From assembly GCF_001561915.1 (NCBI RefSeq), contig NZ_LSKU01000001.1, forward strand, positions 2,349,493-2,413,492: a stretch of DNA of 64,000 nucleotides, written 5' to 3'. This DNA comes from Tepidibacillus decaturensis. Lineage in GTDB: Bacteria; Bacillota; Bacilli; Tepidibacillales; Tepidibacillaceae. The notes beneath the pieces are model-generated. The model searched no databases. It was not told the DNA's origin and was given only the letters and a program-made list of their open reading frames with translations. Shown here in pieces: positions 1 through 64,000 of this stretch; within the stretch, counting starts at the first letter, position 1, and every line of letters starts with the position of its first letter. The position numbers and the translations under genes are program-made.

Positions 1-40
1 GGTGTATGAAATAATGTTTTTAGACACAAAAATATCCCAG

Positions 41-110
41 TGACTATGATATGATTGAAATACTTAACCAAGTTTACTCAATCATCCACCCTACAAGGAG
101 GTCATAGTCA
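41..110 (+). other. Structured leader upstream of IS110-type transposase fragment
   Basis: Two nested inverted repeats precede the transposase start: TGACTATGA (41-49) pairs with TCATAGTCA (102-110), and ATGATTGA (51-58) pairs with TCAATCAT (78-85). The outer arm ends at the base before the ATG and overlaps the Shine-Dalgarno region (CAAGGAGG). IS110-group elements are known to encode a structured bridge RNA in the non-coding left end ahead of the recombinase. This could be part of such an RNA or a translation-control hairpin; the window edge prevents defining the element end. Confidence 0.4.
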
Positions 111-410
111 ATGAGACTACTTAATAGTAAACAAGGTTTAAGAAGAAGTCAATTCGCAAAAGAACTTAAAGGTGCTGATTTAGAAAAGGTATTACTTGTT
201 CCAATTGATGTTTCAAAGGTTTTACAGAAATCCATGATCTTAAATTACTTTGGTGAAGTGATTCAGACATCATTTTCCTTCATGGTTAATCATACTGGAA
301 TGAAGTATCTTATCCAAAAGATTGAAGATGCCAAACATTCATGCCGTGCTGAGAAAGTATTTGTTGGTATAGAAGCAACTGGCCACCACTTATCTTTCAA
401 AAAAAACTAA
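111..410 (+). pseudogene. IS110-family transposase, N-terminal fragment
   Basis: The 99-residue ORF has the start of an IS110-type DEDD recombinase: an N-terminal PIDVSK motif (first catalytic Asp of the RuvC-like fold) and, near its end, GIEATGHH, the family's second acidic motif. IS110 transposases are about 300-400 residues and need a C-terminal Tnp_20 domain with a catalytic Ser. Both are missing: the frame stops after LSFKKN and runs straight into a terminator. A strong AAGGAGG ribosome binding site precedes the ATG. This is a 3'-truncated, inactive insertion-sequence remnant, probably cut by the event that brought the neighbouring S-layer gene terminator next to it. Confidence 0.85.
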
Positions 411-438
411 AAACAGCACCCCGCGAGGTGCTGTTTTT
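409..438 (-). terminator. Rho-independent terminator of the 461-3394 S-layer gene
   Basis: A 12-bp perfect stem (AAAAACAGCACC / GGTGCTGTTTTT) with a 6-base loop lies just beyond the stop of the minus-strand SLH gene. Read on the minus strand it ends in a T-rich run. It also stops plus-strand transcription from the IS110 fragment. Confidence 0.85.
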
Positions 439-460
439 ATGTTTTCAAATGACTTGCTGA

Positions 461-3394
461 TTAACGATCAACGACAACAATGAACTCATAAATCGTTTTG
501 CTTGTTGTTGGGTCATTGTACACATTTAAGATATCGCCATCGCTTAGATCACTAAGTTTTAGAATCTTCTTCGCTGGATCTGCTAAATGGGAGATATCGA
601 TATCATAATAGTAGGAATCTGCACCATAACGGTCTACATTGATGAAGAAGGTTGGGTCAACATCCTCATCTCCACCAGCTGCCATTACTTCAATGACACC
701 GTTCTTCGCATCAACACCACTGCTTACGATTTCTAACTTATCCCATGTAAATGTGACATCATATCCAGATGTTACTGCAAAATCTTGTTTAACAAGTTTA
801 CCAACTAATACGTTATCAATACCATCCGTAAACTTACCATCAGCATTTGCATCCACATATAATTCCATCGTGTCACTTGAAACCTCATTGGTAACAAAGT
901 CTACATCACCATAAACATCACTGGTTACAGCAATGGAAGCATTGTTAAATGCAGCTGTGGTTAATTTAGATGGATTGACGGCATTAAAGGATTCTTTTGC
1001 AACCGGAGTTGCTTTGTCAATCTCATTACCACTAATTGTGATGATGAATAACTTGCCTTCTTTTAGATCATTTTTGTTTGATAGATCGCCAGCATATAGT
1101 TCAACAGCTTGATCCTCAATTGCCATCGTTACATATAAGCCATCACTCTTCACAGTACGTTTAAGTACTAAACCATAATCAGATTTGCCTAAGGAAACAT
1201 CACCATCATGGATAACCACAAGTGCTTCTAATTCATTATCATCCACTTTGGCAACGACATCAAAGTCGCCACTAATGTCTTCTAAAGAGTTCCAATCAGT
1301 AGCTTCAAGGAACTTCTGATCGTAAATAGCTGTATCTTCTGTCACATAATAACCCTTACCATCGATTTCAATGATATCATAATCATCATCGATATCTGCT
1401 TGAGTTAAACCAGTATCTGCAACTGTACCAGATTGAGTTCCATCTAATACATCGATTGAAGCAACAGAGCCATCACTATTAAATTCAACATCAACCAATG
1501 TTCCTGGAGTTAATAGAGATTGAACTTCTGTCAAATCTGCTGCTTTATCTAGTTCTTTAAGAGCACCATTAAATTCAGTATCATCCTCAGTTAATTCATA
1601 GGCCACTTCTTCATTGTTTGCATTTACAAATTCAATATAGTATTCTGTTGAAGCGGTTCTGGATACCCATGGTGCTTCTGTCACCATTAATGGTATATCT
1701 TCGCTGCTTCCTACACCATTTACGATATGACGGCCATAGTTCCAACCATCTGTAGCATCTTGATATTTACCTAAGTAAACCGTAACCTCTGTTCCAACCA
1801 TGTCCTCAAGATCCGTTAGGTTTGCACTTGGAACATCATCCTCAGGTGTACCTAACAAGGTAACCTCATCGTTTTCATCAAGGCTATAAGTAAAGTTAGG
1901 TCCTACATAGATTGTTTTGCCATCGACAACTAATGAGTAATCCCAGTATTTGTTCGAATCAGCATCAATGGATTCTAATTCACCAGTGATTTTGCCATTA
2001 TAAGCAGCTAGGACATATTCTCCACCTTCTGCTTCCCAGAAGTATAGAACATCATCCTTGTCCAAATCTTCTAAACTAGCCATTTCATCATTTTTCATGA
2101 TGACATAAGTTTCGCCATCAAGTCTCAATGTTGACTCATTTTCACTATCTCTGAAATACTTCACTTTCTCATCATCAACATTTACACTTGTAACTACAAC
2201 TGGATCATCATAGTTTCTTTGATCCATAAAGACGATCTCATCGTCATCATTTAAGATTACGCGTCCGGCAACTTCTCCTAAATAACCATAGCCAACGCCT
2301 TTTTCGCTAGAAGCCATTCTTTCAAGATTACTAACTCGCTCGTAGTTGTAGTAAACAACCGCATTGTCGGCTAATTTGAACGTATCATCGGCTTCATCTA
2401 AGGAGACTTCGATGTCATCTTTACCAATGTCTAACCCTACACCGCCCTGAATATCAACGATATAATCCCACTCGATGATATCCTTCTTGTCAGTTGTTAC
2501 GCCTACATAAAGAACGGTTTCGTCATCTTCTAATTTTCCATCATTGTCTAAATCCTTGACAAAGATTGTCGCTTCATATCCCAAGAATTGGTCAATTGCC
2601 AGTTTATCATTAACTGTGAAGGTGTATTCTTTTCCACCATCTTCTTCAGATAATTTTACAACGACTTCATCGTTGTCTAAATCAGTAAGGGAATAAGCTG
2701 GAGTTTCTGCAACAACCACTTCATCATACTCGAATACGTTTAAGTATTCGGAAAGTAAGGTTTCCCCTTTTTGCTCTTCAAATTCTAAATCGTCACCATA
2801 TTTAACTCTTTCCATCAAATCGATATCTAAAGAGTTATTGATCAAAATGGCAACATCTCCGCGCAATGCAGGCTTACTTTGATTAAATTGAAGATTTCCT
2901 GTAATGCCGATCTCTGCGCCCTTTAATAAGTAATTAGAAGGCCAATTTGTTCCTTCAACAGCTGGCTCATAGCCTAATACGCGAACAAGCATGGTAATTG
3001 CTTCACCATAGGTTACTTTATCCGTTGGCTTAAATGTACCATCGCCATGTCCCTTAATAATTCCCTTTGCCGTTGCAAGGTTGATATAGCCACTATACCA
3101 TTGGTTAGCCGCTACATCAGGGAACTTGGTTGCGCCACCTGAAGACTTGGCTGTAGCATCAAGGCCAATTGCTCGAATCGCCATCGCTGCAAATTCAGCT
3201 CTCGTAATATCTTGTTCTGGTTTGAATGTTCCATCATTGAATCCTGTCATAATACCTAATGCAACTAATCTGTCAACCGCTTCAGCATATTGTGTTCCTT
3301 CTACATCACTAAGTTCAGCAGCAAAGGTTGGTGTCACTATAGAGAATATCATCATCAGTGATAAAACTAGTGACAAAACTTTTTTTCTACTCAT
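461..3394 (-). CDS. S-layer protein with N-terminal SLH domains
   Basis: Exported surface protein of 977 residues. Residues 1-25 form a signal peptide ending at TFAA. Three SLH domains follow at about 27-75, 90-145 and 150-195, each with the typical DGTFKP and TRAEF or related motifs. The remaining 780 residues are acidic, rich in Asp, Val and Thr, with repeated short beta-strand-like segments as in S-layer lattice domains; no catalytic motif is visible. SLH domains bind pyruvylated secondary wall polymer, and a csaB homologue lies at 31902-33011. The start is set by GAGGAGG 10 bases upstream of ATG 3394. It is monocistronic, ending in a strong terminator. It is a paralogue of the 25889-28384 protein, with closest similarity in the SLH part. 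Confidence 0.9.
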   Translation of the reverse strand: MSRKKVLSLVLSLMMIFSIVTPTFAAELSDVEGTQYAEAVDRLVALGIMTGFNDGTFKPEQDITRAEFAAMAIRAIGLDATAKSSGGATKFPDVAANQWYSGYINLATAKGIIKGHGDGTFKPTDKVTYGEAITMLVRVLGYEPAVEGTNWPSNYLLKGAEIGITGNLQFNQSKPALRGDVAILINNSLDIDLMERVKYGDDLEFEEQKGETLLSEYLNVFEYDEVVVAETPAYSLTDLDNDEVVVKLSEEDGGKEYTFTVNDKLAIDQFLGYEATIFVKDLDNDGKLEDDETVLYVGVTTDKKDIIEWDYIVDIQGGVGLDIGKDDIEVSLDEADDTFKLADNAVVYYNYERVSNLERMASSEKGVGYGYLGEVAGRVILNDDDEIVFMDQRNYDDPVVVTSVNVDDEKVKYFRDSENESTLRLDGETYVIMKNDEMASLEDLDKDDVLYFWEAEGGEYVLAAYNGKITGELESIDADSNKYWDYSLVVDGKTIYVGPNFTYSLDENDEVTLLGTPEDDVPSANLTDLEDMVGTEVTVYLGKYQDATDGWNYGRHIVNGVGSSEDIPLMVTEAPWVSRTASTEYYIEFVNANNEEVAYELTEDDTEFNGALKELDKAADLTEVQSLLTPGTLVDVEFNSDGSVASIDVLDGTQSGTVADTGLTQADIDDDYDIIEIDGKGYYVTEDTAIYDQKFLEATDWNSLEDISGDFDVVAKVDDNELEALVVIHDGDVSLGKSDYGLVLKRTVKSDGLYVTMAIEDQAVELYAGDLSNKNDLKEGKLFIITISGNEIDKATPVAKESFNAVNPSKLTTAAFNNASIAVTSDVYGDVDFVTNEVSSDTMELYVDANADGKFTDGIDNVLVGKLVKQDFAVTSGYDVTFTWDKLEIVSSGVDAKNGVIEVMAAGGDEDVDPTFFINVDRYGADSYYYDIDISHLADPAKKILKLSDLSDGDILNVYNDPTTSKTIYEFIVVVDR

Positions 3395-3593
3395 CCATTG
3401 TTTCCTCCTCTTTAATTCTTCTTTCTTGTGTTCAGTTGAATCGACTTTTGAAATAGAATCACCCCCAAAAAATTTCTTTTATATAAACACTTGGTCTTTT
3501 AAAGAATCCAAGATGTTTGAAAGGGAATCGGGTAACGTTTTACTCCTCTATCGAATAAATCATGAAAAGAAAGCATTGCTTTCTTCTTTAGCT

Positions 3594-3626
3594 TTTAAAA
3601 AGCCCCCCCTTTAGGTTTAAAGGGGG
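3594..3626 (-). terminator. Terminator of the efflux operon
   Basis: Stem CCCCCTTTA (3605-3613) / TAAAGGGGG (3618-3626), followed on the minus strand by GGCTTTTTAAA. It closes the transcript coming from the 10094-3765 tetR-efflux genes. The rest of the 370-base gap 3395-3764 holds the S-layer gene's 5' region and two operator-like repeats. Confidence 0.8.
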
Positions 3627-3673
3627 ATTAAAGAGGAGAAACAAAGGTCACGAAAGCAAATACCAAGGTTATG

Positions 3674-3733
3674 AGTAAGCACTTACTTATTTGTGACCGT
3701 TGTTTAAAGCAATCACCGTAGTGATTACTTACT
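3674..3733. promoter_or_regulatory. Two TetR-type operator-like sites distal to the efflux operon
   Basis: AGTAAGCACTTACT (3674-3687) and AGTGATTACTTACT (3720-3733) match the pattern AGTRA-N4-TTACT found at the tetR promoter (10116-10129) and the tetR/tolC junction (9517-9530). The two sites are 46 bases apart, centre to centre, about 290-340 bases upstream of the SLH gene at 3394. Inferred to be binding sites for the TetR at 9522-10094, or remnants of a second regulator gene. Confidence 0.55.
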
Positions 3734-3764
3734 ACTATAAAATACCACTATTTTCTTCTTGCTG

Positions 3765-4043
3765 TCAATCTAAAAAATAATCTTTTTCTAAACTTTTTAA
3801 AAGATGTAGGGTAACCCCTTCAAAATCCTTTAAATCGTCCCATTCATCAAAGAACTGCGCTAGATCATCAAATAGCAAATCAGAGACTTTTAAAGTATGA
3901 ATAAATAGAAAAGTTACTAGAATTGAAATCGCTAGACTGATTTGTTCCTGATCTAGCTGTTTTTTTACGTCTGAGTGAAAAAATCTTTTTTCAAGCATGA
4001 CCTTCAACATTTGATAATTGAGTCCTATTTCTTGATTGACCAT
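3765..4043 (-). CDS. Small protein of unknown function, last gene of efflux operon
   Basis: A 92-residue product with no recognised family. A strong ribosome binding site (GAGGAG, 8 bases before ATG 4043) lies inside the 3' end of the RND gene, which it overlaps by 53 bases, so it is translated from the same mRNA. The sequence is amphipathic and predicted helical, with SLAISILVTFLFIHTLKV in the middle and an acidic C-terminus (FFDEWDDL). That middle segment loosely resembles the C-terminal helix of the TetR protein at 9522-10094 (MLTSFLFIP), so it could be a ligand-domain remnant of a duplicated TetR. That resemblance is weak. Confidence 0.55.
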   Translation of the reverse strand: MVNQEIGLNYQMLKVMLEKRFFHSDVKKQLDQEQISLAISILVTFLFIHTLKVSDLLFDDLAQFFDEWDDLKDFEGVTLHLLKSLEKDYFLD

Positions 4044-7000
4044 CGAATTTCTCCTCTATTTTTGTTCTCTCAAATAATGAATAGATCACAGGGATGACAA
4101 TCAGTGTTAACAAGGTGGATACAGTTAATCCACCAACTACCACTGTCGCCATCGGCGCATGGGTTTCCGCCCCTTCCCCAATCCCTAATGCCAATGGAAA
4201 CAACCCTAGTACAGTTGTCAATGTCGTCATTAAGATCGGGTGTAATCGAGTTGGGCCGGCCTTTAATAAGGCTTCATAGACAGACATTCCCTCTTTTCGA
4301 AGCTGATTAGTATATTCAATCAGTACAATCGCATTACTCACTACAATTCCAACCAGCATAATAATCCCTAGTAAAGCGGGAACACTGATTGCCCTTCCTG
4401 TAAGCACTAAGCTTAGGGATACACCAAATAAGGTTAATGGCAATGTGAACATAATGACAAAAGGATGCTTGTATGATTCAAATTCTGCAGCCATAACCAT
4501 ATAGATTAAGACGACAGCTAAGATAAAGGCGAACCCTAAATCCCCAAAGGACTCTTCCATGTCCTTACTTTCCCCACCAAATTCAATTGAAAAGTCAGAA
4601 GGAATATTTAATGAGTCAATTTTTGCCATAATGTCACTGTTGATGCCTTTTAAATCTCGGCCATAAATGGCAGCCGTAATGTAAGACATCCTTACCTTAT
4701 CCTCACGATTGATTGAGGTTGGCCCTTGTGATTTTTCAATATCGACTAATTCACTTAATGGGATTTGCCGTCCTACCTTCGGTGAGAATACATAGATTTG
4801 GTTTAAGTCATTTAACCTCTGAATGTCGTTTTCACGATATTGGACGCGAATATCCATCTCTTGCCCATTAGAGCGATAAACACTTACCACTTCCCCATTC
4901 ACCGCTGTTCTTAACGTTTTGCTGATACTAAATATATCAAGCCCGTAATCCTTTAATTTTTCCCGTTGGAAAGTTAATTGAGCTTCCGGTTTCCCTTGAC
5001 TAAAGCTGCTTTTTGCATCCCTTGTACCAGGTACGCTTCTCACGATTCCTAATACATCATCGGTTATCCTTTTTAAGGTTTCTTGATCATTTCCTTTAAT
5101 CGAAATAAAAACAGGATCGGCAGAAAATAAACTTGATGCAATAAAGCCTTTTTCTTGCACCTTAATATCGACACCAGGAAGATTAAATTTGGCGCGTAGA
5201 CCATCAACAATTTCTGCAGTCGATTGTGTTCGCTCTGCCATATCAACCAAGGTTACATCGATGATTGCATAATCTGGTAAATCAATTTGCACATTGGCAT
5301 TTTTACTCGTTCCCATCGTAACAAGGGTCATGTCTACCTCTGGGATTTCCTCTAACTGGCTTAGGATTCCTTTCACCACTTGATCGGTTTCCTCTACTTG
5401 AGAGCCACTAGGCATTTCGATTTCAATACTAAACTCCCCACTATCCATTTTAGGCATAAACTCCCCGCCAACAAATGGAACTAACGCTACCCCGAGTAAG
5501 AAGGTAATGAGGGCCACCGCTAATACCGATTTTCGATGGTGTAAAGACCATTTTAGTAGCCGTAGATAACCTTTTTCTAAGCGAGTAACATATTTGTTTA
5601 CTATCTTAGCCATTCCTTCTAATCCATTTAACAGTCGTTTCCCTTTCCCTTGACTACCAGCCTTTTGTTTTAATAAAATTGATGAAAGCATTGGTGTCAC
5701 GGTCAAGCTAACGGCTAAGGAGGATAAAAGAGCAAAAGTTACCGTTAATGCCAATGGATTAAAAATCTGTGCGGCAAGTCCTTCAACAAACATCATCGGT
5801 AAAAAGACGATTACCTTTGTAATGGTCGCAGCTATTACAGCCGTTCCAACTTCTTGAACCCCCAGCTTGGCTGCCTCAATAATTCCCCGCTTTTCTTCAT
5901 GATAATGGCGATAGATATTTTGCATGACCACAACTGCATCATCCACCATCATCCCGATTCCCAAACCTAATGCACCTAATGTGATTAAGTTGATCGTAAT
6001 TCCACTAAAGTACATCAGAGAAAAAGTGGTCACAATACTAATTGGAATCGCAATCGAAACAACCAATGTAGACGATATCTTTCCTAAAAATAGATAAAGA
6101 ATCATAACCGCCAAAGTCGCACCAATCAAACCATCCTTTATTAGGTTTTTAATCGAGGCATTGATAAATTCAGCAGAATCGATGATTTTATTGATCGAAA
6201 TATTTTCGGGTAATTCCTGCTTGAGCTCTTCCATTTTTGAATTGATCTGTTTAGAAATCTCTACTGTGTTGGCATCTTTCTGTTTATAAACAAAGATGCC
6301 GACAGCAGGTTTTCCATTAAAATAGGTTTGTTCACTGGTTTCAATATAGCCTACATCAACCGTTGCGAAATCCTTTAAATAAATCCGTCCGCCACTTGGG
6401 ATCGTAAAGGTTAAATTTTTCAGTTCATCTAGGCTATTGATTTCTCCCTTGGCTCGAACAGATAATTCTCTACTACCTTCATCCAGTTTTCCTAATGCAT
6501 AATTTCGGCTATCTTTAGAGATCGTTTCTAGGACAGCAGGAACAGATAAACCATAAGCTTTCATCTTTTCTGGATCTAGCTGAACCTTGATTTCATTCTC
6601 TCTTCCTCCAATGATCTCAACCTTGGAAACCCCTTTGATTTTTTCCAGCTCCGGTTTTAAATCGATTTCAGCGGTTTGATAAAGTGTTCCTAACAATTCT
6701 TCCCCAGAAAGAGAGTATTGTAGAACCGGTGTGGCAGTGGGGTCCATTTTTTCAACGATTGGATCCTCCAATAGGTCAGTTGGCAAATCATTTCGTACCA
6801 AGGCTACTTTATCCTTCACATCAATCGCCGCAATATCTAGGTCGGTTCCCCATTTAAATTGAATCATGATGGTAGATACATCCTGTGAGCTAGTAGATGA
6901 AATCGTATCAAGGTTATCTAATGATGCAAATTCATCCTCCAATATTTTTGTAATCTGTGTTTCGATTTCTTGCGGAGAAGCCCCTACGTATTTAGTGGTA

Positions 7001-7140
7001 ACCGTCACAACAGGCATATCCATATCGGGAAAAAGATCAACAGGTAAGCGAAACAACATGGTGATTCCCAGAACGATGCTAATCATCATCACCATCGTGA
7101 TGGCAACAGGGCGGTCAATGGACACATTGGCTATTTTCAC
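3991..7140 (-). CDS. RND-family efflux transporter (AcrB/MMPL-like, HAE1 type)
   Basis: A 1049-residue proton-driven efflux pump of usual AcrB-family length. The N-terminal membrane segment (ITMVMMISIVLGITMLF) is followed by the porter loop; the first TM cluster at about 335-490 includes GLGIGMMVDDAVVVMQN, the TM4 motif with the proton-relay Asp pair. A second porter loop and TM cluster (about 855-1025) complete the duplicated architecture. The start is GTG at 7140, overlapping the stop of the membrane-fusion protein gene by 4 bases. It works with the adaptor (7137-8375) and TolC-like protein (8394-9497), and the upstream TetR gene points to drug- or lipid-responsive control. Substrate unknown. 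Confidence 0.93.
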   Translation of the reverse strand: MKIANVSIDRPVAITMVMMISIVLGITMLFRLPVDLFPDMDMPVVTVTTKYVGASPQEIETQITKILEDEFASLDNLDTISSTSSQDVSTIMIQFKWGTDLDIAAIDVKDKVALVRNDLPTDLLEDPIVEKMDPTATPVLQYSLSGEELLGTLYQTAEIDLKPELEKIKGVSKVEIIGGRENEIKVQLDPEKMKAYGLSVPAVLETISKDSRNYALGKLDEGSRELSVRAKGEINSLDELKNLTFTIPSGGRIYLKDFATVDVGYIETSEQTYFNGKPAVGIFVYKQKDANTVEISKQINSKMEELKQELPENISINKIIDSAEFINASIKNLIKDGLIGATLAVMILYLFLGKISSTLVVSIAIPISIVTTFSLMYFSGITINLITLGALGLGIGMMVDDAVVVMQNIYRHYHEEKRGIIEAAKLGVQEVGTAVIAATITKVIVFLPMMFVEGLAAQIFNPLALTVTFALLSSLAVSLTVTPMLSSILLKQKAGSQGKGKRLLNGLEGMAKIVNKYVTRLEKGYLRLLKWSLHHRKSVLAVALITFLLGVALVPFVGGEFMPKMDSGEFSIEIEMPSGSQVEETDQVVKGILSQLEEIPEVDMTLVTMGTSKNANVQIDLPDYAIIDVTLVDMAERTQSTAEIVDGLRAKFNLPGVDIKVQEKGFIASSLFSADPVFISIKGNDQETLKRITDDVLGIVRSVPGTRDAKSSFSQGKPEAQLTFQREKLKDYGLDIFSISKTLRTAVNGEVVSVYRSNGQEMDIRVQYRENDIQRLNDLNQIYVFSPKVGRQIPLSELVDIEKSQGPTSINREDKVRMSYITAAIYGRDLKGINSDIMAKIDSLNIPSDFSIEFGGESKDMEESFGDLGFAFILAVVLIYMVMAAEFESYKHPFVIMFTLPLTLFGVSLSLVLTGRAISVPALLGIIMLVGIVVSNAIVLIEYTNQLRKEGMSVYEALLKAGPTRLHPILMTTLTTVLGLFPLALGIGEGAETHAPMATVVVGGLTVSTLLTLIVIPVIYSLFERTKIEEKFDGQSRNRTQLSNVEGHA

Positions 7141-8375
7141 AATGCTTCCCCACCTTTATTTACAAGATCACCGTTCTTCACCATATTCTGTCCTTTAATG
7201 ATCAGTGAATCACCTTCTTTTAGCCCTTCTATGATCTCGACTTGTTTCCCATCTGTAATTCCTGTTTGAACCTGTGTCTTTACTGCCTTCCCATCTTTCA
7301 CAAGATAGACATAATGCTCTCCCAATTCCTCAAAGGTAGCATCGACAGGAATCGCGATAATCTTTTCCTTTCGTTCCATTGTGAATAAAACATTAGCTGT
7401 CATCCCTGATTTGATCTTTCCATCCAGGTTATTGATTAGAATTTTGATTGGATAGACCTTTGTTTGTGGATCGATCGTTGGACTCACCTCTGTCACAACG
7501 CCAGTATAAGGCTCTATAGCAGCAGAAGGGATTTCAACCTGAACCTGAGCTTGAGGATGAACCGAGGAAATTTCCTTTTCAGAAACATCAACTAATGCTG
7601 TTACCATTTGGTCATCTAGCACTTGGACTACTGGATTTCCTTGCATCACGAATTCACCAGAATCGAATTTAACAAATCCCACTCTCCCATCAATCGGTGA
7701 ATGGATCCGTGTATCATTTAGCTTGGCTTGTGCCATCTTCAAATTGGCTTGGGCTAAACCGACCTGTGCTTCAGCAGCACGGATCGTATCCTGACTTGCA
7801 CCTTCTTCAACCAAGGAGAGTTTTTCAACCGCTGACTTATACGCAGCTTCAGCAAGCTGTAACCCGGAAAGAGCCTGATCATATTGCTGCTTAGAAACCG
7901 CATCTGCTTCAAATAATTCCTTCATCCGCTCAAAATTCGTCGTAGCTAGATCAAGCTGGATTTTGGCTTGATTTACCGCTTGGTTTGTTTGTTCTCTTTC
8001 TTGTGGCCTTGCCCCATTACGTATATTGGCTAAATTCGCTTGAGCAATCGATAAACTTTTTTGGGCTTGCTCTACTGCTGCTTTTAAATCTTGATTTTCC
8101 AATTCAAAAAGCAAGTCTCCTGCTTTCACTGAATCCCCTACATTTACATACACTTTACTTATTTTCCCAGGAATTTTGGTGGATACCAAAACTTCATCGT
8201 TTGAGGTAATTTCGCCAACAAGCTTTGTTTGATTTGCCATGGTAGTTGGCTTAATCGTTACCGTTTGAACAGGTATAGCCTGTTGTTGAACGACCTCTTC
8301 CTTTGAACAACCAACTGTTGTGAAAAGAAGAGCAGGAATAACCATCATCATCAATAAACCTTTTAATTTTTGCAT
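7137..8375 (-). CDS. RND efflux membrane-fusion (periplasmic adaptor) lipoprotein
   Basis: A 412-residue HlyD/AcrA-family adaptor. The N-terminus is a lipoprotein signal with lipobox TVGC (Cys at about 23). A lipoyl-like half domain (STKIPGKISKVYVNVGDSV) precedes a long alpha-helical hairpin rich in Gln, Ala and Glu (about 105-215), then the second lipoyl half (HSPIDGRVGFVKFDSGEFV) and a beta-barrel/MP domain. A C-terminal GLKEGDSLIIKGQNMVKNGD motif is typical of the family. It sits between the TolC-like gene (18-base gap) and the RND gene (GTGA overlap). It would be tethered to the outer face of the cytoplasmic membrane. Confidence 0.92.
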   Translation of the reverse strand: MQKLKGLLMMMVIPALLFTTVGCSKEEVVQQQAIPVQTVTIKPTTMANQTKLVGEITSNDEVLVSTKIPGKISKVYVNVGDSVKAGDLLFELENQDLKAAVEQAQKSLSIAQANLANIRNGARPQEREQTNQAVNQAKIQLDLATTNFERMKELFEADAVSKQQYDQALSGLQLAEAAYKSAVEKLSLVEEGASQDTIRAAEAQVGLAQANLKMAQAKLNDTRIHSPIDGRVGFVKFDSGEFVMQGNPVVQVLDDQMVTALVDVSEKEISSVHPQAQVQVEIPSAAIEPYTGVVTEVSPTIDPQTKVYPIKILINNLDGKIKSGMTANVLFTMERKEKIIAIPVDATFEELGEHYVYLVKDGKAVKTQVQTGITDGKQVEIIEGLKEGDSLIIKGQNMVKNGDLVNKGGEAL

Positions 8376-8393
8376 TTCTTCCCCACCCTAAGC

Positions 8394-9497
8394 TTATTTG
8401 TTACCAATCATATATCCGTACTCATATAGTGCTCGATTGTAATCTAGCTTTGCTTGAAGCTCATCAAGACTTGTTTGCTTCCATAATTGATCCGTATTGG
8501 CTAAATCTTGATAGGAAATCATTCCTGCTTTATATTGCTCCAGCATGATCCGATAGGTTTCCTCTACCTTTTCCACCTGCTGTTGCATGACCTGTACTTT
8601 TTCAAACAACGAATTGATTTTAATCTGTTGGCTTCGTATCCCTACCTCGACCTTTGACTTGGTTTCTTCAAGCATCGATTGTTTCACTAATTTGCTTGAA
8701 TAGACCGACTGATAAGCATATGTATTCTCTGGGGAGTATCTTTTTGTCACCTCTAACAGTTTGTCAATCGATTGCAATTCCAAATCTAGCTTTTTAAGAG
8801 AAGGGCTATAGGCTAGTCCTTTTGTTAGTTCCTCTTCGTTTAGATTCGCTTTCACTTCGATCTCTTCATTAACAATCGTTAAAGGATTAAGTGGTGGCCG
8901 GTTCATCACTTGGTTAAGCTGCATTTTTTTCATTTCAAGATTATTCCTTACTTGTTCTAATTCGCTTTTTACCATCTCTAGCTGAACCTCTGATGATAAG
9001 ACATCCACTTTTGTGATCGTTCCTACCTTATAATTGAGCTTTGCAATTTTCACTTGTTCTTCTGCCCGTTTGACACCACTTTCTAAAACCTGAATTGCTT
9101 GCTGCAAATATAGCGCATCTAAATAGGCATTCGTCGTCATGAGGGCAACATTGTTTTCTTGCTCCTCTTTATCTAATTTGGCAATCTCAAGTTGGATCTT
9201 TGCATCAAAGGGAAGAAAATATTTTGCCTTTCCCCCCTCGATAAAGCTTTCTTGTTTACTTGAAATTTGCTTTGAAGAATCCTGCCTTTCCCTAAGTTGA
9301 ATCTGTTTGCTCTGAATCACATAATCCAATGATTTCAACAAACTATTGTTGGCGATCGATTCATTAATCGCTTCCTCTAATTGCATTTCCCGATCTTCCT
9401 TTACGGCCGCTGAAAAAGAATAACTACCCATTGCGAATTGAAGGATGATCATAATGGAAAGAATAATGAGTCCATTCATTTTCTTTCTTTTCAACAT
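8394..9497 (-). CDS. TolC-family protein of an RND efflux operon
   Basis: A 367-residue exported protein with an N-terminal signal/membrane segment (MNGLIILSIMIILQFAMG) and two long helical repeats in the OEP/TolC pattern: ALYLQQAIQVLESGVKRAEEQ and NYKVGTITKVDVLSSEVQLE in the first, EQYKAGMISYQDLANTDQLW in the second. It is shorter than Gram-negative TolC (about 420-490). ATG 9497 is preferred over the TTG at 9506 because AAAGGAG lies 9 bases before it. It is the first structural gene of the efflux operon. TolC-like proteins do occur in some monoderm Firmicutes, where their site of action is unclear. Confidence 0.85.
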   Translation of the reverse strand: MLKRKKMNGLIILSIMIILQFAMGSYSFSAAVKEDREMQLEEAINESIANNSLLKSLDYVIQSKQIQLRERQDSSKQISSKQESFIEGGKAKYFLPFDAKIQLEIAKLDKEEQENNVALMTTNAYLDALYLQQAIQVLESGVKRAEEQVKIAKLNYKVGTITKVDVLSSEVQLEMVKSELEQVRNNLEMKKMQLNQVMNRPPLNPLTIVNEEIEVKANLNEEELTKGLAYSPSLKKLDLELQSIDKLLEVTKRYSPENTYAYQSVYSSKLVKQSMLEETKSKVEVGIRSQQIKINSLFEKVQVMQQQVEKVEETYRIMLEQYKAGMISYQDLANTDQLWKQTSLDELQAKLDYNRALYEYGYMIGNK

Positions 9498-9516
9498 CTG
9501 ACGCAACTCCTTTAGA

Positions 9517-9530
9517 AGTAATCACTTACT
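9517..9530. promoter_or_regulatory. TetR operator-like site at the tetR/tolC junction
   Basis: AGTAATCACTTACT fits AGTRA-N4-TTACT. It overlaps the last codons and stop of tetR and lies about 20 bases upstream of the TolC-like start, so it could control a promoter internal to the operon. Confidence 0.55.
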
Positions 9531-10094
9531 TACTGTATGGATAAATAAAAAATCGATCCGATTTAGAAACTCCTGAACATCCCTTTCAATCTCCCATTCA
9601 TTTTCAATGGGAATAAATAAAAAGGAAGTCAACATCCCAATCGTCATTCGTAATAAAAGAGAATTTTGTTCCTCTGGGAGTCCAATTCGTCTAACCAATT
9701 CCTTTAACATCGTAAGATTTTGTTCAATGATATTGACCTGTTCTGATAGTTCATGATGCATTTCGCTTTCGATTAAAAGCAATTTAATGATCTCGCGATT
9801 ATGGGCAATAAAAAAGATCCTTTCCTTTAAAAACTCCTTTAGTGCCCTGATCGGAGTATACCCCTGACCTTGAAGGACGAGTTCGATCGACTTTGCCATA
9901 ATTGGACTAATGGTCGCTAAGAATAGTTCACTTTTCGACGGAAAATAGCGGAATAATGTGACCTCAGAGATGTTCGCTCGTTTGGCTAATTCTAGTGTTG
10001 TTGCACCCATATAGCCTCGTTCAATAAAAACCTCTTTGGCTGCCTGAATAATTTGTTCTTCTCTTTCTTCCTTTGTCATCCGTCTTTTCTCCAT
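9522..10094 (-). CDS. TetR/AcrR-family transcriptional regulator
   Basis: A 190-residue repressor. The N-terminal HTH (about 10-55) has the family signature, with IIQAAKEVFIERGYMGATT followed by ISEVTLFRYFPSKSELF. The C-terminal ligand domain is helical and unspecific. It is the promoter-proximal gene of the tetR-tolC-mfp-rnd operon, with 24 bases to the TolC-like start. A perfect palindrome lies 20 bases upstream of its start, so autoregulation is likely. The start is ATG 10094 preceded by a GGTGGTGATG purine-rich stretch. Confidence 0.93.
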   Translation of the reverse strand: MEKRRMTKEEREEQIIQAAKEVFIERGYMGATTLELAKRANISEVTLFRYFPSKSELFLATISPIMAKSIELVLQGQGYTPIRALKEFLKERIFFIAHNREIIKLLLIESEMHHELSEQVNIIEQNLTMLKELVRRIGLPEEQNSLLLRMTIGMLTSFLFIPIENEWEIERDVQEFLNRIDFLFIHTVSK

Positions 10095-10115
10095 TTCATC
10101 ACCACCTTCTTTATA

Positions 10116-10129
10116 AGTAATTACTTACT
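10116..10129. promoter_or_regulatory. TetR autoregulatory operator
   Basis: TAAGTAATTACTTA (10114-10127) is a perfect 14-base palindrome, and AGTAATTACTTACT (10116-10129) is the best copy of the AGTRA-N4-TTACT motif found four times in this window, all around the efflux operon. Its position, just upstream of tetR, is that of an autoregulatory operator. Confidence 0.7.
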
Positions 10130-10184
10130 AACCATAGTTTATAACCATTCTATTTTTTTGGCAAGGGTTTTTTTTAAAAGAAAA

Positions 10185-10212
10185 AGACCCATACTCAGAA
10201 ACGTATGGATCT
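10185..10212 (-). terminator. Terminator of the 10223-10717 gene
   Basis: Ten-bp stem (AGACCCATAC / GTATGGATCT, one G-U pair on the RNA) with an 8-base loop, followed on the minus strand by TCTTTTTCTTTT. Confidence 0.8.
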
Positions 10213-10222
10213 AGCAAAAACT

Positions 10223-10717
10223 TTATTCTTTTTGTTCACTTATGACTTCATATTCCCCGCGAACCATGAATACAGCTGTGCCACTCACAATCTTAACACC
10301 ACGACCATCGTTTCTAGGATAAATCAATTGATGGTTTAACGGGATTTTTGTACCATTCTTCAGATCCGTTGCGCCTGTTACATCAGGTATACCATTTGCA
10401 TCTTTACTATAGGCTGTCGCTGTACCTGCACGCAGAATCATTTCTGTTCCTGTATTCCCTACTAACAAGTCACCTGCTTTTAAATTTAAGACAATAATCT
10501 GTGCAACTTTCACTGTTTCTTCCCCATCAGTAGGTTGTCCACTTGGTAATCCACTTTGCTTAAGTAAGTTGATTTGCTGATCGACATAACTTTTTGTTAC
10601 GAGCGGATCCTCTTGCGATCCTGGTTCACTTGTTTCACCAGCCATAGCTGTGGTGACAATCGACCCAGCTAAAATCAAAGCACCAATACCTAAACCTAAT
10701 TTCACCTTATTACTCAT
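10223..10717 (-). CDS. Secreted hypothetical protein
   Basis: With ATG 10717 as start (AAAGGAG 7 bases upstream) the product has 164 residues and a clear signal peptide (LGIGALILAGSIVTTAMA, cleavage near residue 25). A longer reading frame extends upstream but would overlap the deacetylase gene and lacks a ribosome site. The mature part begins with an acidic Pro/Ser segment and a DPLVTKSYVDQQI helix, then a small beta-rich domain with LKAGDLLVGNTGTEMILRAG. I recognise this as a type of conserved exported protein in Firmicutes but know no function. It is 31 bases downstream of the deacetylase gene, so probably cotranscribed, and a terminator follows. Confidence 0.75.
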   Translation of the reverse strand: MSNKVKLGLGIGALILAGSIVTTAMAGETSEPGSQEDPLVTKSYVDQQINLLKQSGLPSGQPTDGEETVKVAQIIVLNLKAGDLLVGNTGTEMILRAGTATAYSKDANGIPDVTGATDLKNGTKIPLNHQLIYPRNDGRGVKIVSGTAVFMVRGEYEVISEQKE

Positions 10718-10748
10718 ATTCAATCTCCTTTTAACAAGTTTGTATAGA

Positions 10749-12029
10749 TTATTGATAGATTCGTACCGTTTTATTTGTTCCATCCCATTCCACCTTCGCA
10801 TGAAAGGCTTCACTAATGAATCGAAGTGGAACCATGGTTTGACCATTATATAACATCGCTGGAGATTCTAAGGTGATCACTTGGTCTTGTTCCCTTACGT
10901 TTCGGTCATTGATCCGTAATTCTATAACTTCATATCCTTTTATAATAGTAATCGTTTGGGTCGTCCCATCCCAAAAAACATACGCTTGTAATTCTTGGCT
11001 CACGTATCTAACTGGTACCATAGTTAAACCGTTATTAATAAATGGCTTTTGCTCGGGGAAATTAACGAATTTACCATTCACATAAACGGTTGGCTGTACT
11101 AACGTATTCTCCTTCGCTGGTTGAATTTTGACTATTTTGTTAGCTGGATGAGAAGCTAAGATGGCTTCATGTAGTTTTTCTGGTGTAATGGTTGGGTTAC
11201 CCGCATTGATTCTCGGAACTAAAAATGGATTTGTTCTTCGGTCTGCCATTCCTTTTCTCAATGTAAAGGCCAATTGATAGCCTACTTTTTTTAATGTAGA
11301 AACACTATCCTGATTATAAGCTCCAAAGGGATAAGCAAAGGCATATACATGTTTATTTGTAATATTTTCAATCACTTCTCGGTTTAATTCCAAATCATCC
11401 TGAATTCGCTTCTCATAGTCACTTTGTGACTCGATGTATTGATCGATAGATAATTTTGTTGTCAAAAAAGGCTTAGGATGATCTTCGCTCGTTTTTCTAT
11501 GCAAACCATAACTATGACTTTGTAAATCTGCTAATGGATCTTTCGACAACTCTAGCATTTCCTCACTCGTCAATCGTGGTAATCCATTGGGTTTATCAAT
11601 CCACTCGCCAATCACAAAATTAGTAGAGGGTATATTGTACTTTTTTAATATTTGATAAGCATAATTATAATAGCTTTCATATCCATCATCAAAAGTAATG
11701 AGTACACTATTAATTGGTATAGACTCTTTATTGTAAAGAAAATCCTCAAATTGTTGCATCGAAATGAAGTTATATCCTTGTTCTACAAGATACTCAATTT
11801 GACTTTGAAATAACTCAGGTGTAATGGTAGCACTACTTTTAAAGTTTGAATCAATATGATGGTACATAATGACCGCTACCCGGTCTCTATAATATTCTGT
11901 ATTAGAAGCAAAGACAGATGACTGAAGATTGATAAATAGAATCAGTGACATGGCTACAATTAAGAAACTAGCTAAGAATTTCTTGTGTAAATATTTGTTA
12001 CGATGGGTTCTCTTTCTTTGTTCCACCAT
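10749..12029 (-). CDS. Polysaccharide deacetylase with C-terminal CuAO_N1-type repeats
   Basis: A 426-residue exported carbohydrate esterase family 4 protein. A membrane/signal segment (FLASFLIVAMSLILFINL) is followed by the NodB homology domain at about 55-270: VLITFDDGYES has the catalytic Asp pair, HSYGLHR is the metal-binding His motif, and FAYPFGAYN is motif 3. It probably removes acetyl groups from peptidoglycan or wall polymer. The C-terminus (about 310-425) has two repeats of the copper-amine-oxidase N-terminal-like domain (MVPVRYVSQELQAYVFWDG, MVPLRFISEAFHAKVEWDG). ATG 12029 is chosen for its AAAGGGG site; an earlier ATG at 12059 has none. Confidence 0.9.
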   Translation of the reverse strand: MVEQRKRTHRNKYLHKKFLASFLIVAMSLILFINLQSSVFASNTEYYRDRVAVIMYHHIDSNFKSSATITPELFQSQIEYLVEQGYNFISMQQFEDFLYNKESIPINSVLITFDDGYESYYNYAYQILKKYNIPSTNFVIGEWIDKPNGLPRLTSEEMLELSKDPLADLQSHSYGLHRKTSEDHPKPFLTTKLSIDQYIESQSDYEKRIQDDLELNREVIENITNKHVYAFAYPFGAYNQDSVSTLKKVGYQLAFTLRKGMADRRTNPFLVPRINAGNPTITPEKLHEAILASHPANKIVKIQPAKENTLVQPTVYVNGKFVNFPEQKPFINNGLTMVPVRYVSQELQAYVFWDGTTQTITIIKGYEVIELRINDRNVREQDQVITLESPAMLYNGQTMVPLRFISEAFHAKVEWDGTNKTVRIYQ

Positions 12030-12148
12030 TTTTTCCCCTTTGCAGTTTAATAGAATCACATAAACTAATCCTATTCTACCACCAAAATCATCTGCCTACT
12101 ATACCCCTTCCAACATTTCAATATTAGGTTATTCTTTTTCTAAATCTA

Positions 12149-14700
12149 TCAATTCACCGTAATACTTTGTGTTTTACTATCGTAGTAAATATATAATCCA
12201 AATCCCTCACTTAATGCACGAACAGGCAGCATCGTTCTTCCATTTCGAACAAATGGGGCTACATCTAATGCTTTTCGTTCTCCATTTTGGCTCATGTAGG
12301 ATTGTTCCAACCAAAAATCAAGAACCTTATAATCGTTGATCGCTTCAGCCTTTTGTTCGGAGCTAAACCAATTTACCTGTCCACCTAATAATTCAGAAAA
12401 AGCACGGAGGGGTAAAAATGTTCTTCCATTTACAATGATCGGTGCTTGATCTAAGCTTTTTTTCTCATTTCCAACGAGTACTTGTTTTTGATTTAACGTA
12501 AATTTTAATGTAGGTTTCTCAGCGATTTCAGCTTTATTCCACTCTTTTATTTGTAAATTGGCAAAAGAGAGCTGTCCTTGGTTAGGCGTTTGATCCGTTG
12601 CATTTTCTTGATGAACAACATAGATACTTTTCAACGTAAGTGGATAAGCGACTCCCTTTGGCACAGGAACAGTTAAGGTTTTCCAACCTATCCAATCTAC
12701 CTTTTTCGCTAGATCAACATAATAGACTTTTCCATTTTTATCCCTAATCTCAGTCCGGAGCCAATGGCCACTATTATCCCCTTTTACATCCAGTGTTAAG
12801 AATGCTGGTTCTCCCCTAACATACTTACCTACGGTTCCATACTGAAGATAGACAATACGAAGATCACTAGAATTACCAAAATCATAAGTAAATATTCCTG
12901 ATTTAAAAGAACCTGTGCCAATCCCCTTTAATCCTTGAATTAAATAAATACCAGGTTGGTCAAACTGATCAATCACTTTTCCTTCTGTTTGAGTACCAAT
13001 CACTACAGGTACAGCTGTACTAAACCCTTGATAGCTTGCTATCAGCATTCCTACTGATGCTTCGGAGCCCGTGACAGTACCATCTGCTTGTACACTACCT
13101 TTTGCTCCAATTAACTGCCATTTTAATAGCTTGGTATCTACGGAGCGTTTAGAACCGTCAGTGAAGCTCATGGTTACAGTTGGTTTCAAGGATTCACCTG
13201 TATTGATACGGATTATATCTTGATCAATCTTAATTAGCTTTAGGTCTTCCTTACTATAAACTTTTATCTGATGGGTTTGTGTGGTTTGTCCAAGGGATGA
13301 TTTGATATTAAATGTCCCTTGTTGGTTAAAGATAAAGTTAAACGGATTCTCTTTATTTTGCTGAACACCTGTTGCTACATCCCACTGAACGCTTACTTCT
13401 TTTGGATCGATTGGATTGTAATATTCATCATAAGCACGAGTGATCTGGGCGGTAAGGGTTTCACCCTGCAAAGCGCCCTTTGGTAAGGAAACCTGCCCAC
13501 CTAATAACTTTCCTTTTGGTGCTGTACTAAATATAGCTAAGGCATTAGGAACCTCTCTCTCAACCCCATATTGAGGAATAGTAACATCTGATAGATTAAA
13601 AGTACCTAAACCACGAGCAACCATTGTTGTCGAGCCGCCACCATCTAGATTGACCGCTTTCCAGACACCACGGTGGATTAAAAAGGTACTCAGTTCATCT
13701 AATGTCATCCCAACACTGTTTTTGCTTTTTTCTGCTGTAACCAGATATAGATAGCGCTTATCTTGGGAATAACCAACTGCTGTACGTGCGTGGTTTCCTT
13801 TAATCTCATAAGTGATTTTTGCCTTTTGTCCTTCATCTACTAATAGAGTTGAACCATCAATTGCTGTTAACCATTTTTGATCAGGATTAAGCTTAAAATC
13901 TACTTGGATCGTTTCACCTATACGAACATGCTGTTTTAAAAAGACTTGAGCCTCACCATGTCCTAATAATAAGTAGGCACCATTTGGGATTTCATCAACA
14001 GCCTGATTATCTAGCATTTGCGTTACTATTCCGTTCTCGACTAATACAATCGTATACTCGCCTAAAGCATCACCTACCCAATTCTTCATATTCCATTTAT
14101 CTGTGTACATATGAAGTCGATTTTGGTGGCTATTACCACTAAAACGGAAGCCTGAGTTATATTGGGTTTTGTTCACTCCATACAATTGAAACTTACTTCC
14201 ATCTTCTGTTGTTACTTCTGCATCAAAATCTAAACGGTCAATAAAAGGAACTCCATTTTGATCAATCATCAATGCATTTTTGGAATGAATATAGCCTGGA
14301 GATGTAATCATTTGTCCATTTTGAATCGTCGCACCAAACGGAGCACCCTCTGCGGCAAGTGTAAAAAAGTCGCCATTCACCGCTGCAACGGCCCCAGTTT
14401 CTTTGGCCATATTGATCGGGCGTTGCTTATTACCGGTCATCCCCTCTATACCTACCATCGTATCTACTTTAATATAAGGATTCTTCAAATCTACTTCGAT
14501 CAGATTGATTTTAACATTACCTGTAGAGTCTTCCAATTCCACTTCTCTAGTTTTGCCCCAGCAGTAATCCATTCCGAAGATACTAGATTTCCACTTGGGA
14601 CACTCTCAGCTGCTATTGCTCCATGAATAGAAGGAAACATGGATAGTAGCATAGCCAGTACAGTGGTTACTTTAGCTAAGATTTGCAACCGTTTTTTCAT
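12149..14700 (-). pseudogene. Phosphodiester glycosidase-like (NAGPA) exported protein, frameshifted
   Basis: The main frame (12149-14572) has the NAGPA/phosphodiester glycosidase domain (GAVAAVNGDFF; AVNLDGGGSTTMVARG), Ig-like segments, and two CuAO_N1-type repeats at the C-terminus (FLPLRAFSELLGGQVNWFS; MLPVRALSEGFGLYIYYDS). It lacks a signal peptide. The signal peptide (MKKRLQILAKVTTVLAMLLS, start ATG 14700) sits upstream in another frame that reads through VSSEWITAGAK and then loses homology. Adding one A to the AAAA run near 14553 joins them as SSEWITAGAKTREVELEDST. This is one gene of about 850 residues with a one-base deletion, either real or a sequencing error. Family members act on surface glycans; the substrate here is unknown. 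Confidence 0.85.
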
Positions 14701-14790
14701 TTTTTGCTACCTCTCCCTACCTTTTTTAGAATTTCTCTACCATATAGACGTACAAAAAAATGAAAAGTTGCTAGGAAAAAAAGTAGCAAT

Positions 14791-14823
14791 AACAAAAAAG
14801 AAAGCCTTTCTTTGATGAAAGGC
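14791..14823 (-). terminator. Terminator of the 14841-18338 SLH gene
   Basis: Stem GCCTTTC (14804-14810) / GAAAGGC (14817-14823) followed on the minus strand by TTTCTTTTTTG. Confidence 0.85.
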
Positions 14824-14840
14824 CCTCTAATTCTTCATTT

Positions 14841-17800
14841 TTATTTAGGTAATTTTTTTAGCTTTTGCATTAAGCGGTATGAGATGGTCGCTGCTTCAGC
14901 CCGAGACATGAATGATCTTGGATTAAAGACAATACTATCTCCTAATTGACTACCACTCATGACTTTTGCTTTAATCACCGCTTCAATATAGGGTGCAGCA
15001 TAAAGGTTGATACTTTCTCCGTCAGCAAACATTTTTGCTAAATTTAATTTAGAACGTTCTGCATTAGAAGTAATCTTTAAATTGGCTGCACGAGCGATCA
15101 TCGTTGCCGCTTGTTCCCGGGTTAAATAGCCGTCTGGGTTAAAGAGTCCATCACTTTCACCACGAATAATTCCTGCCCGAGCAGCTGTTTCAATATATTC
15201 ATAAGAATAAAACTCTGGATCTGGATCCAATAATGGACTGACATCTTTAAATGTTGGGTTAATCGGTCTTCCTCTTTCATCATATGGACCTGCATCGATT
15301 GGAATATCTAATGCTTTAACAAGAAGTGTTGCTAGTTCTCCTCTTGTAGTTAATAGGTCAGCACCAAAACGATTACGTTCTGCAGGAATCATTAATCCCT
15401 TAGAATACATGGTTTGTAGATAGTTTGCTGCCCAAGGATGTTTAACAATATCGTTAAAACTTCCTCTTTTTGCCATTACTGTATAATATCCAAATTCATT
15501 AATCGGTGCTGTTACTGTTTTTGCTTTTGTATTCACGACCCCACCTAAATTTACCCACTCTCTTTTCTCAGGATCAAAATGGTAGATCGCTAACAAGTTT
15601 TGCGCATCATCACGAATACTTTGATCAAATTGAATCGTTATTTCCCCTTGGTTATTAGGAACCAGCCCTGCATCCACATTAGTAAGATCTCCGTTTGCCT
15701 CAATCCAATACAATTGACCTGCATACCCTGTATTATCTGGTGGGAGAATATAATATTTCATATATCTATCCCAAATCCCATTAAAATCTTCAAAGGTATA
15801 CTCGTCACCATCCCAAATAATTCGTTGTCCTGTTTTTCGATTAACAATACTAAAATCTAAATACTCATCAGCCTTATAATCTACGATTGAAGAGCTTCCT
15901 TTTTCAATCAACCAGGTATTCTTTGGAAATTCAAGCAGCACCTTTTTATCAAAGACATCCATTTTTCCTTTACCTGTGAAAACTTCTTTATACCTGGCTC
16001 CTTCTTTCGGTGTGGCTGCATAATAAATCTCAAACTGATATTTACTACTATTTCCATTTCTAACTACAGTATAGGTAATTTTATTCTTACCGTTCTTTAA
16101 GAAAACGTCAGCTTTAAACTGTTTTGCCTCACTATCACTAATTGGTTCAGCTACTGCTTCAGTTTTATCTATGATCACTTGCTCAGCTTCTGCTTCAATG
16201 ATCACTTCAATAAAGTTACTATTCACTACTTTTTGGTCAGGTAAAACGGGTTGAATCAATTTCACCGGTTGTGGTGAGCGAGTAACATATATTTTGGCAC
16301 TTTTTGAAGATCCATCTTGACTAATTGCTTCAATTTCAAAGGTATTCGCCCCATCATTTAGACGTATGGATCGATCAGTTACTACCTTGTTGTTTGTTAA
16401 GTCTAACTTAAGATAAATGTCATTACCAGTTGCTTCTGGATAGACTTTATCATTTTGTACATCAATATATACTGCTCGTTGACCATTGTAATAGAAGACC
16501 AATTCCTTTGCATTATTAAAGTTCATCGTCAAGTCAATATACCTAGAATCAGTCTCAAAGATATTGGTGTCTGTTTCAGTCAGCGTATATCGACTACTTA
16601 CACTTGGAGTAATATCAACAAATGGGCCATCACCTTTAAAGTAGAATAAAGTTAGCTTCGTCTTTGTTCTTACCGCTCCATCTGTTACCTCAATCGTAAT
16701 TTCATTGGCTCCTACACCTAAATCTGTGAGGCTAAACGAAAAGGTTCCATTTGTTTTATCGATTGTTAAAAGAGCGCTTTGATTTGTATAAACCGTGCTT
16801 CCATACGCATTTTCAACAGTAATGGTCATATTGTCCATTTCAGTTGTAGGAATATTGATAAATTCCCCTATCATGGTATCAATATTTAAACCATCCGTTC
16901 CCCCGATTCGATCTCCATTTACTAAGTTGGTAATCTTAACGTCTGGAGTACTTACATATTGAACAGTATAGATTTCCATATTTTCTGATTCTGGCGCTGC
17001 TGGATATACCTCAAAAAAGTTATCGCCTGGTTGAAGATCAACAGTCACTTTATAGGTTGGTGCTTTCGTTGCATCGATATTGGCAACTGGAACAGCATTT
17101 GTTTGTCTTGTGCCATTTCCATCCACATAAACATGATTGATGAACTGATCTAAATCAGTAACCGTATTACTTGTTGTAATATAAAAGGTTAGGGTTCGAA
17201 TCGTTGCTGTATCAGAAAGCCCAGATGTACTTACCACATAATTTGAAGACGTATTTAAATATTTTAATTTATAGGTTTGTGGTTGATAGGTTGTCCCATC
17301 TGCCAGTGTAAACGTAAAAGAAAGATCATTGATATCAGGATGTTTAATTGTATCAAATTCAAGGGTAAAAGAATCCGCCCCTTCATTGGTTAATGTGTAA
17401 TTCGTTGTTTGTCCGTCATTTGTAGCGATCGATCCACTAATCGTAGTTTGACTATCAAAATCATTTCTTGTGATAATAAAACTTCCACCATTATAAGTCA
17501 CCTTCAACTGATCATTTGCATCATTAAAGTTATAAACGTCGCCACTAACAGTTAATGGTTTAGTAGAAAAATTCATAGATGGAAGTAAATCTTGGCCATC
17601 TATTTGTCCAAGAATATAGGGTACTCCTTGTGGTTCATAATAAACATCCAATGTGAGTGGATAAGTTTTCGTTTGATTCTCTGCTTGAATGGTGATGGAA
17701 TTCTTCCCTAATTGTAAAGGAAGATCAGTAAAGGCAAATTCATCCTGGAGTTTCATTAACAGTCCATCGTATTCAACCCCATTAACAACAGCTACGATCG

Positions 17801-18338
17801 AATCAGCATTATATACCTTACCTGTTAGCATCACTTGATTATTATTATAGGTTAAATCATCTGTAATCCTGTTATCTTGTCTTAAATCTTGTGAATCATT
17901 ATATAAAACTGAAGTGATAAATGGTAGATTCGTATATTCAACATATTTCGTATCTGATACTGTTTGGCCTTGATAAATACCATATACTTTAATTCCATTT
18001 AATCCTTCATATAACTGAACATCGTTAAAGGTAAAATTAGATCCTGAGATATCAGGCTTATCTGCCCCATCTTTATGTTTAATCTCAATAAGTCTCCCAT
18101 TATCTATTCTATATTGGGTGATGGTATAACCTAAATCGGTAACACCATAGGCACTACCGGAGATATTGATTGTTGGCTTATTAACCTGTGTCGGTTGTTG
18201 TTCTGTACCCAATGGATCTGTAATTACAATTGGTGCTCTCTCCTCTGCTTTGACAAAAGCAGTGAAAGGAACTAACGAAATGACAAGTGCTAATGCAATA
18301 AAAAGACTTAACCATTTCTTAAATGCATAATTCATCAT
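14841..18338 (-). CDS. Large surface protein with C-terminal SLH domains
   Basis: An 1165-residue exported protein. The signal peptide (about 1-30, ending PFTAFVKA) precedes a long series of Ig-like or bacterial cadherin-like beta domains (about 35-930) with repeated LNDGANTFEIEA-type and LGKNSITIQAEN-type segments, characteristic of bacterial surface adhesive proteins. Three SLH domains are at the C-terminus (about 960-1165; GESDGLFNPDGYLTREQAA is the clearest), the reverse of the other three SLH proteins here. It is therefore anchored by its C-terminus to the pyruvylated wall polymer. GGGAGAGG lies immediately before tandem ATGs at 18338 and 18335; the second is equally plausible. Single-gene unit with its own terminator. 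Confidence 0.88.
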   Translation of the reverse strand: MMNYAFKKWLSLFIALALVISLVPFTAFVKAEERAPIVITDPLGTEQQPTQVNKPTINISGSAYGVTDLGYTITQYRIDNGRLIEIKHKDGADKPDISGSNFTFNDVQLYEGLNGIKVYGIYQGQTVSDTKYVEYTNLPFITSVLYNDSQDLRQDNRITDDLTYNNNQVMLTGKVYNADSIVAVVNGVEYDGLLMKLQDEFAFTDLPLQLGKNSITIQAENQTKTYPLTLDVYYEPQGVPYILGQIDGQDLLPSMNFSTKPLTVSGDVYNFNDANDQLKVTYNGGSFIITRNDFDSQTTISGSIATNDGQTTNYTLTNEGADSFTLEFDTIKHPDINDLSFTFTLADGTTYQPQTYKLKYLNTSSNYVVSTSGLSDTATIRTLTFYITTSNTVTDLDQFINHVYVDGNGTRQTNAVPVANIDATKAPTYKVTVDLQPGDNFFEVYPAAPESENMEIYTVQYVSTPDVKITNLVNGDRIGGTDGLNIDTMIGEFINIPTTEMDNMTITVENAYGSTVYTNQSALLTIDKTNGTFSFSLTDLGVGANEITIEVTDGAVRTKTKLTLFYFKGDGPFVDITPSVSSRYTLTETDTNIFETDSRYIDLTMNFNNAKELVFYYNGQRAVYIDVQNDKVYPEATGNDIYLKLDLTNNKVVTDRSIRLNDGANTFEIEAISQDGSSKSAKIYVTRSPQPVKLIQPVLPDQKVVNSNFIEVIIEAEAEQVIIDKTEAVAEPISDSEAKQFKADVFLKNGKNKITYTVVRNGNSSKYQFEIYYAATPKEGARYKEVFTGKGKMDVFDKKVLLEFPKNTWLIEKGSSSIVDYKADEYLDFSIVNRKTGQRIIWDGDEYTFEDFNGIWDRYMKYYILPPDNTGYAGQLYWIEANGDLTNVDAGLVPNNQGEITIQFDQSIRDDAQNLLAIYHFDPEKREWVNLGGVVNTKAKTVTAPINEFGYYTVMAKRGSFNDIVKHPWAANYLQTMYSKGLMIPAERNRFGADLLTTRGELATLLVKALDIPIDAGPYDERGRPINPTFKDVSPLLDPDPEFYSYEYIETAARAGIIRGESDGLFNPDGYLTREQAATMIARAANLKITSNAERSKLNLAKMFADGESINLYAAPYIEAVIKAKVMSGSQLGDSIVFNPRSFMSRAEAATISYRLMQKLKKLPK

Positions 18339-18409
18339 ATCCTCTCCCTCGTCTAATTGGTCTTCTATATATATCGGAAGAATAGCAGTAAACTTTAACC
18401 CTTTTTAGA

Positions 18410-18435
18410 AAAAAGAGTCTCTGCACACTCTATTC
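18410..18435 (-). terminator. Weak terminator-like hairpin after the 18442 gene
   Basis: AGAGT / ACTCT stem (18414-18418 / 18427-18431) with an 8-base loop and a minus-strand TTTTTTCT run. The stem is short, so confidence is modest. Confidence 0.5.
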
Positions 18436-18441
18436 TTCCTT

Positions 18442-20508
18442 TCACTGATCTGTCCAAACTTGTACTTTTACCAAAGGGTCTTCTGGTGAACGATCGTAAA
18501 GGTAAAGCTTGTCGTTTGTTATGACCACCATATACTTTTTCTTCGGGTCTAAGGGGATCTTTTGCCCTTTAAATGTAATACTTTCTATCCCTTTCATCCA
18601 GTGGTAAGCACCAAAGGTCGTATAGGCCAGTTCTGCATCATTTGCCGCTTTTACTTCTAATGGATAGGATAAAAATAGGTCCCCTTTTTCACCATGGGAT
18701 TGATCAAATTTTTCAAAAAGGTGATTTAGATGCAAGTGAGATTCATATTCTGGTGACTGGATTTGATCTAAGTAGTTTCCCTTCTGTGCAAATAGTTTAG
18801 TAATCATTGAATCGTCTTCACCTGAATAACGTAAAATTCCTTGAGTTGTAAATAAATCCATATAAGTAATATTCACGTAATCTTCACCATAATACTTTCC
18901 AGCTGGACTTAATGCGTAATAAAGGTCGCCATCTTCATTCACCCAATGATCTGCACTATTTTCTATAAACGTGAGCATTTCATCTGCCAACTGTTTTGCC
19001 TCTTCATCTTGCAGCCAATGATAAAGAGCATATAAATAATTGATTTCATATAAGGCATGGTTTAAAGAAACCAAGGTCTTACCCCGTTGCTGTTCTGAGT
19101 AATAGTCGGGATACAAATAACCACCATTAAGCTGATAAACAATTCCTATTTCTTTTAATTGTTTAAAATAGTTTTTAAACTGCATCCCTTTTTCAAGCGC
19201 TTCTTGATCATCATACATCAATCCATAGCGTATTAAGAATAAGGAGGCATCGACTGACATTCTGGTATCAATATAATTGGGACCTAGTCCGTAGGCTCGA
19301 TTCAAATAAGCCGCATTTACCCCTGCACGCCAAAAACCGTCTTCCCTTTGCATCTTGATCAGTGTAAACTTTGCATTATCTACAAAGTCCTCTAATAATC
19401 GGTTTGGTTTGATTTGTAAGGTTTCGATCAATAGCATGGGCACTGATGCCTGTAAACTGATATTTTTATTATGATACTCTTCTTTATCTTGATATTCTAT
19501 CGGAGTATAGCGGTGAGTTCCCTCCGCTGTAACCCAAGTATTCGTCTTATGATAATTTTCACTCATCTCCCATGCTCTTTTGACAAAAGGATCCTCTAAT
19601 TCTAGTTTCTCTTTACTTAAGATAACCCATTGATCTAGAGACTCCCCAGCCTTAATCTCTAAAGTAGCTTGAGGTTGGTATGCTTCCTCTGAAAGCCAGG
19701 TATGTAATTGATCATGATCGATATAATGATAGGCACGGCTTCCATACACTTGCTTATTCTCCTCGATGTTTACTTTTAGTTGTTGATCTCCTTTAGGGGA
19801 ATAGGCTTTAATAAAAAAGATTTGGTCTCCAGTTGGCAGCTTTCTTTGCGTAATCACCAATTGACTGATGGTTTGATTTAGCTGATAAAATGCTACAAAA
19901 CGGAATTCTTCCATATTCATTTGTTTCGTATTTCCAATCAACCGAAAATCTGTTAAGTCTCCATTCAGACTCCAACTTGCTTGAGGTAAATCTTCGCTTT
20001 TAAATTGAATCTGATTCCCTATTACATCTAGCCCTTGATAAGGTAGATCATTATTTATGGATTGTCCTAATTGTTGATAGGCATACATATAGATAAATAA
20101 TGTTTTTGTTTCTTCATCCCATTGATATTTTCGTTCAATTAAGGGGCTTAATTCATTTAGAGATATATATGTAGTCCCTTTGAATAGAACAATGTCTAAT
20201 TTTCTCCATAAACCTTCTTTGTAAAATTGCTTTGACTTTACTTTAATGTTTACTTTTCTTTGGTCAGGATAAAAAAGTGTAATTGTATTCGTTCCACTAT
20301 TCCATCTAGATGTGATTTCAAGTTTCTTTGCAATTGCACTTAGGGGTAGATATACCTTATGATTGTTAAATAGATAATCCATATCTTGACGAATACCATC
20401 TACTTCAATCATCCCTTTTTGTAGAGAAGGGTTTGCAAAAGAAAGTTGAGGAGTAAAACTAAATACGATCATGATGACAAAAATGAGAGTAAACCACTTT
20501 TTATTCAT
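18442..20508 (-). CDS. Exported protein with N-terminal CuAO_N1-type domain and helical toroid-like C-terminus
   Basis: A 688-residue protein with a signal peptide (FVIMIVFSFTPQLSFA). Residues 30-140 hold a CuAO_N1-type repeat pair (YLPLSAIAKKLEITSRWNS; YISLNELSPLIERKYQWDE). The region 340-610 is rich in aromatic residues and helices (DGFWRAGVNAAYLNRAYGLG; LNHALYEINYLYALYHWLQD), suggesting an alpha/alpha-toroid as in glucuronyl C5-epimerases and glycoside hydrolases. No catalytic residues can be assigned, so a role in surface polysaccharide processing is only inference. The gene is divergent from the FAD lipoprotein gene with 66 bases between starts, and they may share a promoter region. Confidence 0.75.
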   Translation of the reverse strand: MNKKWFTLIFVIMIVFSFTPQLSFANPSLQKGMIEVDGIRQDMDYLFNNHKVYLPLSAIAKKLEITSRWNSGTNTITLFYPDQRKVNIKVKSKQFYKEGLWRKLDIVLFKGTTYISLNELSPLIERKYQWDEETKTLFIYMYAYQQLGQSINNDLPYQGLDVIGNQIQFKSEDLPQASWSLNGDLTDFRLIGNTKQMNMEEFRFVAFYQLNQTISQLVITQRKLPTGDQIFFIKAYSPKGDQQLKVNIEENKQVYGSRAYHYIDHDQLHTWLSEEAYQPQATLEIKAGESLDQWVILSKEKLELEDPFVKRAWEMSENYHKTNTWVTAEGTHRYTPIEYQDKEEYHNKNISLQASVPMLLIETLQIKPNRLLEDFVDNAKFTLIKMQREDGFWRAGVNAAYLNRAYGLGPNYIDTRMSVDASLFLIRYGLMYDDQEALEKGMQFKNYFKQLKEIGIVYQLNGGYLYPDYYSEQQRGKTLVSLNHALYEINYLYALYHWLQDEEAKQLADEMLTFIENSADHWVNEDGDLYYALSPAGKYYGEDYVNITYMDLFTTQGILRYSGEDDSMITKLFAQKGNYLDQIQSPEYESHLHLNHLFEKFDQSHGEKGDLFLSYPLEVKAANDAELAYTTFGAYHWMKGIESITFKGQKIPLDPKKKYMVVITNDKLYLYDRSPEDPLVKVQVWTDQ

Positions 20509-20574
20509 ATAGCTAAATCCTTTCTACAATAACTTTTATGAATAGTATATCCGATTTAATAGGAGAGATATTTA

Positions 20575-22461
20575 TTGATGAGAAAAACATCGACTCTTGT
20601 CATCTTTTGGGCACTTATCATCATTTTTACATTTTTCGGTTGTGTTAACAATAACCAAACTACAAAAAAACCAATAAATATAACAACATCACCTGTGCAA
20701 TATGAGTATGATGTGATCGTAATTGGTGCTGAACCAGAAGGGATAGCTGCTGCTATTGCTTCAGCTCGAAATGGTGCAGATACCTTATTGATTGAAAAAA
20801 GGGATGGGCTTGGTGGTTTATTCACCTATGGCATGTTAAATCAACTAGATCTTGGTTATGACAAAGATGGCAATCTTGCAAACCAAGGTATTTTTAAAGA
20901 ATGGCATCAAATCGTAAATAACAGAGGTGCTTTCGATATCGAAGGGGCAAAAGAAGCTTTTATTCATCTTATCGGTAAAGAGAAAAATCTTACCGTTTTA
21001 CTCCAAGCCAATGTACAAAAGGTTATAAAAAACGGTAATCAATTGGTTGGCTTAGAAGTGCAGGATCAAACCGGTTTACATACCTATCAAGCTAAACATT
21101 TCATTGATTCAACAGCAGATGCAGATATTGCCGCTATGGCTGGGGTTCCCTACTTCCTAGGTCAGGAGGATATTGGGTTAAAAGATACAAGAATGGCCGA
21201 TACCCTTGTACTTGTGCTAAAAAATGTGGATTGGAATCGAATGAAAATGGCTGCTGAAAATGGTGTACTTGGTGGAGCAGAGGTTTATGAAAATATGGCT
21301 TGGGGATTCACTGATGTCATCAATCAATACAAACCCATTGAAGCAAATACTCGCTTACGTGCGCTTAATATTGCTAAACAATTCAACAATGGCCTTGTGA
21401 CGATCAATGCTTTGCAGATTTTTAGCGAAGACGGTTTAAGTGATGAGTCAAGAAAAGAAGCGATGGAACGGGGAAAAAGAGAGTCGATCAATGTCTTAAA
21501 GTTCCTTAGACAAGAACTACCTGGCTTTGAACAAGCAGAAATTGCCCTCTATCCACCAGAGTTATATATCCGCGAAACAAGACATATCCTTGCTGAATAT
21601 CAATTAACGATTAACGATATCTGGATGAATCGAGATAAATGGGATAGCATTGGTTTTGGAGCTTACCCTGTAGATTTACAAGCAACTTCTGTAAAAGGAG
21701 AAGGGGGTTATGAGAAGGTGATTACAAGACCGATCCAGTATGCGATCCCTTTTCGCTCACTCGTTCCTAATGAGATAGAGGGACTATTAGTAGCTAGTAA
21801 AGCTGCAGGCTATACATCCCTTACAGCAGGAAGTGCGAGAACTGTCCCAATTGGCATGACTGCTGGGCAAGCTGCTGGAACAGCAGCAGCTATATCAATC
21901 CAGCTTCATACAGACTTCCGGAAAATGGTTAAAGATCGTGTTCCAATCAGTGAATTACAAAGGCGACTCAAGTTGCAAGGGGCTCTTCTTTATCATTTCA
22001 CCCTTTCCTATCCGTTTGAGGGGGAATGGTTTGATCAATCGATTCAACAATTATTGCCCTATGGTGTGATTCAAGCAGGCTATGAGAATGATCTATATGT
22101 CAATGAACCGATCACAAAAATAGATTTTATTGAGCTATTAAGCACAACAATAAAAAGAAGCCACCCTGAACTGTACGGGCAGCTTATAGAAGATCATCAA
22201 GATTTGATCAACAACATTCTTCAAGATGATGTATCACCCTATTTAACTAGAGATCAAATGGCAACCTTATTATTAACCATCTTCAATCACATGAAGGTCT
22301 CCCAAAGTCCATGGGAACAACTGATGAAATTGAAGTTAGTTGATAAGGAATTGGAGGCAAGACTATCTTCTAACCGTGAGGTTTTAAGAAGTGAAGGGAT
22401 TTATATGGTTGCTTTTATATTGAATAGATTATCCAATGTTTCTAGTTATAAAGTTTATTAA
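20575..22461 (+). CDS. FAD-dependent oxidoreductase lipoprotein
   Basis: A 628-residue exported flavoprotein of the FAD_oxidored type (PF12831-like). The N-terminus is a lipoprotein signal (LIIIFTFFGC, Cys near 22). The dinucleotide fold is YDVIVIGAEPEGIAAAIASA: the usual GxGxxG reads GAEPEG. FIDSTADADIAAMAG and a C-terminal LTAGSARTVPIGMTAGQAAG segment are typical of the family. Residues about 480-620 look like degenerate SLH repeats (LPYGVIQAGYENDLYVNEPI; YLTRDQMATLLLTI). TTG 20575 is 9 bases after AGGAG and ATG 20578 is 12; either may be used. The 3' end overlaps the convergent antitoxin gene by 20 bases. Substrate unknown. Confidence 0.85.
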   Translation: MMRKTSTLVIFWALIIIFTFFGCVNNNQTTKKPINITTSPVQYEYDVIVIGAEPEGIAAAIASARNGADTLLIEKRDGLGGLFTYGMLNQLDLGYDKDGNLANQGIFKEWHQIVNNRGAFDIEGAKEAFIHLIGKEKNLTVLLQANVQKVIKNGNQLVGLEVQDQTGLHTYQAKHFIDSTADADIAAMAGVPYFLGQEDIGLKDTRMADTLVLVLKNVDWNRMKMAAENGVLGGAEVYENMAWGFTDVINQYKPIEANTRLRALNIAKQFNNGLVTINALQIFSEDGLSDESRKEAMERGKRESINVLKFLRQELPGFEQAEIALYPPELYIRETRHILAEYQLTINDIWMNRDKWDSIGFGAYPVDLQATSVKGEGGYEKVITRPIQYAIPFRSLVPNEIEGLLVASKAAGYTSLTAGSARTVPIGMTAGQAAGTAAAISIQLHTDFRKMVKDRVPISELQRRLKLQGALLYHFTLSYPFEGEWFDQSIQQLLPYGVIQAGYENDLYVNEPITKIDFIELLSTTIKRSHPELYGQLIEDHQDLINNILQDDVSPYLTRDQMATLLLTIFNHMKVSQSPWEQLMKLKLVDKELEARLSSNREVLRSEGIYMVAFILNRLSNVSSYKVY

Positions 22462-23442
22462 AAAGATCCGTGCTGTAATCTCTGATGTCAGATATATTAA
22501 GCATACCATGCTTTGACTTAATCTCGTTAAAGTATTTAGCTATTAATTCCTTATCTATTATCCGATCCGATCCTTCGTTGTCATTTAAGCCCGTTCTAGT
22601 AACCCGCCATGGCTCCTCAGCATGAGTCATTTTTTCTAAAACCTTGCCACTATAACAGCCAAAATTTCTAACAATGCTATCTAAAAGCTCTTTTTCTACT
22701 GTTGTTAATTTTATCTCCCCGTACTCATAATCCTCTTCTTCAATCGGATTATAGCCATGATCTTTGTATTTATAATATATACTTCTAAATACAGGGCCAT
22801 GCACCCAAGCTTCACAGTTATTGTGAAATAAATATACCCCTGTAAAGGCTTTATAAAAGCCCTGCGAATAATACAATAGCTTTTGTAGAGCTAGTGGTGT
22901 TATATCAACTGAGTTTGTTAGTAAATATTTAACAACATAATCTATTTTATCTTCCATTTCAACGGTAGTGCCTATTGAAGTTTCATTATTTTCTAAAGCA
23001 TTACTTATGCGTCTATACGCTACATCTGTAATGTTATTTTTATTTTGAACTAATATCTCTTTGAGATAATTGGGGTCATTAAGGATTTTTTTAGTATATC
23101 AGAGTATTGTTTTGTGGGAATATCTCCATCTAAATACCTGGTTAATGTACCTTCTCCCCAACCTAATAACAAGGACAAAGGCCTTTTCCCTACATCATAT
23201 TTTTCTAATATCAGTTTCATTTCTGATACTGAAATCAATCCTTCTTTTTCTCTATATGTTTTATCTAACATAGCTAAATTATGATCACGAATTTCAGACA
23301 CAAATATTTCACTTCCACATTTGTTGCAATAAGCTTCTTTTCCTATATATTCAACAATTTTACCTTTGATGTTTTTTTGTTTTTTCTCTTCTTTAATAGA
23401 GTAATCAACCATTTCATGACATCTTTCACAAAACCCTATCAT
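22442..23442 (-). pseudogene. Zinc-finger/HTH/Panacea (DUF4065, SocA-like) antitoxin, split at an A7 run
   Basis: Two frames form one protein of about 333 residues. The first (23050-23442) has an MqsA/YgiT-like zinc finger with CERC (5-8) and CNKC (39-42) and an Xre-type HTH (about 70-118). The second (22442 to about 23095) continues without a stop (ILNDPNYLKEILVQNKNN) into a Panacea/DUF4065 domain (ITPLALQKLLYYSQGFYKAF; WVHGP). The junction is an A7 run (CTA AAA AAA TCC) near 23090: a -1 shift restores the full protein. Panacea domains are antitoxin domains that neutralise varied toxins. The partner is the gene at 23493-23918. The break may be a sequencing indel, a mutation, or ribosomal slippage on A_AAA_AAA. 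The second part alone could start at ATG 22957. Confidence 0.85.
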
Positions 23443-23472
23443 TCAGGTTTCCTCCCTTTATAATAATCTTTC

Positions 23473-23489
23473 ATTTGATATTATCAAAT
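23473..23489. promoter_or_regulatory. Palindromic operator candidate between toxin and antitoxin genes
   Basis: ATTTGATA-T-TATCAAAT is a perfect 17-base palindrome between the toxin stop (23493) and the antitoxin start (23442). An HTH-containing antitoxin such as the adjacent one typically binds such sites; it could drive an internal promoter giving excess antitoxin. Binding is inferred. Confidence 0.55.
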
Positions 23490-23492
23490 CAT

Positions 23493-23918
23493 TTACTTGA
23501 ACAGATATTTAATCGGCTTATTTCTTTTATGAAAAGAGACCACTATGGTAAAGTCATCTCCTTTTCTTGTCTGAGTCATGTTTATTTTTATATATATATC
23601 AACAGATTCTAAAGTGCCCCAGTAATCTAACTCATGACACTTACTGAATATGTACAATTTCTCATGGGCAAATTCTTCTTTTTCGTTATCAACAGCGTAG
23701 CAAAAATCGTCATATTGAATTCCTAATAATATTTCCTTTTCCTTTTTTGTATCAATTCTATAGTCCTCAATAAAATTGATGTTTTCATGTCTATTTTGAT
23801 TTTTAGAAATGATATACTTTCCATCTAATATTGCTTTTCTAAACTTTTCAAGATACATTTTTATTTCATCAGGAGTAAAATCTGTATATTTACATATTTT
23901 TCTTTGGCTAGAGCTCAA
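23493..23918 (-). CDS. MqsR-like toxin candidate
   Basis: A 141-residue product. Its second half follows the MqsR layout: ILLGIQYDDFCYAVDN resembles the MqsR segment with conserved G-L/I and D-F, then an aromatic LDYWGTLES-type stretch, VDIYIKI and a C-terminal FTIVVSFHKRN strand with the Ser-Phe-His/Lys end seen in MqsR (VLIVSFK). MqsR is an mRNA interferase of the RelE/BECR fold. The gene order (toxin first, then zinc-finger/HTH antitoxin) is that of mqsRA. The start is TTG 23918 with GAGGAG 10 bases upstream. It is 50 bases upstream of the antitoxin gene. The similarity is by eye; toxicity is inferred. Confidence 0.65.
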   Translation of the reverse strand: MSSSQRKICKYTDFTPDEIKMYLEKFRKAILDGKYIISKNQNRHENINFIEDYRIDTKKEKEILLGIQYDDFCYAVDNEKEEFAHEKLYIFSKCHELDYWGTLESVDIYIKINMTQTRKGDDFTIVVSFHKRNKPIKYLFK

Positions 23919-24160
23919 ATTTTAGCCACTCCTCTTCCTCTATTATATTCAAATTATACACTATCTATTCCAAACTGAAAATAAAAATGTACTAATTGAT
24001 ACATTTAATTAAAATGTTAATTATTATAATCCTATGTCCATAATATTTATGATACGAATATATGTTCCTATTATAGCAAATATTCATAATTATACAAGTA
24101 TTTTCGAGAAATTTACTTATAATTTTTAAAAATTCTAAATAACCTTTAAATACTATAATA

Positions 24161-24196
24161 AAAAAGGAGGTGTAGATTACCTACAACCTCCTTTTT
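24161..24196. terminator. Bidirectional terminator
   Basis: AAAAAGGAGGT / ACCTCCTTTTT with an inner GTAG / CTAC pairing makes a long stem with A- and T-runs on both sides. It serves the minus-strand protease gene ending at 24200. The 242 bases between it and the toxin gene (23919-24160) are AT-rich with no gene visible. Confidence 0.85.
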
Positions 24197-24199
24197 AAT

Positions 24200-25669
24200 T
24201 TACGGGCGAGTCTTCGCATCATATTCTTCATCTTCTGCACTAATTTTACTTTCAATAATACTATGGATAATTAACCATTTCCCCGTTTCTTCGGAATAAA
24301 ATATCTCATTATCTGAAAAATATCCGGATGGGTCTTCGTTAACGATTTCTTCAAACGCCACAGTAAAATTAATATCCTCTTCCGGATAAATAGAATATAG
24401 GATGTAAGACATTGCTTCTACCCATAACCCTAGATCCTCTTCATTTTTATCATAGTTTGTATTATATGTCTTGTAATTTTCTCCTGAAATAACACCATGA
24501 ACTTGAATGGTTCCTTTGCTATCTCTGTTTGCCCTGTAAAAATCAAGTTGAATTGTCCCGCTTTCAAACTCAATCGTTAGAAAATCTTCAGTATTCAATT
24601 GTTTTTCTAAATATTCTAAAGGTAAAGGTCCATCATTTGGTACATCTTCTAGATTAAATGATGCTTTTATATTCTCATATTCTTGAGCAAGAGTACCTTC
24701 GAGCCAATGTGAAATATGGTCAATTGAAACTGCAAAATTAAGATTTCCTTCTCTAGATGCCTTTGATGTAATTCCGATTACTTCACCTTTTTGATTGAAT
24801 AAGGCTCCACCAGAGCTTCCGTGTGTAATAGGAGCCGTGATTTGTACAAACTGAATACCAAAATACTCTCTAAATCCACTGATTATTCCTTCAGAGATGG
24901 TATTTTGAAAGCCTTCAGGATTACCAATGGTTACAATCTTTTCACCACTTTTTGCAGTCTTTGGAGAGTTTATCTCAATAGGTTCAATATTAAATTTTTC
25001 CGTCGATTTAATGACAGCTAAATCTGTGTTTTTATTAAATACTACAATTCCTTCAATCTGATATTTTTTTCCTTCTGAGGTAGTGATTGTCCCAGCAGTC
25101 ATGCCTTCTATTACATGGTAATTGGTTAAAACCAATCCATCCTTTATAATCACTCCACTTCCTAACAAACCTGCATCTGTTTTGATCAATACAACTTTCT
25201 TGTTATTAAGTTCAAATAGTTCCTGAGGGGTAAGATTCTTCTTTTCTTTAGATTTGGTAATGATGACTGTTTTTGTATTACCATCCCACGTTACTTTTGC
25301 ACCTAAAGCTTCACTGACAAACCTTAATGGAACCATCGTACTTTTGTTGATAATTTTCGCTTTCTGTTCTAACTTCACTGATTTACCATTCACTAAAGCA
25401 AAGTCGTTTCCTACCACTAAGATAATAGTAGTATCTTCTTTTTGACCAATCACTGTCTTTGTATTGCCATCCCAGATAATCGTAGCTCCAAGGCTTTCAA
25501 AGATCCCTCTCATTGGTACTAAAGTTGATCCATTATCAATTACAGGAGGCTGCTGATAGGATTGAACTTCCCCATTTATTTTTACTACAATATTTGATGC
25601 AGCATCAACTTGCATAGAAAAAGCAAAGGTGAATACAAGAGTTATAAATAATAACGATAACTTTTTCAT
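24200..25669 (-). CDS. HtrA/DegP-like secreted serine protease with CuAO_N1-type domain
   Basis: A 489-residue exported protein. The signal peptide ends near VDAAS (about 24). CuAO_N1-type repeats occupy about 28-140 (LVPMRGIFESLGATIIWDG; MVPLRFVSEALGAKVTWDG). A trypsin-like domain follows with the catalytic triad in order: TNYHV (His 185), NTDLAVIK (Asp 216) and GSSGGALF (Ser 286). No PDZ domain is evident; the last 150 residues are an unassigned domain. The start is ATG 25669, with GGGGGGAAAG just upstream; the longer frame to 25711 lacks a ribosome site. Likely role is processing or quality control of exported proteins, with the N-terminal domain mediating wall or glycan binding (inference). 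Confidence 0.9.
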   Translation of the reverse strand: MKKLSLLFITLVFTFAFSMQVDAASNIVVKINGEVQSYQQPPVIDNGSTLVPMRGIFESLGATIIWDGNTKTVIGQKEDTTIILVVGNDFALVNGKSVKLEQKAKIINKSTMVPLRFVSEALGAKVTWDGNTKTVIITKSKEKKNLTPQELFELNNKKVVLIKTDAGLLGSGVIIKDGLVLTNYHVIEGMTAGTITTSEGKKYQIEGIVVFNKNTDLAVIKSTEKFNIEPIEINSPKTAKSGEKIVTIGNPEGFQNTISEGIISGFREYFGIQFVQITAPITHGSSGGALFNQKGEVIGITSKASREGNLNFAVSIDHISHWLEGTLAQEYENIKASFNLEDVPNDGPLPLEYLEKQLNTEDFLTIEFESGTIQLDFYRANRDSKGTIQVHGVISGENYKTYNTNYDKNEEDLGLWVEAMSYILYSIYPEEDINFTVAFEEIVNEDPSGYFSDNEIFYSEETGKWLIIHSIIESKISAEDEEYDAKTRP

Positions 25670-25838
25670 TCTTTCCCCCCATTTTACGTTTGTTCTTAAT
25701 CTAAAAACCATTCGACATAAAGGACAATATTCCTTTATTATTCTTAAAATTTTGGAAAAATAGGGGATAATTATTTACTTTTTGTCGATATATGTATGAT
25801 ATCTAATTATAGATGTAGAATATTTGTTTAATTTACAA

Positions 25839-25872
25839 AAAAGCACCCAAGGATTAACCCTTAGGTGCTTTA
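25839..25872 (-). terminator. Terminator of the 25889 S-layer gene
   Basis: Stem AAGCACCCAAGG / CCTTAGGTGCTT followed on the minus strand by GCTTTTTTG. Confidence 0.88.
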
Positions 25873-25888
25873 ATTTAATAACATCTAA

Positions 25889-28384
25889 TTACTCATTATC
25901 AATAACAATTAAATCTACTAAGCCTTTAGTATTTGTATGAACATATACTTTAGAATAGTTAGTAAGTGTTTGCTCCTCAGACTTAATAGAAGCATAGGTT
26001 GTAGCAGTTACTACATCATCAGTTGTATTGTAATTGTAAACATATACTGTATCAGCTAAGTTATATGCAAAACCACCAACAACAATAGTTGTATCAGATT
26101 TAGCATCAACTTTTGTACCTGTTTTAGCACTTGCATCATAGTTAACAACTGGTACACTATCAATTTCGCCTTTAGAGTTGTATGTTACTTCAATAACATC
26201 TCCTCTAGCAGCAGAAACAACTACACCGTTTTCAGCCAACACAGTTACAGCCTTACCGTCAACAAATCCATAAACTTTGTTAACAGTATCGCCATCAGCA
26301 TTAAGCACACTTGTAACTTTGTCGACCACGATTAATTGAGCATCAGATGAAGGTGTAGCAAAGCTTGCATCACTAATAAATACTACTTCAGCGTATTTTG
26401 TAGAAGAAACACCATATGCGACAGTAGTATATGATTCAGCATCTTTTAAATCAGCACCAGTAAATACTCCAGTATCACCAGTATATGGATCAACAGCATC
26501 GTTATCATAGAAGTATACTACTGTATTGCTGTTTACTACATATCCACCTAATTTAGATGCATCTTTATCATAAATTAATGCGGTAGCAGCAGCATCAGGA
26601 TTTAATACTTCTAATGAATCAACTTGACCTTCAGCATTTAACTCATATTTAACCATTTTATCTTTGACACTATTTAAAACAACGAAATCATCTTTTAATG
26701 TATATGTTGCTGTAGTTACGCTATCTGTATAAACTACTTTACTTGCAACATCAAATACTTTAGTAGTACCATCAGTTAACCAAAGTTTGTATTGAAGGCC
26801 TTTTGTTCCCGCAAACGTGTCAGAAGTATCTTTAGTATCTTTTACATAAGCGTAGTTATCTGCATTGTTTTCTACTGCTTTTGCAACAAATTCAAAGATC
26901 TTACCATCATTATCAAGATAGAAAGTACCTTCTTTACCTAGTACACTGTTATCAAATGTTAGACCTGTAGTCTCATCTGCAGCTACTGAATAAGTTGTAC
27001 CGCCAATTACAACTTTAGATGAAGTTACAACTTCCTCAATTTTACCATCTACTGTACTATCTAATACATTAATTGTATATAGAGTATTAGTTGCATCAGC
27101 ACCAACTTGAACTTCAATTACATCATATTTGTTTAGGTCACTTAAACCAATTTCTTTGCCATCTTTTTTGATTACTACAGTGTAATTTTCATCACTTAAA
27201 TCTAAACTAGTACCACTTGTAGTGTCAATTTGTTTGTCTTCTACCCATACTTTTTGAACTAAAAAAGTATCATAATCAGTAGTAAATACAAAATCATAAA
27301 CTTTATCAGCATCATTATCTACTAATACTACATTACCTGAATCCGGTTCAACTTTAGAAACAGAATTCAATGTATCTTTTTGACCATTGAATACTAACTC
27401 TGCCCCAGTAATATCTAAAGTTTTAGCAATACCGTCTAAATCATATTTAAAAGCATAAGTTGTAGTATTAACTGTATCAATGTCAGAAGCTGGAACAGTC
27501 ACTACAGTATTTGAACCATCTTCAACAATTACTAGATCATCATCATTAGCAAAGAATGAAACTTTATGACCTAATAATGTTGCTGCATCAGTATCATTAG
27601 CATTAAATACTACAGTAGAATCTACTGTACCATCAGCTTTTAAGACATCAATTGCAACTTGGCCATCTAATAGTTCTTTATCAGAAAAATTAACTGCTTT
27701 AGATCCAACTACAATACCTGTTTTCTTAGCAACTTTTAAATTGTCTGTTAAAAGTGTTTTACCAACTGCAACTGCATATGTTGGTTGACCGTTGAATGTA
27801 CCTGTTTGAACGTATTTATCAACAAATAATGCATTATCTGCAAATTTGAAAACATCACCACGTTTTGCTGGTGCATAAGCAGATACATTGTCAACCCCAT
27901 CAGTTAATCCTAATTCGATAGCTTTAACGATATAATTAGTTGGCCATCCTTCTTTAGCTACAGCTGGATCATACCCTAAAGCACGAACTAACATAGCAAG
28001 AGCTTGAGCTTGAGTTACTGGATCTTTCTCACCGAATCTTCCATCAGCGTAACCTGTAACAATACCTTGTTGTACAGCAACATTAACATAACCGCTTGCC
28101 CAATCAGCTACACCATCTTTAAATGGAGTTGCACCAGCAGAAGCTTTAGCAACAGCTTCTAATCCAAGAAGACGAACTGCCATTGCAGCAAATTCTGCAC
28201 GAGTAATTGTTGAGTCAACTTTAAATGTACCGTCACCGTTTCCAGTAAGTACTTTAAGAGCAGATAGACGGTTAACTGCGTATGCATAGTCACCAAGGTC
28301 TTCTGTTGTACTTGCAGCAAACGCAGGTGTAACCATTGTAAGTACAAGTGCGAATACTAAGAATGCGTTTAATAGTTTTCTCAT
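25889..28384 (-). CDS. S-layer protein with N-terminal SLH domains
   Basis: An 831-residue exported lattice-type protein when started at ATG 28384 (GGAGGAG about 10 bases upstream). The signal peptide (MRKLLNAFLVFALVLTMVTP) ends at AFA. Three SLH domains lie at about 25-75, 85-140 and 145-190 (DGTFKVDSTITRAEFAAMA; GYADGRFGEKDPVTQAQAL). The remainder is acidic, Thr/Val/Asp-rich and beta-strand-like. The biased codon choice, long 5' leader and good promoter suggest strong expression, so this is a candidate major S-layer protein. A second in-frame start with a good ribosome site exists at ATG 28456, which would add 24 residues before the signal peptide. A paralogue is at 461-3394. Confidence 0.9.
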   Translation of the reverse strand: MRKLLNAFLVFALVLTMVTPAFAASTTEDLGDYAYAVNRLSALKVLTGNGDGTFKVDSTITRAEFAAMAVRLLGLEAVAKASAGATPFKDGVADWASGYVNVAVQQGIVTGYADGRFGEKDPVTQAQALAMLVRALGYDPAVAKEGWPTNYIVKAIELGLTDGVDNVSAYAPAKRGDVFKFADNALFVDKYVQTGTFNGQPTYAVAVGKTLLTDNLKVAKKTGIVVGSKAVNFSDKELLDGQVAIDVLKADGTVDSTVVFNANDTDAATLLGHKVSFFANDDDLVIVEDGSNTVVTVPASDIDTVNTTTYAFKYDLDGIAKTLDITGAELVFNGQKDTLNSVSKVEPDSGNVVLVDNDADKVYDFVFTTDYDTFLVQKVWVEDKQIDTTSGTSLDLSDENYTVVIKKDGKEIGLSDLNKYDVIEVQVGADATNTLYTINVLDSTVDGKIEEVVTSSKVVIGGTTYSVAADETTGLTFDNSVLGKEGTFYLDNDGKIFEFVAKAVENNADNYAYVKDTKDTSDTFAGTKGLQYKLWLTDGTTKVFDVASKVVYTDSVTTATYTLKDDFVVLNSVKDKMVKYELNAEGQVDSLEVLNPDAAATALIYDKDASKLGGYVVNSNTVVYFYDNDAVDPYTGDTGVFTGADLKDAESYTTVAYGVSSTKYAEVVFISDASFATPSSDAQLIVVDKVTSVLNADGDTVNKVYGFVDGKAVTVLAENGVVVSAARGDVIEVTYNSKGEIDSVPVVNYDASAKTGTKVDAKSDTTIVVGGFAYNLADTVYVYNYNTTDDVVTATTYASIKSEEQTLTNYSKVYVHTNTKGLVDLIVIDNE

Positions 28385-28610
28385 AACCTTTGTTTCTCCT
28401 CCTCTAATTCTGTTTGGTTGAGAGTTATTTAGTCTTTTATAGCTCTGTTCTCTCATGTCCCGACACCCCTCTCCTGAGTTGAGCACTAATCTCTATTTAT
28501 ATTTTTATGTCTACGGCGGTTAAACCGTAGAAACTTGTTAATATCGTCATTGGTACAATCTTCTAGAAAACTACTTAATTGATTATACAATGGGTTTTCT
28601 AGTTCGTAAA
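28385..28610 (-). promoter_or_regulatory. Promoter and long structured leader of S-layer gene, with tandem start sites
   Basis: On the minus strand a TATAAT box (28582-28587) lies 17 bases from TTTACG (28605-28610). About 190 bases of leader follow, with a CTACGG / CCGTAG hairpin near 28513-28532 and two in-frame starts: ATG 28456 (AGGGG 9 bases before) and ATG 28384 (GGAGGAG). The remaining upstream stretch to 28900 is AT-rich, with T-runs and no gene. Long leaders, several promoters and tandem starts are known for S-layer-type genes of Brevibacillus. Confidence 0.6.
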
Positions 28611-28901
28611 GGGTAAAGTTTCCATAAATAGTTTATCTTATATACTTCACGATTATGGGTTTTGTTTTGTCTGACTTGCTGAATATATGGTATGAATTTC
28701 CTATACAACATATTAGACGTATATTTAGCAAAAAAGTTTCACCTTTTTTTTAAAATTTTTTTTTGTCGTTTTAGCAACATGTTTTAGTATACATGGAGAT
28801 AGCAAACTTTGCATTACTACCTTTGTACTAAACTGCCCAATGTTCTAAAAATGGAACCATATTTATGAGTATGCTACAATACTCTATGTGAGGTGTACTA
28901 T

Positions 28902-29576
28902 ATGTTAAAACGATATTTAACAACCAATGACTACGGGGAAAAGTCCATTACAATTCGCAAATCAGAATTTATTGGCTATGTGAAACATGCAACATCTGAA
29001 GAAGAGGCAAATGCTTTTATTGAGTCGATTAAGAAGAAGCATTGGGATGCAACTCATAATTGTTCTGCTTATGTGATTGGGGAGCATGACCAATTTCAAA
29101 AAGCGAATGATGACGGGGAACCTAGTGGAACAGCAGGTAAACCTATCTTAGAAGTAATAAAAAAAATGGGTCTAAAAGATACAGTTGTGGTAGTTACCCG
29201 GTATTTTGGCGGGATTCTGCTTGGTGCTGGTGGTTTGATTCGTGCCTATGGCAAGGCCGCAAAGGAAGGTATTTTGGCTGCAGGGGTGATCGAGAGAATC
29301 CTTTATCGACAGGTACATGTTACGATCGATTACACTTGGTATGGCAAAATGGAAAATGAGATGAAGAATCGTGGCATCACTGTACATGATGTACAGTTTC
29401 TTGAGAATGTGATGATGACTCTATTAGCGGTTGATGGGGAAGAAGATCAGCTGGTAAATATGGTTACGAATCTTACTAATGGACAAGCGAACCTCTCTAT
29501 CGGGGATTCTCTCTATGTAGATAAAGCTTATCATTTATATGGAGAAGAAGAGGACGAAGAAGAGGAAATTGAGTAA
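28902..29576 (+). CDS. yvyE: YigZ/IMPACT-family protein (UPF0029), YvyE homologue
   Basis: A 224-residue protein of the IMPACT family. The N-terminal domain (about 10-125) has KSEFIGYVKHATSEEEA, DGEPSGTAGKPILE and YFGGILLGAGGLIRAYGKA, the diagnostic UPF0029 signature; the C-terminal DUF1949 domain follows, and the tail is very acidic (EEEDEEEEIE). In Bacillus subtilis yvyE sits near tagO and LCP genes, as here. The family is linked to regulation of translation/GCN2-like responses in eukaryotes; its bacterial role is uncertain. ATG 28902 is chosen, with GAGGTG 6 bases upstream, over GTG 28893 which lies within that ribosome site. A TACAAT box near 28875 may be its promoter. Confidence 0.93.
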   Translation: MLKRYLTTNDYGEKSITIRKSEFIGYVKHATSEEEANAFIESIKKKHWDATHNCSAYVIGEHDQFQKANDDGEPSGTAGKPILEVIKKMGLKDTVVVVTRYFGGILLGAGGLIRAYGKAAKEGILAAGVIERILYRQVHVTIDYTWYGKMENEMKNRGITVHDVQFLENVMMTLLAVDGEEDQLVNMVTNLTNGQANLSIGDSLYVDKAYHLYGEEEDEEEEIE

Positions 29577-29583
29577 CAATGAA

Positions 29584-29687
29584 GGGTTTGTATATTCCAT
29601 AAGCAACGACCTTTGGGAGTATTTCTTACCTTATTATTTATTCGAAGAAATACACGGACGACGGAGTGCGTTGGAATATACAAACCC
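29584..29687. repeat. Hairpin-forming dispersed repeat, full-length copy 1
   Basis: A 104-base element bounded by a perfect 16-base inverted repeat (GGGTTTGTATATTCCA at 29584-29599 and its complement at 29672-29687). Inside are a GACGACGGAGTGCGTTG box (complement of CAACGCACTCCGTCGTC) and an AAGCAACGACCTTTGGG box, both recurring in other copies. It begins 7 bases after the yvyE stop and lies just beyond the convergent tagA stop. Orientation is opposite to the other copies. Confidence 0.85.
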
Positions 29688-29712
29688 ATTTCTTTATCAA
29701 CACTATCCCATC

Positions 29713-30453
29713 TTATCTACTCTTTATAACCCTCCACAAGAACTTAGGTAAGTTCATCATCCGACCGGCACGTGTTGGCTGTTTGATTAGACGATGAAGC
29801 CATTCTAAACCAAGCTTTTGCATCCAGACTGGCGCCCGTTTAACATTGCCTGTCAGCACGTCAAAGGTTCCGCCAACGCCCATCACGTATTGAACGGGAA
29901 GTTGATCCAAATACTTGGCAATCCACTTCTCTTGCCGTGGTGAACCTAAGGCCACAAAGAGATAGTCTGGTTCTGCTTGTTGAATTTTCCTTACAATCTT
30001 CTCATGATCCTTTTCATAGCCATCTTGAGTACCTACGACATGTAGATTTGGATAGCGTTGTTGTAGGATTTCTTCTGCCTTTTGCACAACATCAGGTGCA
30101 GCGCCATAAAGGAAGATCTTCTTCCCTTCTTGATCCGCCACTTTCACCATCTCTTCAAACAAGCCAACCCCTGTGACACGAGGAATCGGGGGTAAATCTA
30201 ATATCTTGCCAGCTACCACCAATCCGACGCCATCTGCAATCAATAGGGTCGCTTTTTTTTCAATAATCGATGACAGTTCTTCATCTTGCAAAGATTTCAT
30301 GATCTTTTCAGGATTTTGAGCAATCACAAATTGCTTCTTCCCTTTTTTCATTTGCTCTCGAAGATAATTAACAGCTTGCTGCATATTTACTAGATTGACA
30401 GGTTTGCCTAATATTCTAACCTTTCTTAATTCCATCAATTCTTGTGTATCCAT
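29713..30453 (-). CDS. tagA: WecG/TagA/CpsF-family N-acetylmannosaminyltransferase
   Basis: A 246-residue glycosyltransferase family 26 enzyme. Family motifs are visible: ADGVGLVVAGKI near 75 (with the catalytic Asp-Gly), KIFLYGAAPDVV, YLFVALGSPRQEKWI and a C-terminal GLEWLHRLIKQPTR. TagA transfers ManNAc from UDP-ManNAc to undecaprenyl-PP-GlcNAc, the second step of wall teichoic acid or secondary wall polymer linkage assembly, at the inner membrane face. The start has AAGGGG 8 bases upstream. It is the last gene of the wall polymer cluster on this strand, downstream of the sugar dehydrogenase by 46 bases; tagO is at 39504-40595. The symbol is by homology. Confidence 0.93.
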   Translation of the reverse strand: MDTQELMELRKVRILGKPVNLVNMQQAVNYLREQMKKGKKQFVIAQNPEKIMKSLQDEELSSIIEKKATLLIADGVGLVVAGKILDLPPIPRVTGVGLFEEMVKVADQEGKKIFLYGAAPDVVQKAEEILQQRYPNLHVVGTQDGYEKDHEKIVRKIQQAEPDYLFVALGSPRQEKWIAKYLDQLPVQYVMGVGGTFDVLTGNVKRAPVWMQKLGLEWLHRLIKQPTRAGRMMNLPKFLWRVIKSR

Positions 30454-30499
30454 CGTTATCCCCTTATAGGTTCACTTACTTTTTAGACATGAGATTGCT

Positions 30500-31804
30500 T
30501 TAAATTGCAAAATAATCAAAGCCTAGTTCTTTGACCGTTGCTTTATCAAATAAATGCTTGGTATCGATTAAGATCGGTTGCTGTTCCATTTTTTCTTTGA
30601 TCCAGTTGAGATCAAGATTGTCAAATTCCATTTGTTTTGCTAAAACAATCAACGCATCGGCATGATCAACGGATTGTTCTAATGAATCGACTGCATAGGA
30701 AACATGGGAATGGGTTGCAGGATCAAATGCTTTTACATTTGCCCCTCTGTCTACTAGAATTTTGCAAACATCATGAGCAGGGCTGATCCGATCGTCGTTA
30801 GAATAATCCTTCATTGCTAAGCCTAAGACACTCACTTCTGCACCTTGTAATGTTTTTCCTTGCTTCTCCAACATGTATTCTAGCATATCTACAATTCGAT
30901 GAGGGACTTGATCATTGATCATTCTTGCCATTTGTAACAAGGATAGATCAATATTTAATTCTTCTTTCTTAGGACGTAGATAATAGTAAGCGTTTGGTAA
31001 ACAGTAACCACCTACACCTGGACCAGGAATAAGTAGATTGACTCGTTTATGGGTATTGGCCATCCGGAAAGTTTCCATGGTATCGATACCTAGTGCTTGG
31101 CAGAATTGAGCAAATTGGTTTGCCATCGCAATATTAACATCACGAGATACGTTCTCAAACACTTTTGCTGCTTCAACGATTTTCATATCAGAAGCGATAT
31201 GGATTTCTGCTTTAGAAATGAGGCGTAAGACCTCTTTTGCTTTTTCCGCACTTTCTGGCGTGATTCCAGCCACTACAGTTGGCATGTTTTCAAATTCTTC
31301 AAAAGCTTTACCTTCCGCAATACGCTCTGAAGCATAGGCAAGGTAAAAATCTTTACCAGCAATTAGTCCACTTTGTTTTTCTAAAATAGGTTTGGCAATT
31401 TCTTCTGTTGTGCTAGGTACAACGGTGCTACGAATAATGACGACATCACCTTGTTTTAAGCCTTTACCAAGGTCCATCATAGCTGATTCAAAATAATCAT
31501 ATACAGGCATGCCTTCTTTTACAGGAAGGCCTACGGTCACAATATAAGCATAAGATTCTGCAAAGGCTTCGTTATAGTCTGTTGTTGCTTTAAATGTACC
31601 TACAGTTAATGCATCCTTCAAGATGTCTTGGATGGGTTTTCCGTTATATTGTTCTAAGTGATAAGTCACCCCGTTATTCAAATCTTCAATTAAGGATTGA
31701 TTTACATCTAAGCCAATCACATCATAGCCACGCATGGCAAAGCTTAAAGATAAGGGTAACCCTACAAAACCTAAGCCAATCACTGTAATTTTTTTTCTTT
31801 CCAT
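30500..31804 (-). CDS. UDP-sugar 6-dehydrogenase (UDP-ManNAc/UDP-glucose dehydrogenase family)
   Basis: A 434-residue NAD-dependent enzyme. Rossmann motif VIGLGFVGLPLSLSFAMRGY is at the N-terminus; the central domain has a Lys/Asn helix (VEAAKVFENVSRDVNIAMAN); the catalytic Cys is in PGPGVGGYCLPN, the equivalent of the GGxC motif; the UDP-binding domain (SVLGLAMKDYSNDDRISPA) completes the fold. It oxidises a UDP-hexose to a UDP-uronic acid. The VGLPLS N-terminus and its proximity to TagA favour UDP-N-acetylmannosamine dehydrogenase, but UDP-GlcNAc or UDP-glucose cannot be excluded. The start follows GAAGGGAA. Confidence 0.9.
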   Translation of the reverse strand: MERKKITVIGLGFVGLPLSLSFAMRGYDVIGLDVNQSLIEDLNNGVTYHLEQYNGKPIQDILKDALTVGTFKATTDYNEAFAESYAYIVTVGLPVKEGMPVYDYFESAMMDLGKGLKQGDVVIIRSTVVPSTTEEIAKPILEKQSGLIAGKDFYLAYASERIAEGKAFEEFENMPTVVAGITPESAEKAKEVLRLISKAEIHIASDMKIVEAAKVFENVSRDVNIAMANQFAQFCQALGIDTMETFRMANTHKRVNLLIPGPGVGGYCLPNAYYYLRPKKEELNIDLSLLQMARMINDQVPHRIVDMLEYMLEKQGKTLQGAEVSVLGLAMKDYSNDDRISPAHDVCKILVDRGANVKAFDPATHSHVSYAVDSLEQSVDHADALIVLAKQMEFDNLDLNWIKEKMEQQPILIDTKHLFDKATVKELGFDYFAI

Positions 31805-31848
31805 GAATATTCCCTTCTTTACTTATTTATAAGTACTACATGATATAA

Positions 31849-31866
31849 GTTTGTATATACAAACCC
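31849..31866. repeat. Collapsed copy of the hairpin repeat (termini only)
   Basis: GTTTGTATATACAAAC is the two inverted-repeat ends of the 104-base element joined without the core, as would result from precise internal deletion. It lies between csaB and the sugar dehydrogenase gene. Confidence 0.5.
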
Positions 31867-31901
31867 AAAATGATAAGTAATTTAAACTCTATATTTAAAC
31901 A

Positions 31902-33011
31902 TTATTTAAGCAACTGTTTGGCAATCTCAGCATTGGTTAAAGCGATTTTTTTCATTTCTTCAACAGGTCGTTTCATCTGTTCGCTTATCTCATGGCGATT
32001 AGCCATCCAGTCTTTCAATCGCTGAGTAAAATCTTGTTCCTTTTCCTTGATTCTTTCGATCGGCCAGCTGTATTGGTCGATCTTTGCCCTCTCCATAAAC
32101 CGAAAGACCTTTGGATCATAAACAAGGCCAAAGGAAGGAACATGAGATATGGCACTTAAGATAATGGCATGTAAACGCATGGCGATGACGCCATCCATTT
32201 CCTTTAACATCGCTGCCATTTGTTCTGGGGTATAGGTGCCTTTTACAAGATAGGCTTCTTCACTTCCTAGTTCATTTAAGATCTGTTGGCTAATCCTTTC
32301 ATCTTCGCCAAATTGAAAAGGAAAAAAGATGATCTGTACATCATACTCTTCTTGCAACTGTTTTAAGGAACGAACAAGAGTTGGGATATATTGATGGTCT
32401 CCATCCCAGGAACGTAAGGAGATGCCTAGCTTGATCTTTTCCTGATTGATTGGAATCTCTGCCTGCTTGAGTAGTGCTAATCCATCTGATTCAATCTGAA
32501 TCCCTAAAGCAGGATCTGCTGTTACTTCTGTAGGTGGACGATTTACACCAACTTCCTTTAATAACGCTAATGAGGGTTGATCACGAACCGTAATCCATTC
32601 CACACGATTGGAGATCAAACGAACTAAACGTTGTGCTTTACTGGTTCGTAATGGTCCAATTCCTTGGGCATAGTACATCACAGGCGTGCCTGCTAATAAA
32701 GCAATCATCACTCGGCTTAACCAATAAGGAACGACTCGACTAGAATAGTCTTGTAGTAAACCACCACCACCAAGGATAAAAAGTTGGCTTTTGCGAAATT
32801 GCCGATAGATGGCACCTAAGCCATCAAAACGACGACCAATATAAAGGCTATTGACCCCATGAATCTGTTTGGTTTGTTCTGGATCACGGCTAAGAACGGT
32901 AATATCTATCATTCCTTGCTGTTTGAGGGCATGAATCATGCCGGTGAGAATCGCTTCATCTCCTGTATTGTTCGCCCCAAAATAGCCTGCGATCGTAACA
33001 CCTTTCCTCAT
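31902..33011 (-). CDS. csaB: CsaB polysaccharide pyruvyltransferase
   Basis: A 369-residue member of the PS_pyruv_trans family. GYFGANNTGDEAIL at the N-terminus, FILGGGGLLQDYSSRVVPYW, a Rossmann-like C-terminal half with GISLRSWDG, and the conserved IAMRLHAIILSAISHVPS (catalytic/substrate His) identify CsaB. It adds pyruvate ketals to ManNAc of the secondary cell wall polymer, creating the ligand for SLH domains. Four SLH proteins in the same window give it a clear role. ATG 33011 overlaps the stop of the upstream glycosyltransferase (ATGA), with GAGGTGG as ribosome site, indicating translational coupling. Confidence 0.95.
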   Translation of the reverse strand: MRKGVTIAGYFGANNTGDEAILTGMIHALKQQGMIDITVLSRDPEQTKQIHGVNSLYIGRRFDGLGAIYRQFRKSQLFILGGGGLLQDYSSRVVPYWLSRVMIALLAGTPVMYYAQGIGPLRTSKAQRLVRLISNRVEWITVRDQPSLALLKEVGVNRPPTEVTADPALGIQIESDGLALLKQAEIPINQEKIKLGISLRSWDGDHQYIPTLVRSLKQLQEEYDVQIIFFPFQFGEDERISQQILNELGSEEAYLVKGTYTPEQMAAMLKEMDGVIAMRLHAIILSAISHVPSFGLVYDPKVFRFMERAKIDQYSWPIERIKEKEQDFTQRLKDWMANRHEISEQMKRPVEEMKKIALTNAEIAKQLLK

Positions 33012-34153
33012 GATTCCACCTCTTTTTTTCTCGCAGATTTTTTTCCAACTTGTACTTCTTTATATACTTCGATTGTATTCTTAATAAATTGTTCGGCAGT
33101 AAAATGTTTTAATAATGTTTGATAACCATTTACCGCTAGCTTTTGTTTTAATTCAGGTTGGACCAAAATCTCCTGAATTCGAGCAGCAAATTGTTCAATA
33201 TCTCCACTTGGTACATAAAAACCATTTCTTGCTAGTTGAATCACTTCTGACATGCCTCCTACATCAGTTACAACGACAGGAGTATGAGATGCCATCGATT
33301 CTAGCAATGTAATCGGTAAACCCTCCATATTGGAAGTTAATAAGAACAAATCTGCTTCTGATAATAGAGGGTAAATATCTTTGCGAAAGCCAAGAAAGCT
33401 AACCTGTTGTTCAATATTTAGTGAATGAGCCATTTCCTTTAGTTCAGCATGTAGTGGCCCATCGCCAACGATCACACCATGAAAGGGGATGCCATTTTGT
33501 TTTAATACGGCAAAAACCCGTAATAGCATCGTCTGATTTTTAACCCTTTCCAAACGGCCAATGGTCATTAAGATCGGAATATCCTCTTTAAGACCTAGTT
33601 CCTTTCTTAAAAAAGGTTCTGGTTTTGTGCCGATTGGAAAATCTGGGGATAATCCATTGTATACCACCTTGATTTTTTCAGGACATATCCCATCTTGTTC
33701 TAACTCTTTTTTTAAAGAGCCTGCAACAGCGATGAATTTCTTGGTAAAAGACCTTGTTAATTTTTCAATCCGATGATAAAAAAGCTTCTTTAATGGATGA
33801 GCATAATCATGATAAATCGAGCTATGGATGGTCGTAAGTACCGGTATTCCTGTCATTCGCGTTGCTAATCGACCGATAAAATTAGCCCGAACCCCATGGG
33901 TATGCACGATATGTGGTTTTTTCTTCTTGATATATTTATGAAGCTGTTGAATGGCACGCAAATCTAAGATATGCTTCATCGGGAAAATGGTGACTGGAAT
34001 CGAATGGGCTCGTGCTGATTCTGCAACCACATCATCAATAAAACAAACGATTTCCACTTGGATTCCCTTTTTTAGTAATTCTTTTGAAAGGGTAATGATG
34101 TGATTCCGGGAGCCCCCTTTTTCCCCACCACCAATCACTTGCATGATTTTCAT
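33008..34153 (-). CDS. Glycosyltransferase family 4 protein
   Basis: A 381-residue GT-B fold enzyme. N-terminal IGGGEKGGSRNHIITLSKEL is the acceptor-domain glycine-rich loop; the C-terminal GT1 domain starts near 190 with ILMTIGRLERVKNQ and has LFLLTSNMEGLPITLLESMA, the E-x7-E donor-binding motif. It is a retaining transferase of wall polymer assembly; donor and acceptor sugars cannot be inferred. It lies between the polymerase-like gene (after an intervening hairpin repeat) and csaB, with which it overlaps by 4 bases. AAAGGTAAG precedes the ATG. Confidence 0.92.
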   Translation of the reverse strand: MKIMQVIGGGEKGGSRNHIITLSKELLKKGIQVEIVCFIDDVVAESARAHSIPVTIFPMKHILDLRAIQQLHKYIKKKKPHIVHTHGVRANFIGRLATRMTGIPVLTTIHSSIYHDYAHPLKKLFYHRIEKLTRSFTKKFIAVAGSLKKELEQDGICPEKIKVVYNGLSPDFPIGTKPEPFLRKELGLKEDIPILMTIGRLERVKNQTMLLRVFAVLKQNGIPFHGVIVGDGPLHAELKEMAHSLNIEQQVSFLGFRKDIYPLLSEADLFLLTSNMEGLPITLLESMASHTPVVVTDVGGMSEVIQLARNGFYVPSGDIEQFAARIQEILVQPELKQKLAVNGYQTLLKHFTAEQFIKNTIEVYKEVQVGKKSARKKEVES

Positions 34154-34173
34154 AGATTACACTTACCTTTCGG

Positions 34174-34282
34174 AAGTGTTAGATATTCTAACGCGCTCCG
34201 TTGTTCGCGGTTTTCCATGATTAAAAAAGAAGGAGGGAAAACTCGCTCTCAAAGGTCGCTGCTTTTAGAATATCTAACACTT
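34174..34282. repeat. Hairpin-forming dispersed repeat, full-length copy 3
   Basis: 109 bases with a perfect 17-base terminal inverted repeat (AAGTGTTAGATATTCTA at 34174-34190, complement at 34266-34282). It contains the AACGCGCTCCGTTGTTC and AAAGGTCGCTGCTTTTAG boxes shared with the other copies, and an internal GTTTTCC / GGAAAAC stem. It fills the gap between the glycosyltransferase and the polymerase-like gene. Confidence 0.85.
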
Positions 34283-34305
34283 AGAGATTTTATAGGTAAG
34301 AAAGC

Positions 34306-35520
34306 CTACGCTTTCTTTTTTGTTTTCCAATGTAGGGCGAAGAGCATTCCGATAAAGGCATAGAAGTAAACGGCATCGGTTAATGCCTCTAAGATGCTTG
34401 CCGTTACGTTTTCGATCGCCATGGTCATGATGGCACCAGCAATCCCCATCAAATACACCTTTTGTTTCACTTCTGTTGCCTTGCCATACATGATATGAGC
34501 AACGAGCATAATGCTAAGAATTAAAGCGATAAAAGCAATTGCGCCCAGAATCCCCATTTCTGCTCCAAGTTTAATATAATGATTATCTACCCAAGTGGCA
34601 AATGGAATATTATGCCTTTGGGGAACAGAATCGCCAAACATCCCTAACCCCACACCAAAAATAGGGTTTTCTTTTATTTTTTCAAAGGCAGCCATCCAAA
34701 AGGCTATCCGTCCATATTCACTGCTCATCTGATAATAAGTAGGGTCAAATAATTTCGCAAAACGATTGATGACACTCTCTGGCATGACAAAAGGTGTGAT
34801 CGCTCCTACCACAGGTAAGGCAAGTAACCACCACTTGTTCCATCTAAAAACAAAGAATATAGCCATCACAAAGAAAGCAATCCAAGCACTTCTTGAAAAA
34901 GTAAGGAGTAAAGCAATTAAAATTGGAATCGTAGCTAGAAAGTAAAAGATTTTCTGTTTCTTATCCTTTAAAAATAAGAAGGATGCGACAGTAAAGGAAA
35001 GAATCATATTAAAATACCCAGCTAAGGCATTGGGATTGCTAAAGATGGATACGATACGAAACTGTTCCGCATCTTTTTTATGTTCCCAACGTACGCTGTC
35101 AATTTTAAAAATATATTGGATGATACCAGCAATCGCAATCAATACCGTACTAATCACTAAAATCTGAATAAAACGGTCGATCATTTCTTCATCATCTAAG
35201 GTATATAAGGTAAGTAGAGCAAATAGCATGGGCTCAAAGACCACTCTACCCGCATCAATACTTACAGATAGCGGAACCACATTGACAATTATCGATCCGA
35301 TAGAAAAGAATAAAAAGGTATAAAAAGGCCATTGAACATATTTTGGAATCGCTACATATCTTGGTTCATTTCGTTTTTCAAACCATACTGCAACGATGAT
35401 TAATAGTAAGAAAAGATCATCCCATACACTTCCAATAAACGAGGGTAGACCCAATCGTATCCCGAAATCTAACCAAGGGTAGATTGCGAGAATCCATAAC
35501 AAACGGTGTAAATTCTTCAT
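34306..35520 (-). CDS. O-antigen ligase/polymerase-like membrane protein
   Basis: A 404-residue integral membrane protein with about 11-12 segments. It has the Wzy_C/O-antigen ligase layout: SIFSNPNALAGYFNMILSF, LLTFSRSAWIAFFVMAIFF with the conserved S-R-A/G-x-W motif, and a large extracellular loop ending at NPIFGVGLGMFGDSVPQRHN, followed by HNHY-type VDNHYIKLGAEMGILG. It probably polymerises or ligates undecaprenyl-linked wall polymer units outside the membrane. It is downstream of the flippase gene by 23 bases and likely cotranscribed. A second protein of this family begins at 62903. Confidence 0.88.
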   Translation of the reverse strand: MKNLHRLLWILAIYPWLDFGIRLGLPSFIGSVWDDLFLLLIIVAVWFEKRNEPRYVAIPKYVQWPFYTFLFFSIGSIIVNVVPLSVSIDAGRVVFEPMLFALLTLYTLDDEEMIDRFIQILVISTVLIAIAGIIQYIFKIDSVRWEHKKDAEQFRIVSIFSNPNALAGYFNMILSFTVASFLFLKDKKQKIFYFLATIPILIALLLTFSRSAWIAFFVMAIFFVFRWNKWWLLALPVVGAITPFVMPESVINRFAKLFDPTYYQMSSEYGRIAFWMAAFEKIKENPIFGVGLGMFGDSVPQRHNIPFATWVDNHYIKLGAEMGILGAIAFIALILSIMLVAHIMYGKATEVKQKVYLMGIAGAIMTMAIENVTASILEALTDAVYFYAFIGMLFALHWKTKKKA

Positions 35521-35543
35521 AATGTCGGTTTTCCCGCCTTTCT

Positions 35544-37098
35544 TTAATTCTTACGCAGTAATTTCTTAGCACGTGTTTTTAACCAGTCTACTTCCGGAGT
35601 ATCCATTTTAAATGTAAGGAAAATATACAGCAAACCGCCAATGGCTAGACTTACAAAGGTACGAAGCCAAAGTTCTATACCCATCGGCTTTGACCAAATC
35701 AAGAGAAGCCCTTGATAACTCCCCCAAGTGATAGCGGTAAAAATCAAAGCATTGCGCCAAATTTTCCACCAAATTTTCCTCTCTTGTGTGACGTCTAATG
35801 TTCCAATCTTTTTCACTAGCTTACGTCTTAAACGAATGTAAGCAATAATCGAGGAAATGGAAGTTGAACCAGCAACAGCGATCATCCCTAATCTTGGCAC
35901 AAAGATCACCATTAACGCTACATTGATCGCTACTAATATAACACTATTAACCACAGGTGTCCAAGTATCTTGCAATGAATATAAGGCCCTTGTAATCACA
36001 TCACGCATAGCAAAGGGCAGGATCGTAAAGGAATAGGCAGCCAAGGCAATTGCTGTTAATTGAGCAGCATCTGCATCAAATTGTCCCCTTTGAAACAAGA
36101 TCGAGATAATCGGTTCTGCTAAAGCCACAAAAACACCAATCACAGGCAATAGTAGAATGCCTAATAGATGATAGCTCCGTGATAATAATTCCTTTGTCCC
36201 TTCGATATCCTGCTTGGAGATCTTATCTGCAATCATGGGGAATAAAGGTAAAACCATCGAACCAACAAACAAACTAAGTGGCAGCTGTGTTACCCGATTG
36301 GCATAGTTTAATGCGGCTAGACTTCCTTCTGGTAAGGTAGATGCCAACATTCGATCGGCAATCGTATTTAATTGAAAGGCACCAATACCAATAAAGATAG
36401 GAAGAATTAGCTCCCCCACTTGCTTAATATCTTCATTCCACCATATTCTTGGTTGAAAGGAAATCCCCTTCTTGATCGTAACAAAAAGTGCTAGAATTAA
36501 CTGCAACCCAATCCCGACCGCCATCCCGATGATTAAACTTTTGACCCCATAAGACTTGGCAAAAAATACAGTAGCAATTATCACCCCTGTACTATAAAAA
36601 AATCGGCCCAAGACTAGGGATGAGAAAGTGCTGATAGGCATTAAGGATCGATGAAAACAAACTGATTAAGCCAATCGCAATCAGTGCTGGGATAATGATT
36701 TGGATCATTTCAACCGTTAGATTTTTTGCTTCTTCACCAAACCCCATTACATAAACCCCTGCAAACTCTTCAACAAAGAGGAAAAGCAAGGAAGCAAGCC
36801 CGATCATTACAAGACTTGTTAAGGTAAACGTACTACTAACCAGTTTTTTTAAACGTTCGGTTTCTTTTTGGTTCCTTAAGCGAATAATCAAAGGAATTAA
36901 AGCGGCAGATAAAGCTCCACCAGTAATGGTTAATAGCAAATTGGGAATTGTCGATACCGCTACAAAAATATCTGCTTGGTGGCTTGTCCCAAACTCTGCA
37001 GCAATAAATACTTCTCGTAAAAAGCCAATGATTTTACTTAAAAAGGTAACGCCCATTAAAAGAATCGTTGCACCTAGTATCTTCTTAGCTTGTGACAT
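35544..37098 (-). pseudogene. murJ: MurJ/MviN-type lipid flippase, frameshifted at a T7 run
   Basis: Two frames give one MOP-superfamily flippase of about 517 residues, the usual MurJ length. The N-terminal part (start ATG 37098) has TFLSKIIGFLREVFIAAEFG and ADIFVAVSTIPNLLL; it ends at SLGPIFL. The second frame (35544 to about 36598) continues FYSTGVIIATVFFAKSYGV with the remaining TM segments. Removing one T from the run near 36598 restores PSLGPIFYSTG. Start 37098 lies inside the 3' end of the upstream glycosyltransferase gene (14-base overlap) with GAGGAG upstream. In this cluster it may flip wall polymer intermediates rather than lipid II, so the symbol is by family only. Confidence 0.87.
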
Positions 37099-38314
37099 AT
37101 GTTCTGTTCTCCTCAGCTTGTCCCTCTTCAATATATTTAACCGCTTGTTGCCATCTTGCATCCCAGGAATTGGCTTTGCCAATCTCTTGTCTTTTTTCGA
37201 TTCTTTGCTTTTCTTTTTCACTGGATTGAATGGTTCGGCGAATCGCTTCGATCATTTCCTCGTCATTTCCGGCAATCTCTACCACCTCTTGATAAGCAAC
37301 AACTTCTGGTAAAGGTGTAGAAACCACTGGTTTTCCTGCAGATAAGTATTCAAATAGTTTAATTGGATTGACGCTTTCTGTAAGTTTGTTAATCTTAAAC
37401 GGAATCAAACAAGTATCAAAATGAGCAATATATTCAGGCAGCTGCTGATAAGGTTTAGCCCCTAGCATCGTCACATTGGGCAATTGTTTTAATTCATCCA
37501 CATTAGTTGCAACAGGACCAATAAAGACAAAAGAAATGTTTGACATTTGCTTTGCTACGCTTGTTACAAGGGGAATATCGATCCAGTCACTAATTCCTCC
37601 GACAAAGCCAACGATCGGATGAGGAACTTGCTGTAACTCTTCTGGAATTTCGACTATGCCAGCATCTGTGCCTTTTCCTTCTCCTTTTGCTTTTCCTTCT
37701 CTGGCAAAATGCTCATATTCTGCTCCATTTGGAATCAAGTAAAAATGTTTGCTCCAATCTTTGCGATCTTCCATCAATTGTTTTGCAGTGGCAAAACAAA
37801 GATCTGCTTGTCCCATTAATTCCTTTTCCATTTGGTAAACTAGGTCTGCATTGATTAACCCTGTAAAAGCACCATGATCATCGACACAATCATATATGAC
37901 TTTACGGAAATTAAAATAAGGGAGAAGGTCTACTGCATTGGGTAAAAAAGCATACAAATCGATTTGAATAGGTTCTTGATTCCCATCGGAAAATTTTGTT
38001 TTCAATGCCCGTTTGATCGTTTTCGCTATCCACCATTGATTGATTTTGTTAATCACACGAATTTTATTGCCAAAGGGTAAGGTAGGAGGTGGTGCCAACA
38101 AATAGACTCCATCTTCTACATAGCGTAATCCTTTTAACCAATTCCTCCAACGATTTAACATCTGTTTATTTTTCAATGGTGCAATCAATGTTGCAGGTGG
38201 TTCTAGATAAATCACTGTCCACCCAGTCTTTGCACTTCTTCTCATGAAATGGTGGGGACGGTGCTGAATTCCTTCCCATTCCCCTGCTGAGATGGCAAGC
38301 ATGATTTTTTCCAT
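37085..38314 (-). CDS. tuaH: TuaH-like glycosyltransferase
   Basis: A 409-residue GT-B protein similar to the teichuronic acid glycosyltransferase TuaH. The N-terminus GEWEGIQHRPHHFMRR is characteristic; DCVDDHGAFTG and LIPNGAEYEHF lie mid-protein, and the C-terminal domain has IVGFVGGISDWIDIPLV and SVNPIKLFEYLSAGKPVV, where Glu of the FEYL motif contacts the donor. It probably adds a sugar to the wall polymer repeat. The start follows AAAGGGG. The 3' end overlaps murJ by 14 bases, so the two are coupled. The sugar specificity is not readable from sequence. Confidence 0.88.
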   Translation of the reverse strand: MEKIMLAISAGEWEGIQHRPHHFMRRSAKTGWTVIYLEPPATLIAPLKNKQMLNRWRNWLKGLRYVEDGVYLLAPPPTLPFGNKIRVINKINQWWIAKTIKRALKTKFSDGNQEPIQIDLYAFLPNAVDLLPYFNFRKVIYDCVDDHGAFTGLINADLVYQMEKELMGQADLCFATAKQLMEDRKDWSKHFYLIPNGAEYEHFAREGKAKGEGKGTDAGIVEIPEELQQVPHPIVGFVGGISDWIDIPLVTSVAKQMSNISFVFIGPVATNVDELKQLPNVTMLGAKPYQQLPEYIAHFDTCLIPFKINKLTESVNPIKLFEYLSAGKPVVSTPLPEVVAYQEVVEIAGNDEEMIEAIRRTIQSSEKEKQRIEKRQEIGKANSWDARWQQAVKYIEEGQAEENRTYVTS

Positions 38315-38334
38315 CCTCTTACCCCTTTCGTTAA

Positions 38335-38384
38335 GTTTGTATATTCTAACGCGCTCCGTTGTCCATGTATTTCATACAAACCCC
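38335..38384. repeat. Partial copy of the hairpin repeat
   Basis: GTTTGTATATTCTAACGCG continuing through CTCCGTTGTCCATGTATTTC matches the left half of the 104-base element, then jumps to CATACAAACCCC, the right terminal repeat. The core of the element is deleted. It lies between the tuaH-like start and the LCP gene's 3' side. Confidence 0.75.
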
Positions 38385-38473
38385 ATGCATTATTCTTAAA
38401 GATTTTGTGTTTGCAGTTATAGAAAAATCTTTCCCTAAAGGGAAAGAAGAATCTACAACATTATTGAACGAGA

Positions 38474-39484
38474 TTACTCAAATTGTTTTACACTGCTATA
38501 TTTATCTAAATGTTCCAAAACCTTTTGTTTGTCTTCCTCATCATAGTAATAATACCAGAGATTGTCCCGTGAAGATCTCCCTGGCGTTCCACTTAAGGTC
38601 ATTGGATGCCAATCTGCCTTGGAAAAACTATGATAAGTTTTCATAATTGAGAATAAGTCCTGTTTAGATAAATCAGTACTAATATGTTCGCCTAAAATAT
38701 CTAAAAGCTTTGGTGCCTTCAGAATCGTTTTTGCACTGACAGCTTTTTCTGCTAAAGCTCGAATTACATACTGTTGCCTCTTAATCCGACCAAAATCCCC
38801 TTCTGCATCATGACGATAACGAACATAGCCTAATAATTCCTCGCCATTCAAATGGTGAAATCCGGGGGTTAACTCTACTTGAATATCACTGGCAATATAG
38901 TACATACTAGATGGCGTATAAACTTCTAAGCCACCCAAGGCATCGACAATTTCTGTAAATGCAACAAAATCTATCGCAATATAGTTGTCAATCGTGATCC
39001 CAAAGTTTTCTTCAATCGTTGCTTCTAATAACGGTATCCCACCATAAGCCATCGAGTGGTTAATTTTTTGATATCCGTATTTAGGAATACGTACATAAGT
39101 ATCCCTTGGAAAAGAAACAGTTGCTACTTGCTTTGTCTTTGGATCAATCCTCATCACCATGATCGTATCTGACCTAGCCCCTTCAAAAGACTGATCTTCT
39201 CTGGCATCTACCCCTAATACAAGTACATTCAGTGGCCGATCAAAGGAATTGGTAAACAGATCAGAAATCCCAAATTCATTATCCTGTGTTTGATCTGGTT
39301 TTTCCCCTTGTGCATTGCGAAAGATGCTTGAACCAAATTGATTAAATGTATAAAAAAGATATCCCCCTAATAAAAGGGATAAAACCAAAAAAGAAAGAAG
39401 GGAAATCTTTATTCCCTTTTTCCACTTATTTTTATTTTCTTTTCTTTGATTCCATCTGTCTGTTCTCTTTAAGTGATTATTCAT
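38474..39484 (-). CDS. LCP-family (LytR-CpsA-Psr) wall polymer ligase
   Basis: A 336-residue protein with a cytoplasmic basic N-terminus, one TM segment (ISLLSFLVLSLLLGGYLFYTF) and the extracellular LCP domain: VLVLGVDARED, ARSDTIMVMRIDPKTKQVATVSFPRDTYV (read as two motifs with the conserved Arg and Asp), KINHSMAYGG and LNGEELLGYVRYRHDAEGDFGRI. LCP enzymes transfer undecaprenyl-PP-linked polymers to peptidoglycan. It lies 20 bases downstream of tagO, matching the tagO/LCP pairing in Bacillus (yvhJ/tagV), and AAAGGATG precedes its ATG. Confidence 0.93.
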   Translation of the reverse strand: MNNHLKRTDRWNQRKENKNKWKKGIKISLLSFLVLSLLLGGYLFYTFNQFGSSIFRNAQGEKPDQTQDNEFGISDLFTNSFDRPLNVLVLGVDAREDQSFEGARSDTIMVMRIDPKTKQVATVSFPRDTYVRIPKYGYQKINHSMAYGGIPLLEATIEENFGITIDNYIAIDFVAFTEIVDALGGLEVYTPSSMYYIASDIQVELTPGFHHLNGEELLGYVRYRHDAEGDFGRIKRQQYVIRALAEKAVSAKTILKAPKLLDILGEHISTDLSKQDLFSIMKTYHSFSKADWHPMTLSGTPGRSSRDNLWYYYYDEEDKQKVLEHLDKYSSVKQFE

Positions 39485-39503
39485 CTAATTCATCCTTTAC
39501 GCA

Positions 39504-40595
39504 TTAACCTCGGATATGAGGCTTATTGACTGCAATCCCAAATAACCAACTACCCACTCCTACAATAAAACGAGTCACTGGTTTTTTTGTTTCACCAAGG
39601 ATTCCTGTCCATTCCACCCCAATTAAGACGAAAAGAACAAGAATGGTCATCACAATAATCCCGATCCATACCGTGGTTTGCGATAAAAAGATGGCTGCCA
39701 AGCTAAACAAGATATTGATTCCATAAATAATCAGCACTGTTTTACGATGGGAAAAGCCCATATCGATTAAGCAATGATGAAGATGTTTTTTATCTGGTGC
39801 CGTAATTGGTAATTTTAAGCGAAAACGGCGAATGATCGCAAAGATCGTATCAAAGATCGGCACTCCTAAAATGACAATCGGAATCAAGTAAGAAACGACG
39901 GTAATGTTTTTAAAACCTAAAATCGACAAGGTCGAAAGGAAAAATCCCAGATATAATGAACCGGAGTCTCCCATGAAAATTTGCGCCGGATAAAAGTTAA
40001 AGAATAAGAAACCGATGGTAGCACCTAATAAGACTAATGTGATGATTGCAACCATAGTATTTCCCATTATTAAAGACATAATAAATATTGTTGATAAAGC
40101 AATGGAAGAAACACCTGCAGCTAATCCGTCTAATCCATCAATCAGATTTAAGGCATTGGTGATACCCACAATCCAAAGGATAGAGACCAACCAGCTCCAT
40201 TCACCTAAATAGATGATTTTATAAAAGACTGGAACAGTAATAAATTGAATTTTTACCCCACCAGATACAACAATCGCTGCAGCGATGATTTGAAAGACTA
40301 ATTTCGTTTTTGCAGACAAAGGCTTAATATCATCGATGATTCCTGTGATCACGATCACAAGACTACCTAAAAGTATCCATAACAACGGTTCCTCGGTTTC
40401 ATGTGCAAAAAGAATTAAGCCAATTGTCGTTGCTAGAAAGATGGCTACCCCACCCATTCGAGGCATCACCTTTGTATGCACCTTTCTTGCATTTGGATGG
40501 TCAACTGCACCTATTTTTATCGCTATTTTTTTTATAATCGGTGTCAATAGTATGGACAATACTAACGGAACTCCAAAAATGAAGAACCAAGTCAT
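39504..40595 (-). CDS. tagO: Undecaprenyl-phosphate GlcNAc-1-phosphate transferase (TagO/WecA)
   Basis: A 363-residue polytopic membrane enzyme of the MraY/WecA family with about 11 TM segments. Motifs: HPNARKVHTKVMPRMGG (N-terminal), a metal-binding Asp pair in VIVITGIIDDI, NALNLIDGLDGLAAGVS, QIFMGDSGSLYLGFFLS (third catalytic Asp) and PDKKHLHHCLIDMGFSH (HHH-like motif). It starts lipid-linked wall polymer synthesis by moving GlcNAc-1-P to undecaprenyl phosphate. First gene of the minus-strand tagO-LCP unit. The start is ATG 40595, with AAGGGG upstream. Confidence 0.95.
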   Translation of the reverse strand: MTWFFIFGVPLVLSILLTPIIKKIAIKIGAVDHPNARKVHTKVMPRMGGVAIFLATTIGLILFAHETEEPLLWILLGSLVIVITGIIDDIKPLSAKTKLVFQIIAAAIVVSGGVKIQFITVPVFYKIIYLGEWSWLVSILWIVGITNALNLIDGLDGLAAGVSSIALSTIFIMSLIMGNTMVAIITLVLLGATIGFLFFNFYPAQIFMGDSGSLYLGFFLSTLSILGFKNITVVSYLIPIVILGVPIFDTIFAIIRRFRLKLPITAPDKKHLHHCLIDMGFSHRKTVLIIYGINILFSLAAIFLSQTTVWIGIIVMTILVLFVLIGVEWTGILGETKKPVTRFIVGVGSWLFGIAVNKPHIRG

Positions 40596-40733
40596 GATTG
40601 ATCCCCTTCTTTATCTTTCTTTTTTTAAAAAACACTAGATTTAATCCAAACTTGATTGTATTATAAAAATCGTACACAAGACAAGAGCTATTTTTCTTGA
40701 AATTGTAAATACGAGCAGAAAGGAACATACATA

Positions 40734-41558
40734 ATGAAAAAAATTTGGCTTCTTTCTTCGATTGCCGCAGTTATTCTCTCTCTTTATATTGGAATGGCCA
40801 TTCGAACAGAACACCCAATGAATCAGTTATATGATTCAGTCATAGACAAAATCAATCATACTCATGTAGTGAACTTTAAATCTGGTTTTGCAGTGAATCA
40901 ATATAACAATGGCCAAATTACCGAACAATGGCAGATGAAGCGGGAAGGAACCTATGATGCCTGGAGTAAATATCTAAACTTCCGTAATGTCTTACAATTT
41001 ACAAATATAGATCAGCAAGACAAAGAAGAAGTAGAGGAAAAGACCTCTTTATCCCAAGATCCAAAGGGAAATATGATTTTACTCCCGATACAAGAGACCT
41101 TTTTTAAAAACGGGCTTTATCTCACCCAAAATCGAGAAACAGGCCTTTGGACTTCTCAATCAAAAGATTCGTTTCAATTGTTAGAATTATTGCCGTTGAA
41201 TGCGGAATTGTTAAATCGTTATGCCAAACACTATAAATCAGAAAACCGTGGTAAATTCGTCGTCTTCTTTTTCTCAGTCGATCCGAATTATTTATCAAGG
41301 ACATTTCCAACGATTTTAGAATCAGATAACCTTTCCTTCCCAATGCGTTTTAAAGAAGGAACGATCAAAATGTTAGCTTACCCTGATTCCTTATTACCAA
41401 GAAGAGTCTATTCGATCTACAAAATCGAAAACCTTGAAACCGGTGAAGTGTTTGAATATAACATCGACACCTATTTTAGTGAAAATGAAGATTATCAAGA
41501 TCTGGAAGAACCAGCTATTCCTCAGGATGTTTTAGAGCGAGCGAAAGCGATCAAGTAA
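40734..41558 (+). CDS. Membrane-anchored extracellular protein of unknown function
   Basis: A 274-residue protein with an N-terminal membrane anchor (IWLLSSIAAVILSLYIGMAI) and an extracytoplasmic domain of mixed beta structure with no motif I recognise. It starts 138 bases from the divergent tagO start and has AAAGGA upstream; a terminator follows at 41662. Its setting among wall polymer genes suggests an envelope role, but there is nothing specific to support one. Fold-level resemblance to outer-face lipid- or polymer-binding proteins cannot be judged by eye. Confidence 0.8.
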   Translation: MKKIWLLSSIAAVILSLYIGMAIRTEHPMNQLYDSVIDKINHTHVVNFKSGFAVNQYNNGQITEQWQMKREGTYDAWSKYLNFRNVLQFTNIDQQDKEEVEEKTSLSQDPKGNMILLPIQETFFKNGLYLTQNRETGLWTSQSKDSFQLLELLPLNAELLNRYAKHYKSENRGKFVVFFFSVDPNYLSRTFPTILESDNLSFPMRFKEGTIKMLAYPDSLLPRRVYSIYKIENLETGEVFEYNIDTYFSENEDYQDLEEPAIPQDVLERAKAIK

Positions 41559-41564
41559 ATACAG

Positions 41565-41631
41565 ATTTGTATATTCCAACACGCTCCGTTGTCGATACAC
41601 TCCAAAAGTCGCTACTTATGGAATAATTCAT
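41565..41631. repeat. Partial copy of the hairpin repeat
   Basis: ATTTGTATATTCCAACACG and CTCCGTTGTCGATAC match the left part, and CCAAAAGTCGCTACTTATGG plus AATAATTCAT the right part, of the 104-base element, with a shortened core. It begins 7 bases after the stop of the 40734-41558 gene, the same offset as copy 1 after yvyE. Confidence 0.75.
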
Positions 41632-41661
41632 ATCCTAGTATCTAAATAGTCAATGTAGAAG

Positions 41662-41697
41662 AAGAGCTAGATATTGATTCTTGGCTCTTTTTTTCTT
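41662..41697 (+). terminator. Terminator of the 40734-41558 gene
   Basis: AAGAGC / GCTCTT stem with a long loop followed by TTTTTTTCTTT. Somewhat weak stem but a strong T-run. Confidence 0.6.
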
Positions 41698-41739
41698 TGG
41701 TGTCAGTAACCATATTCATTGTTGTCAAAATTGATATCG

Positions 41740-42642
41740 TTAGCCTTGAATCGTCTGTTTAAGTCCTTCGGCTAAGGAAGTGTTGGCTTGCCAATGTAAG
41801 GCTTTAGCTGCTTTTGTCGGATTTAAACAACTGTAGACAATATCTCCTTCTCTTTCAGGACCATGAACAAATTCTACCTGTTTTTCAAAGGCTGCTTCTA
41901 ATTGTTGAATAAGCTCTAATAAAGATGTTTCTTTACCCATGCTAATATTGACGATCGCTTGACTACCTTCTGTCATCGCTGCAAGATTGGCTTTGGCAAC
42001 ATCGCCAACATAGATATAATCCCTTGTGTGCCTTCCATCGCCATTGATCGTAAGCGTTTCTCCCTTTTTCAACTTATCAACAAAGATAGAAACCACTCCA
42101 CCCTCTCCTTCTGGTGTTTGTCGTGGGCCATAGATATTAGCATAACGTAAAATCGTATAATCGATGCCATACATGCGATGGTAAAGCATGATATATTGCT
42201 CTGCAATCCACTTGGATAATCCATAAGGGGAAACGGGTTGAATCGGATGCTCCTCGTTAATGGGTAATGACACGGGATTCCCATAGATGGCCGCTGAGGA
42301 AGAATAGATGATTTTCTTAGAGCCCACCTTCTTCATTAAATCTAAAATGTGAAGCGTTCCTGCCACATTCACCGACTCATCATATAGTGGATCCTTGATC
42401 GATGGGGGAACCACCGATTGTGCCGCCAGATGATAAATGATCTCTGGTTTTTCTTGTTCAAATACCTGATCTAGTTCATGTGAACGAATATCTACTTGAT
42501 AAAAACGAGCCTTGGGGTTAAGGTTTTCCTTTTTCCCAGACGTCAAATTATCTACAATACTCACTTCATGTTGTTGTTCAATCAATAAATCTACAATATG
42601 GGAACCGACAAACCCGGCTCCACCTGTTACTAATACTTTCAT
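41740..42642 (-). CDS. NAD-dependent sugar epimerase (GalE-like extended SDR)
   Basis: A 300-residue extended short-chain dehydrogenase. VTGGAGFVGSHIVDLL is the NAD-binding motif; IIYSSSAAIYG and YGLSKWIAEQY supply the catalytic Ser/Thr and Tyr-x3-Lys; LRYANIYGPRQ and GDGRHTRDYIYVGDVAKA are typical of UDP-glucose/UDP-GlcNAc 4-epimerases. It supplies a UDP-sugar for the wall polymer. It is monocistronic, on the same strand as the polymer genes but separated by the plus-strand 40734-41558 gene. GAGGTGA precedes the ATG. Confidence 0.9.
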   Translation of the reverse strand: MKVLVTGGAGFVGSHIVDLLIEQQHEVSIVDNLTSGKKENLNPKARFYQVDIRSHELDQVFEQEKPEIIYHLAAQSVVPPSIKDPLYDESVNVAGTLHILDLMKKVGSKKIIYSSSAAIYGNPVSLPINEEHPIQPVSPYGLSKWIAEQYIMLYHRMYGIDYTILRYANIYGPRQTPEGEGGVVSIFVDKLKKGETLTINGDGRHTRDYIYVGDVAKANLAAMTEGSQAIVNISMGKETSLLELIQQLEAAFEKQVEFVHGPEREGDIVYSCLNPTKAAKALHWQANTSLAEGLKQTIQG

Positions 42643-42848
42643 GACTTCACCTCAATAAATTAGACGTGTCTTATGCAGATAAAGTTTCAAATTCTTCTCT
42701 ATTTTACATCCGATTTTGTTATACGTCATTAGGTTTTAACAAAAAGAAAAAAGGATACCAAAATGCCAAACTTTTGTTTCTTCCTGCTCCAATTTTTCAT
42801 ATAACTTAGAAGAATAAAGAAGGCTTAAAGAAAAGGGGGCTTGGGCAA

Positions 42849-42920
42849 TGAGCGATGAATACCACCAATCTTTAACCGGATATAGTGATAGCCGCTGGTC
42901 TGGATTCAAATTGAAAGCAT
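42849..42920 (+). other. Short ORF with repeated 5' segment in the 42643-43122 gap
   Basis: ATGAGCGATGAATACCACCA and following bases are repeated at 49347. Here the frame runs 24 codons from a GGGGG-type ribosome site (MSDEYHQSLTGYSDSRW and seven more) to a stop. I do not recognise the product. The rest of the 480-base gap 42643-43122 holds the epimerase promoter side, a terminator hairpin at 42923-42947, and a RelBE-type remnant. Confidence 0.4.
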
Positions 42921-43084
42921 AAAAAGACCTGCTACCTGCAGGTCTTTAAATCTTAGTGATTATTTATATACGTCACCACGGTTGTCAATCGTCAGAATAT
43001 ATACTCCTCCCACGACACAAATTCTAAGTTATTCTTTAGTTGGCGTTTTTCTTCTTCACTTAAATCGATTTCTTCCAGTTCCAT
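42918..43084. repeat. Direct repeat A flanking the ECF/nucleoside locus (left copy)
   Basis: About 167 bases nearly identical and in the same orientation as 48864-49030. Both contain a hairpin (AAAGACCTGC / GCAGGTCTTT here at 42923-42947), the C-terminal codons of a RelE-like toxin and the 3' part of an antitoxin-like gene. The two copies enclose 43085-48863 with the ECF transporter, phosphorylase, regulator and IS element. Confidence 0.85.
42960..43084 (-). pseudogene. Truncated antitoxin/RelE-toxin deletion scar (left copy)
   Basis: From 43084 the minus strand reads MELEEIDLSEEEKRQLKNN and on to EFVSWEEYIF-stop, the C-terminal half of the antitoxin-like protein at 48938-49162. Overlapping it out of frame, 43004-42960 encodes VYILTIDNRGDVYK-stop, which looks like the C-terminal strand and tail of a RelE/ParE-type toxin. 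The toxin body and the antitoxin N-terminus are missing here. Confidence 0.6.
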
Positions 43085-43122
43085 TTATAAGCTCAGCAGG
43101 AAAAGGATCTGAAATCTGATTG

Positions 43123-43961
43123 TCAGGGATTGCTGTCTGACCCTCCAGTCTCTTTTTTCCCTATCCGTTCTTTCAGCACACTAATCACTTCCTCGTCAGT
43201 GATATAGCTTCCTTCTAACCCGAGTTCATGGGCAATTTGAGTAACAGATGGTTGTTCTAAGTGTGCTTTTTGGAGTTTTTCTTTTTGGGCAAAAATATCT
43301 TTACTTGATCCATCCATGAGTACGTTTCCTTGGTTGAAGACAATGATCCGTTCAAAAATTTCCGCGGCAAAATCCATGTCATGAAGAATACATAGGACGA
43401 TCTTTCCTTGCTCATGAAGTTCTCGAATGATTTTTTTAATATTTGTTTTCCTGCATGATCTTGCCCCATAGTGGGTTCATCGAATATGACTACATCCGTG
43501 TCCATTGCGAGTATGGATGCAATGGTAATCATTTTTCTCTCAGATAAGCTTAAATCATAAGGATTCGTTTCTATGTATTGTTCTAGATGAACCTTTTTAA
43601 GGGCTTGAAAAGCATTATTTTTTGCTTGCAGTTCATCCTGTCCAATATTTAAGGGGCCAAACATCACTTCACTAATGACCGTGTTCTTAAAAATTTGATC
43701 ATTTGGATTTTGGAATACTAAACCGATATGTTTTGCAAGACTAGCCACTGTATAGTCCTTCGTATTTCTCCCGTCAAAAATGATTTCACCTTCTGTAGGT
43801 TTTAATAAGCCTTTGAGCAATTTTACAAAAGTAGACTTTCCAGCACCATTTTGTCCAATGATTGCTGTAGGTTCGCTACCTAGATGTAAATTGATTCCTT
43901 TTAAAACCTCATTTTCAGGTGTATAGGAAAAATGAAGATTCTTAATTTCTAGTGATTTCAT
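43123..43961 (-). pseudogene. ECF transporter ATPase (second subunit), frameshifted at an A7 run
   Basis: One ABC ATPase of about 279 residues split in two frames. The first (from ATG 43961) has Walker A (IGQNGAGKSTFVKLLKG), Q-loop (VFQNPNDQ), signature LSLSERKMITIAS (LSGGQ is degenerate) and Walker B DVVIFDEPTMGQD. After KQILKK it runs out of homology. Adding one A to the A7 run near 43434 gives KKIIRELHEQGKIVLCILHD with the switch His, joining the second frame (43123-43377 and upstream) that continues MDFAAEIFERIIVFNQG. It overlaps the first ATPase gene by 4 bases (ATGA). It pairs with that ATPase as the EcfA/A' heterodimer. As in the Panacea gene, the break is at A_AAA_AAA. Confidence 0.87.
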
Positions 43962-44800
43962 AGTTTATCACCAATTTCATGATAGAGTTCTTGAATCGTA
44001 ATGGGATAATGACCTGTTTGTTTATTTTTAATCCCTAGAGCCCTACTAATCCTAGTAACAGCTGGGGCGACGATTCCATGGGCCTCTAAATCATCACGGG
44101 AGAACACCTTAGCTGGAATATCAAAATCGATTAATTTTCCATCATTCATCAATAAAATTCGATCTGCATATTGTGCCATCTTCTCAATCTTATGCTCTGC
44201 CATAATGATGGTAATTCCTTCTTTCGTAAGGTTTTCCACCACTTTAAACACTTCATCAGACCCTTGTGGATCTAATTGTGATGTCGGTTCATCGAGAATG
44301 AGAATGTTTGGTTTCATCGCAATGACACTGGCAATAGCTACTCTTTGCATTTGTCCTCCAGATAGATCAAAAGGATTTTTGTCTTTAATAGCGGAAATAT
44401 CCAGTAATTCAAGACTTTCCTCAATTCTATCTAAGATAACATCTCTTTCTATTCCTATATTTTCCAATCCAAAAGCGATTTCTTCAAAAACGGTATATTT
44501 TGATCCCGTCATTTGAGAAAAAGGATTTTCAAACACAAGTCCTACATGAGCAGCAATTTCTCCTACTTCATGCAGCTTGACTTCTAGTCCATTTACGATA
44601 ACATTTCCCCCGTATGCCCCTTTAAAAAAGTGAGGAACAAGGCCAGAAAGTGCAAAGCAAAGAGATGATTTCCCTGCTGTATTTCTGCCAATTAAACCAA
44701 TAAATTCTCCCTGTTTGACTTGAAAAGTGATATCATCCAATGCAAGGTGATCGGTGTCAGGATATTTATATTTTAATCCTTCTACTTGAATGATGCTCAT
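43958..44800 (-). CDS. ECF transporter ATPase (first subunit)
   Basis: A 280-residue ABC ATPase. GRNTAGKSSLCFALSG is a Walker A variant (Asn-Thr in the loop); VFENPFSQM is the Q-loop region; the signature LSGGQMQRVAIASVI is intact; Walker B is NILILDEPTSQLDP and the switch His is in IIMAEHK. The start is ATG 44800 with GGAGGATC upstream; the longer frame to 44842 lacks a ribosome site. It overlaps the T-component gene by 4 bases. With the second ATPase it energises the adjacent T and S components. Confidence 0.93.
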   Translation of the reverse strand: MSIIQVEGLKYKYPDTDHLALDDITFQVKQGEFIGLIGRNTAGKSSLCFALSGLVPHFFKGAYGGNVIVNGLEVKLHEVGEIAAHVGLVFENPFSQMTGSKYTVFEEIAFGLENIGIERDVILDRIEESLELLDISAIKDKNPFDLSGGQMQRVAIASVIAMKPNILILDEPTSQLDPQGSDEVFKVVENLTKEGITIIMAEHKIEKMAQYADRILLMNDGKLIDFDIPAKVFSRDDLEAHGIVAPAVTRISRALGIKNKQTGHYPITIQELYHEIGDKL

Positions 44801-45564
44801 GATAAGATCCTCCAAACGATAGCAGCGATAAGAGCTGTCCATAATATAACCTGAATTGTTTTTTGATAACTATACTTTTTCGTTTCGTTTAAAAAGGTCT
44901 TTTTGATTCCTGTATTAAAGCCTCTCACTTCAAGTGCTATGGCCCGTTCACGCGTACTGTTTAAGGAATTGAGTACAACGGGTCCAATAAGCGGGAAAAA
45001 TGCTTTCATACGCACGAGTAGATTCCCTTCTGTTTCCATTCCTCTTGAACGTTGGGCATCGGTTATTTTTTCCATTGTTCCACGCATTTGGGGGATCAGT
45101 TGTAAAACAGATAAAAAGACATACCCGATTTTAGGAGAGAGTCCCTTTTTGATCATGTCTTCTACCATTTCATCATGCTTGGTTGTCAGAATTAAGATCC
45201 CAAATGACATAATCATATTCATCACACGTAACGTGATGAGTGCTGCAATGCTTAATCCTTCCTTAAAAAAGGTTACAGCACCGATTGAAAATAGAACGGT
45301 TTGGTTTTCAGGATGGAAAAAACCTTGGACAACGATAATTGAGATAATTAAGATCATACTAAGTCCTAAGGCCGGCAAAATTTTTCGAAACACTTTTCCT
45401 AAGATAAGAATAAGTAAACTTGTCATCGCAACGGATAGAACAAATTCAAGTTCTGGAATAATGTATGTGATGGCGATACTCACCATCACATACAGGACTT
45501 TCGTAAGCGGAGCTACTTTGTGTATGACTGAATCTTTTTCTACGTACAGGGTCATCGAGCTCAT
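44797..45564 (-). CDS. ECF transporter transmembrane T component (CbiQ/EcfT family)
   Basis: A 255-residue membrane protein with 5-6 TM segments. It has the EcfT coupling helices: an Ala-Arg-Gly-like motif (DAQRSRGMETEGN) and a second (RERAIALEVRGFNTG), the x-R-G motifs that contact the ATPases. It couples ATP hydrolysis to the S component. Overlaps the first ATPase gene by 4 bases and follows the S-component gene by 13 bases, preceded by AAAGGATG. Confidence 0.92.
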   Translation of the reverse strand: MSSMTLYVEKDSVIHKVAPLTKVLYVMVSIAITYIIPELEFVLSVAMTSLLILILGKVFRKILPALGLSMILIISIIVVQGFFHPENQTVLFSIGAVTFFKEGLSIAALITLRVMNMIMSFGILILTTKHDEMVEDMIKKGLSPKIGYVFLSVLQLIPQMRGTMEKITDAQRSRGMETEGNLLVRMKAFFPLIGPVVLNSLNSTRERAIALEVRGFNTGIKKTFLNETKKYSYQKTIQVILWTALIAAIVWRILS

Positions 45565-45577
45565 CTATATCATCCTT

Positions 45578-46180
45578 TTATAGTTCTTCGATTTTCTCAC
45601 TGCCTCGAAAAATTGTATTAAAATTCTTTGGTAAGCCTTTGAAAATAAAATAACTAATAATAACAGTTGCAACCTTATCTGGTACATCAACGACTACGCT
45701 GTCGCCAAAGGATGCTAGCCACATTGGGAGATCATAGGATACGAGAAACGCATAAAATGCATCTCCCCATACGTTACCTGTTTGGCCTCCCCAGAAGATA
45801 ATATTCAATGGAGTGGAAACGACTGCAGCAACTAAACCAACGACTAAACCCATCATAGTTACAGACTTTAAGTTTTTAAGCCACCCTTTGTAAGCCATGA
45901 TCCCAACAACTAAACCGATTGCACCGCTTGTGACTGCATATACGGTTGAAATAGGGTCGACCGTTATACCAAATATAATATTATTAATGATTCCAGATAA
46001 AGCTCCAATAATTGGCCCTGCTAACATACTTGCTAAGATGGTACCAATTGAGTCTAGCCATAATGGTAGTTTTAACAAACCTGCAAATAATTTCCCTAAA
46101 TAGTTGATCCCTATTGCTGCTGGGATCAGCGCAATCGCAGCAGTTGAAAGCTTTATTGTCCACATACTGTTTTTACCCAT
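45578..46180 (-). CDS. ECF transporter substrate-binding S component (probable nucleoside)
   Basis: A 200-residue hydrophobic protein with about six TM segments. The N-terminal LSTAAIALIPAAIGINYLGK and WLDSIGTILASMLAGPIIGALSG follow the layout of S components. The substrate is inferred only from context: the next gene upstream (16-base gap) is a nucleoside phosphorylase and the following genes are its own ATPases and T component, so a dedicated nucleoside or base importer is likely. GAGGAGG precedes the ATG. Confidence 0.85.
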   Translation of the reverse strand: MGKNSMWTIKLSTAAIALIPAAIGINYLGKLFAGLLKLPLWLDSIGTILASMLAGPIIGALSGIINNIIFGITVDPISTVYAVTSGAIGLVVGIMAYKGWLKNLKSVTMMGLVVGLVAAVVSTPLNIIFWGGQTGNVWGDAFYAFLVSYDLPMWLASFGDSVVVDVPDKVATVIISYFIFKGLPKNFNTIFRGSEKIEEL

Positions 46181-46196
46181 AGCTTAATCCTCCTCT

Positions 46197-46946
46197 TTAT
46201 TTAGATTTATTGTGAATGGAAGCAATTGCCTCCAAGGCCACCTTGATTTGATTTTGTTCCCCTTGTGCAGATAGCTTTTCTCCCTCAACAAGGTTGTTAA
46301 TGCCTGTTTGTAGATTCCCTTTTGACGGGACGACAACATTTAATACAGAGGCGGTTTGTATTCCTCGCAATGCTCCTAAGACAAATAATGTAGACGTTTC
46401 CATATCAGATCCTAATAGTCCTCTTCTAGACCAGTATTCATCAATATTGTCCTCTTGGTCTGTATAAAAACTATCATGGCTTCGTATAATCCCCATATGG
46501 TACGGAATATTTTGGATTTCTGCCACTTGCCTTAATGCAGCTACTAGATGATGGTTAGCTATGGCTGGAAAAATAGATTCAATATAAGCTTTCGAAGTTC
46601 CCTCATCGCGAACGGATCCTGTAGCAATAATTAAATCACCTAGATTAATATAATCTTGTAATGCACCACTACTCCCAATTCGTATGAGTGTGCTTACCCC
46701 AATATTCGCTAGTTCTTCAATGGCAATGCCTGTTGAAGGCCCACCAATTCCTGTGGACACCACTAGGATGGGAATATCCTTATAGTAGCCTAAAATACTC
46801 TTATACTCTCGATTGTAAGCTAAATCTTGAACATGTTGTAGATGTTGTTTAACCTTATCCACTCTTTTCGGGTCTCCTGGAAGTAATGCGTATTTTGCTT
46901 TTATTTCACTTGTTAACTGAATATGTGGTTGTAACTCAGTGGACAT
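46197..46946 (-). CDS. Nucleoside phosphorylase (uridine phosphorylase-like)
   Basis: A 249-residue NP-I family enzyme. PGDPKRVDKV (phosphate-binding Gly/Arg), VSTGIGGPSTGIAIEELANI, IRIGSSGALQD and GSDMETSTLFVLGALRG (the usual EMEs/ME region with the ribose-binding Glu) are all present. It splits nucleosides with phosphate into base and ribose-1-phosphate in the cytosol. It lies between the Crp-type regulator and the ECF S component, so uptake and cleavage are linked. Uridine rather than purine specificity is suggested by general similarity, not proven. Confidence 0.88.
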   Translation of the reverse strand: MSTELQPHIQLTSEIKAKYALLPGDPKRVDKVKQHLQHVQDLAYNREYKSILGYYKDIPILVVSTGIGGPSTGIAIEELANIGVSTLIRIGSSGALQDYINLGDLIIATGSVRDEGTSKAYIESIFPAIANHHLVAALRQVAEIQNIPYHMGIIRSHDSFYTDQEDNIDEYWSRRGLLGSDMETSTLFVLGALRGIQTASVLNVVVPSKGNLQTGINNLVEGEKLSAQGEQNQIKVALEAIASIHNKSK

Positions 46947-46961
46947 GTTATTTCTCCCTTC

Positions 46962-47651
46962 TTATTCCAACATACTATTTTCCCTTTCTTGCTTTAGACG
47001 ATCAATATCGAGAATCTTAATCCCATCGTTTATGAATTGGATAATCTTTTTTTCTCTTAACTCACGCAATATACGATTTACGCTTCTTAAGGTGACCGCA
47101 AGTTGTTCGCTTATCTGATTTTTGCTGATACGGATGATCTGTTTGTTTTTACGGTTGGGTTCCAATTCCTTTAATAAAAGATTGCACAAGCGATATTTTA
47201 GTGGATATAAACTATCTACACCCGACTTTGTAGCTAGGTTATATAAATATTTTGCAAGACTACGATTAAAATAATAGCTCATATGGTTATCGATATTCAG
47301 CCACTCAAGGAAATCTTCAACCTTAATTCCAATTAAAGTAAGGTTCGATAGAGCTTTTACGTTTGAGACAGAAGGATATCGGTCAAAAATTTCTATTTCA
47401 CCGATAAAGTCTCCACTTTGATAAATGGCTTGAGAATAGACTCTTCCATTTTCGGACATTACATAAATGTTAGCAGTTCCTTCAACAATGATATAAAATC
47501 GATCAATCACCTCACCTTGATTGATCACAACATCTCCTTGTTGAAAGTGATAAACATCCATCTGTTTTAAAATTCGAAAAGGACAGTTTTTCAAAATTTC
47601 ATATAAATGTTTATTTTCTTCAATTAATTTGATAATCTTTTCCAAATTCAT
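46962..47651 (-). CDS. Crp/Fnr-family regulator (YeiL-like)
   Basis: A 229-residue regulator. A cyclic-nucleotide-type beta barrel (about 25-130; YIIVEGTANIYVMSENGR, SGDFIGEIEIF) is followed by a dimer helix and a winged HTH (about 165-215; SKNQISEQLAVTLRSVNRIL). The RSVNR recognition helix resembles E. coli YeiL, which controls nucleoside genes. It is the first gene of the regulator-phosphorylase-ECF set. ATG 47651 is chosen, with AAGGAG 6 bases upstream, over the longer frame to 47717. An IS element begins 86 bases upstream and may have replaced its promoter region. Confidence 0.9.
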   Translation of the reverse strand: MNLEKIIKLIEENKHLYEILKNCPFRILKQMDVYHFQQGDVVINQGEVIDRFYIIVEGTANIYVMSENGRVYSQAIYQSGDFIGEIEIFDRYPSVSNVKALSNLTLIGIKVEDFLEWLNIDNHMSYYFNRSLAKYLYNLATKSGVDSLYPLKYRLCNLLLKELEPNRKNKQIIRISKNQISEQLAVTLRSVNRILRELREKKIIQFINDGIKILDIDRLKQERENSMLE

Positions 47652-47727
47652 CTTTCTCCTTAATTTTAAAAGATATGTACGATGGAGGGATAGGACATGT
47701 GTCCTATATGTCTCCATTTTATTTAAT

Positions 47728-48746
47728 AATTCTGATCACTAGCGTTGCATTAATTAAATCTGATGATTCAAAATAATAGCAATCTTCAAAAATTATATGT
47801 CCATACAACAAAAAAATCCTTTACAATGGAAGTACAGGTGATTCCTGTCCAAATCCAATAGTAAAGGAATTCATGTTATGGACAAGAATACACTAATTTC
47901 GTCATTTGGTAAATGGGTTTCACCCATAAATTTTAAAAAAATTTTTGAACATGTTGAAAATGGTAAACAAGATTACTACATCAAGAAACTTACAACAGAG
48001 GCTTTTATTAAACTTCTGCTTTTTGCTCAGCTGCATGAAACCGAGAGTTTACAAGCCATGAGTGATGCACTACTTAATGTGTTTGACCGCGGGTATGTTG
48101 ACTATGAACGTTTTAATCGAATGACAGATGATGGTTACTTCTTTGTATCAAGGCTAAAGAAAAATGCCGTCATACGAGAAATCGAACGTTTTACTCTTCC
48201 CGAAGGTAGCAAGGTTTTAGCTGATAAAATGGTCTACATCGGGACACCACAAAAACGGGCAGAAAATATCTTTCGCCTTCTTGAGGTGATCGATACAAAG
48301 GGGAATAACCTTCGGTTAATCACGAACCGATTTGATTTGAGCGCCGAAGAAATCAGTGAAATTTACCGATCACGCTGGACAATTGAACTATTCTTTTAAT
48401 GGCTCAAGCAGCATGTTGAGATCAAACATTTTTATGGAATGAGTGAAACGGCAATACAAAATCAAATCTACTTAGCACTAATTACTTATTGCTTAAATGT
48501 TCTCGTGCAACTTGAGATGAAGAGTAAGAAATCTTTACTTCAAATCACTCGCTGGTTAAAGGCTGCGATTTGTAAGCCAGCATATATTTGGTTACGTCGG
48601 TTTGACGAACGATCTAGCACATAAATAAAAGCATGATTCCTGTCACTCCAGTATTTAAATGTATATATTTACCAAATGGACAGAATCACCTTTTCTTTTT
48701 TACTGAAAATTTTGACTATATTTATGCAACGCTAGTGAATTCTGAT
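47728..48746 (+). mobile_element. IS4-type insertion element, defective, with 9-bp target duplication
   Basis: Ends CACTAGCGTTGCAT (47737-47750) and ATGCAACGCTAGTG (48724-48737) are exact inverted repeats. AATTCTGAT immediately precedes (47728-47736) and follows (48738-48746) them, a perfect 9-base direct duplication. The body is 1001 bases and carries a broken transposase. Coordinates here include the duplication. A 9-12 base duplication and a ~14-base perfect terminal repeat fit the IS4 family. Confidence 0.92.
47878..48624 (+). pseudogene. IS4-family transposase, internally deleted and with a stop codon
   Basis: The N-terminus (MDKNTLISSFGKWVSPINF) and C-terminal half (NVFDRGYVDYERFNRM, RFVTRLK-like FVSRLKKNAV, YRSRWTIELFF) are those of an IS4 DDE transposase, but about 140 residues between LHETESLQAMSDA and LLNVFDRG, including the first catalytic Asp, are missing. 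A TAA at 48397-48399 interrupts the Y-(2)-R-(3)-E-(6)-K region, where FFKWLKQH would be expected; the frame continues to 48624. It cannot be an active enzyme. Confidence 0.92.
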
Positions 48747-48863
48747 TAAATAATATAACATTTTAGGATAAATGTCTTAGGGGTATGAAAATATATCCCA
48801 TAAATGTTGCCATATTGTAAGAGTCAAACAGACCACACGGAAATAAAAAAATGGCAAAATAAA

Positions 48864-49030
48864 AGCAAAAAAGACCTACTACCTGCAGGTCTTTTTTCTT
48901 AGTGATTATTTATATACATCACCACGATTGTCAATTGTCAGAATATATACTCCTCCCACGACACAAATTCTGAGTTATTCTTTAGTTGGCGTTCTTCTTC
49001 TTCACTTAAATCGATTTCTTCTGGTTCCAT
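48864..49030. repeat. Direct repeat A flanking the ECF/nucleoside locus (right copy)
   Basis: Partner of 42918-43084, in the same orientation, with roughly a dozen single-base differences. It carries the AAAGACCTAC / GCAGGTCTTT hairpin at 48868-48892. Spacing between copies is 5946 bases. Confidence 0.85.
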
Positions 49031-49162
49031 TTCTAATATTTCATCTCAATCTGGACATTTATGAGTTAGGGACAGAAATTTCAGGTAATCATAAGCTGAT
49101 TTTTTAGCAGATTCAGGAAGGTTTCGGATCAATTTAACTAATTCATCATTATTAATTGTCAT
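48906..49162 (-). pseudogene. Antitoxin-like gene with in-frame TGA, joined to a RelE toxin tail
   Basis: From ATG 49162 the frame encodes MTINNDELVKLIRNLPESAK..., a small VapB/DUF2281-type antitoxin-like protein of 74 residues ending at SWEEYIF (stop 48938-48940). A TGA at codon 39 (after THKCPD) sits where Trp is usual, so the gene is broken. Overlapping its end in another frame, 48950-48906 encodes VYILTIDNRGDVYK-stop, which resembles a RelE/ParE C-terminus. The toxin body was deleted. The left copy shares exactly the same junction. Confidence 0.65.
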
Positions 49163-49277
49163 TATACAAACCCCCTTTAATTTTCTGTGTAAAAACAATT
49201 CTTTAGATAATATTATACTTTTTTAATCGATTTGATCTCAACAACAATTTATTTTTTTAAAAAACCACCTGTTTAAA

Positions 49278-49316
49278 GAAAGAACCCTATCTTATAAAAA
49301 ATAGATAAGGTTCTTT
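49278..49316. terminator. Bidirectional terminator-like hairpin
   Basis: AAAGAACCCTATCT / AGATAAGGTTCTTT with one G-U pair and an 8-10 base AT loop. No functional gene directly adjoins it in this broken region. Confidence 0.6.
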
Positions 49317-49346
49317 CCATGTTCATGGTCTTATTTCTTTATGCCA

Positions 49347-49555
49347 TGAGCGATGAATACCACCAATCGTTAACTGAATTTCGTGTTGGGCACTAGTCAG
49401 ATGTGGCGATTGACAGTATAGGGTTCGTTATTGCATTAGTAAGCTATTGGTTGTTTCAACTAAAGGTGAAAGGAGAATATCAAAATGGATTTAAAAATGC
49501 TCACGTTATTTTTGTTTCATGCTCTAGCTTCGGCAACGCAGGCATCTTCGAATAA
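49347..49555 (+). other. Degenerate coding remnants, 48625-49555 gap
   Basis: ATGAGCGATGAATACCACCA is repeated from 42849 but the frame soon stops. After it, one frame reads a hydrophobic stretch (FVIALVSYWLFQLKVKG) to a stop at 49556-49558, and another starts at ATG 49485 after an AAAGGAG site with a signal-like MDLKMLTLFLFHALASATQA before running antisense into the protease gene. None looks like an intact gene. The region looks like the worn end of an older gene cut by insertion of the protease/ATPase pair. Confidence 0.35.
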
Positions 49556-51832
49556 TTATTTCACTGGAACCATTACTTCATTTCTATTTTTAATTTCAAT
49601 TGGTTCCAAAATTCTAAACTCATTTAAGATGTCTTCATATAAATTACCAGCGTATTTAGGAATATTGATGGTTACCACAACTGCATAATCAATTCTATTA
49701 CTACTACCATTCCTACCCATTCCATGTAATACTAAAAATGGTCTCTCTAAGGAGTTAACTTTCATACGTTTCCATTTTTTGACGACAGTATCCCATTTTA
49801 AGTCATTTCTTCTTGCAAGCTCAGTTTGATAACGTTCAGGTGAATTAGTAGCTGGTAAACTACTTTTTTTATACCCTCCATTTAACAGCTCTTGAATTTT
49901 AATTTTATCCAGATCAATATTTAGGATTTTACTCTTATTGCCTTTTGTAAATTTATATTTCTTACTATGTGGATAGAAAGTATCCTCTATTGCCGATTCT
50001 GTATAATCTTCAATATGTAATGGGTTTACTTTTGATAAAGTTACAATTGTCCAAGAAAAATGTACATCTGATGAAATAGATATATTTAAAGGTAATGGTA
50101 TTGGAAGTTTTGCTAAACCAGTAGGGTTCATCGAATTAGAATAGATAATGTGTACGCGATTTCGATCGCACCTTAGGATATCGTCTACGCTTTGATCAAT
50201 TATTCCATAACCAATTTGTTCATCTACTAGATTTGGGTTTTTAGCAGAATGTATTAATAGCGCTCTAGCAACTAATGGAGTGAAACGATTACATCTTCCT
50301 ATTATTTCTGCTGCTTTACTTGCAATTATCGGAGCTGAAAAGCTCGTACCAGCTGAAAGTAGTTTTGTTTTATCATCTGCAAAATTTAATAAATGAATAG
50401 GGAATCGACTATCTCCACCAAACGCACAAAGATCAGGTTTTACCTTGCACCCTTCTCTACCCCCACCTACGCAGCTATAACTTGCTCTTTTCCAATTTGT
50501 AGACTCGTAATCATAAGTATAAGCACCTACTCCAAGTCCATTAACTAGGTCTGCAGGGGATTGTATTCTATTATAAGGCGAAGGTCTTTCTCCATCATTT
50601 CCAACTGCAACCACAAAAAGTTTCCGATAGTTCCATGCCAATGTATCTAATGAATATGTAAATCTAGAAATTTCATCATCGAATATTGGACCAACAGGAC
50701 CAAATGATAAATTATAAACATCAATATCATGTCTAGTCGGGACTACTTCTTCAATTAAATCAATAGCTTCATATAGATCTAAATCTGTTGGGTCACTCAA
50801 TGGTAATACGCGAAAACTTTCCACAAAAACAACTGGATCTTCAATCCGGTTATTTGCCTCATATTGATTTAAATCTCCATATAGGGCTACACCAGCTACA
50901 GCTGTACCATGTTCTATACCTTCTTTAATTGCGACAGTATTTACAGATTTATTCTCTTTACTATATTTTGTTAAAAAAGGATGCGACGAATTAATCCCAC
51001 CATCGAAAATCCCCAATTTTATTTGGGAAATCGCTTTTCCTATAGGGGGTAATAATAAATTGGTATCATTCGTTGAACCTCTTAGAGAAGGGAAAAAATT
51101 TAATCTTAAAGGATGAACAGTTCTCAAAGGATTAAAATCAGCAATATTTTTTATAACTTTAATATCCACCACTGCGCTAACAAACGTCGGCCCATCATCA
51201 TACTCCCTTATTTTTATTGTGTTCTCTTGTACCCCTTGGTTTAACAGGTTTTCCTTAAATTTCCCAACCATTACATCATTTTCTTCATTATATGGGTGGA
51301 GTACAAATTCAACGGCCCCTTCCCTCCAATCATCATCAAAGCCCTGAATTACTTCGCTAACATCCAATAAGGAAAATTCTTCAATTTTCCTTATATCATT
51401 TTTAAAACTATCCGACAACAAAGCCTCGTCAGATGAAAGAATTTTATCAAATGAAGATAAACCCTCTTGATCAATTTTAACAAAGTGCATTTTACTATAC
51501 TTCAATTCATCGTCTTTTTGAAATACCCATCTTCTTGATCCGATATTTTGCAATTGAGTTTGTCTAAATAGGGTTTCAGGTGTATATGATTTTGCAAGAA
51601 ACTTTTCATTTAGCCTTAAAGTAATAACAACTTCTTTCATTCTTTTTTCTTCTGGAATTTTTTCTATTCGCAACTTTACCTCTTCTACTTGTTTTTTAAC
51701 TCTATTTTTTGCTTCATTGTAACTTCTTGGATATACCGTTTCTCCTCCCCCATATGATTTCTGAATAGGTTCAATCATCTTTTCACCATTGCCTATTATC
51801 GGCATATAATCCTGTTTTGACCTGTCAGACAT
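49556..51832 (-). CDS. ietS: S8 subtilase of an IetAS-type defence pair
   Basis: A 758-residue protease (start ATG 51832, after GGGGGGAG). The N-terminal 240 residues are of unassigned type. The subtilase domain follows with the triad in order: LGIFDGG (Asp 277), EHGTAVAG (His 308) and AGTSFSAP (Ser 497), plus VVAVGNDG for the oxyanion Asn. There is no signal peptide, so it is cytosolic. The C-terminal 180 residues form another domain. It starts 22 bases after the AAA ATPase gene. This pairing, subtilase with a central AAA ATPase, is that of IetAS, first described as a Ti-plasmid instability system and later reported as anti-phage. The symbol is by architecture. Confidence 0.82.
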   Translation of the reverse strand: MSDRSKQDYMPIIGNGEKMIEPIQKSYGGGETVYPRSYNEAKNRVKKQVEEVKLRIEKIPEEKRMKEVVITLRLNEKFLAKSYTPETLFRQTQLQNIGSRRWVFQKDDELKYSKMHFVKIDQEGLSSFDKILSSDEALLSDSFKNDIRKIEEFSLLDVSEVIQGFDDDWREGAVEFVLHPYNEENDVMVGKFKENLLNQGVQENTIKIREYDDGPTFVSAVVDIKVIKNIADFNPLRTVHPLRLNFFPSLRGSTNDTNLLLPPIGKAISQIKLGIFDGGINSSHPFLTKYSKENKSVNTVAIKEGIEHGTAVAGVALYGDLNQYEANNRIEDPVVFVESFRVLPLSDPTDLDLYEAIDLIEEVVPTRHDIDVYNLSFGPVGPIFDDEISRFTYSLDTLAWNYRKLFVVAVGNDGERPSPYNRIQSPADLVNGLGVGAYTYDYESTNWKRASYSCVGGGREGCKVKPDLCAFGGDSRFPIHLLNFADDKTKLLSAGTSFSAPIIASKAAEIIGRCNRFTPLVARALLIHSAKNPNLVDEQIGYGIIDQSVDDILRCDRNRVHIIYSNSMNPTGLAKLPIPLPLNISISSDVHFSWTIVTLSKVNPLHIEDYTESAIEDTFYPHSKKYKFTKGNKSKILNIDLDKIKIQELLNGGYKKSSLPATNSPERYQTELARRNDLKWDTVVKKWKRMKVNSLERPFLVLHGMGRNGSSNRIDYAVVVTINIPKYAGNLYEDILNEFRILEPIEIKNRNEVMVPVK

Positions 51833-51854
51833 AACATTCTCCCCCCTTAACACT

Positions 51855-52964
51855 TTATTTAATACTTGACTTTAGATGATGATTCACTGTTGAAACACTA
51901 ATACCTAATAAATTAGCAATCTTCGCTTGGGATATTTTCCCTTCATAAATTTCCTTTAATGCAAAAATTAAAATTTTATTAAAGTTTGAACGGTCATCAT
52001 TATTCACTTCTCTTAATTTTTCAATTAGTACCTTTATGGGATCGGAACCATTAATGATAGTTTGACGAAGTACATATTGACTGATTTGTTTAATATCCGA
52101 CGGACTAACATGATTAAACGCTTTAGCTATCGCTTTTATAATTATATCTTGAATTTCTATAGTTCCTTTGTTCATATTTAATTTCCATAACTTAAATCTT
52201 TGTTCTTCACCTGGTAATGGTATTTCAATTTTTAAATCAAATCTTCTCCAAATTGCCTTATCCAAGAATTCATGATGATTGGTTGCCCCAATTATAATTG
52301 AATGAGTTGGCCATTCTTCTAATTCCTTTAGTAGCACATTAACAATTCTTTTTAATTCCCCTAAGTCAGTTGGATCATCTCTTCTTTTTGCCACTGCATC
52401 GAATTCATCAAGGAGAAGTACCGATGGATTGTTTTTCCCATAATCTAGAACTTTCTTCAGGTTCTGCCCGGTTTTACCTAAATAGCTTGATATTGCAGAC
52501 GATAAATCTAACGTTATTAAAGGCAATGATAAACTATGGGCTATAAACTTGGATAATAAAGTTTTCCCAACTCCTGGTGGTCCATAAAACAAAATACTAT
52601 TAGGTGGTTTTAAATCATTAGCTATTAATTTTGAAATTTGTTTTCTTTCCGCTAAAAATTGTTTAATTAATCGTTCTACATGGTTATCTAAAACAACAAT
52701 TTCATCAAATGTTGTTGAGTCGTTAACATTTACTAATGACATAAAAGATTCATTGTCAACCGGGGGAGGTGTAATACCTATTGACCTAGTGAGCGGCGCC
52801 CCAGCGCTATATGTAGAAATAATTTCTGCTAATTCCATCGATAATTTTGGGTCATCCTCTTTTATTTTTCTAATTATTGAAAGAGCAGACATTTCAACAG
52901 TTCTTATATCTCCTTCTAAAGAAGCCCGAATCAAGGATGGTAATTGTTTATAAACCGCATTCAT
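51855..52964 (-). CDS. ietA: AAA ATPase of an IetAS-type defence pair, with C-terminal HTH
   Basis: A 369-residue AAA+ ATPase of the FtsH/Cdc48-like class. Walker A is FYGPPGVGKT (126-135), Walker B SVLLLDEFDA (181-190), sensor region IIIGATNHHEF and second-region RRFD arginine motif. The last 40 residues form a small HTH (ISQAKIANLLGISVSTVNHH), unusual in this role. The start is ATG 52964 with AAAGGTG 7 bases upstream; the ATG 18 bases earlier has no ribosome site. It precedes the subtilase by 22 bases, so the pair forms an operon. ATP-driven control of the protease is the expected model; how infection is sensed is unknown. Confidence 0.85.
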   Translation of the reverse strand: MNAVYKQLPSLIRASLEGDIRTVEMSALSIIRKIKEDDPKLSMELAEIISTYSAGAPLTRSIGITPPPVDNESFMSLVNVNDSTTFDEIVVLDNHVERLIKQFLAERKQISKLIANDLKPPNSILFYGPPGVGKTLLSKFIAHSLSLPLITLDLSSAISSYLGKTGQNLKKVLDYGKNNPSVLLLDEFDAVAKRRDDPTDLGELKRIVNVLLKELEEWPTHSIIIGATNHHEFLDKAIWRRFDLKIEIPLPGEEQRFKLWKLNMNKGTIEIQDIIIKAIAKAFNHVSPSDIKQISQYVLRQTIINGSDPIKVLIEKLREVNNDDRSNFNKILIFALKEIYEGKISQAKIANLLGISVSTVNHHLKSSIK

Positions 52965-52990
52965 TCGATACACACCTTTCATATTTACTT

Positions 52991-53073
52991 ATCGAATAAT
53001 AATATTATAAATATTACCACCTTTTTTAGTCAATATTATTCGAATATAACAGCAAACATAACTTTATCGAATG
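52991..53073. promoter_or_regulatory. Inverted-repeat operator candidate upstream of ietA
   Basis: TCGAATAATAATATT (52992-53006) and AATATTATTCGA (53032-53043) face each other 25 bases apart around an AT-rich promoter, with a third ATCGAAT copy at 53067-53073. The positions flank where -10/-35 boxes would be. A regulator, possibly the ATPase's own HTH, may bind. Confidence 0.5.
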
Positions 53074-53104
53074 GAAATTTCCTTTAATAAACATAAATCT
53101 AAAC

Positions 53105-53141
53105 TTAAAAAACCTCCTAGGAATAACATAATCCAAGGAGG
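53105..53141 (-). terminator. Terminator of the hut operon
   Basis: CCTCCTAGGA / TCCAAGGAGG stem with an 11-base loop and a minus-strand TTTTTT tail, 61 bases after the yjiH-like stop. Confidence 0.8.
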
Positions 53142-53201
53142 ACTTAACTTATTAGTTAACTCACAATAACTGCATAAATACAATAATACTTGACCAAGTC
53201 A

Positions 53202-54539
53202 TTATAGCAGTAAATATGCAATCGGTGCTGTAATAACAATCGTTAGAATCGTTCTTTCTATCCAGATTACTAATAACTTAAGAATGCTGATGGGGATATC
53301 GGTCGACAAAATAACCGGCACGACGGCTGAAAAAAAGATAATAGCTGAAACACTAACCACACCAATAACAAATTTCGTTATTAATGTTGCTTCTGTAACT
53401 AATAAAGCAGGTAAAAACATTTCTGCAATTTCCATTGAAGCTGCTTTAGCAGCTAAAAATGGTTCAGGCAAACGAACAAGCCATGTAAAAGGATAAAAAA
53501 TATAGCCAAGAATATCAAATACCGGAGTATATTCTGCGAGTACTAATCCTAATAAACCTATGGACATGATTGAAGGAAGGATTGCCATTGTCATCACTAA
53601 TCCGTCTTTTAAGTTCATCCAAATATTTAATAATAGATTAGGTGCTTGTTCGGCCACATTCATTGCTTCCTTCCAAGCTACTTTTAAGCGATCCTTTTGA
53701 AATTTTTCTTCTGGCTGACCATCAATATCGTTATAATAACCATCACTCATTTTACTTAACGGCCATAAACGAACTGTAATGACTGTTACTAAAAACGTTA
53801 CAATAAGTGTAACCCAGAAATAAATATTCCAAATGTCCATTAATCCAAGTGTTTTGGCTACAACAACCATAAATGTTGCCGAAACAGTCGAAAAACCAGT
53901 TGCGATTATTGCAGCTTCTTTAATTGTGTATTTCCCTTCTTTAAATACCCTGTTCGTAATTAACAGTCCAATTGAATAGCTTCCGACAAATGAGGCAACA
54001 GCATCAATCGCAGATCTTCCTGGTGTTTTCCATACAGGTCGCATAATAGGTTGCATGAGAACACCTATAAATTCTAATAACCCGTAACTAACGAGCATAG
54101 CTAGGAAAACTGCTCCAATCGGAACCAATATACCTACTGGAGTGACCAAACTATTAAATAGGAATGGTCCCATATCTGGTGTAAAAAGCCAAGCAGGGCC
54201 AAATTGAAAATTAATCATAAATGCTATAATTAAACCTAGGATTTTAAAAAAGGATAATACAATATTTACCTTATCCTTTTTCCAAGTTCCTTTTACAAAT
54301 GGATAAATAGCACCCGATGCAATTATGATTAACAAATAATAAGGTACCAGATTAGGAACAAGATCACGAACAAAAGTAACGAGATGATCAAGCATAATGG
54401 AAGATTTGCCATTGATCGTAATTGGAATAAAGAACATAAAAATCCCAATTAAACTATAAACACTAAATTTTGCAATGTTTTTACTATTATTTGTCCTGAT
54501 TTGTTTTATTTCAGGATTAACCGTTTCAATCTTACTCAT
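53202..54539 (-). CDS. YjiH-family nucleoside-recognition/Gate domain membrane protein
   Basis: A 445-residue membrane protein with about 10 TM segments. Gate/nucleoside-recognition signatures are seen: GRSAIDAVASFVGSYSIGLL and a mirrored downstream half (LPEPFLAAKAASMEIAEMFL). YjiH-like proteins sit next to hut genes in several Firmicutes and may import histidine or a related metabolite; the substrate is not settled. ATG 54539 is preferred to GTG 54545 because AGAGG is 7 bases upstream. It is the last gene of the hut operon, after a 100-base gap containing a hairpin. Confidence 0.82.
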   Translation of the reverse strand: MSKIETVNPEIKQIRTNNSKNIAKFSVYSLIGIFMFFIPITINGKSSIMLDHLVTFVRDLVPNLVPYYLLIIIASGAIYPFVKGTWKKDKVNIVLSFFKILGLIIAFMINFQFGPAWLFTPDMGPFLFNSLVTPVGILVPIGAVFLAMLVSYGLLEFIGVLMQPIMRPVWKTPGRSAIDAVASFVGSYSIGLLITNRVFKEGKYTIKEAAIIATGFSTVSATFMVVVAKTLGLMDIWNIYFWVTLIVTFLVTVITVRLWPLSKMSDGYYNDIDGQPEEKFQKDRLKVAWKEAMNVAEQAPNLLLNIWMNLKDGLVMTMAILPSIMSIGLLGLVLAEYTPVFDILGYIFYPFTWLVRLPEPFLAAKAASMEIAEMFLPALLVTEATLITKFVIGVVSVSAIIFFSAVVPVILSTDIPISILKLLVIWIERTILTIVITAPIAYLLL

Positions 54540-54594
54540 AGACACACCTCTTCTCTAAAATTTTAAATATTCAGACTATTATTTTTTGAAACTT

Positions 54595-54619
54595 CCCCTA
54601 GCAAAATTTTTACTAGGGG
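54595..54619 (-). other. Intergenic hairpin between hutI and yjiH
   Basis: CCCCTAG (54595-54601) / CTAGGGG (54613-54619) with an 11-base loop in the hutI-yjiH gap. There is no T-run, so it is more likely an RNA-processing or stability element than a terminator. Confidence 0.45.
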
Positions 54620-54641
54620 TTATAAGGCTTAAAGAGTATGT

Positions 54642-55910
54642 TTAAATAACTATTTTCCCTTCTTTTACAACTAAAACTCCACTTTTGATCACTGTATCAA
54701 TATGATTCATTCCATACTGATAGGAAAGAAATAAATAATTCGGTACATTAAAAATAGCGATGTCTGCTTTCTTCCCTGGCTCTAGGCTACCAATTTCTTT
54801 AGCACGTCCGATGGCATGGGCGGCATTAATCGTTGTAGCCGTAATTGTTTCCTCAGGTGTCATCCCCATTTGTAGACATCCCAAATTCATTATAAATTGA
54901 AGTGAAAATGTAGGAGAAGAGCCCGGGTTCGCGTCGGTAGATAAGGCAATTGGAATGCCACTATCAATCATCTTTCTTGCTGGAGCAAACTTGGCCATTA
55001 GGAAAAATGCCGTTCCTGGAAGAAGTACTCCTATTACTCCCTTTTCAGCCATCATTTTGATTCCTCTTTCAGACGCGTTTAATAGATGATCTGCTGAAAT
55101 CGCTCCAACCTCTACCGCAAGTTCAGCCCCTCCATATGGTTCAATTTCATCAGCATGTATTTTGGGGATTAAACCAAACTGTTTTCCAGCCTCAAGAATG
55201 CGGCGGGATTGTTCAGGTGTAAAAACACCTTTCTCACAAAAAACATCATTAAATTCTGCTATTCGACTTTCAGCTACGGCAGGAATCATCTCCTGAATGA
55301 TTTGATCTACAAAAAGATCCGGATTTGTTTTAAACATAGGTGATACAGCATGAGCACCCATAAATGTGGAGACAATATCGACTGCATGATCTTCATTTAA
55401 TTGCTTTGCAACTTTTAATTGTTTTAATTCGTGCTCAAGACTTAAACCGTATCCACTCTTTATTTCGACTGTTGTAACTCCGTTCAATAAAAATACATCT
55501 AACCGCTTTGCTGTTTCCATATAAAGCTGTTCGAAGCTAGACTCTTGTGTTGCGCGTGTAGTAGCATGAATCCCTCCTCCCTCATTCATAATATCCATAT
55601 AGGTTTTTCCTTGAAGTCTCATCACATACTCTTTTTCCCTTGAACCAGCATAGACGAGATGGGTATGCGGATCGATAAGTCCAGGTGTAACGATTTTATT
55701 TTCCGCTTTAATCACTTCAGCCTTATCTATTACCTCGTGAAATTGTTGTCGTATATCTTCGTCCTTGCCTACCGCTAAAATTTTATTTTCTTGAACCAAA
55801 ACGCTCCCATTTTCGATTACATAAAGATTCTTCATTTGCTCTTTTATCGCTGGTGTATCTGAATGACCTTGCAATGTAATTAACTGTGCTGCTTTTTTAA
55901 TGTATAACAT
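54642..55910 (-). CDS. hutI: Imidazolonepropionase
   Basis: A 422-residue amidohydrolase that opens imidazolone-propionate to formiminoglutamate, third step of histidine degradation. Metal and substrate motifs are TPGLIDPHTHLVYAGSRE, MGAHAVSP, KIHADEIEPYGG, SADHLLNASERG and LSTDANPGSSPT. Length is normal (about 410-425). AGAGGG precedes the ATG and hutU ends 12 bases upstream, so they are cotranscribed with hutG and the permease. Confidence 0.95.
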   Translation of the reverse strand: MLYIKKAAQLITLQGHSDTPAIKEQMKNLYVIENGSVLVQENKILAVGKDEDIRQQFHEVIDKAEVIKAENKIVTPGLIDPHTHLVYAGSREKEYVMRLQGKTYMDIMNEGGGIHATTRATQESSFEQLYMETAKRLDVFLLNGVTTVEIKSGYGLSLEHELKQLKVAKQLNEDHAVDIVSTFMGAHAVSPMFKTNPDLFVDQIIQEMIPAVAESRIAEFNDVFCEKGVFTPEQSRRILEAGKQFGLIPKIHADEIEPYGGAELAVEVGAISADHLLNASERGIKMMAEKGVIGVLLPGTAFFLMAKFAPARKMIDSGIPIALSTDANPGSSPTFSLQFIMNLGCLQMGMTPEETITATTINAAHAIGRAKEIGSLEPGKKADIAIFNVPNYLFLSYQYGMNHIDTVIKSGVLVVKEGKIVI

Positions 55911-55921
55911 TTTATAACCCT

Positions 55922-57577
55922 CTAGTCATTCAGCATTGGAATATGAATCCCATTTTCTTTTGCCGTTTTGATTGCTAACTCATACCCGGCGTCAACGTGT
56001 CGAACGACTCCCATCCCAGGATCAGTTGTAAGTACTCTTTCTAGGCGTTTTTCTGCTTCCTTAGTTCCATCAGCAACAACAACCATTCCTGCATGGATGG
56101 AGTAACCCATCCCAACACCACCACCATGATGAACACTAACCCAACTTGCACCTGCCACACTATTAATAAGCGCGTTTAATATAGGCCAATCCGCCACTGC
56201 ATCACTGTCGTCTTTCATTGCCTCAGTTTCGCGGTTGGGTGAAGCCACAGATCCTGAGTCTAAGTGATCTCTGCCTATCACAATCGGTGCTTTTAGCTCT
56301 CCACTTGCAACCATATCATTGATCAATTTGCCAAATCTGGCTCGTTCTCCATAACCAAGCCAACAAATTCGTGCAGGATACCCTTGGAAACTAATTTTTT
56401 CACGTGCCATCCGAATCCAATTACATAATGGTTCATTATAACTAAATTCCCTTAAAATCACTTCATCTGTTTTATAAATGTCTTCTGGATCCCCGGATAA
56501 TGCTACCCAGCGAAATGGTCCTTTTCCTTCACAAAATTGCGGGCGAATATAAGCAGGTACAAACCCAGGGAAATCAAAGGCTTGTTCAACTCCTTGATCC
56601 TTTGCCACTTGACGGATATTGTTGCCATAATCGAAGGTAATCGCACCTTTTTTCTGCATTTCTAACATTGCTTTAACATGTTCAGCAATACTTTTCTTCG
56701 CTAATTCAACATATTTTTCTTTGTCGTTTTTCCTTAGTTCAGATGCTTCAGCTAAAGTGAAGTTTGCAGGGATATAGCCATTTAGCGGATCGTGGGCTGA
56801 GGTTTGATCGGTTAATACATCAGGGATAAACCCTTTTTCCAACATTTGCGGCAATACTTCCGCGGCATTTCCTAGTAGGCCAATCGAAAGAGGGGTTCCT
56901 TCCTTTGCAGCTTGTCTTGCCATTTCAATTGCTTTATCCAAATCATCTGTGGATGTATCCAAATATTTCGTTTTAATACGCCTTTCCATTCGTTCAGGAT
57001 CAACTTCAACTGCAATACAGATCCCTTTATTCATTGTAACCGCTAATGGCTGTGCTCCGCCCATTCCCCCAAGACCTGCTGTAAGGATGATCTTTCCTTG
57101 TAAAGTCCCTTTAAAATGTTGGCGAGCAAGTTCAGCAAAAGTTTCATAAGTTCCTTGTACAATTCCTTGACTTCCTATATAAATCCAGCTCCCAGCGGTC
57201 ATTTGCCCATACATGATTAATCCCTTTTTCTCCAATTTGTTAAAATGTTCCCAATTGGCCCATGCAGGTACTAAATTGGAGTTCGCGATCAAAACCCTTG
57301 GCGCATCTTGATGAGTGCGGAAAACAGCTACTGGTTTCCCAGATTGAATAAGTAAGGTTTCGTCATTTTCTAACTGTTTTAATTCCCTCACAATTGCTTC
57401 GTAAGCCTCCCAATTGCGTGCGGCTTTGCCAATTCCACCATAAACAATTAATTCTGCTGGCTTTTCGGCTACTTCTGGATTTAAATTGTTATTTAGCATT
57501 CTTAAGGCAGCTTCTTGGATCCATCCTTTTGTATGCAATATGTTCCCTCTATATTGTTCAACCTTCTCTAATGACAC
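55922..57577 (-). CDS. hutU: Urocanate hydratase
   Basis: A 551-residue urocanase of normal length, using NAD+ to convert urocanate to imidazolone-propionate. Visible motifs: [35 protein letters not shown] (NAD-binding glycines), [51 protein letters not shown]. The start is GTG 57577, 8 bases after AAAGGAG; the TTG at 57595 lies upstream of that site. It follows hutG by 30 bases and precedes hutI by 11. Confidence 0.95.
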
Positions 57578-57607
57578 ACCAACCACTCCTTTCAAAAAAT
57601 AAAACTC

Positions 57608-58561
57608 TTACAATTTATAATCAGACATACTCATCATCAATTCAGCTAGCAAATAAGCAGCTAACCGTGCTGTTTTTCCGTTTTCATCTAATTGTGGATT
57701 AACTTCTGAAAGATCAAAACTAAGCAGGTTTTCCTTTTTGGCAATATACCGCAACAATTTTCGCACCGTTTTTGGTTCTAACCCAAATGGAGATGGGGCA
57801 CTTACACCTGGAGCTGCATTTAAATGGATCGCATCAAAACACAAAGTGAGGATCATATAATCATATGTTTGAGAAAATCGATCAATCACTTGAATGGTTT
57901 GTTCAATCTTTTCCACCTCTTCTTCATAAAGGTATGTACAATGGTAGGCCTCTGCTGTTTCAAATAGTTTTTTGGTATTTCCAAATCGTTGAATCCCTAA
58001 AGCCAAATACCCTACTTGATGATCCTTATCTAAAATTTGCTTAAACATTGTTCCAGAAGTAGCAAATGGTTCAACACGTAAATCAAAATGAGCATCAATA
58101 TTAATGATTCCAAGCGAAGGCTCATCCCCTAAGAAAGCTCTAGCACCAAGATAATGTCCAAATAAGGTTTCATGACCACCGCCGAGGATGATTGGGAATT
58201 TCGATTGATATAACAATTCCCTTACATACAGACCTAATTCCCTTTGCGACTCTTCCAAGTTTCCATCCTCACAAACCACATTTCCTACATCGATAATATT
58301 TGAATCTTCTTCTAAATGGTAAGGCAAGTTTGCTAAATATTTCCTGATTTCATCTGGAGCCTTGCCTGCTCCTATTCGCCCTTTGTTTCTTTTCACCCCT
58401 TCGTCGCATTGGAACCCAATAATTGCTATTTCTTTTTCTGTATCTGATAATGGCAAATGATCAATTGGATAACATTGCACTCTTTGATGGAGACGTAAAC
58501 TAGCTTTGTCTACCCCATCCTTTCTGCCAACCCATAGATTTTCTTTTGCATTACGATAAAT
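57608..58561 (-). CDS. hutG: Formimidoylglutamase, probable ATT start
   Basis: A ureohydrolase-family enzyme converting formiminoglutamate to glutamate plus formamide. Motifs: IGRIGAGKAPDEIR-like GRIGAGKAPDEI, LGGGHETLFG, NIDAHFDLRVEP and DAIHLNAAPGVSAPSPFG. Conventional frames start at GTG 58480 (290 residues), but the frame is open for 27 more codons: NLWVGRKDGVDKASLRLHQR matches the family N-terminus (xLWxGR...RLHQ). It begins at ATT 58561-58559, 9 bases after GGAGG, with TGA just before; no ATG, GTG or TTG is in frame there. With it the length is 317, normal for HutG. First gene of the hut operon. Confidence 0.87.
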   Translation of the reverse strand: MYRNAKENLWVGRKDGVDKASLRLHQRVQCYPIDHLPLSDTEKEIAIIGFQCDEGVKRNKGRIGAGKAPDEIRKYLANLPYHLEEDSNIIDVGNVVCEDGNLEESQRELGLYVRELLYQSKFPIILGGGHETLFGHYLGARAFLGDEPSLGIINIDAHFDLRVEPFATSGTMFKQILDKDHQVGYLALGIQRFGNTKKLFETAEAYHCTYLYEEEVEKIEQTIQVIDRFSQTYDYMILTLCFDAIHLNAAPGVSAPSPFGLEPKTVRKLLRYIAKKENLLSFDLSEVNPQLDENGKTARLAAYLLAELMMSMSDYKL

Positions 58562-58673
58562 TGCAGTTCACCTCCAGATATTCTTCATTTTTAGAATTTT
58601 TTATATTTTCATGATCTTTTAATTCCATTATATTTTCGATATGATGGGGATACAAATACCTATTTAAAATAGA

Positions 58674-58694
58674 TTTATAGCGATTAACTATAAA
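58674..58694. promoter_or_regulatory. LysR-type operator candidate in the hutG/lysR divergent promoter
   Basis: TTTATAG-CGATTAA-CTATAAA is a 7+7 inverted repeat with a T-N11-A core, the usual LysR-type pattern, 15 bases upstream of the lysR start and 113 bases from hutG. Confidence 0.6.
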
Positions 58695-58709
58695 ATGTAG
58701 GTGAGAAGA

Positions 58710-59591
58710 ATGGATGCTCGTGAATTAAAATACTTTGTAACGCTAGTTGAACAGAGAAGTTTTACGAAAGCTGCAGAACATTTGCACATCTCCCAGCCTT
58801 CTTTAAGCAATGCCATTAAAAAGTTAGAAAAAGAAATTGGATTAAAGTTAATTGATAGGGATACGAGAAATTTCCAATTAACGAGGGAAGGAGATTTTTT
58901 TTATCAAGAAGCAAAAAAGCTGATCCGCCATCATGAGCATATCAATAAAGAAGTAAAGAAAATGAAGCATACAGGTCCAGCTGAATTGGAAATAGGCTTA
59001 ATTGAAAGCTCTATGCTTTGGTTACCGGAGATTGTGATTGCTTTGAAAGAACAGTACAAAGAAGTTCGCATCAAACTATTGGAAATATTAAGCTTAGAGG
59101 AAGTAGAAAAAGCACTTCTTAATTTTGATATTCATCTTGCGATCACGAATCAACCTCTTAATCGGGAAGAGATCCATGTCATTCCAATTTATATGGAAAA
59201 ATTGGTTGCTCTTTTACCACCAACCCATTCCCTTGCATCTCAGCCTTTTATCCATTTAGCAGAATTAGCGGAAGATCATTTGATTGTTTGCAAAGAAGGT
59301 TTTCAATCACGTGAGGATATCTTAAATGCTTTCCGCCAATTAGGAATCAAGCCAAACATACAATTTGAAATAGAAAGGTTTGAGACAGCTACCCACTTAA
59401 TCGAAAAAAATTTGGGAATCACTCTTGTTCCAGAAAATTATGTTAAATATGCAAAAACGGTTAATGTTGTGAAATCAATAAAAGATATATCGGTAGAGAG
59501 AACAGTATATTTAGCTTATGTAAAGAACAGGTTTATACCGGAAATTGTTTGGAAATTTATTGATTTAGTGAAAGAGTTCTTTGGGGAGTAG
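58710..59591 (+). CDS. LysR-family transcriptional regulator
   Basis: A 293-residue regulator. The N-terminal winged HTH (LKYFVTLVEQRSFTKAAEHL; SQPSLSNAIKKLEKEIG) is followed by a PBP-like effector domain (about 90-293). ATG 58710 is taken, with AGGTGAG upstream, over the GTG at 58701. It is divergent from hutG with a T-N11-A palindrome between, so it likely controls the hut operon, instead of HutP. Effector is probably urocanate or histidine (inference). Confidence 0.9.
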   Translation: MDARELKYFVTLVEQRSFTKAAEHLHISQPSLSNAIKKLEKEIGLKLIDRDTRNFQLTREGDFFYQEAKKLIRHHEHINKEVKKMKHTGPAELEIGLIESSMLWLPEIVIALKEQYKEVRIKLLEILSLEEVEKALLNFDIHLAITNQPLNREEIHVIPIYMEKLVALLPPTHSLASQPFIHLAELAEDHLIVCKEGFQSREDILNAFRQLGIKPNIQFEIERFETATHLIEKNLGITLVPENYVKYAKTVNVVKSIKDISVERTVYLAYVKNRFIPEIVWKFIDLVKEFFGE

Positions 59592-59610
59592 CCTTTTCCG
59601 TATAAAAGTA

Positions 59611-59641
59611 AAAAAAGAACCCTATAAAATTATGGGTTCTA
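59611..59641. terminator. Hairpin terminator after lysR
   Basis: AGAACCC / GGGTTCT stem with an 11-base loop. A minus-strand T-run (TTCTTTTTTTAC) makes it a good minus-strand terminator; on the plus strand the tail is weaker. Confidence 0.6.
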
Positions 59642-59647
59642 TACATA

Positions 59648-59990
59648 CTAAAATCTTAAATATGCTAGTATTTTTTGATTCCTATTTACTTGAAGAATCT
59701 TAAAATCATTTTTTAAATAAAAATCATTTAGATATGGGATATCATCATATTCTACACAAACAATTCGTAAACCAATTAAATCATAAACTAGTTCACAGTT
59801 TTCTAGCATCCACTACTAAGCTAGTACGAGTTAAAGCTCTTTTTTCATTTGGAATTGCATTTTTGTGTAGAAAGGTTTCAGTCTCATCTTGAGTTGCCTC
59901 AATTAAACTTAATAAGCTAACTACTTGCATTTTCTAGATTTTAATATTTTTGCTGCATTAGCAATCCTTTCTGATTTATTTAGCTTTATA
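59648..59990 (-). pseudogene. Degenerate acetyltransferase-like / small-gene remnant
   Basis: In the 59592-60047 gap, the minus strand shows broken coding fragments: LNKSERIANAAKILKSRKCK-stop at about 59930-59990, a fragment with NAIPNEKRALTRTSLVVDAR, then after a frame change ELVYDLIGLRIVCVEYDDIP and a tail to stop 59648-59650. The last part resembles a GNAT fold end, but stops and shifts make it a relic. No intact gene is present. Confidence 0.4.
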
Positions 59991-60047
59991 TCATACCTTA
60001 TCTATATCGATCAAGATAAGGCCTCTTCTAAACTAGATAATTGAATT

Positions 60048-62687
60048 TTAATTTACTTTAATCCCAATCACTACATCATCCAAAAGGTACAAGGTTAAGG
60101 ATTGGCCCTGTTGTAAATCTCCTAAGTGATAGGTTGCAGTACCTTTCCAAACACGAACATCTTTTGCTAATTGATAGGACTTGTACATTCCTGAGGTATC
60201 TTGGATATAGATTCTTCCATCATTTACATTGACGGTTGTTAGTGTTCCTGATACTTTTTCCATTTGTGTGATCAGGATTTCACTACCCACTTCAACCACT
60301 TTGACATAATCATCTGTCTTTAGATTATTGATCGACATTTCAGTACCGTTACTATTATAAACAGTTACCGAGTTATTTAGACTGATCGTTTTTTGTCCAT
60401 CAGAGGTATTTAGAATGAGTTGCTCTCGGTAGGTTTCAATTGAAGCAATCGTTCCATATGTTGGTGGAATAACGTCTATACGTTCCAAATCGTCGCCGAT
60501 AAATGTTAATTGTACTGTATCTCCTTCTTTTAAGTCCTCGATCGTTGGTTTTGATACGTTTGGAATGGATAGAGTGGTCGAGCTAGATAAATAGTAGTAG
60601 TCTTCATCTCCATCAATATCCACTGTAATTCTTTTTCTACTCGTACTGATATCCGTTAAGGTATAGGTTCCTGCAGTTCTTACGTCAATTTTTGTAACGA
60701 CTTCTTGTTTAATCGTTACGATTATTTCCTGTCCAACCTCTAAATCAGATAAGTCAGGTCTGGTTTCATTGGCAATATTTACGTCTACATCTGGATCTAA
60801 CCGATAAGTTAAAGTTTGACGTTGTTCGTTTTTAAGGGTAATAAAATCTTCCTGATCATCAATCCGAACAAACTCACCTTCAACCGTATTATTTAAGGTG
60901 ATTGCATAAATGAGATTATCTTTTAATTTCAAGGAAACTTTCATCCCTACTTCAATATCTTCGATCTCTGGATATCTTAAATCAAGATCTAGGTCAACAT
61001 AGTCATCAATGGGATATGTCTTTAATTCCCCTTTACTATTCTCAATTGTTAGATAGCGATTCACCGTATCAATACTTTTAACCGTTCCTGTTAAATCGCT
61101 AAGATAGAAACGATTGAGTACTGTTAAGGAAACAAGGCGTTGGTTTTCTACAGTAAAGCTGACTTCATCATCCACTTTTAAATCCGCTAAGGTTGCATTG
61201 TTAATCCCTTCAATTTGAATATCTGCTTGTTCAGATATTTCATATGCTTTTAGAGAACCATCCGTTAGGCGAAGGGTTAAAATTTGGTCTGATGTGGATA
61301 CAACCACAACTTTACCGTTTAGGGTTACATTTTGATAGGGTTGAATCATCCGAATCGTAGTAACTTGATCATTTTCCACGACAAGCTCAACTTGATCACC
61401 TTTTTGTAAGTCTTTTACCGTTGGAAAGCGAACACCTGCATACTCGACAATGACTTGGTCAGATAAGGAGAAGGCTCTATATTTTCCATTATCTTCTATC
61501 ATGATGATCTTATTTTCTAGATCAAGGGAATAAATCGTTCCTTTATTATTGGATAGGTTTAAGTTAGATGTTAATTCAATCGTCAGGATTTTATTTTCCA
61601 TGTCTAAATATAGTATGACTTCATTTCCAACAGCTAGGCTTGAAATATCTACAGAAACTGTAGAACTAGATTTTACTTTTGTATTTTGATCATAACGATA
61701 AACATTCAATTTTCCATTTTCATCTTTGATGGTAAGCAATTGATCTGCCACAAGATGTTGTACAATCGTTCCTGTAATCTGCGTCTGGTTAACTGGCATA
61801 ACTTCATCTAGCTGCTCTAGATAAACAATATAGCCTTGGCTATCTACTCCAAAACGAATTTGATCACCTTGCTTTAAATCTGCAAGTTGAATGCTTGAAC
61901 CATCTGGATTATATAAAGCAGCTTTACTTGAAAAGATGTATGTTCCTGTAACGCCGTCTTCCGTTTTAATGGTATAAATATTATTGGTTATTGATTGAAT
62001 GGTACCTACAGGTAATTGACCATCCACATCTGCCATAAAACGGTCAGTTCTGCCAATCATTGTAGCTAATTGTGCCCTTGTTACGGTTGAATTCGGGTTA
62101 AATTGAAGTTGGCTATTTGCGTTATAGCTTCCAGTAATGATTCCTTTTTCTGATGCTAATGCAACATAGCCCTTTAAATAACTTGGAATGGAAGAATCAT
62201 CTACGAAGCTTGTTGTTGCAGTGCTTCCTACTTCATTTTCTGCACCAATCATTCGAATGATCAATTGAGCCACCCATGCTCTTGAAGCACCTTGATTTGG
62301 GTTGAATAAATCTGCTTCGATTAGACCTTTTTGCGCAGCAACAGCAACATATCCAATTGCATTCCAACCTTTTGGTAAGGATAATCCTAAATTGTCGATT
62401 TGTGTCGTATTAGCAGTTTTAGCCTCATCTTCTAAACCCATTGCTCGAACTGCCATCACGACAGCCTCTAACTGTGATACCGTTTTATCTGGCTGAAAGC
62501 GACCATCCCCATACCCTGTTACAACACCACGCAGCTGCATTTTTAAAATATATTGCAGTCCCCAATGTTTATTCCCCACATCTTTAAATGGAGAAAACCC
62601 TTCTGCATTGGCAAATGCCCCAAATGGAATTAAGGCAAAGACTAAAATAAATACGAGTACAACGTTAAGTGTCCGTAGCTTCCTCAT
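60048..62687 (-). CDS. SLH-domain surface protein
   Basis: An 879-residue exported protein. The signal peptide (VLVFILVFALIPFGAFA) ends at AFANA; three SLH domains follow at about 30-85, 95-155 and 160-215 (GVVTGYGDGRFQPDKTVSQL; FNPNSTVTRAQLATMIGR). The remainder is a series of about ten similar 60-residue beta modules (LKTDDYVKVVEVGSE-, LKEGDTVQLTFIGDD-, LADLKVDDEVSFTVENQR-like), each with a D/E-G-D turn, which is unusual regularity. ATG 62687 is preferred, 7 bases after GGAG; TTG 62690 is less likely. Anchored to the wall polymer modified by CsaB. No enzyme motif; a structural or adhesive role is likely. Confidence 0.88.
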   Translation of the reverse strand: MRKLRTLNVVLVFILVFALIPFGAFANAEGFSPFKDVGNKHWGLQYILKMQLRGVVTGYGDGRFQPDKTVSQLEAVVMAVRAMGLEDEAKTANTTQIDNLGLSLPKGWNAIGYVAVAAQKGLIEADLFNPNQGASRAWVAQLIIRMIGAENEVGSTATTSFVDDSSIPSYLKGYVALASEKGIITGSYNANSQLQFNPNSTVTRAQLATMIGRTDRFMADVDGQLPVGTIQSITNNIYTIKTEDGVTGTYIFSSKAALYNPDGSSIQLADLKQGDQIRFGVDSQGYIVYLEQLDEVMPVNQTQITGTIVQHLVADQLLTIKDENGKLNVYRYDQNTKVKSSSTVSVDISSLAVGNEVILYLDMENKILTIELTSNLNLSNNKGTIYSLDLENKIIMIEDNGKYRAFSLSDQVIVEYAGVRFPTVKDLQKGDQVELVVENDQVTTIRMIQPYQNVTLNGKVVVVSTSDQILTLRLTDGSLKAYEISEQADIQIEGINNATLADLKVDDEVSFTVENQRLVSLTVLNRFYLSDLTGTVKSIDTVNRYLTIENSKGELKTYPIDDYVDLDLDLRYPEIEDIEVGMKVSLKLKDNLIYAITLNNTVEGEFVRIDDQEDFITLKNEQRQTLTYRLDPDVDVNIANETRPDLSDLEVGQEIIVTIKQEVVTKIDVRTAGTYTLTDISTSRKRITVDIDGDEDYYYLSSSTTLSIPNVSKPTIEDLKEGDTVQLTFIGDDLERIDVIPPTYGTIASIETYREQLILNTSDGQKTISLNNSVTVYNSNGTEMSINNLKTDDYVKVVEVGSEILITQMEKVSGTLTTVNVNDGRIYIQDTSGMYKSYQLAKDVRVWKGTATYHLGDLQQGQSLTLYLLDDVVIGIKVN

Positions 62688-62840
62688 CAAACCACTCCCT
62701 GCTGTATTTTTGTATCTTTTAACTTATTCGACACAGTTCTTCCAAACCCTTCTATTTTGCGACAAATCTCACTTTTTTTCTGATAAAAGGTGTTCTTCAA
62801 TTGACAAACGTGGTACGATCATAATAGCCCACAAAAGATT

Positions 62841-62858
62841 AAGTTTGTATATTTCAAC
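62841..62858. repeat. Fragment of the hairpin repeat terminus
   Basis: AAGTTTGTATATTTCAAC matches only the left end of the dispersed element (AAGTTTGTATATTCTAAC). It may be chance because the match is short and AT-rich. Confidence 0.3.
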
Positions 62859-62902
62859 TAAAGAAAAAATATTGAATTTATGTAATGGAGTGGTGAATAA
62901 AG

Positions 62903-64000
62903 GTGCAATTGGTTAGAAAATCGATCAACTATCTTGGGTTAGCTAGTATACTCGCCTTTATAATAGGTGCCCCTTATCTAAGAGGTTTATTTTTTGATGT
63001 TGATTTTTATTGGATTGAATTAGGAATGATTTCTATTGTTTTGTTAATGATCTTCACCAATATGAAAGAAACTAAAAATGCTTTTCAGCTGCCTGCTGTT
63101 TGGTTCCTCTTGCTTATCCCTGTAATTTATGGAATCAATGTCTTTCGTGCTGAAAATCAATTACTCGCTTTTCAACAATTCTTTCGTTGGGTAATGTACG
63201 CTTCTATTTTTATTGGGGTTTATTTACTAAAAGAAAAGAAATGGATGAAAGATCTGATTTGGGCTGCTTTTATCCTCTCAACAATTTGGATTGCTATTTT
63301 TGGTTGGTTAGGTGCTTATCAGTTAGTAGATTTTAGAGATGCATTTTTAGGAAATCGTATATCTTCTGTTTTTCAATATCCAAATACATTAGGCGCCTTT
63401 TTAGCGGCTGGATTGATGAGCCTTCTTATTCGTTCAACATCTGAAAAGAAAGGATTTGCTTTCTCTTCTATTGGATCTTTTCTATTATTTATTACGATGA
63501 TCTTTACCTATTCAAGAGGGGCATGGTTATTCTTTGCTCTGATATGGGTGATTCCGATCTTCATTCTCAAGTTTCGTGAGCAGTTACTATACCTTATTCA
63601 TTCTCTTTTAATAGGATTTGGATTACTATTTACTATTGAAAAACTAAATCAAACGATTGTTGATAAAAACAGTTCAACCGGGTTTTTATTGATTGGAATT
63701 ACATCTGTTGTGGTTTTTTCTATTTATTTTATTTCTCATTATTTGATCTCTAAAATTAACAATAAATTAGTTAACGTAAAAAAGCTACGTTGGCTATTTC
63801 CAATTCTCTTAGTTATTGGTATCCTGATAGTTTTTTTTGTGATCAAAGATGGTGTTTTTTTAGATAAACTGCCTAAATCTATTCAACAAAGAATAGCTAC
63901 TATCAATCTTGAAACAAATAGTGTAGTACAAAGAAACCTCTTTAATCATGATGCAACAAACATGATGAAGGATTATCTATGGTTCGGTGCTGGTGGTGGG
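62903..64000 (+). CDS. O-antigen ligase/polymerase-like membrane protein (partial, runs off window)
   Basis: The frame is open from GTG 62903 to the window edge, at least 366 residues. It has multiple TM segments (SILAFIIGAPYLRGLFF; ELGMISIVLLMIF) and Wzy_C features: SSVFQYPNTLGAFLAAGLM and MIFTYSRGAWLFFALIWV, paralleling the 34306-35520 protein. GGAG is 12 bases upstream of the GTG; the gap is long, so the start is provisional. It could be the first gene of another surface polysaccharide cluster. Confidence 0.78.
   Translation, partial: MQLVRKSINYLGLASILAFIIGAPYLRGLFFDVDFYWIELGMISIVLLMIFTNMKETKNAFQLPAVWFLLLIPVIYGINVFRAENQLLAFQQFFRWVMYASIFIGVYLLKEKKWMKDLIWAAFILSTIWIAIFGWLGAYQLVDFRDAFLGNRISSVFQYPNTLGAFLAAGLMSLLIRSTSEKKGFAFSSIGSFLLFITMIFTYSRGAWLFFALIWVIPIFILKFREQLLYLIHSLLIGFGLLFTIEKLNQTIVDKNSSTGFLLIGITSVVVFSIYFISHYLISKINNKLVNVKKLRWLFPILLVIGILIVFFVIKDGVFLDKLPKSIQQRIATINLETNSVVQRNLFNHDATNMMKDYLWFGAGGG

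What the first reader, a model, noticed from the sequence alone, without database searches (positions are those of the whole stretch)
49556..52964. IetAS-like anti-phage pair next to decayed mobile and toxin-antitoxin DNA
AAA ATPase plus cytosolic subtilase with complete motifs, in an island bordered by scars and broken ORFs. The N-terminal region of the protease and its C-terminal domain are not of a known type.
Basis: partly seen in the sequence, partly recalled or inferred. Interest (0 to 1): 0.65.

Follow-up and report, generated by a model that had tools for sequence, protein, structure and literature searches.

The report
Phage-borne IetAS pair, apparently self-regulating
The gene pair is a genuine IetAS toxin-antitoxin/anti-phage system whose nearest relatives ride on temperate bacteriophages, and its ATPase half appears to be its own transcriptional switch: four matched DNA boxes flank its promoter, and their letters change in step with the DNA-reading helix at the end of the ATPase.

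Summary
ietA (52964-51855, -) and ietS (51832-49556, -) are intact, carry all catalytic motifs and match PADLOC IetA (6e-95) and IetS (1e-61). They lie in a scarred stretch: an IS4-family remnant with terminal repeats and a 9-bp target duplication, plus VanZ and antitoxin-like fragments. The nearest relatives (68-72% identity) are in Paenibacillus larvae phages and an IMG/VR prophage contig. The C-terminal part of IetS is not a new type (KP-43-like); the stretch just before the catalytic domain resembles subtilisin propeptides, and residues 1-165 remain unassigned.

New here: IetA ends in a helix-turn-helix that pTiC58 IetA lacks. Its promoter (TTGACT-18-TATAAT) is flanked by four ATTCGAT boxes, two inverted pairs 75 bp apart; the last overlaps the start codon. 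Across seven divergent loci 25/31 box columns are invariant versus 2/105 elsewhere. The same geometry with other letters precedes relatives with other recognition helices, and HTH-less loci showed no arrays. Many HTH-bearing loci in other clades show no clear array either. Inference: IetA is an autorepressing antitoxin for the IetS protease. Binding, toxicity and phage protection were not tested.

The parts
51855..52964 (-). ietA: AAA ATPase (369 aa) of the IetA family; N-terminal helices 2-53, AAA domain about 68-322, C-terminal HTH about 325-368
   Evidence: PADLOC IetA 6e-95; Pfam AAA 4e-31 and HTH_24 6e-6; model pLDDT 89.7, AAA part Z 21.7 to Vps4; start by homology with L055/L067
51855..51992 (-). 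C-terminal helix-turn-helix of IetA (recognition helix SVSTVNHHLK)
   Evidence: Pfam HTH_24 6e-6 at 344-371 of the 375-aa reading; three helices 325-339, 346-353, 357-368 in the model; absent from pTiC58 IetA
49556..51832 (-). ietS: S8 subtilase (758 aa) of the IetS family; propeptide-like segment about 170-241, catalytic domain 258-555, C-terminal beta domain to about 722
   Evidence: PADLOC IetS 1e-61; Pfam Peptidase_S8 1e-28; D277, H308, N412, S497 invariant in 59 homologues; model pLDDT 91.3; VIA-align
53065..53072 (-). operator box 1, ATTCGATA (-108 from the ietA ATG)
53038..53045 (.). operator box 2, ATTCGAAT (-81)
53028..53033 (-). -35 hexamer TTGACT of the ietAS promoter
   Evidence: 11 of 12 consensus match with 18-nt spacer; same place in relatives
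53004..53009 (-). -10 hexamer TATAAT of the ietAS promoter
52990..52997 (-). operator box 3, ATTCGATA (-33, about at the expected transcription start)
52963..52970 (-). operator box 4, TATCGAAT (-6 to +2, overlaps the ietA start codon)
47728..48746 (+). IS4-family insertion remnant: 14-bp terminal repeats, 9-bp target duplication AATTCTGAT, transposase interrupted after 48399
   Evidence: flank of the system, not a working part
49320..49470 (+). VanZ C-terminal fragment with an internal stop (flanking debris)
   Evidence: Pfam VanZ 2e-8
48950..49162 (-). antitoxin-like (DUF2281-like) fragment with an internal stop (flanking debris; weak match)
   Evidence: Pfam E 0.006, below the curated cut-off

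Best explanation
This is an IetAS module of the branch whose IetA carries a C-terminal HTH, in a lineage carried by temperate phages of Bacilli. IetS is a subtilase that acts as the toxin/effector and IetA is the AAA antitoxin that holds it in check (inferred from characterised homologues). The operon is read from one near-consensus promoter flanked by four ATTCGAT boxes in two inverted pairs: one pair upstream of the -35, one at the transcription start and the start codon. IetA multimers bind these boxes through the C-terminal HTH and repress the operon (inferred from footprint, geometry and helix-box correspondence; binding not shown). When IetA is lost, titrated or disabled during infection, or when the element is lost, repression and inhibition of IetS lapse together, and the protease harms the cell or the invader.
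For: Membership. Phage carriage: IetS 71.5% identical in phages Callan, Dash and Yyerffej, in Callan between lysis genes and integrase; 68% in prophage contig L055 beside an integrase and an ImmA-like peptidase; 74 IMG/VR loci in all. Boxes: the pair ATTCGA-N22-24-TCGAAT occurs twice in the window against 0 in shuffles, and 3 times in the 2.96-Mb genome, two of them here. In seven divergent loci 25/31 box columns are invariant against 2/105 other columns. Same geometry with other letters: TGTTCGAT (STVHHYL, STVQHHL), GTATTATA (STIQYYL). Motif-by-helix-class matrix diagonal, e.g. ATTCGA 4.00 vs 0.07 expected in its own class and about 0 in others. Reverse search with the operator pattern alone leads to ietA in G000 and 2 further Bacilli genomes and in 4 viral contigs. 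HTH-less IetA, pTiC58 included, have no array: 0/12 at p<=0.05 vs 35/91 HTH-bearing and 15/120 background upstreams. TA function of homologues: PMC5006074, PMC8562856.
Against: No binding, toxicity or protection has been measured for this pair. By the generic repeat test 56 of 91 HTH-bearing loci do not reach p 0.05, so the array is clear only in some clades. The held-out viral set supports it only weakly (combined p 0.011; not different from HTH-less loci by rank test, p 0.22). The motifs in the matrix were chosen on the same loci. The Asp/Glu and Ser/Ala correlation inside the RDTIR clade is strong when related loci are counted freely (p 8e-5) but not when tree-corrected (3 of 5 pairs at best, none contrary, p 0.25). 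NCBIfam's IteA/IteS equivalog cut-offs are not reached (267/510, 141/900).
Confidence: 0.75

Rival explanations
1. IetA is not an antitoxin but an unfoldase that feeds phage proteins to IetS, as ClpX feeds ClpP; the HTH serves to find phage DNA or replication complexes, and the promoter boxes are only the self-regulatory by-product.
For: The AAA part resembles unfoldases (Vps4, PAN, Rpt, FtsH). All intact loci found keep both genes together.
Against: In characterised homologues the ATPase neutralises the protease and the protease alone is toxic (PMC5006074, PMC8562856). IetS carries a propeptide-like segment next to the catalytic domain, as autonomous subtilases do.
Confidence: 0.2
2. The four boxes are bound by a host or phage regulator, not by IetA; the HTH of IetA does something else.
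For: Not excluded without binding data. An ImmA-like peptidase stands beside ietA in L055 and beside the decayed ietA fragment. A similar ATTCGA array stands in front of an unrelated gene in G138 (L157).
Against: The boxes travel with ietA through Bacilli hosts, phages and a planctomycete (L081), no other DNA-binding gene was seen to accompany all of them, the letters differ with the IetA recognition helix, and HTH-less IetA lack arrays.
Confidence: 0.15
3. A plain addiction (toxin-antitoxin) module that stabilises the phage or island, with no anti-phage role.
For: ietAS stabilises pTiC58 and SgiAT stabilises SGI1 (PMC5006074). Prophage and plasmid carriage fits.
Against: NCBIfam and PADLOC list IetAS/IteAS as anti-phage on the basis of earlier plating assays (known from memory: Gao et al. 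2020, not read here). The two roles do not exclude each other.
Confidence: 0.25
4. A relic: the pair sits in decaying DNA and is no longer used.
For: Flanking IS remnant and broken genes; a second ietA in the same genome is already decayed.
Against: Both frames are intact with invariant residues kept, and all four boxes, the promoter and a Shine-Dalgarno-like sequence before ietS are intact.
Confidence: 0.1

Closest known systems
IetAS of Paenibacillus larvae phages Callan, Dash, Yyerffej (annotated only as ATPase/'RecA-like protease' and S8 peptidase)
   Same: IetS 71.5% and IetA 74% identical, same gene order, same recognition helix STVNHHLK, same four ATTCGA boxes at -109, -80, -34, -4
   Different: Carried in a phage genome; the window copy is chromosomal with no phage genes seen beside it
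ietAS of Agrobacterium plasmid pTiC58 (Yamamoto et al. 2009, as cited in PMC5006074) and SgiAT of SGI1 (PMC5006074)
   Same: AAA ATPase plus S8 protease in one operon; profile-profile match of the IetA AAA parts E 5e-70; PADLOC names pTiC58's pair IetA/IetS
   Different: pTiC58 IetA (328 aa) ends before the HTH and its upstream shows no box array; its IetS is only remotely similar. SgiA was not examined
NCBIfam IteAS (NF042959, NF042956), anti-phage equivalog
   Same: Best NCBIfam hit for both proteins; the IteA model of 367 positions also spans the C-terminal end
   Different: Scores far below the equivalog cut-offs (267/510 and 141/900)
Mycoplasma TA132/3 (PMC8562856)
   Same: AAA ATPase (353 aa) antitoxin and subtilisin-like protease (757 aa) toxin
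   Different: Not compared by sequence here; HTH and promoter boxes not examined
KP-43 / SubHal and Tk-SP subtilases (PDB 1wmd, 5fax, 3afg)
   Same: Catalytic plus C-terminal beta domain (Z about 28) and propeptide-catalytic arrangement
   Different: These are stand-alone proteases without an ATPase partner; only fold is shared

Membership tests
IetAS (PADLOC) | IetA and IetS profile matches | tested here: met
   6e-95 and 1e-61
IetAS (PADLOC) | ATPase and protease genes adjacent, ATPase first, same strand | tested here: met
   22-bp gap here; same order in all intact homologous loci
IetAS (PADLOC) | Intact Walker A/B and Asp-His-Ser triad | tested here: met
IetAS (as toxin-antitoxin) | Protease toxic, ATPase neutralises | not testable with these tools
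   Shown for homologues only (PMC5006074, PMC8562856)
IetAS (as defence system) | Protects against phage | not testable with these tools
   No assay; the one Pf phage with IetAS gave no lysogens to test (PMC11878078)
NCBIfam IteAS equivalog | Score above curated cut-off | tested here: not met
   IteA 267/510, IteS 141/900
HTH-bearing, box-flanked IetAS branch (defined here) | C-terminal HTH on IetA | tested here: met
   Pfam HTH_24 above its cut-off (26.1 vs 21.9 bits); model
HTH-bearing, box-flanked IetAS branch (defined here) | Repeated operator boxes around the ietA promoter | tested here: met
HTH-bearing, box-flanked IetAS branch (defined here) | IetA binds the boxes | not testable with these tools
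   Needs EMSA/footprint
Housekeeping AAA (FtsH, PAN, CdvC, Cdc48) | NCBIfam cut-offs | tested here: not met
   All far below cut-off, e.g. PAN 112/500, CdvC 96/650
Type VII secretion mycosin | NCBIfam cut-off | tested here: not met
   31/278.75
Subtilase of KP-43 architecture (fold only) | S8 domain followed by C-terminal beta domain | tested here: met
   Z 28.6, 365 aligned residues, rmsd 3.1

The most novel reading that the evidence does not exclude
The DNA-bound IetA assembly on the four boxes is itself the sensor: IetA's ATPase cycle couples operator release to release of IetS, so that an invading phage or plasmid that titrates or remodels IetA, for example by bringing in the same boxes, both derepresses the operon and frees the protease. 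Helix-box co-change would then set which elements exclude each other.
Probability: 0.15. Interest if true: 0.8.

Novelty: new variant of a known kind. Interest (0 to 1): 0.52.

Why it matters
How IetAS-type systems are controlled is open in the papers read: the SgiAT authors wrote that the mechanisms of regulation remain to be identified (PMC5006074), and a later test of LexA at that promoter found no SOS regulation in Salmonella (PMC9927553). A conserved, helix-matched operator array on the HTH-bearing branch gives a direct, cheap test of self-regulation and separates two IetA architectures that databases currently merge. It also shows that a phage lineage carries the module, which bears on phage-phage exclusion.

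Tried and rejected
(1) 'Unknown domains' in IetS: rejected for the C-terminal part and for about 170-260 after fold comparison; residues 1-165 remain unassigned and were not folded alone. (2) pTiC58 as a positive control for the boxes: no array there, because its IetA has no HTH; used as a negative control instead. (3) Tree-corrected test of helix/box co-change inside the RDTIR clade: underpowered. (4) Crude 6-mer repeat count: swamped by A/T-rich words, replaced by a composition-corrected statistic. (5) Boxes as an RNA structure: unlikely, since boxes 1 and 2 lie upstream of the promoter; not tested further. (6) Empty-site comparison with the four family members held: the neighbouring transporter gene is not conserved there, so no insertion boundary could be drawn. 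(8) Yamamoto 2009 is not held in the library; its content is taken from citing papers. (9) Lysogens of the IetAS-carrying Pf phage: none were obtained by those authors, so no protection data.

Full report
What is there. ietA (52964-51855) and ietS (51832-49556) are intact neighbours on the minus strand. PADLOC assigns them to IetA (6e-95) and IetS (1e-61); Pfam finds AAA, HTH_24 and Peptidase_S8. NCBIfam's best names are IteA and IteS, but both scores lie well under the equivalog cut-offs (267/510 and 141/900), so this is a distant member of the wider family, not the equivalog. In 59-row alignments the Walker A lysine, Walker B DE, sensor N and arginines of IetA are invariant, as are D277, H308, N412 and S497 of IetS.

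Surroundings. Downstream lies an IS4-family remnant with 14-bp terminal repeats, a 9-bp target duplication and an interrupted transposase, then a VanZ fragment and a possible antitoxin fragment, each with a stop. Some 24 kb away in the same genome is a decayed ietA fragment: 31 residues, 68% identical, with stops. The genome therefore has held, and lost, a second copy.

Relatives. The closest sequences are in temperate phages: P. larvae phages Callan, Dash and Yyerffej (IetS 71.5%) and an IMG/VR contig with an integrase and an ImmA-like peptidase (68%). In Callan the pair sits between lysis genes and the integrase. More distant pairs are on plasmids, in a P2-like phage, in a filamentous Pf phage and in 74 IMG/VR loci. 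All intact loci keep ietA directly before ietS.

Structure. The IetS model (pLDDT 91.3) aligns over 269-722 with KP-43 and SubHal (Z 28, rmsd about 3.1) and from residue 170 with unprocessed pro-subtilisin E. So the C-terminal domain has a known fold, and the stretch before the catalytic domain is propeptide-like. Residues 1-165 were barely tested. The IetA model (pLDDT 89.7) has an AAA domain like Vps4, PAN and FtsH (Z 20-22) followed by the helices of the HTH.

The promoter. Reading the window beside L055 showed the same short word repeated before both genes, and a scan placed four ATTCGA boxes at -108, -80, -33 and -5 in the window, in L055 and in the P. larvae phages. They form two inverted pairs ATTCGA-N22-24-TCGAAT. 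That pair occurs twice in the window and never in 100 shuffles; in the whole genome it occurs three times, two of them here. Between the pairs lies TTGACT-18-TATAAT. The first pair is upstream of the -35; the third box is at the expected start of transcription and the fourth covers the start codon. Aligning seven loci from phage, prophage and chromosomes, 25 of 31 box columns are invariant, 5 of 12 promoter-hexamer columns, and 2 of 105 others (naive Fisher p 2e-19, sequences not independent).

Who binds the boxes? Four arguments point to IetA. First, geometry is kept while letters change with the IetA recognition helix: ATTCGAT with STVNHHL, TGTTCGAT with STVHHYL or STVQHHL (the latter in a planctomycete MAG), GTATTATA with STIQYYL. 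Second, over 91 loci each helix class is enriched for its own word and not for those of the others: ATTCGA 4.00 vs 0.07 expected, TGGAC 1.49 vs 0.26, TGGAAGA 2.40 vs 0.04, TGGTAA 2.06 vs 0.09. These words were chosen on the same loci; in 26 held-out viral loci the rules held for TGGTAA (1.75 vs 0.10) and TGGAC (0.89 vs 0.28). Third, a search with the operator pattern alone finds ietA: of the places in 399 Bacilli genomes, those in G000, G159 and G285 are at ietA and four are not; of 54 viral contigs four are at ietA. Most operator-only viral hits are thus chance matches to a short pattern. Fourth, IetA proteins without an HTH, including that of pTiC58, have no array: 0 of 12 at p<=0.05, against 35 of 91 HTH-bearing and 15 of 120 other intergenic upstreams from the same loci (HTH-bearing vs background p 2e-5).

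Limits. More than half of the HTH-bearing loci do not pass the generic test, and the held-out set as a whole is weak (combined p 0.011; rank test against HTH-less loci p 0.22). Within the RDTIR clade, Glu in the helix goes with TGGAA in 5 of 5 loci and Ser-Arg-Asp mostly with TGGAC (Fisher p 8e-5), but the tree-corrected test has only five pairs and p 0.25. The claim is firm for the window's own clade and its neighbours, suggestive for the rest.

How it most likely works. Shown by others for homologues: the protease is toxic and the ATPase neutralises it (PMC5006074 for SgiAT and, by citation, pTiC58; PMC8562856 for mycoplasmas). Shown here: an HTH on IetA, the conserved box array, and the correspondence of helix and boxes. 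Inferred: IetA represses its own operon, so loss of IetA both raises IetS synthesis and frees IetS. Unknown: the trigger, the IetS substrates and whether phages are stopped. The papers read state that regulation of SgiAT is unresolved (PMC5006074), that LexA does not control it in Salmonella (PMC9927553) and that the IetAS mechanism is unknown (PMC11878078, PMC9958689).

Verdict. A real IetAS module, a new member of a known family. The self-operator architecture of the HTH-bearing branch is, as far as the library searched shows, undescribed; that makes it a new variant with a simple decisive test.

Noticed in passing
G000 C1:2426573-2426665 (L057:6574-6666): Decayed ietA fragment (31 aa, 68% identical, with stops) beside an XRE-type regulator and an IrrE/M78 peptidase gene: a second, lost IetAS in the same genome.
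   Followed up: partly
L061:236-2668 and L062:238-2664: Multiubiquitin-domain and ThiF genes directly upstream of IetAS on Bradyrhizobium and Methylovirgula plasmids; possibly a ubiquitin-like conjugation defence next to IetAS.
   Followed up: no
many loci of the RDTIR clade, e.g. L060, L130, L134, L142: The last box is the start of the gene itself (ATGGAC or ATGGAA), so the second codon of IetA (Asp or Glu) seems set by the operator.
   Followed up: partly
window 43123-43961: Energy-coupling-factor ATPase gene apparently split by a frameshift: the C-terminal part continues in another frame.
   Followed up: no
L157 (genome G138 C5:118185-118272): A similar array of four ATTCGA-type sites in front of a gene that is not ietA, with its own longer repeat ATTCGATnACCA..AAATTAGATA.
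   Followed up: no
L216:22031-22624: In pTiC58 the HTH-less ietA is preceded by a DUF6088 gene, which might supply regulation in trans.
   Followed up: no
L115:2250-2400 and relatives (Vibrio, Marinomonas): TGGTAA sites repeated at about 21-bp steps before ietA, an iteron-like layout different from the two inverted pairs of the Bacilli clade.
   Followed up: partly
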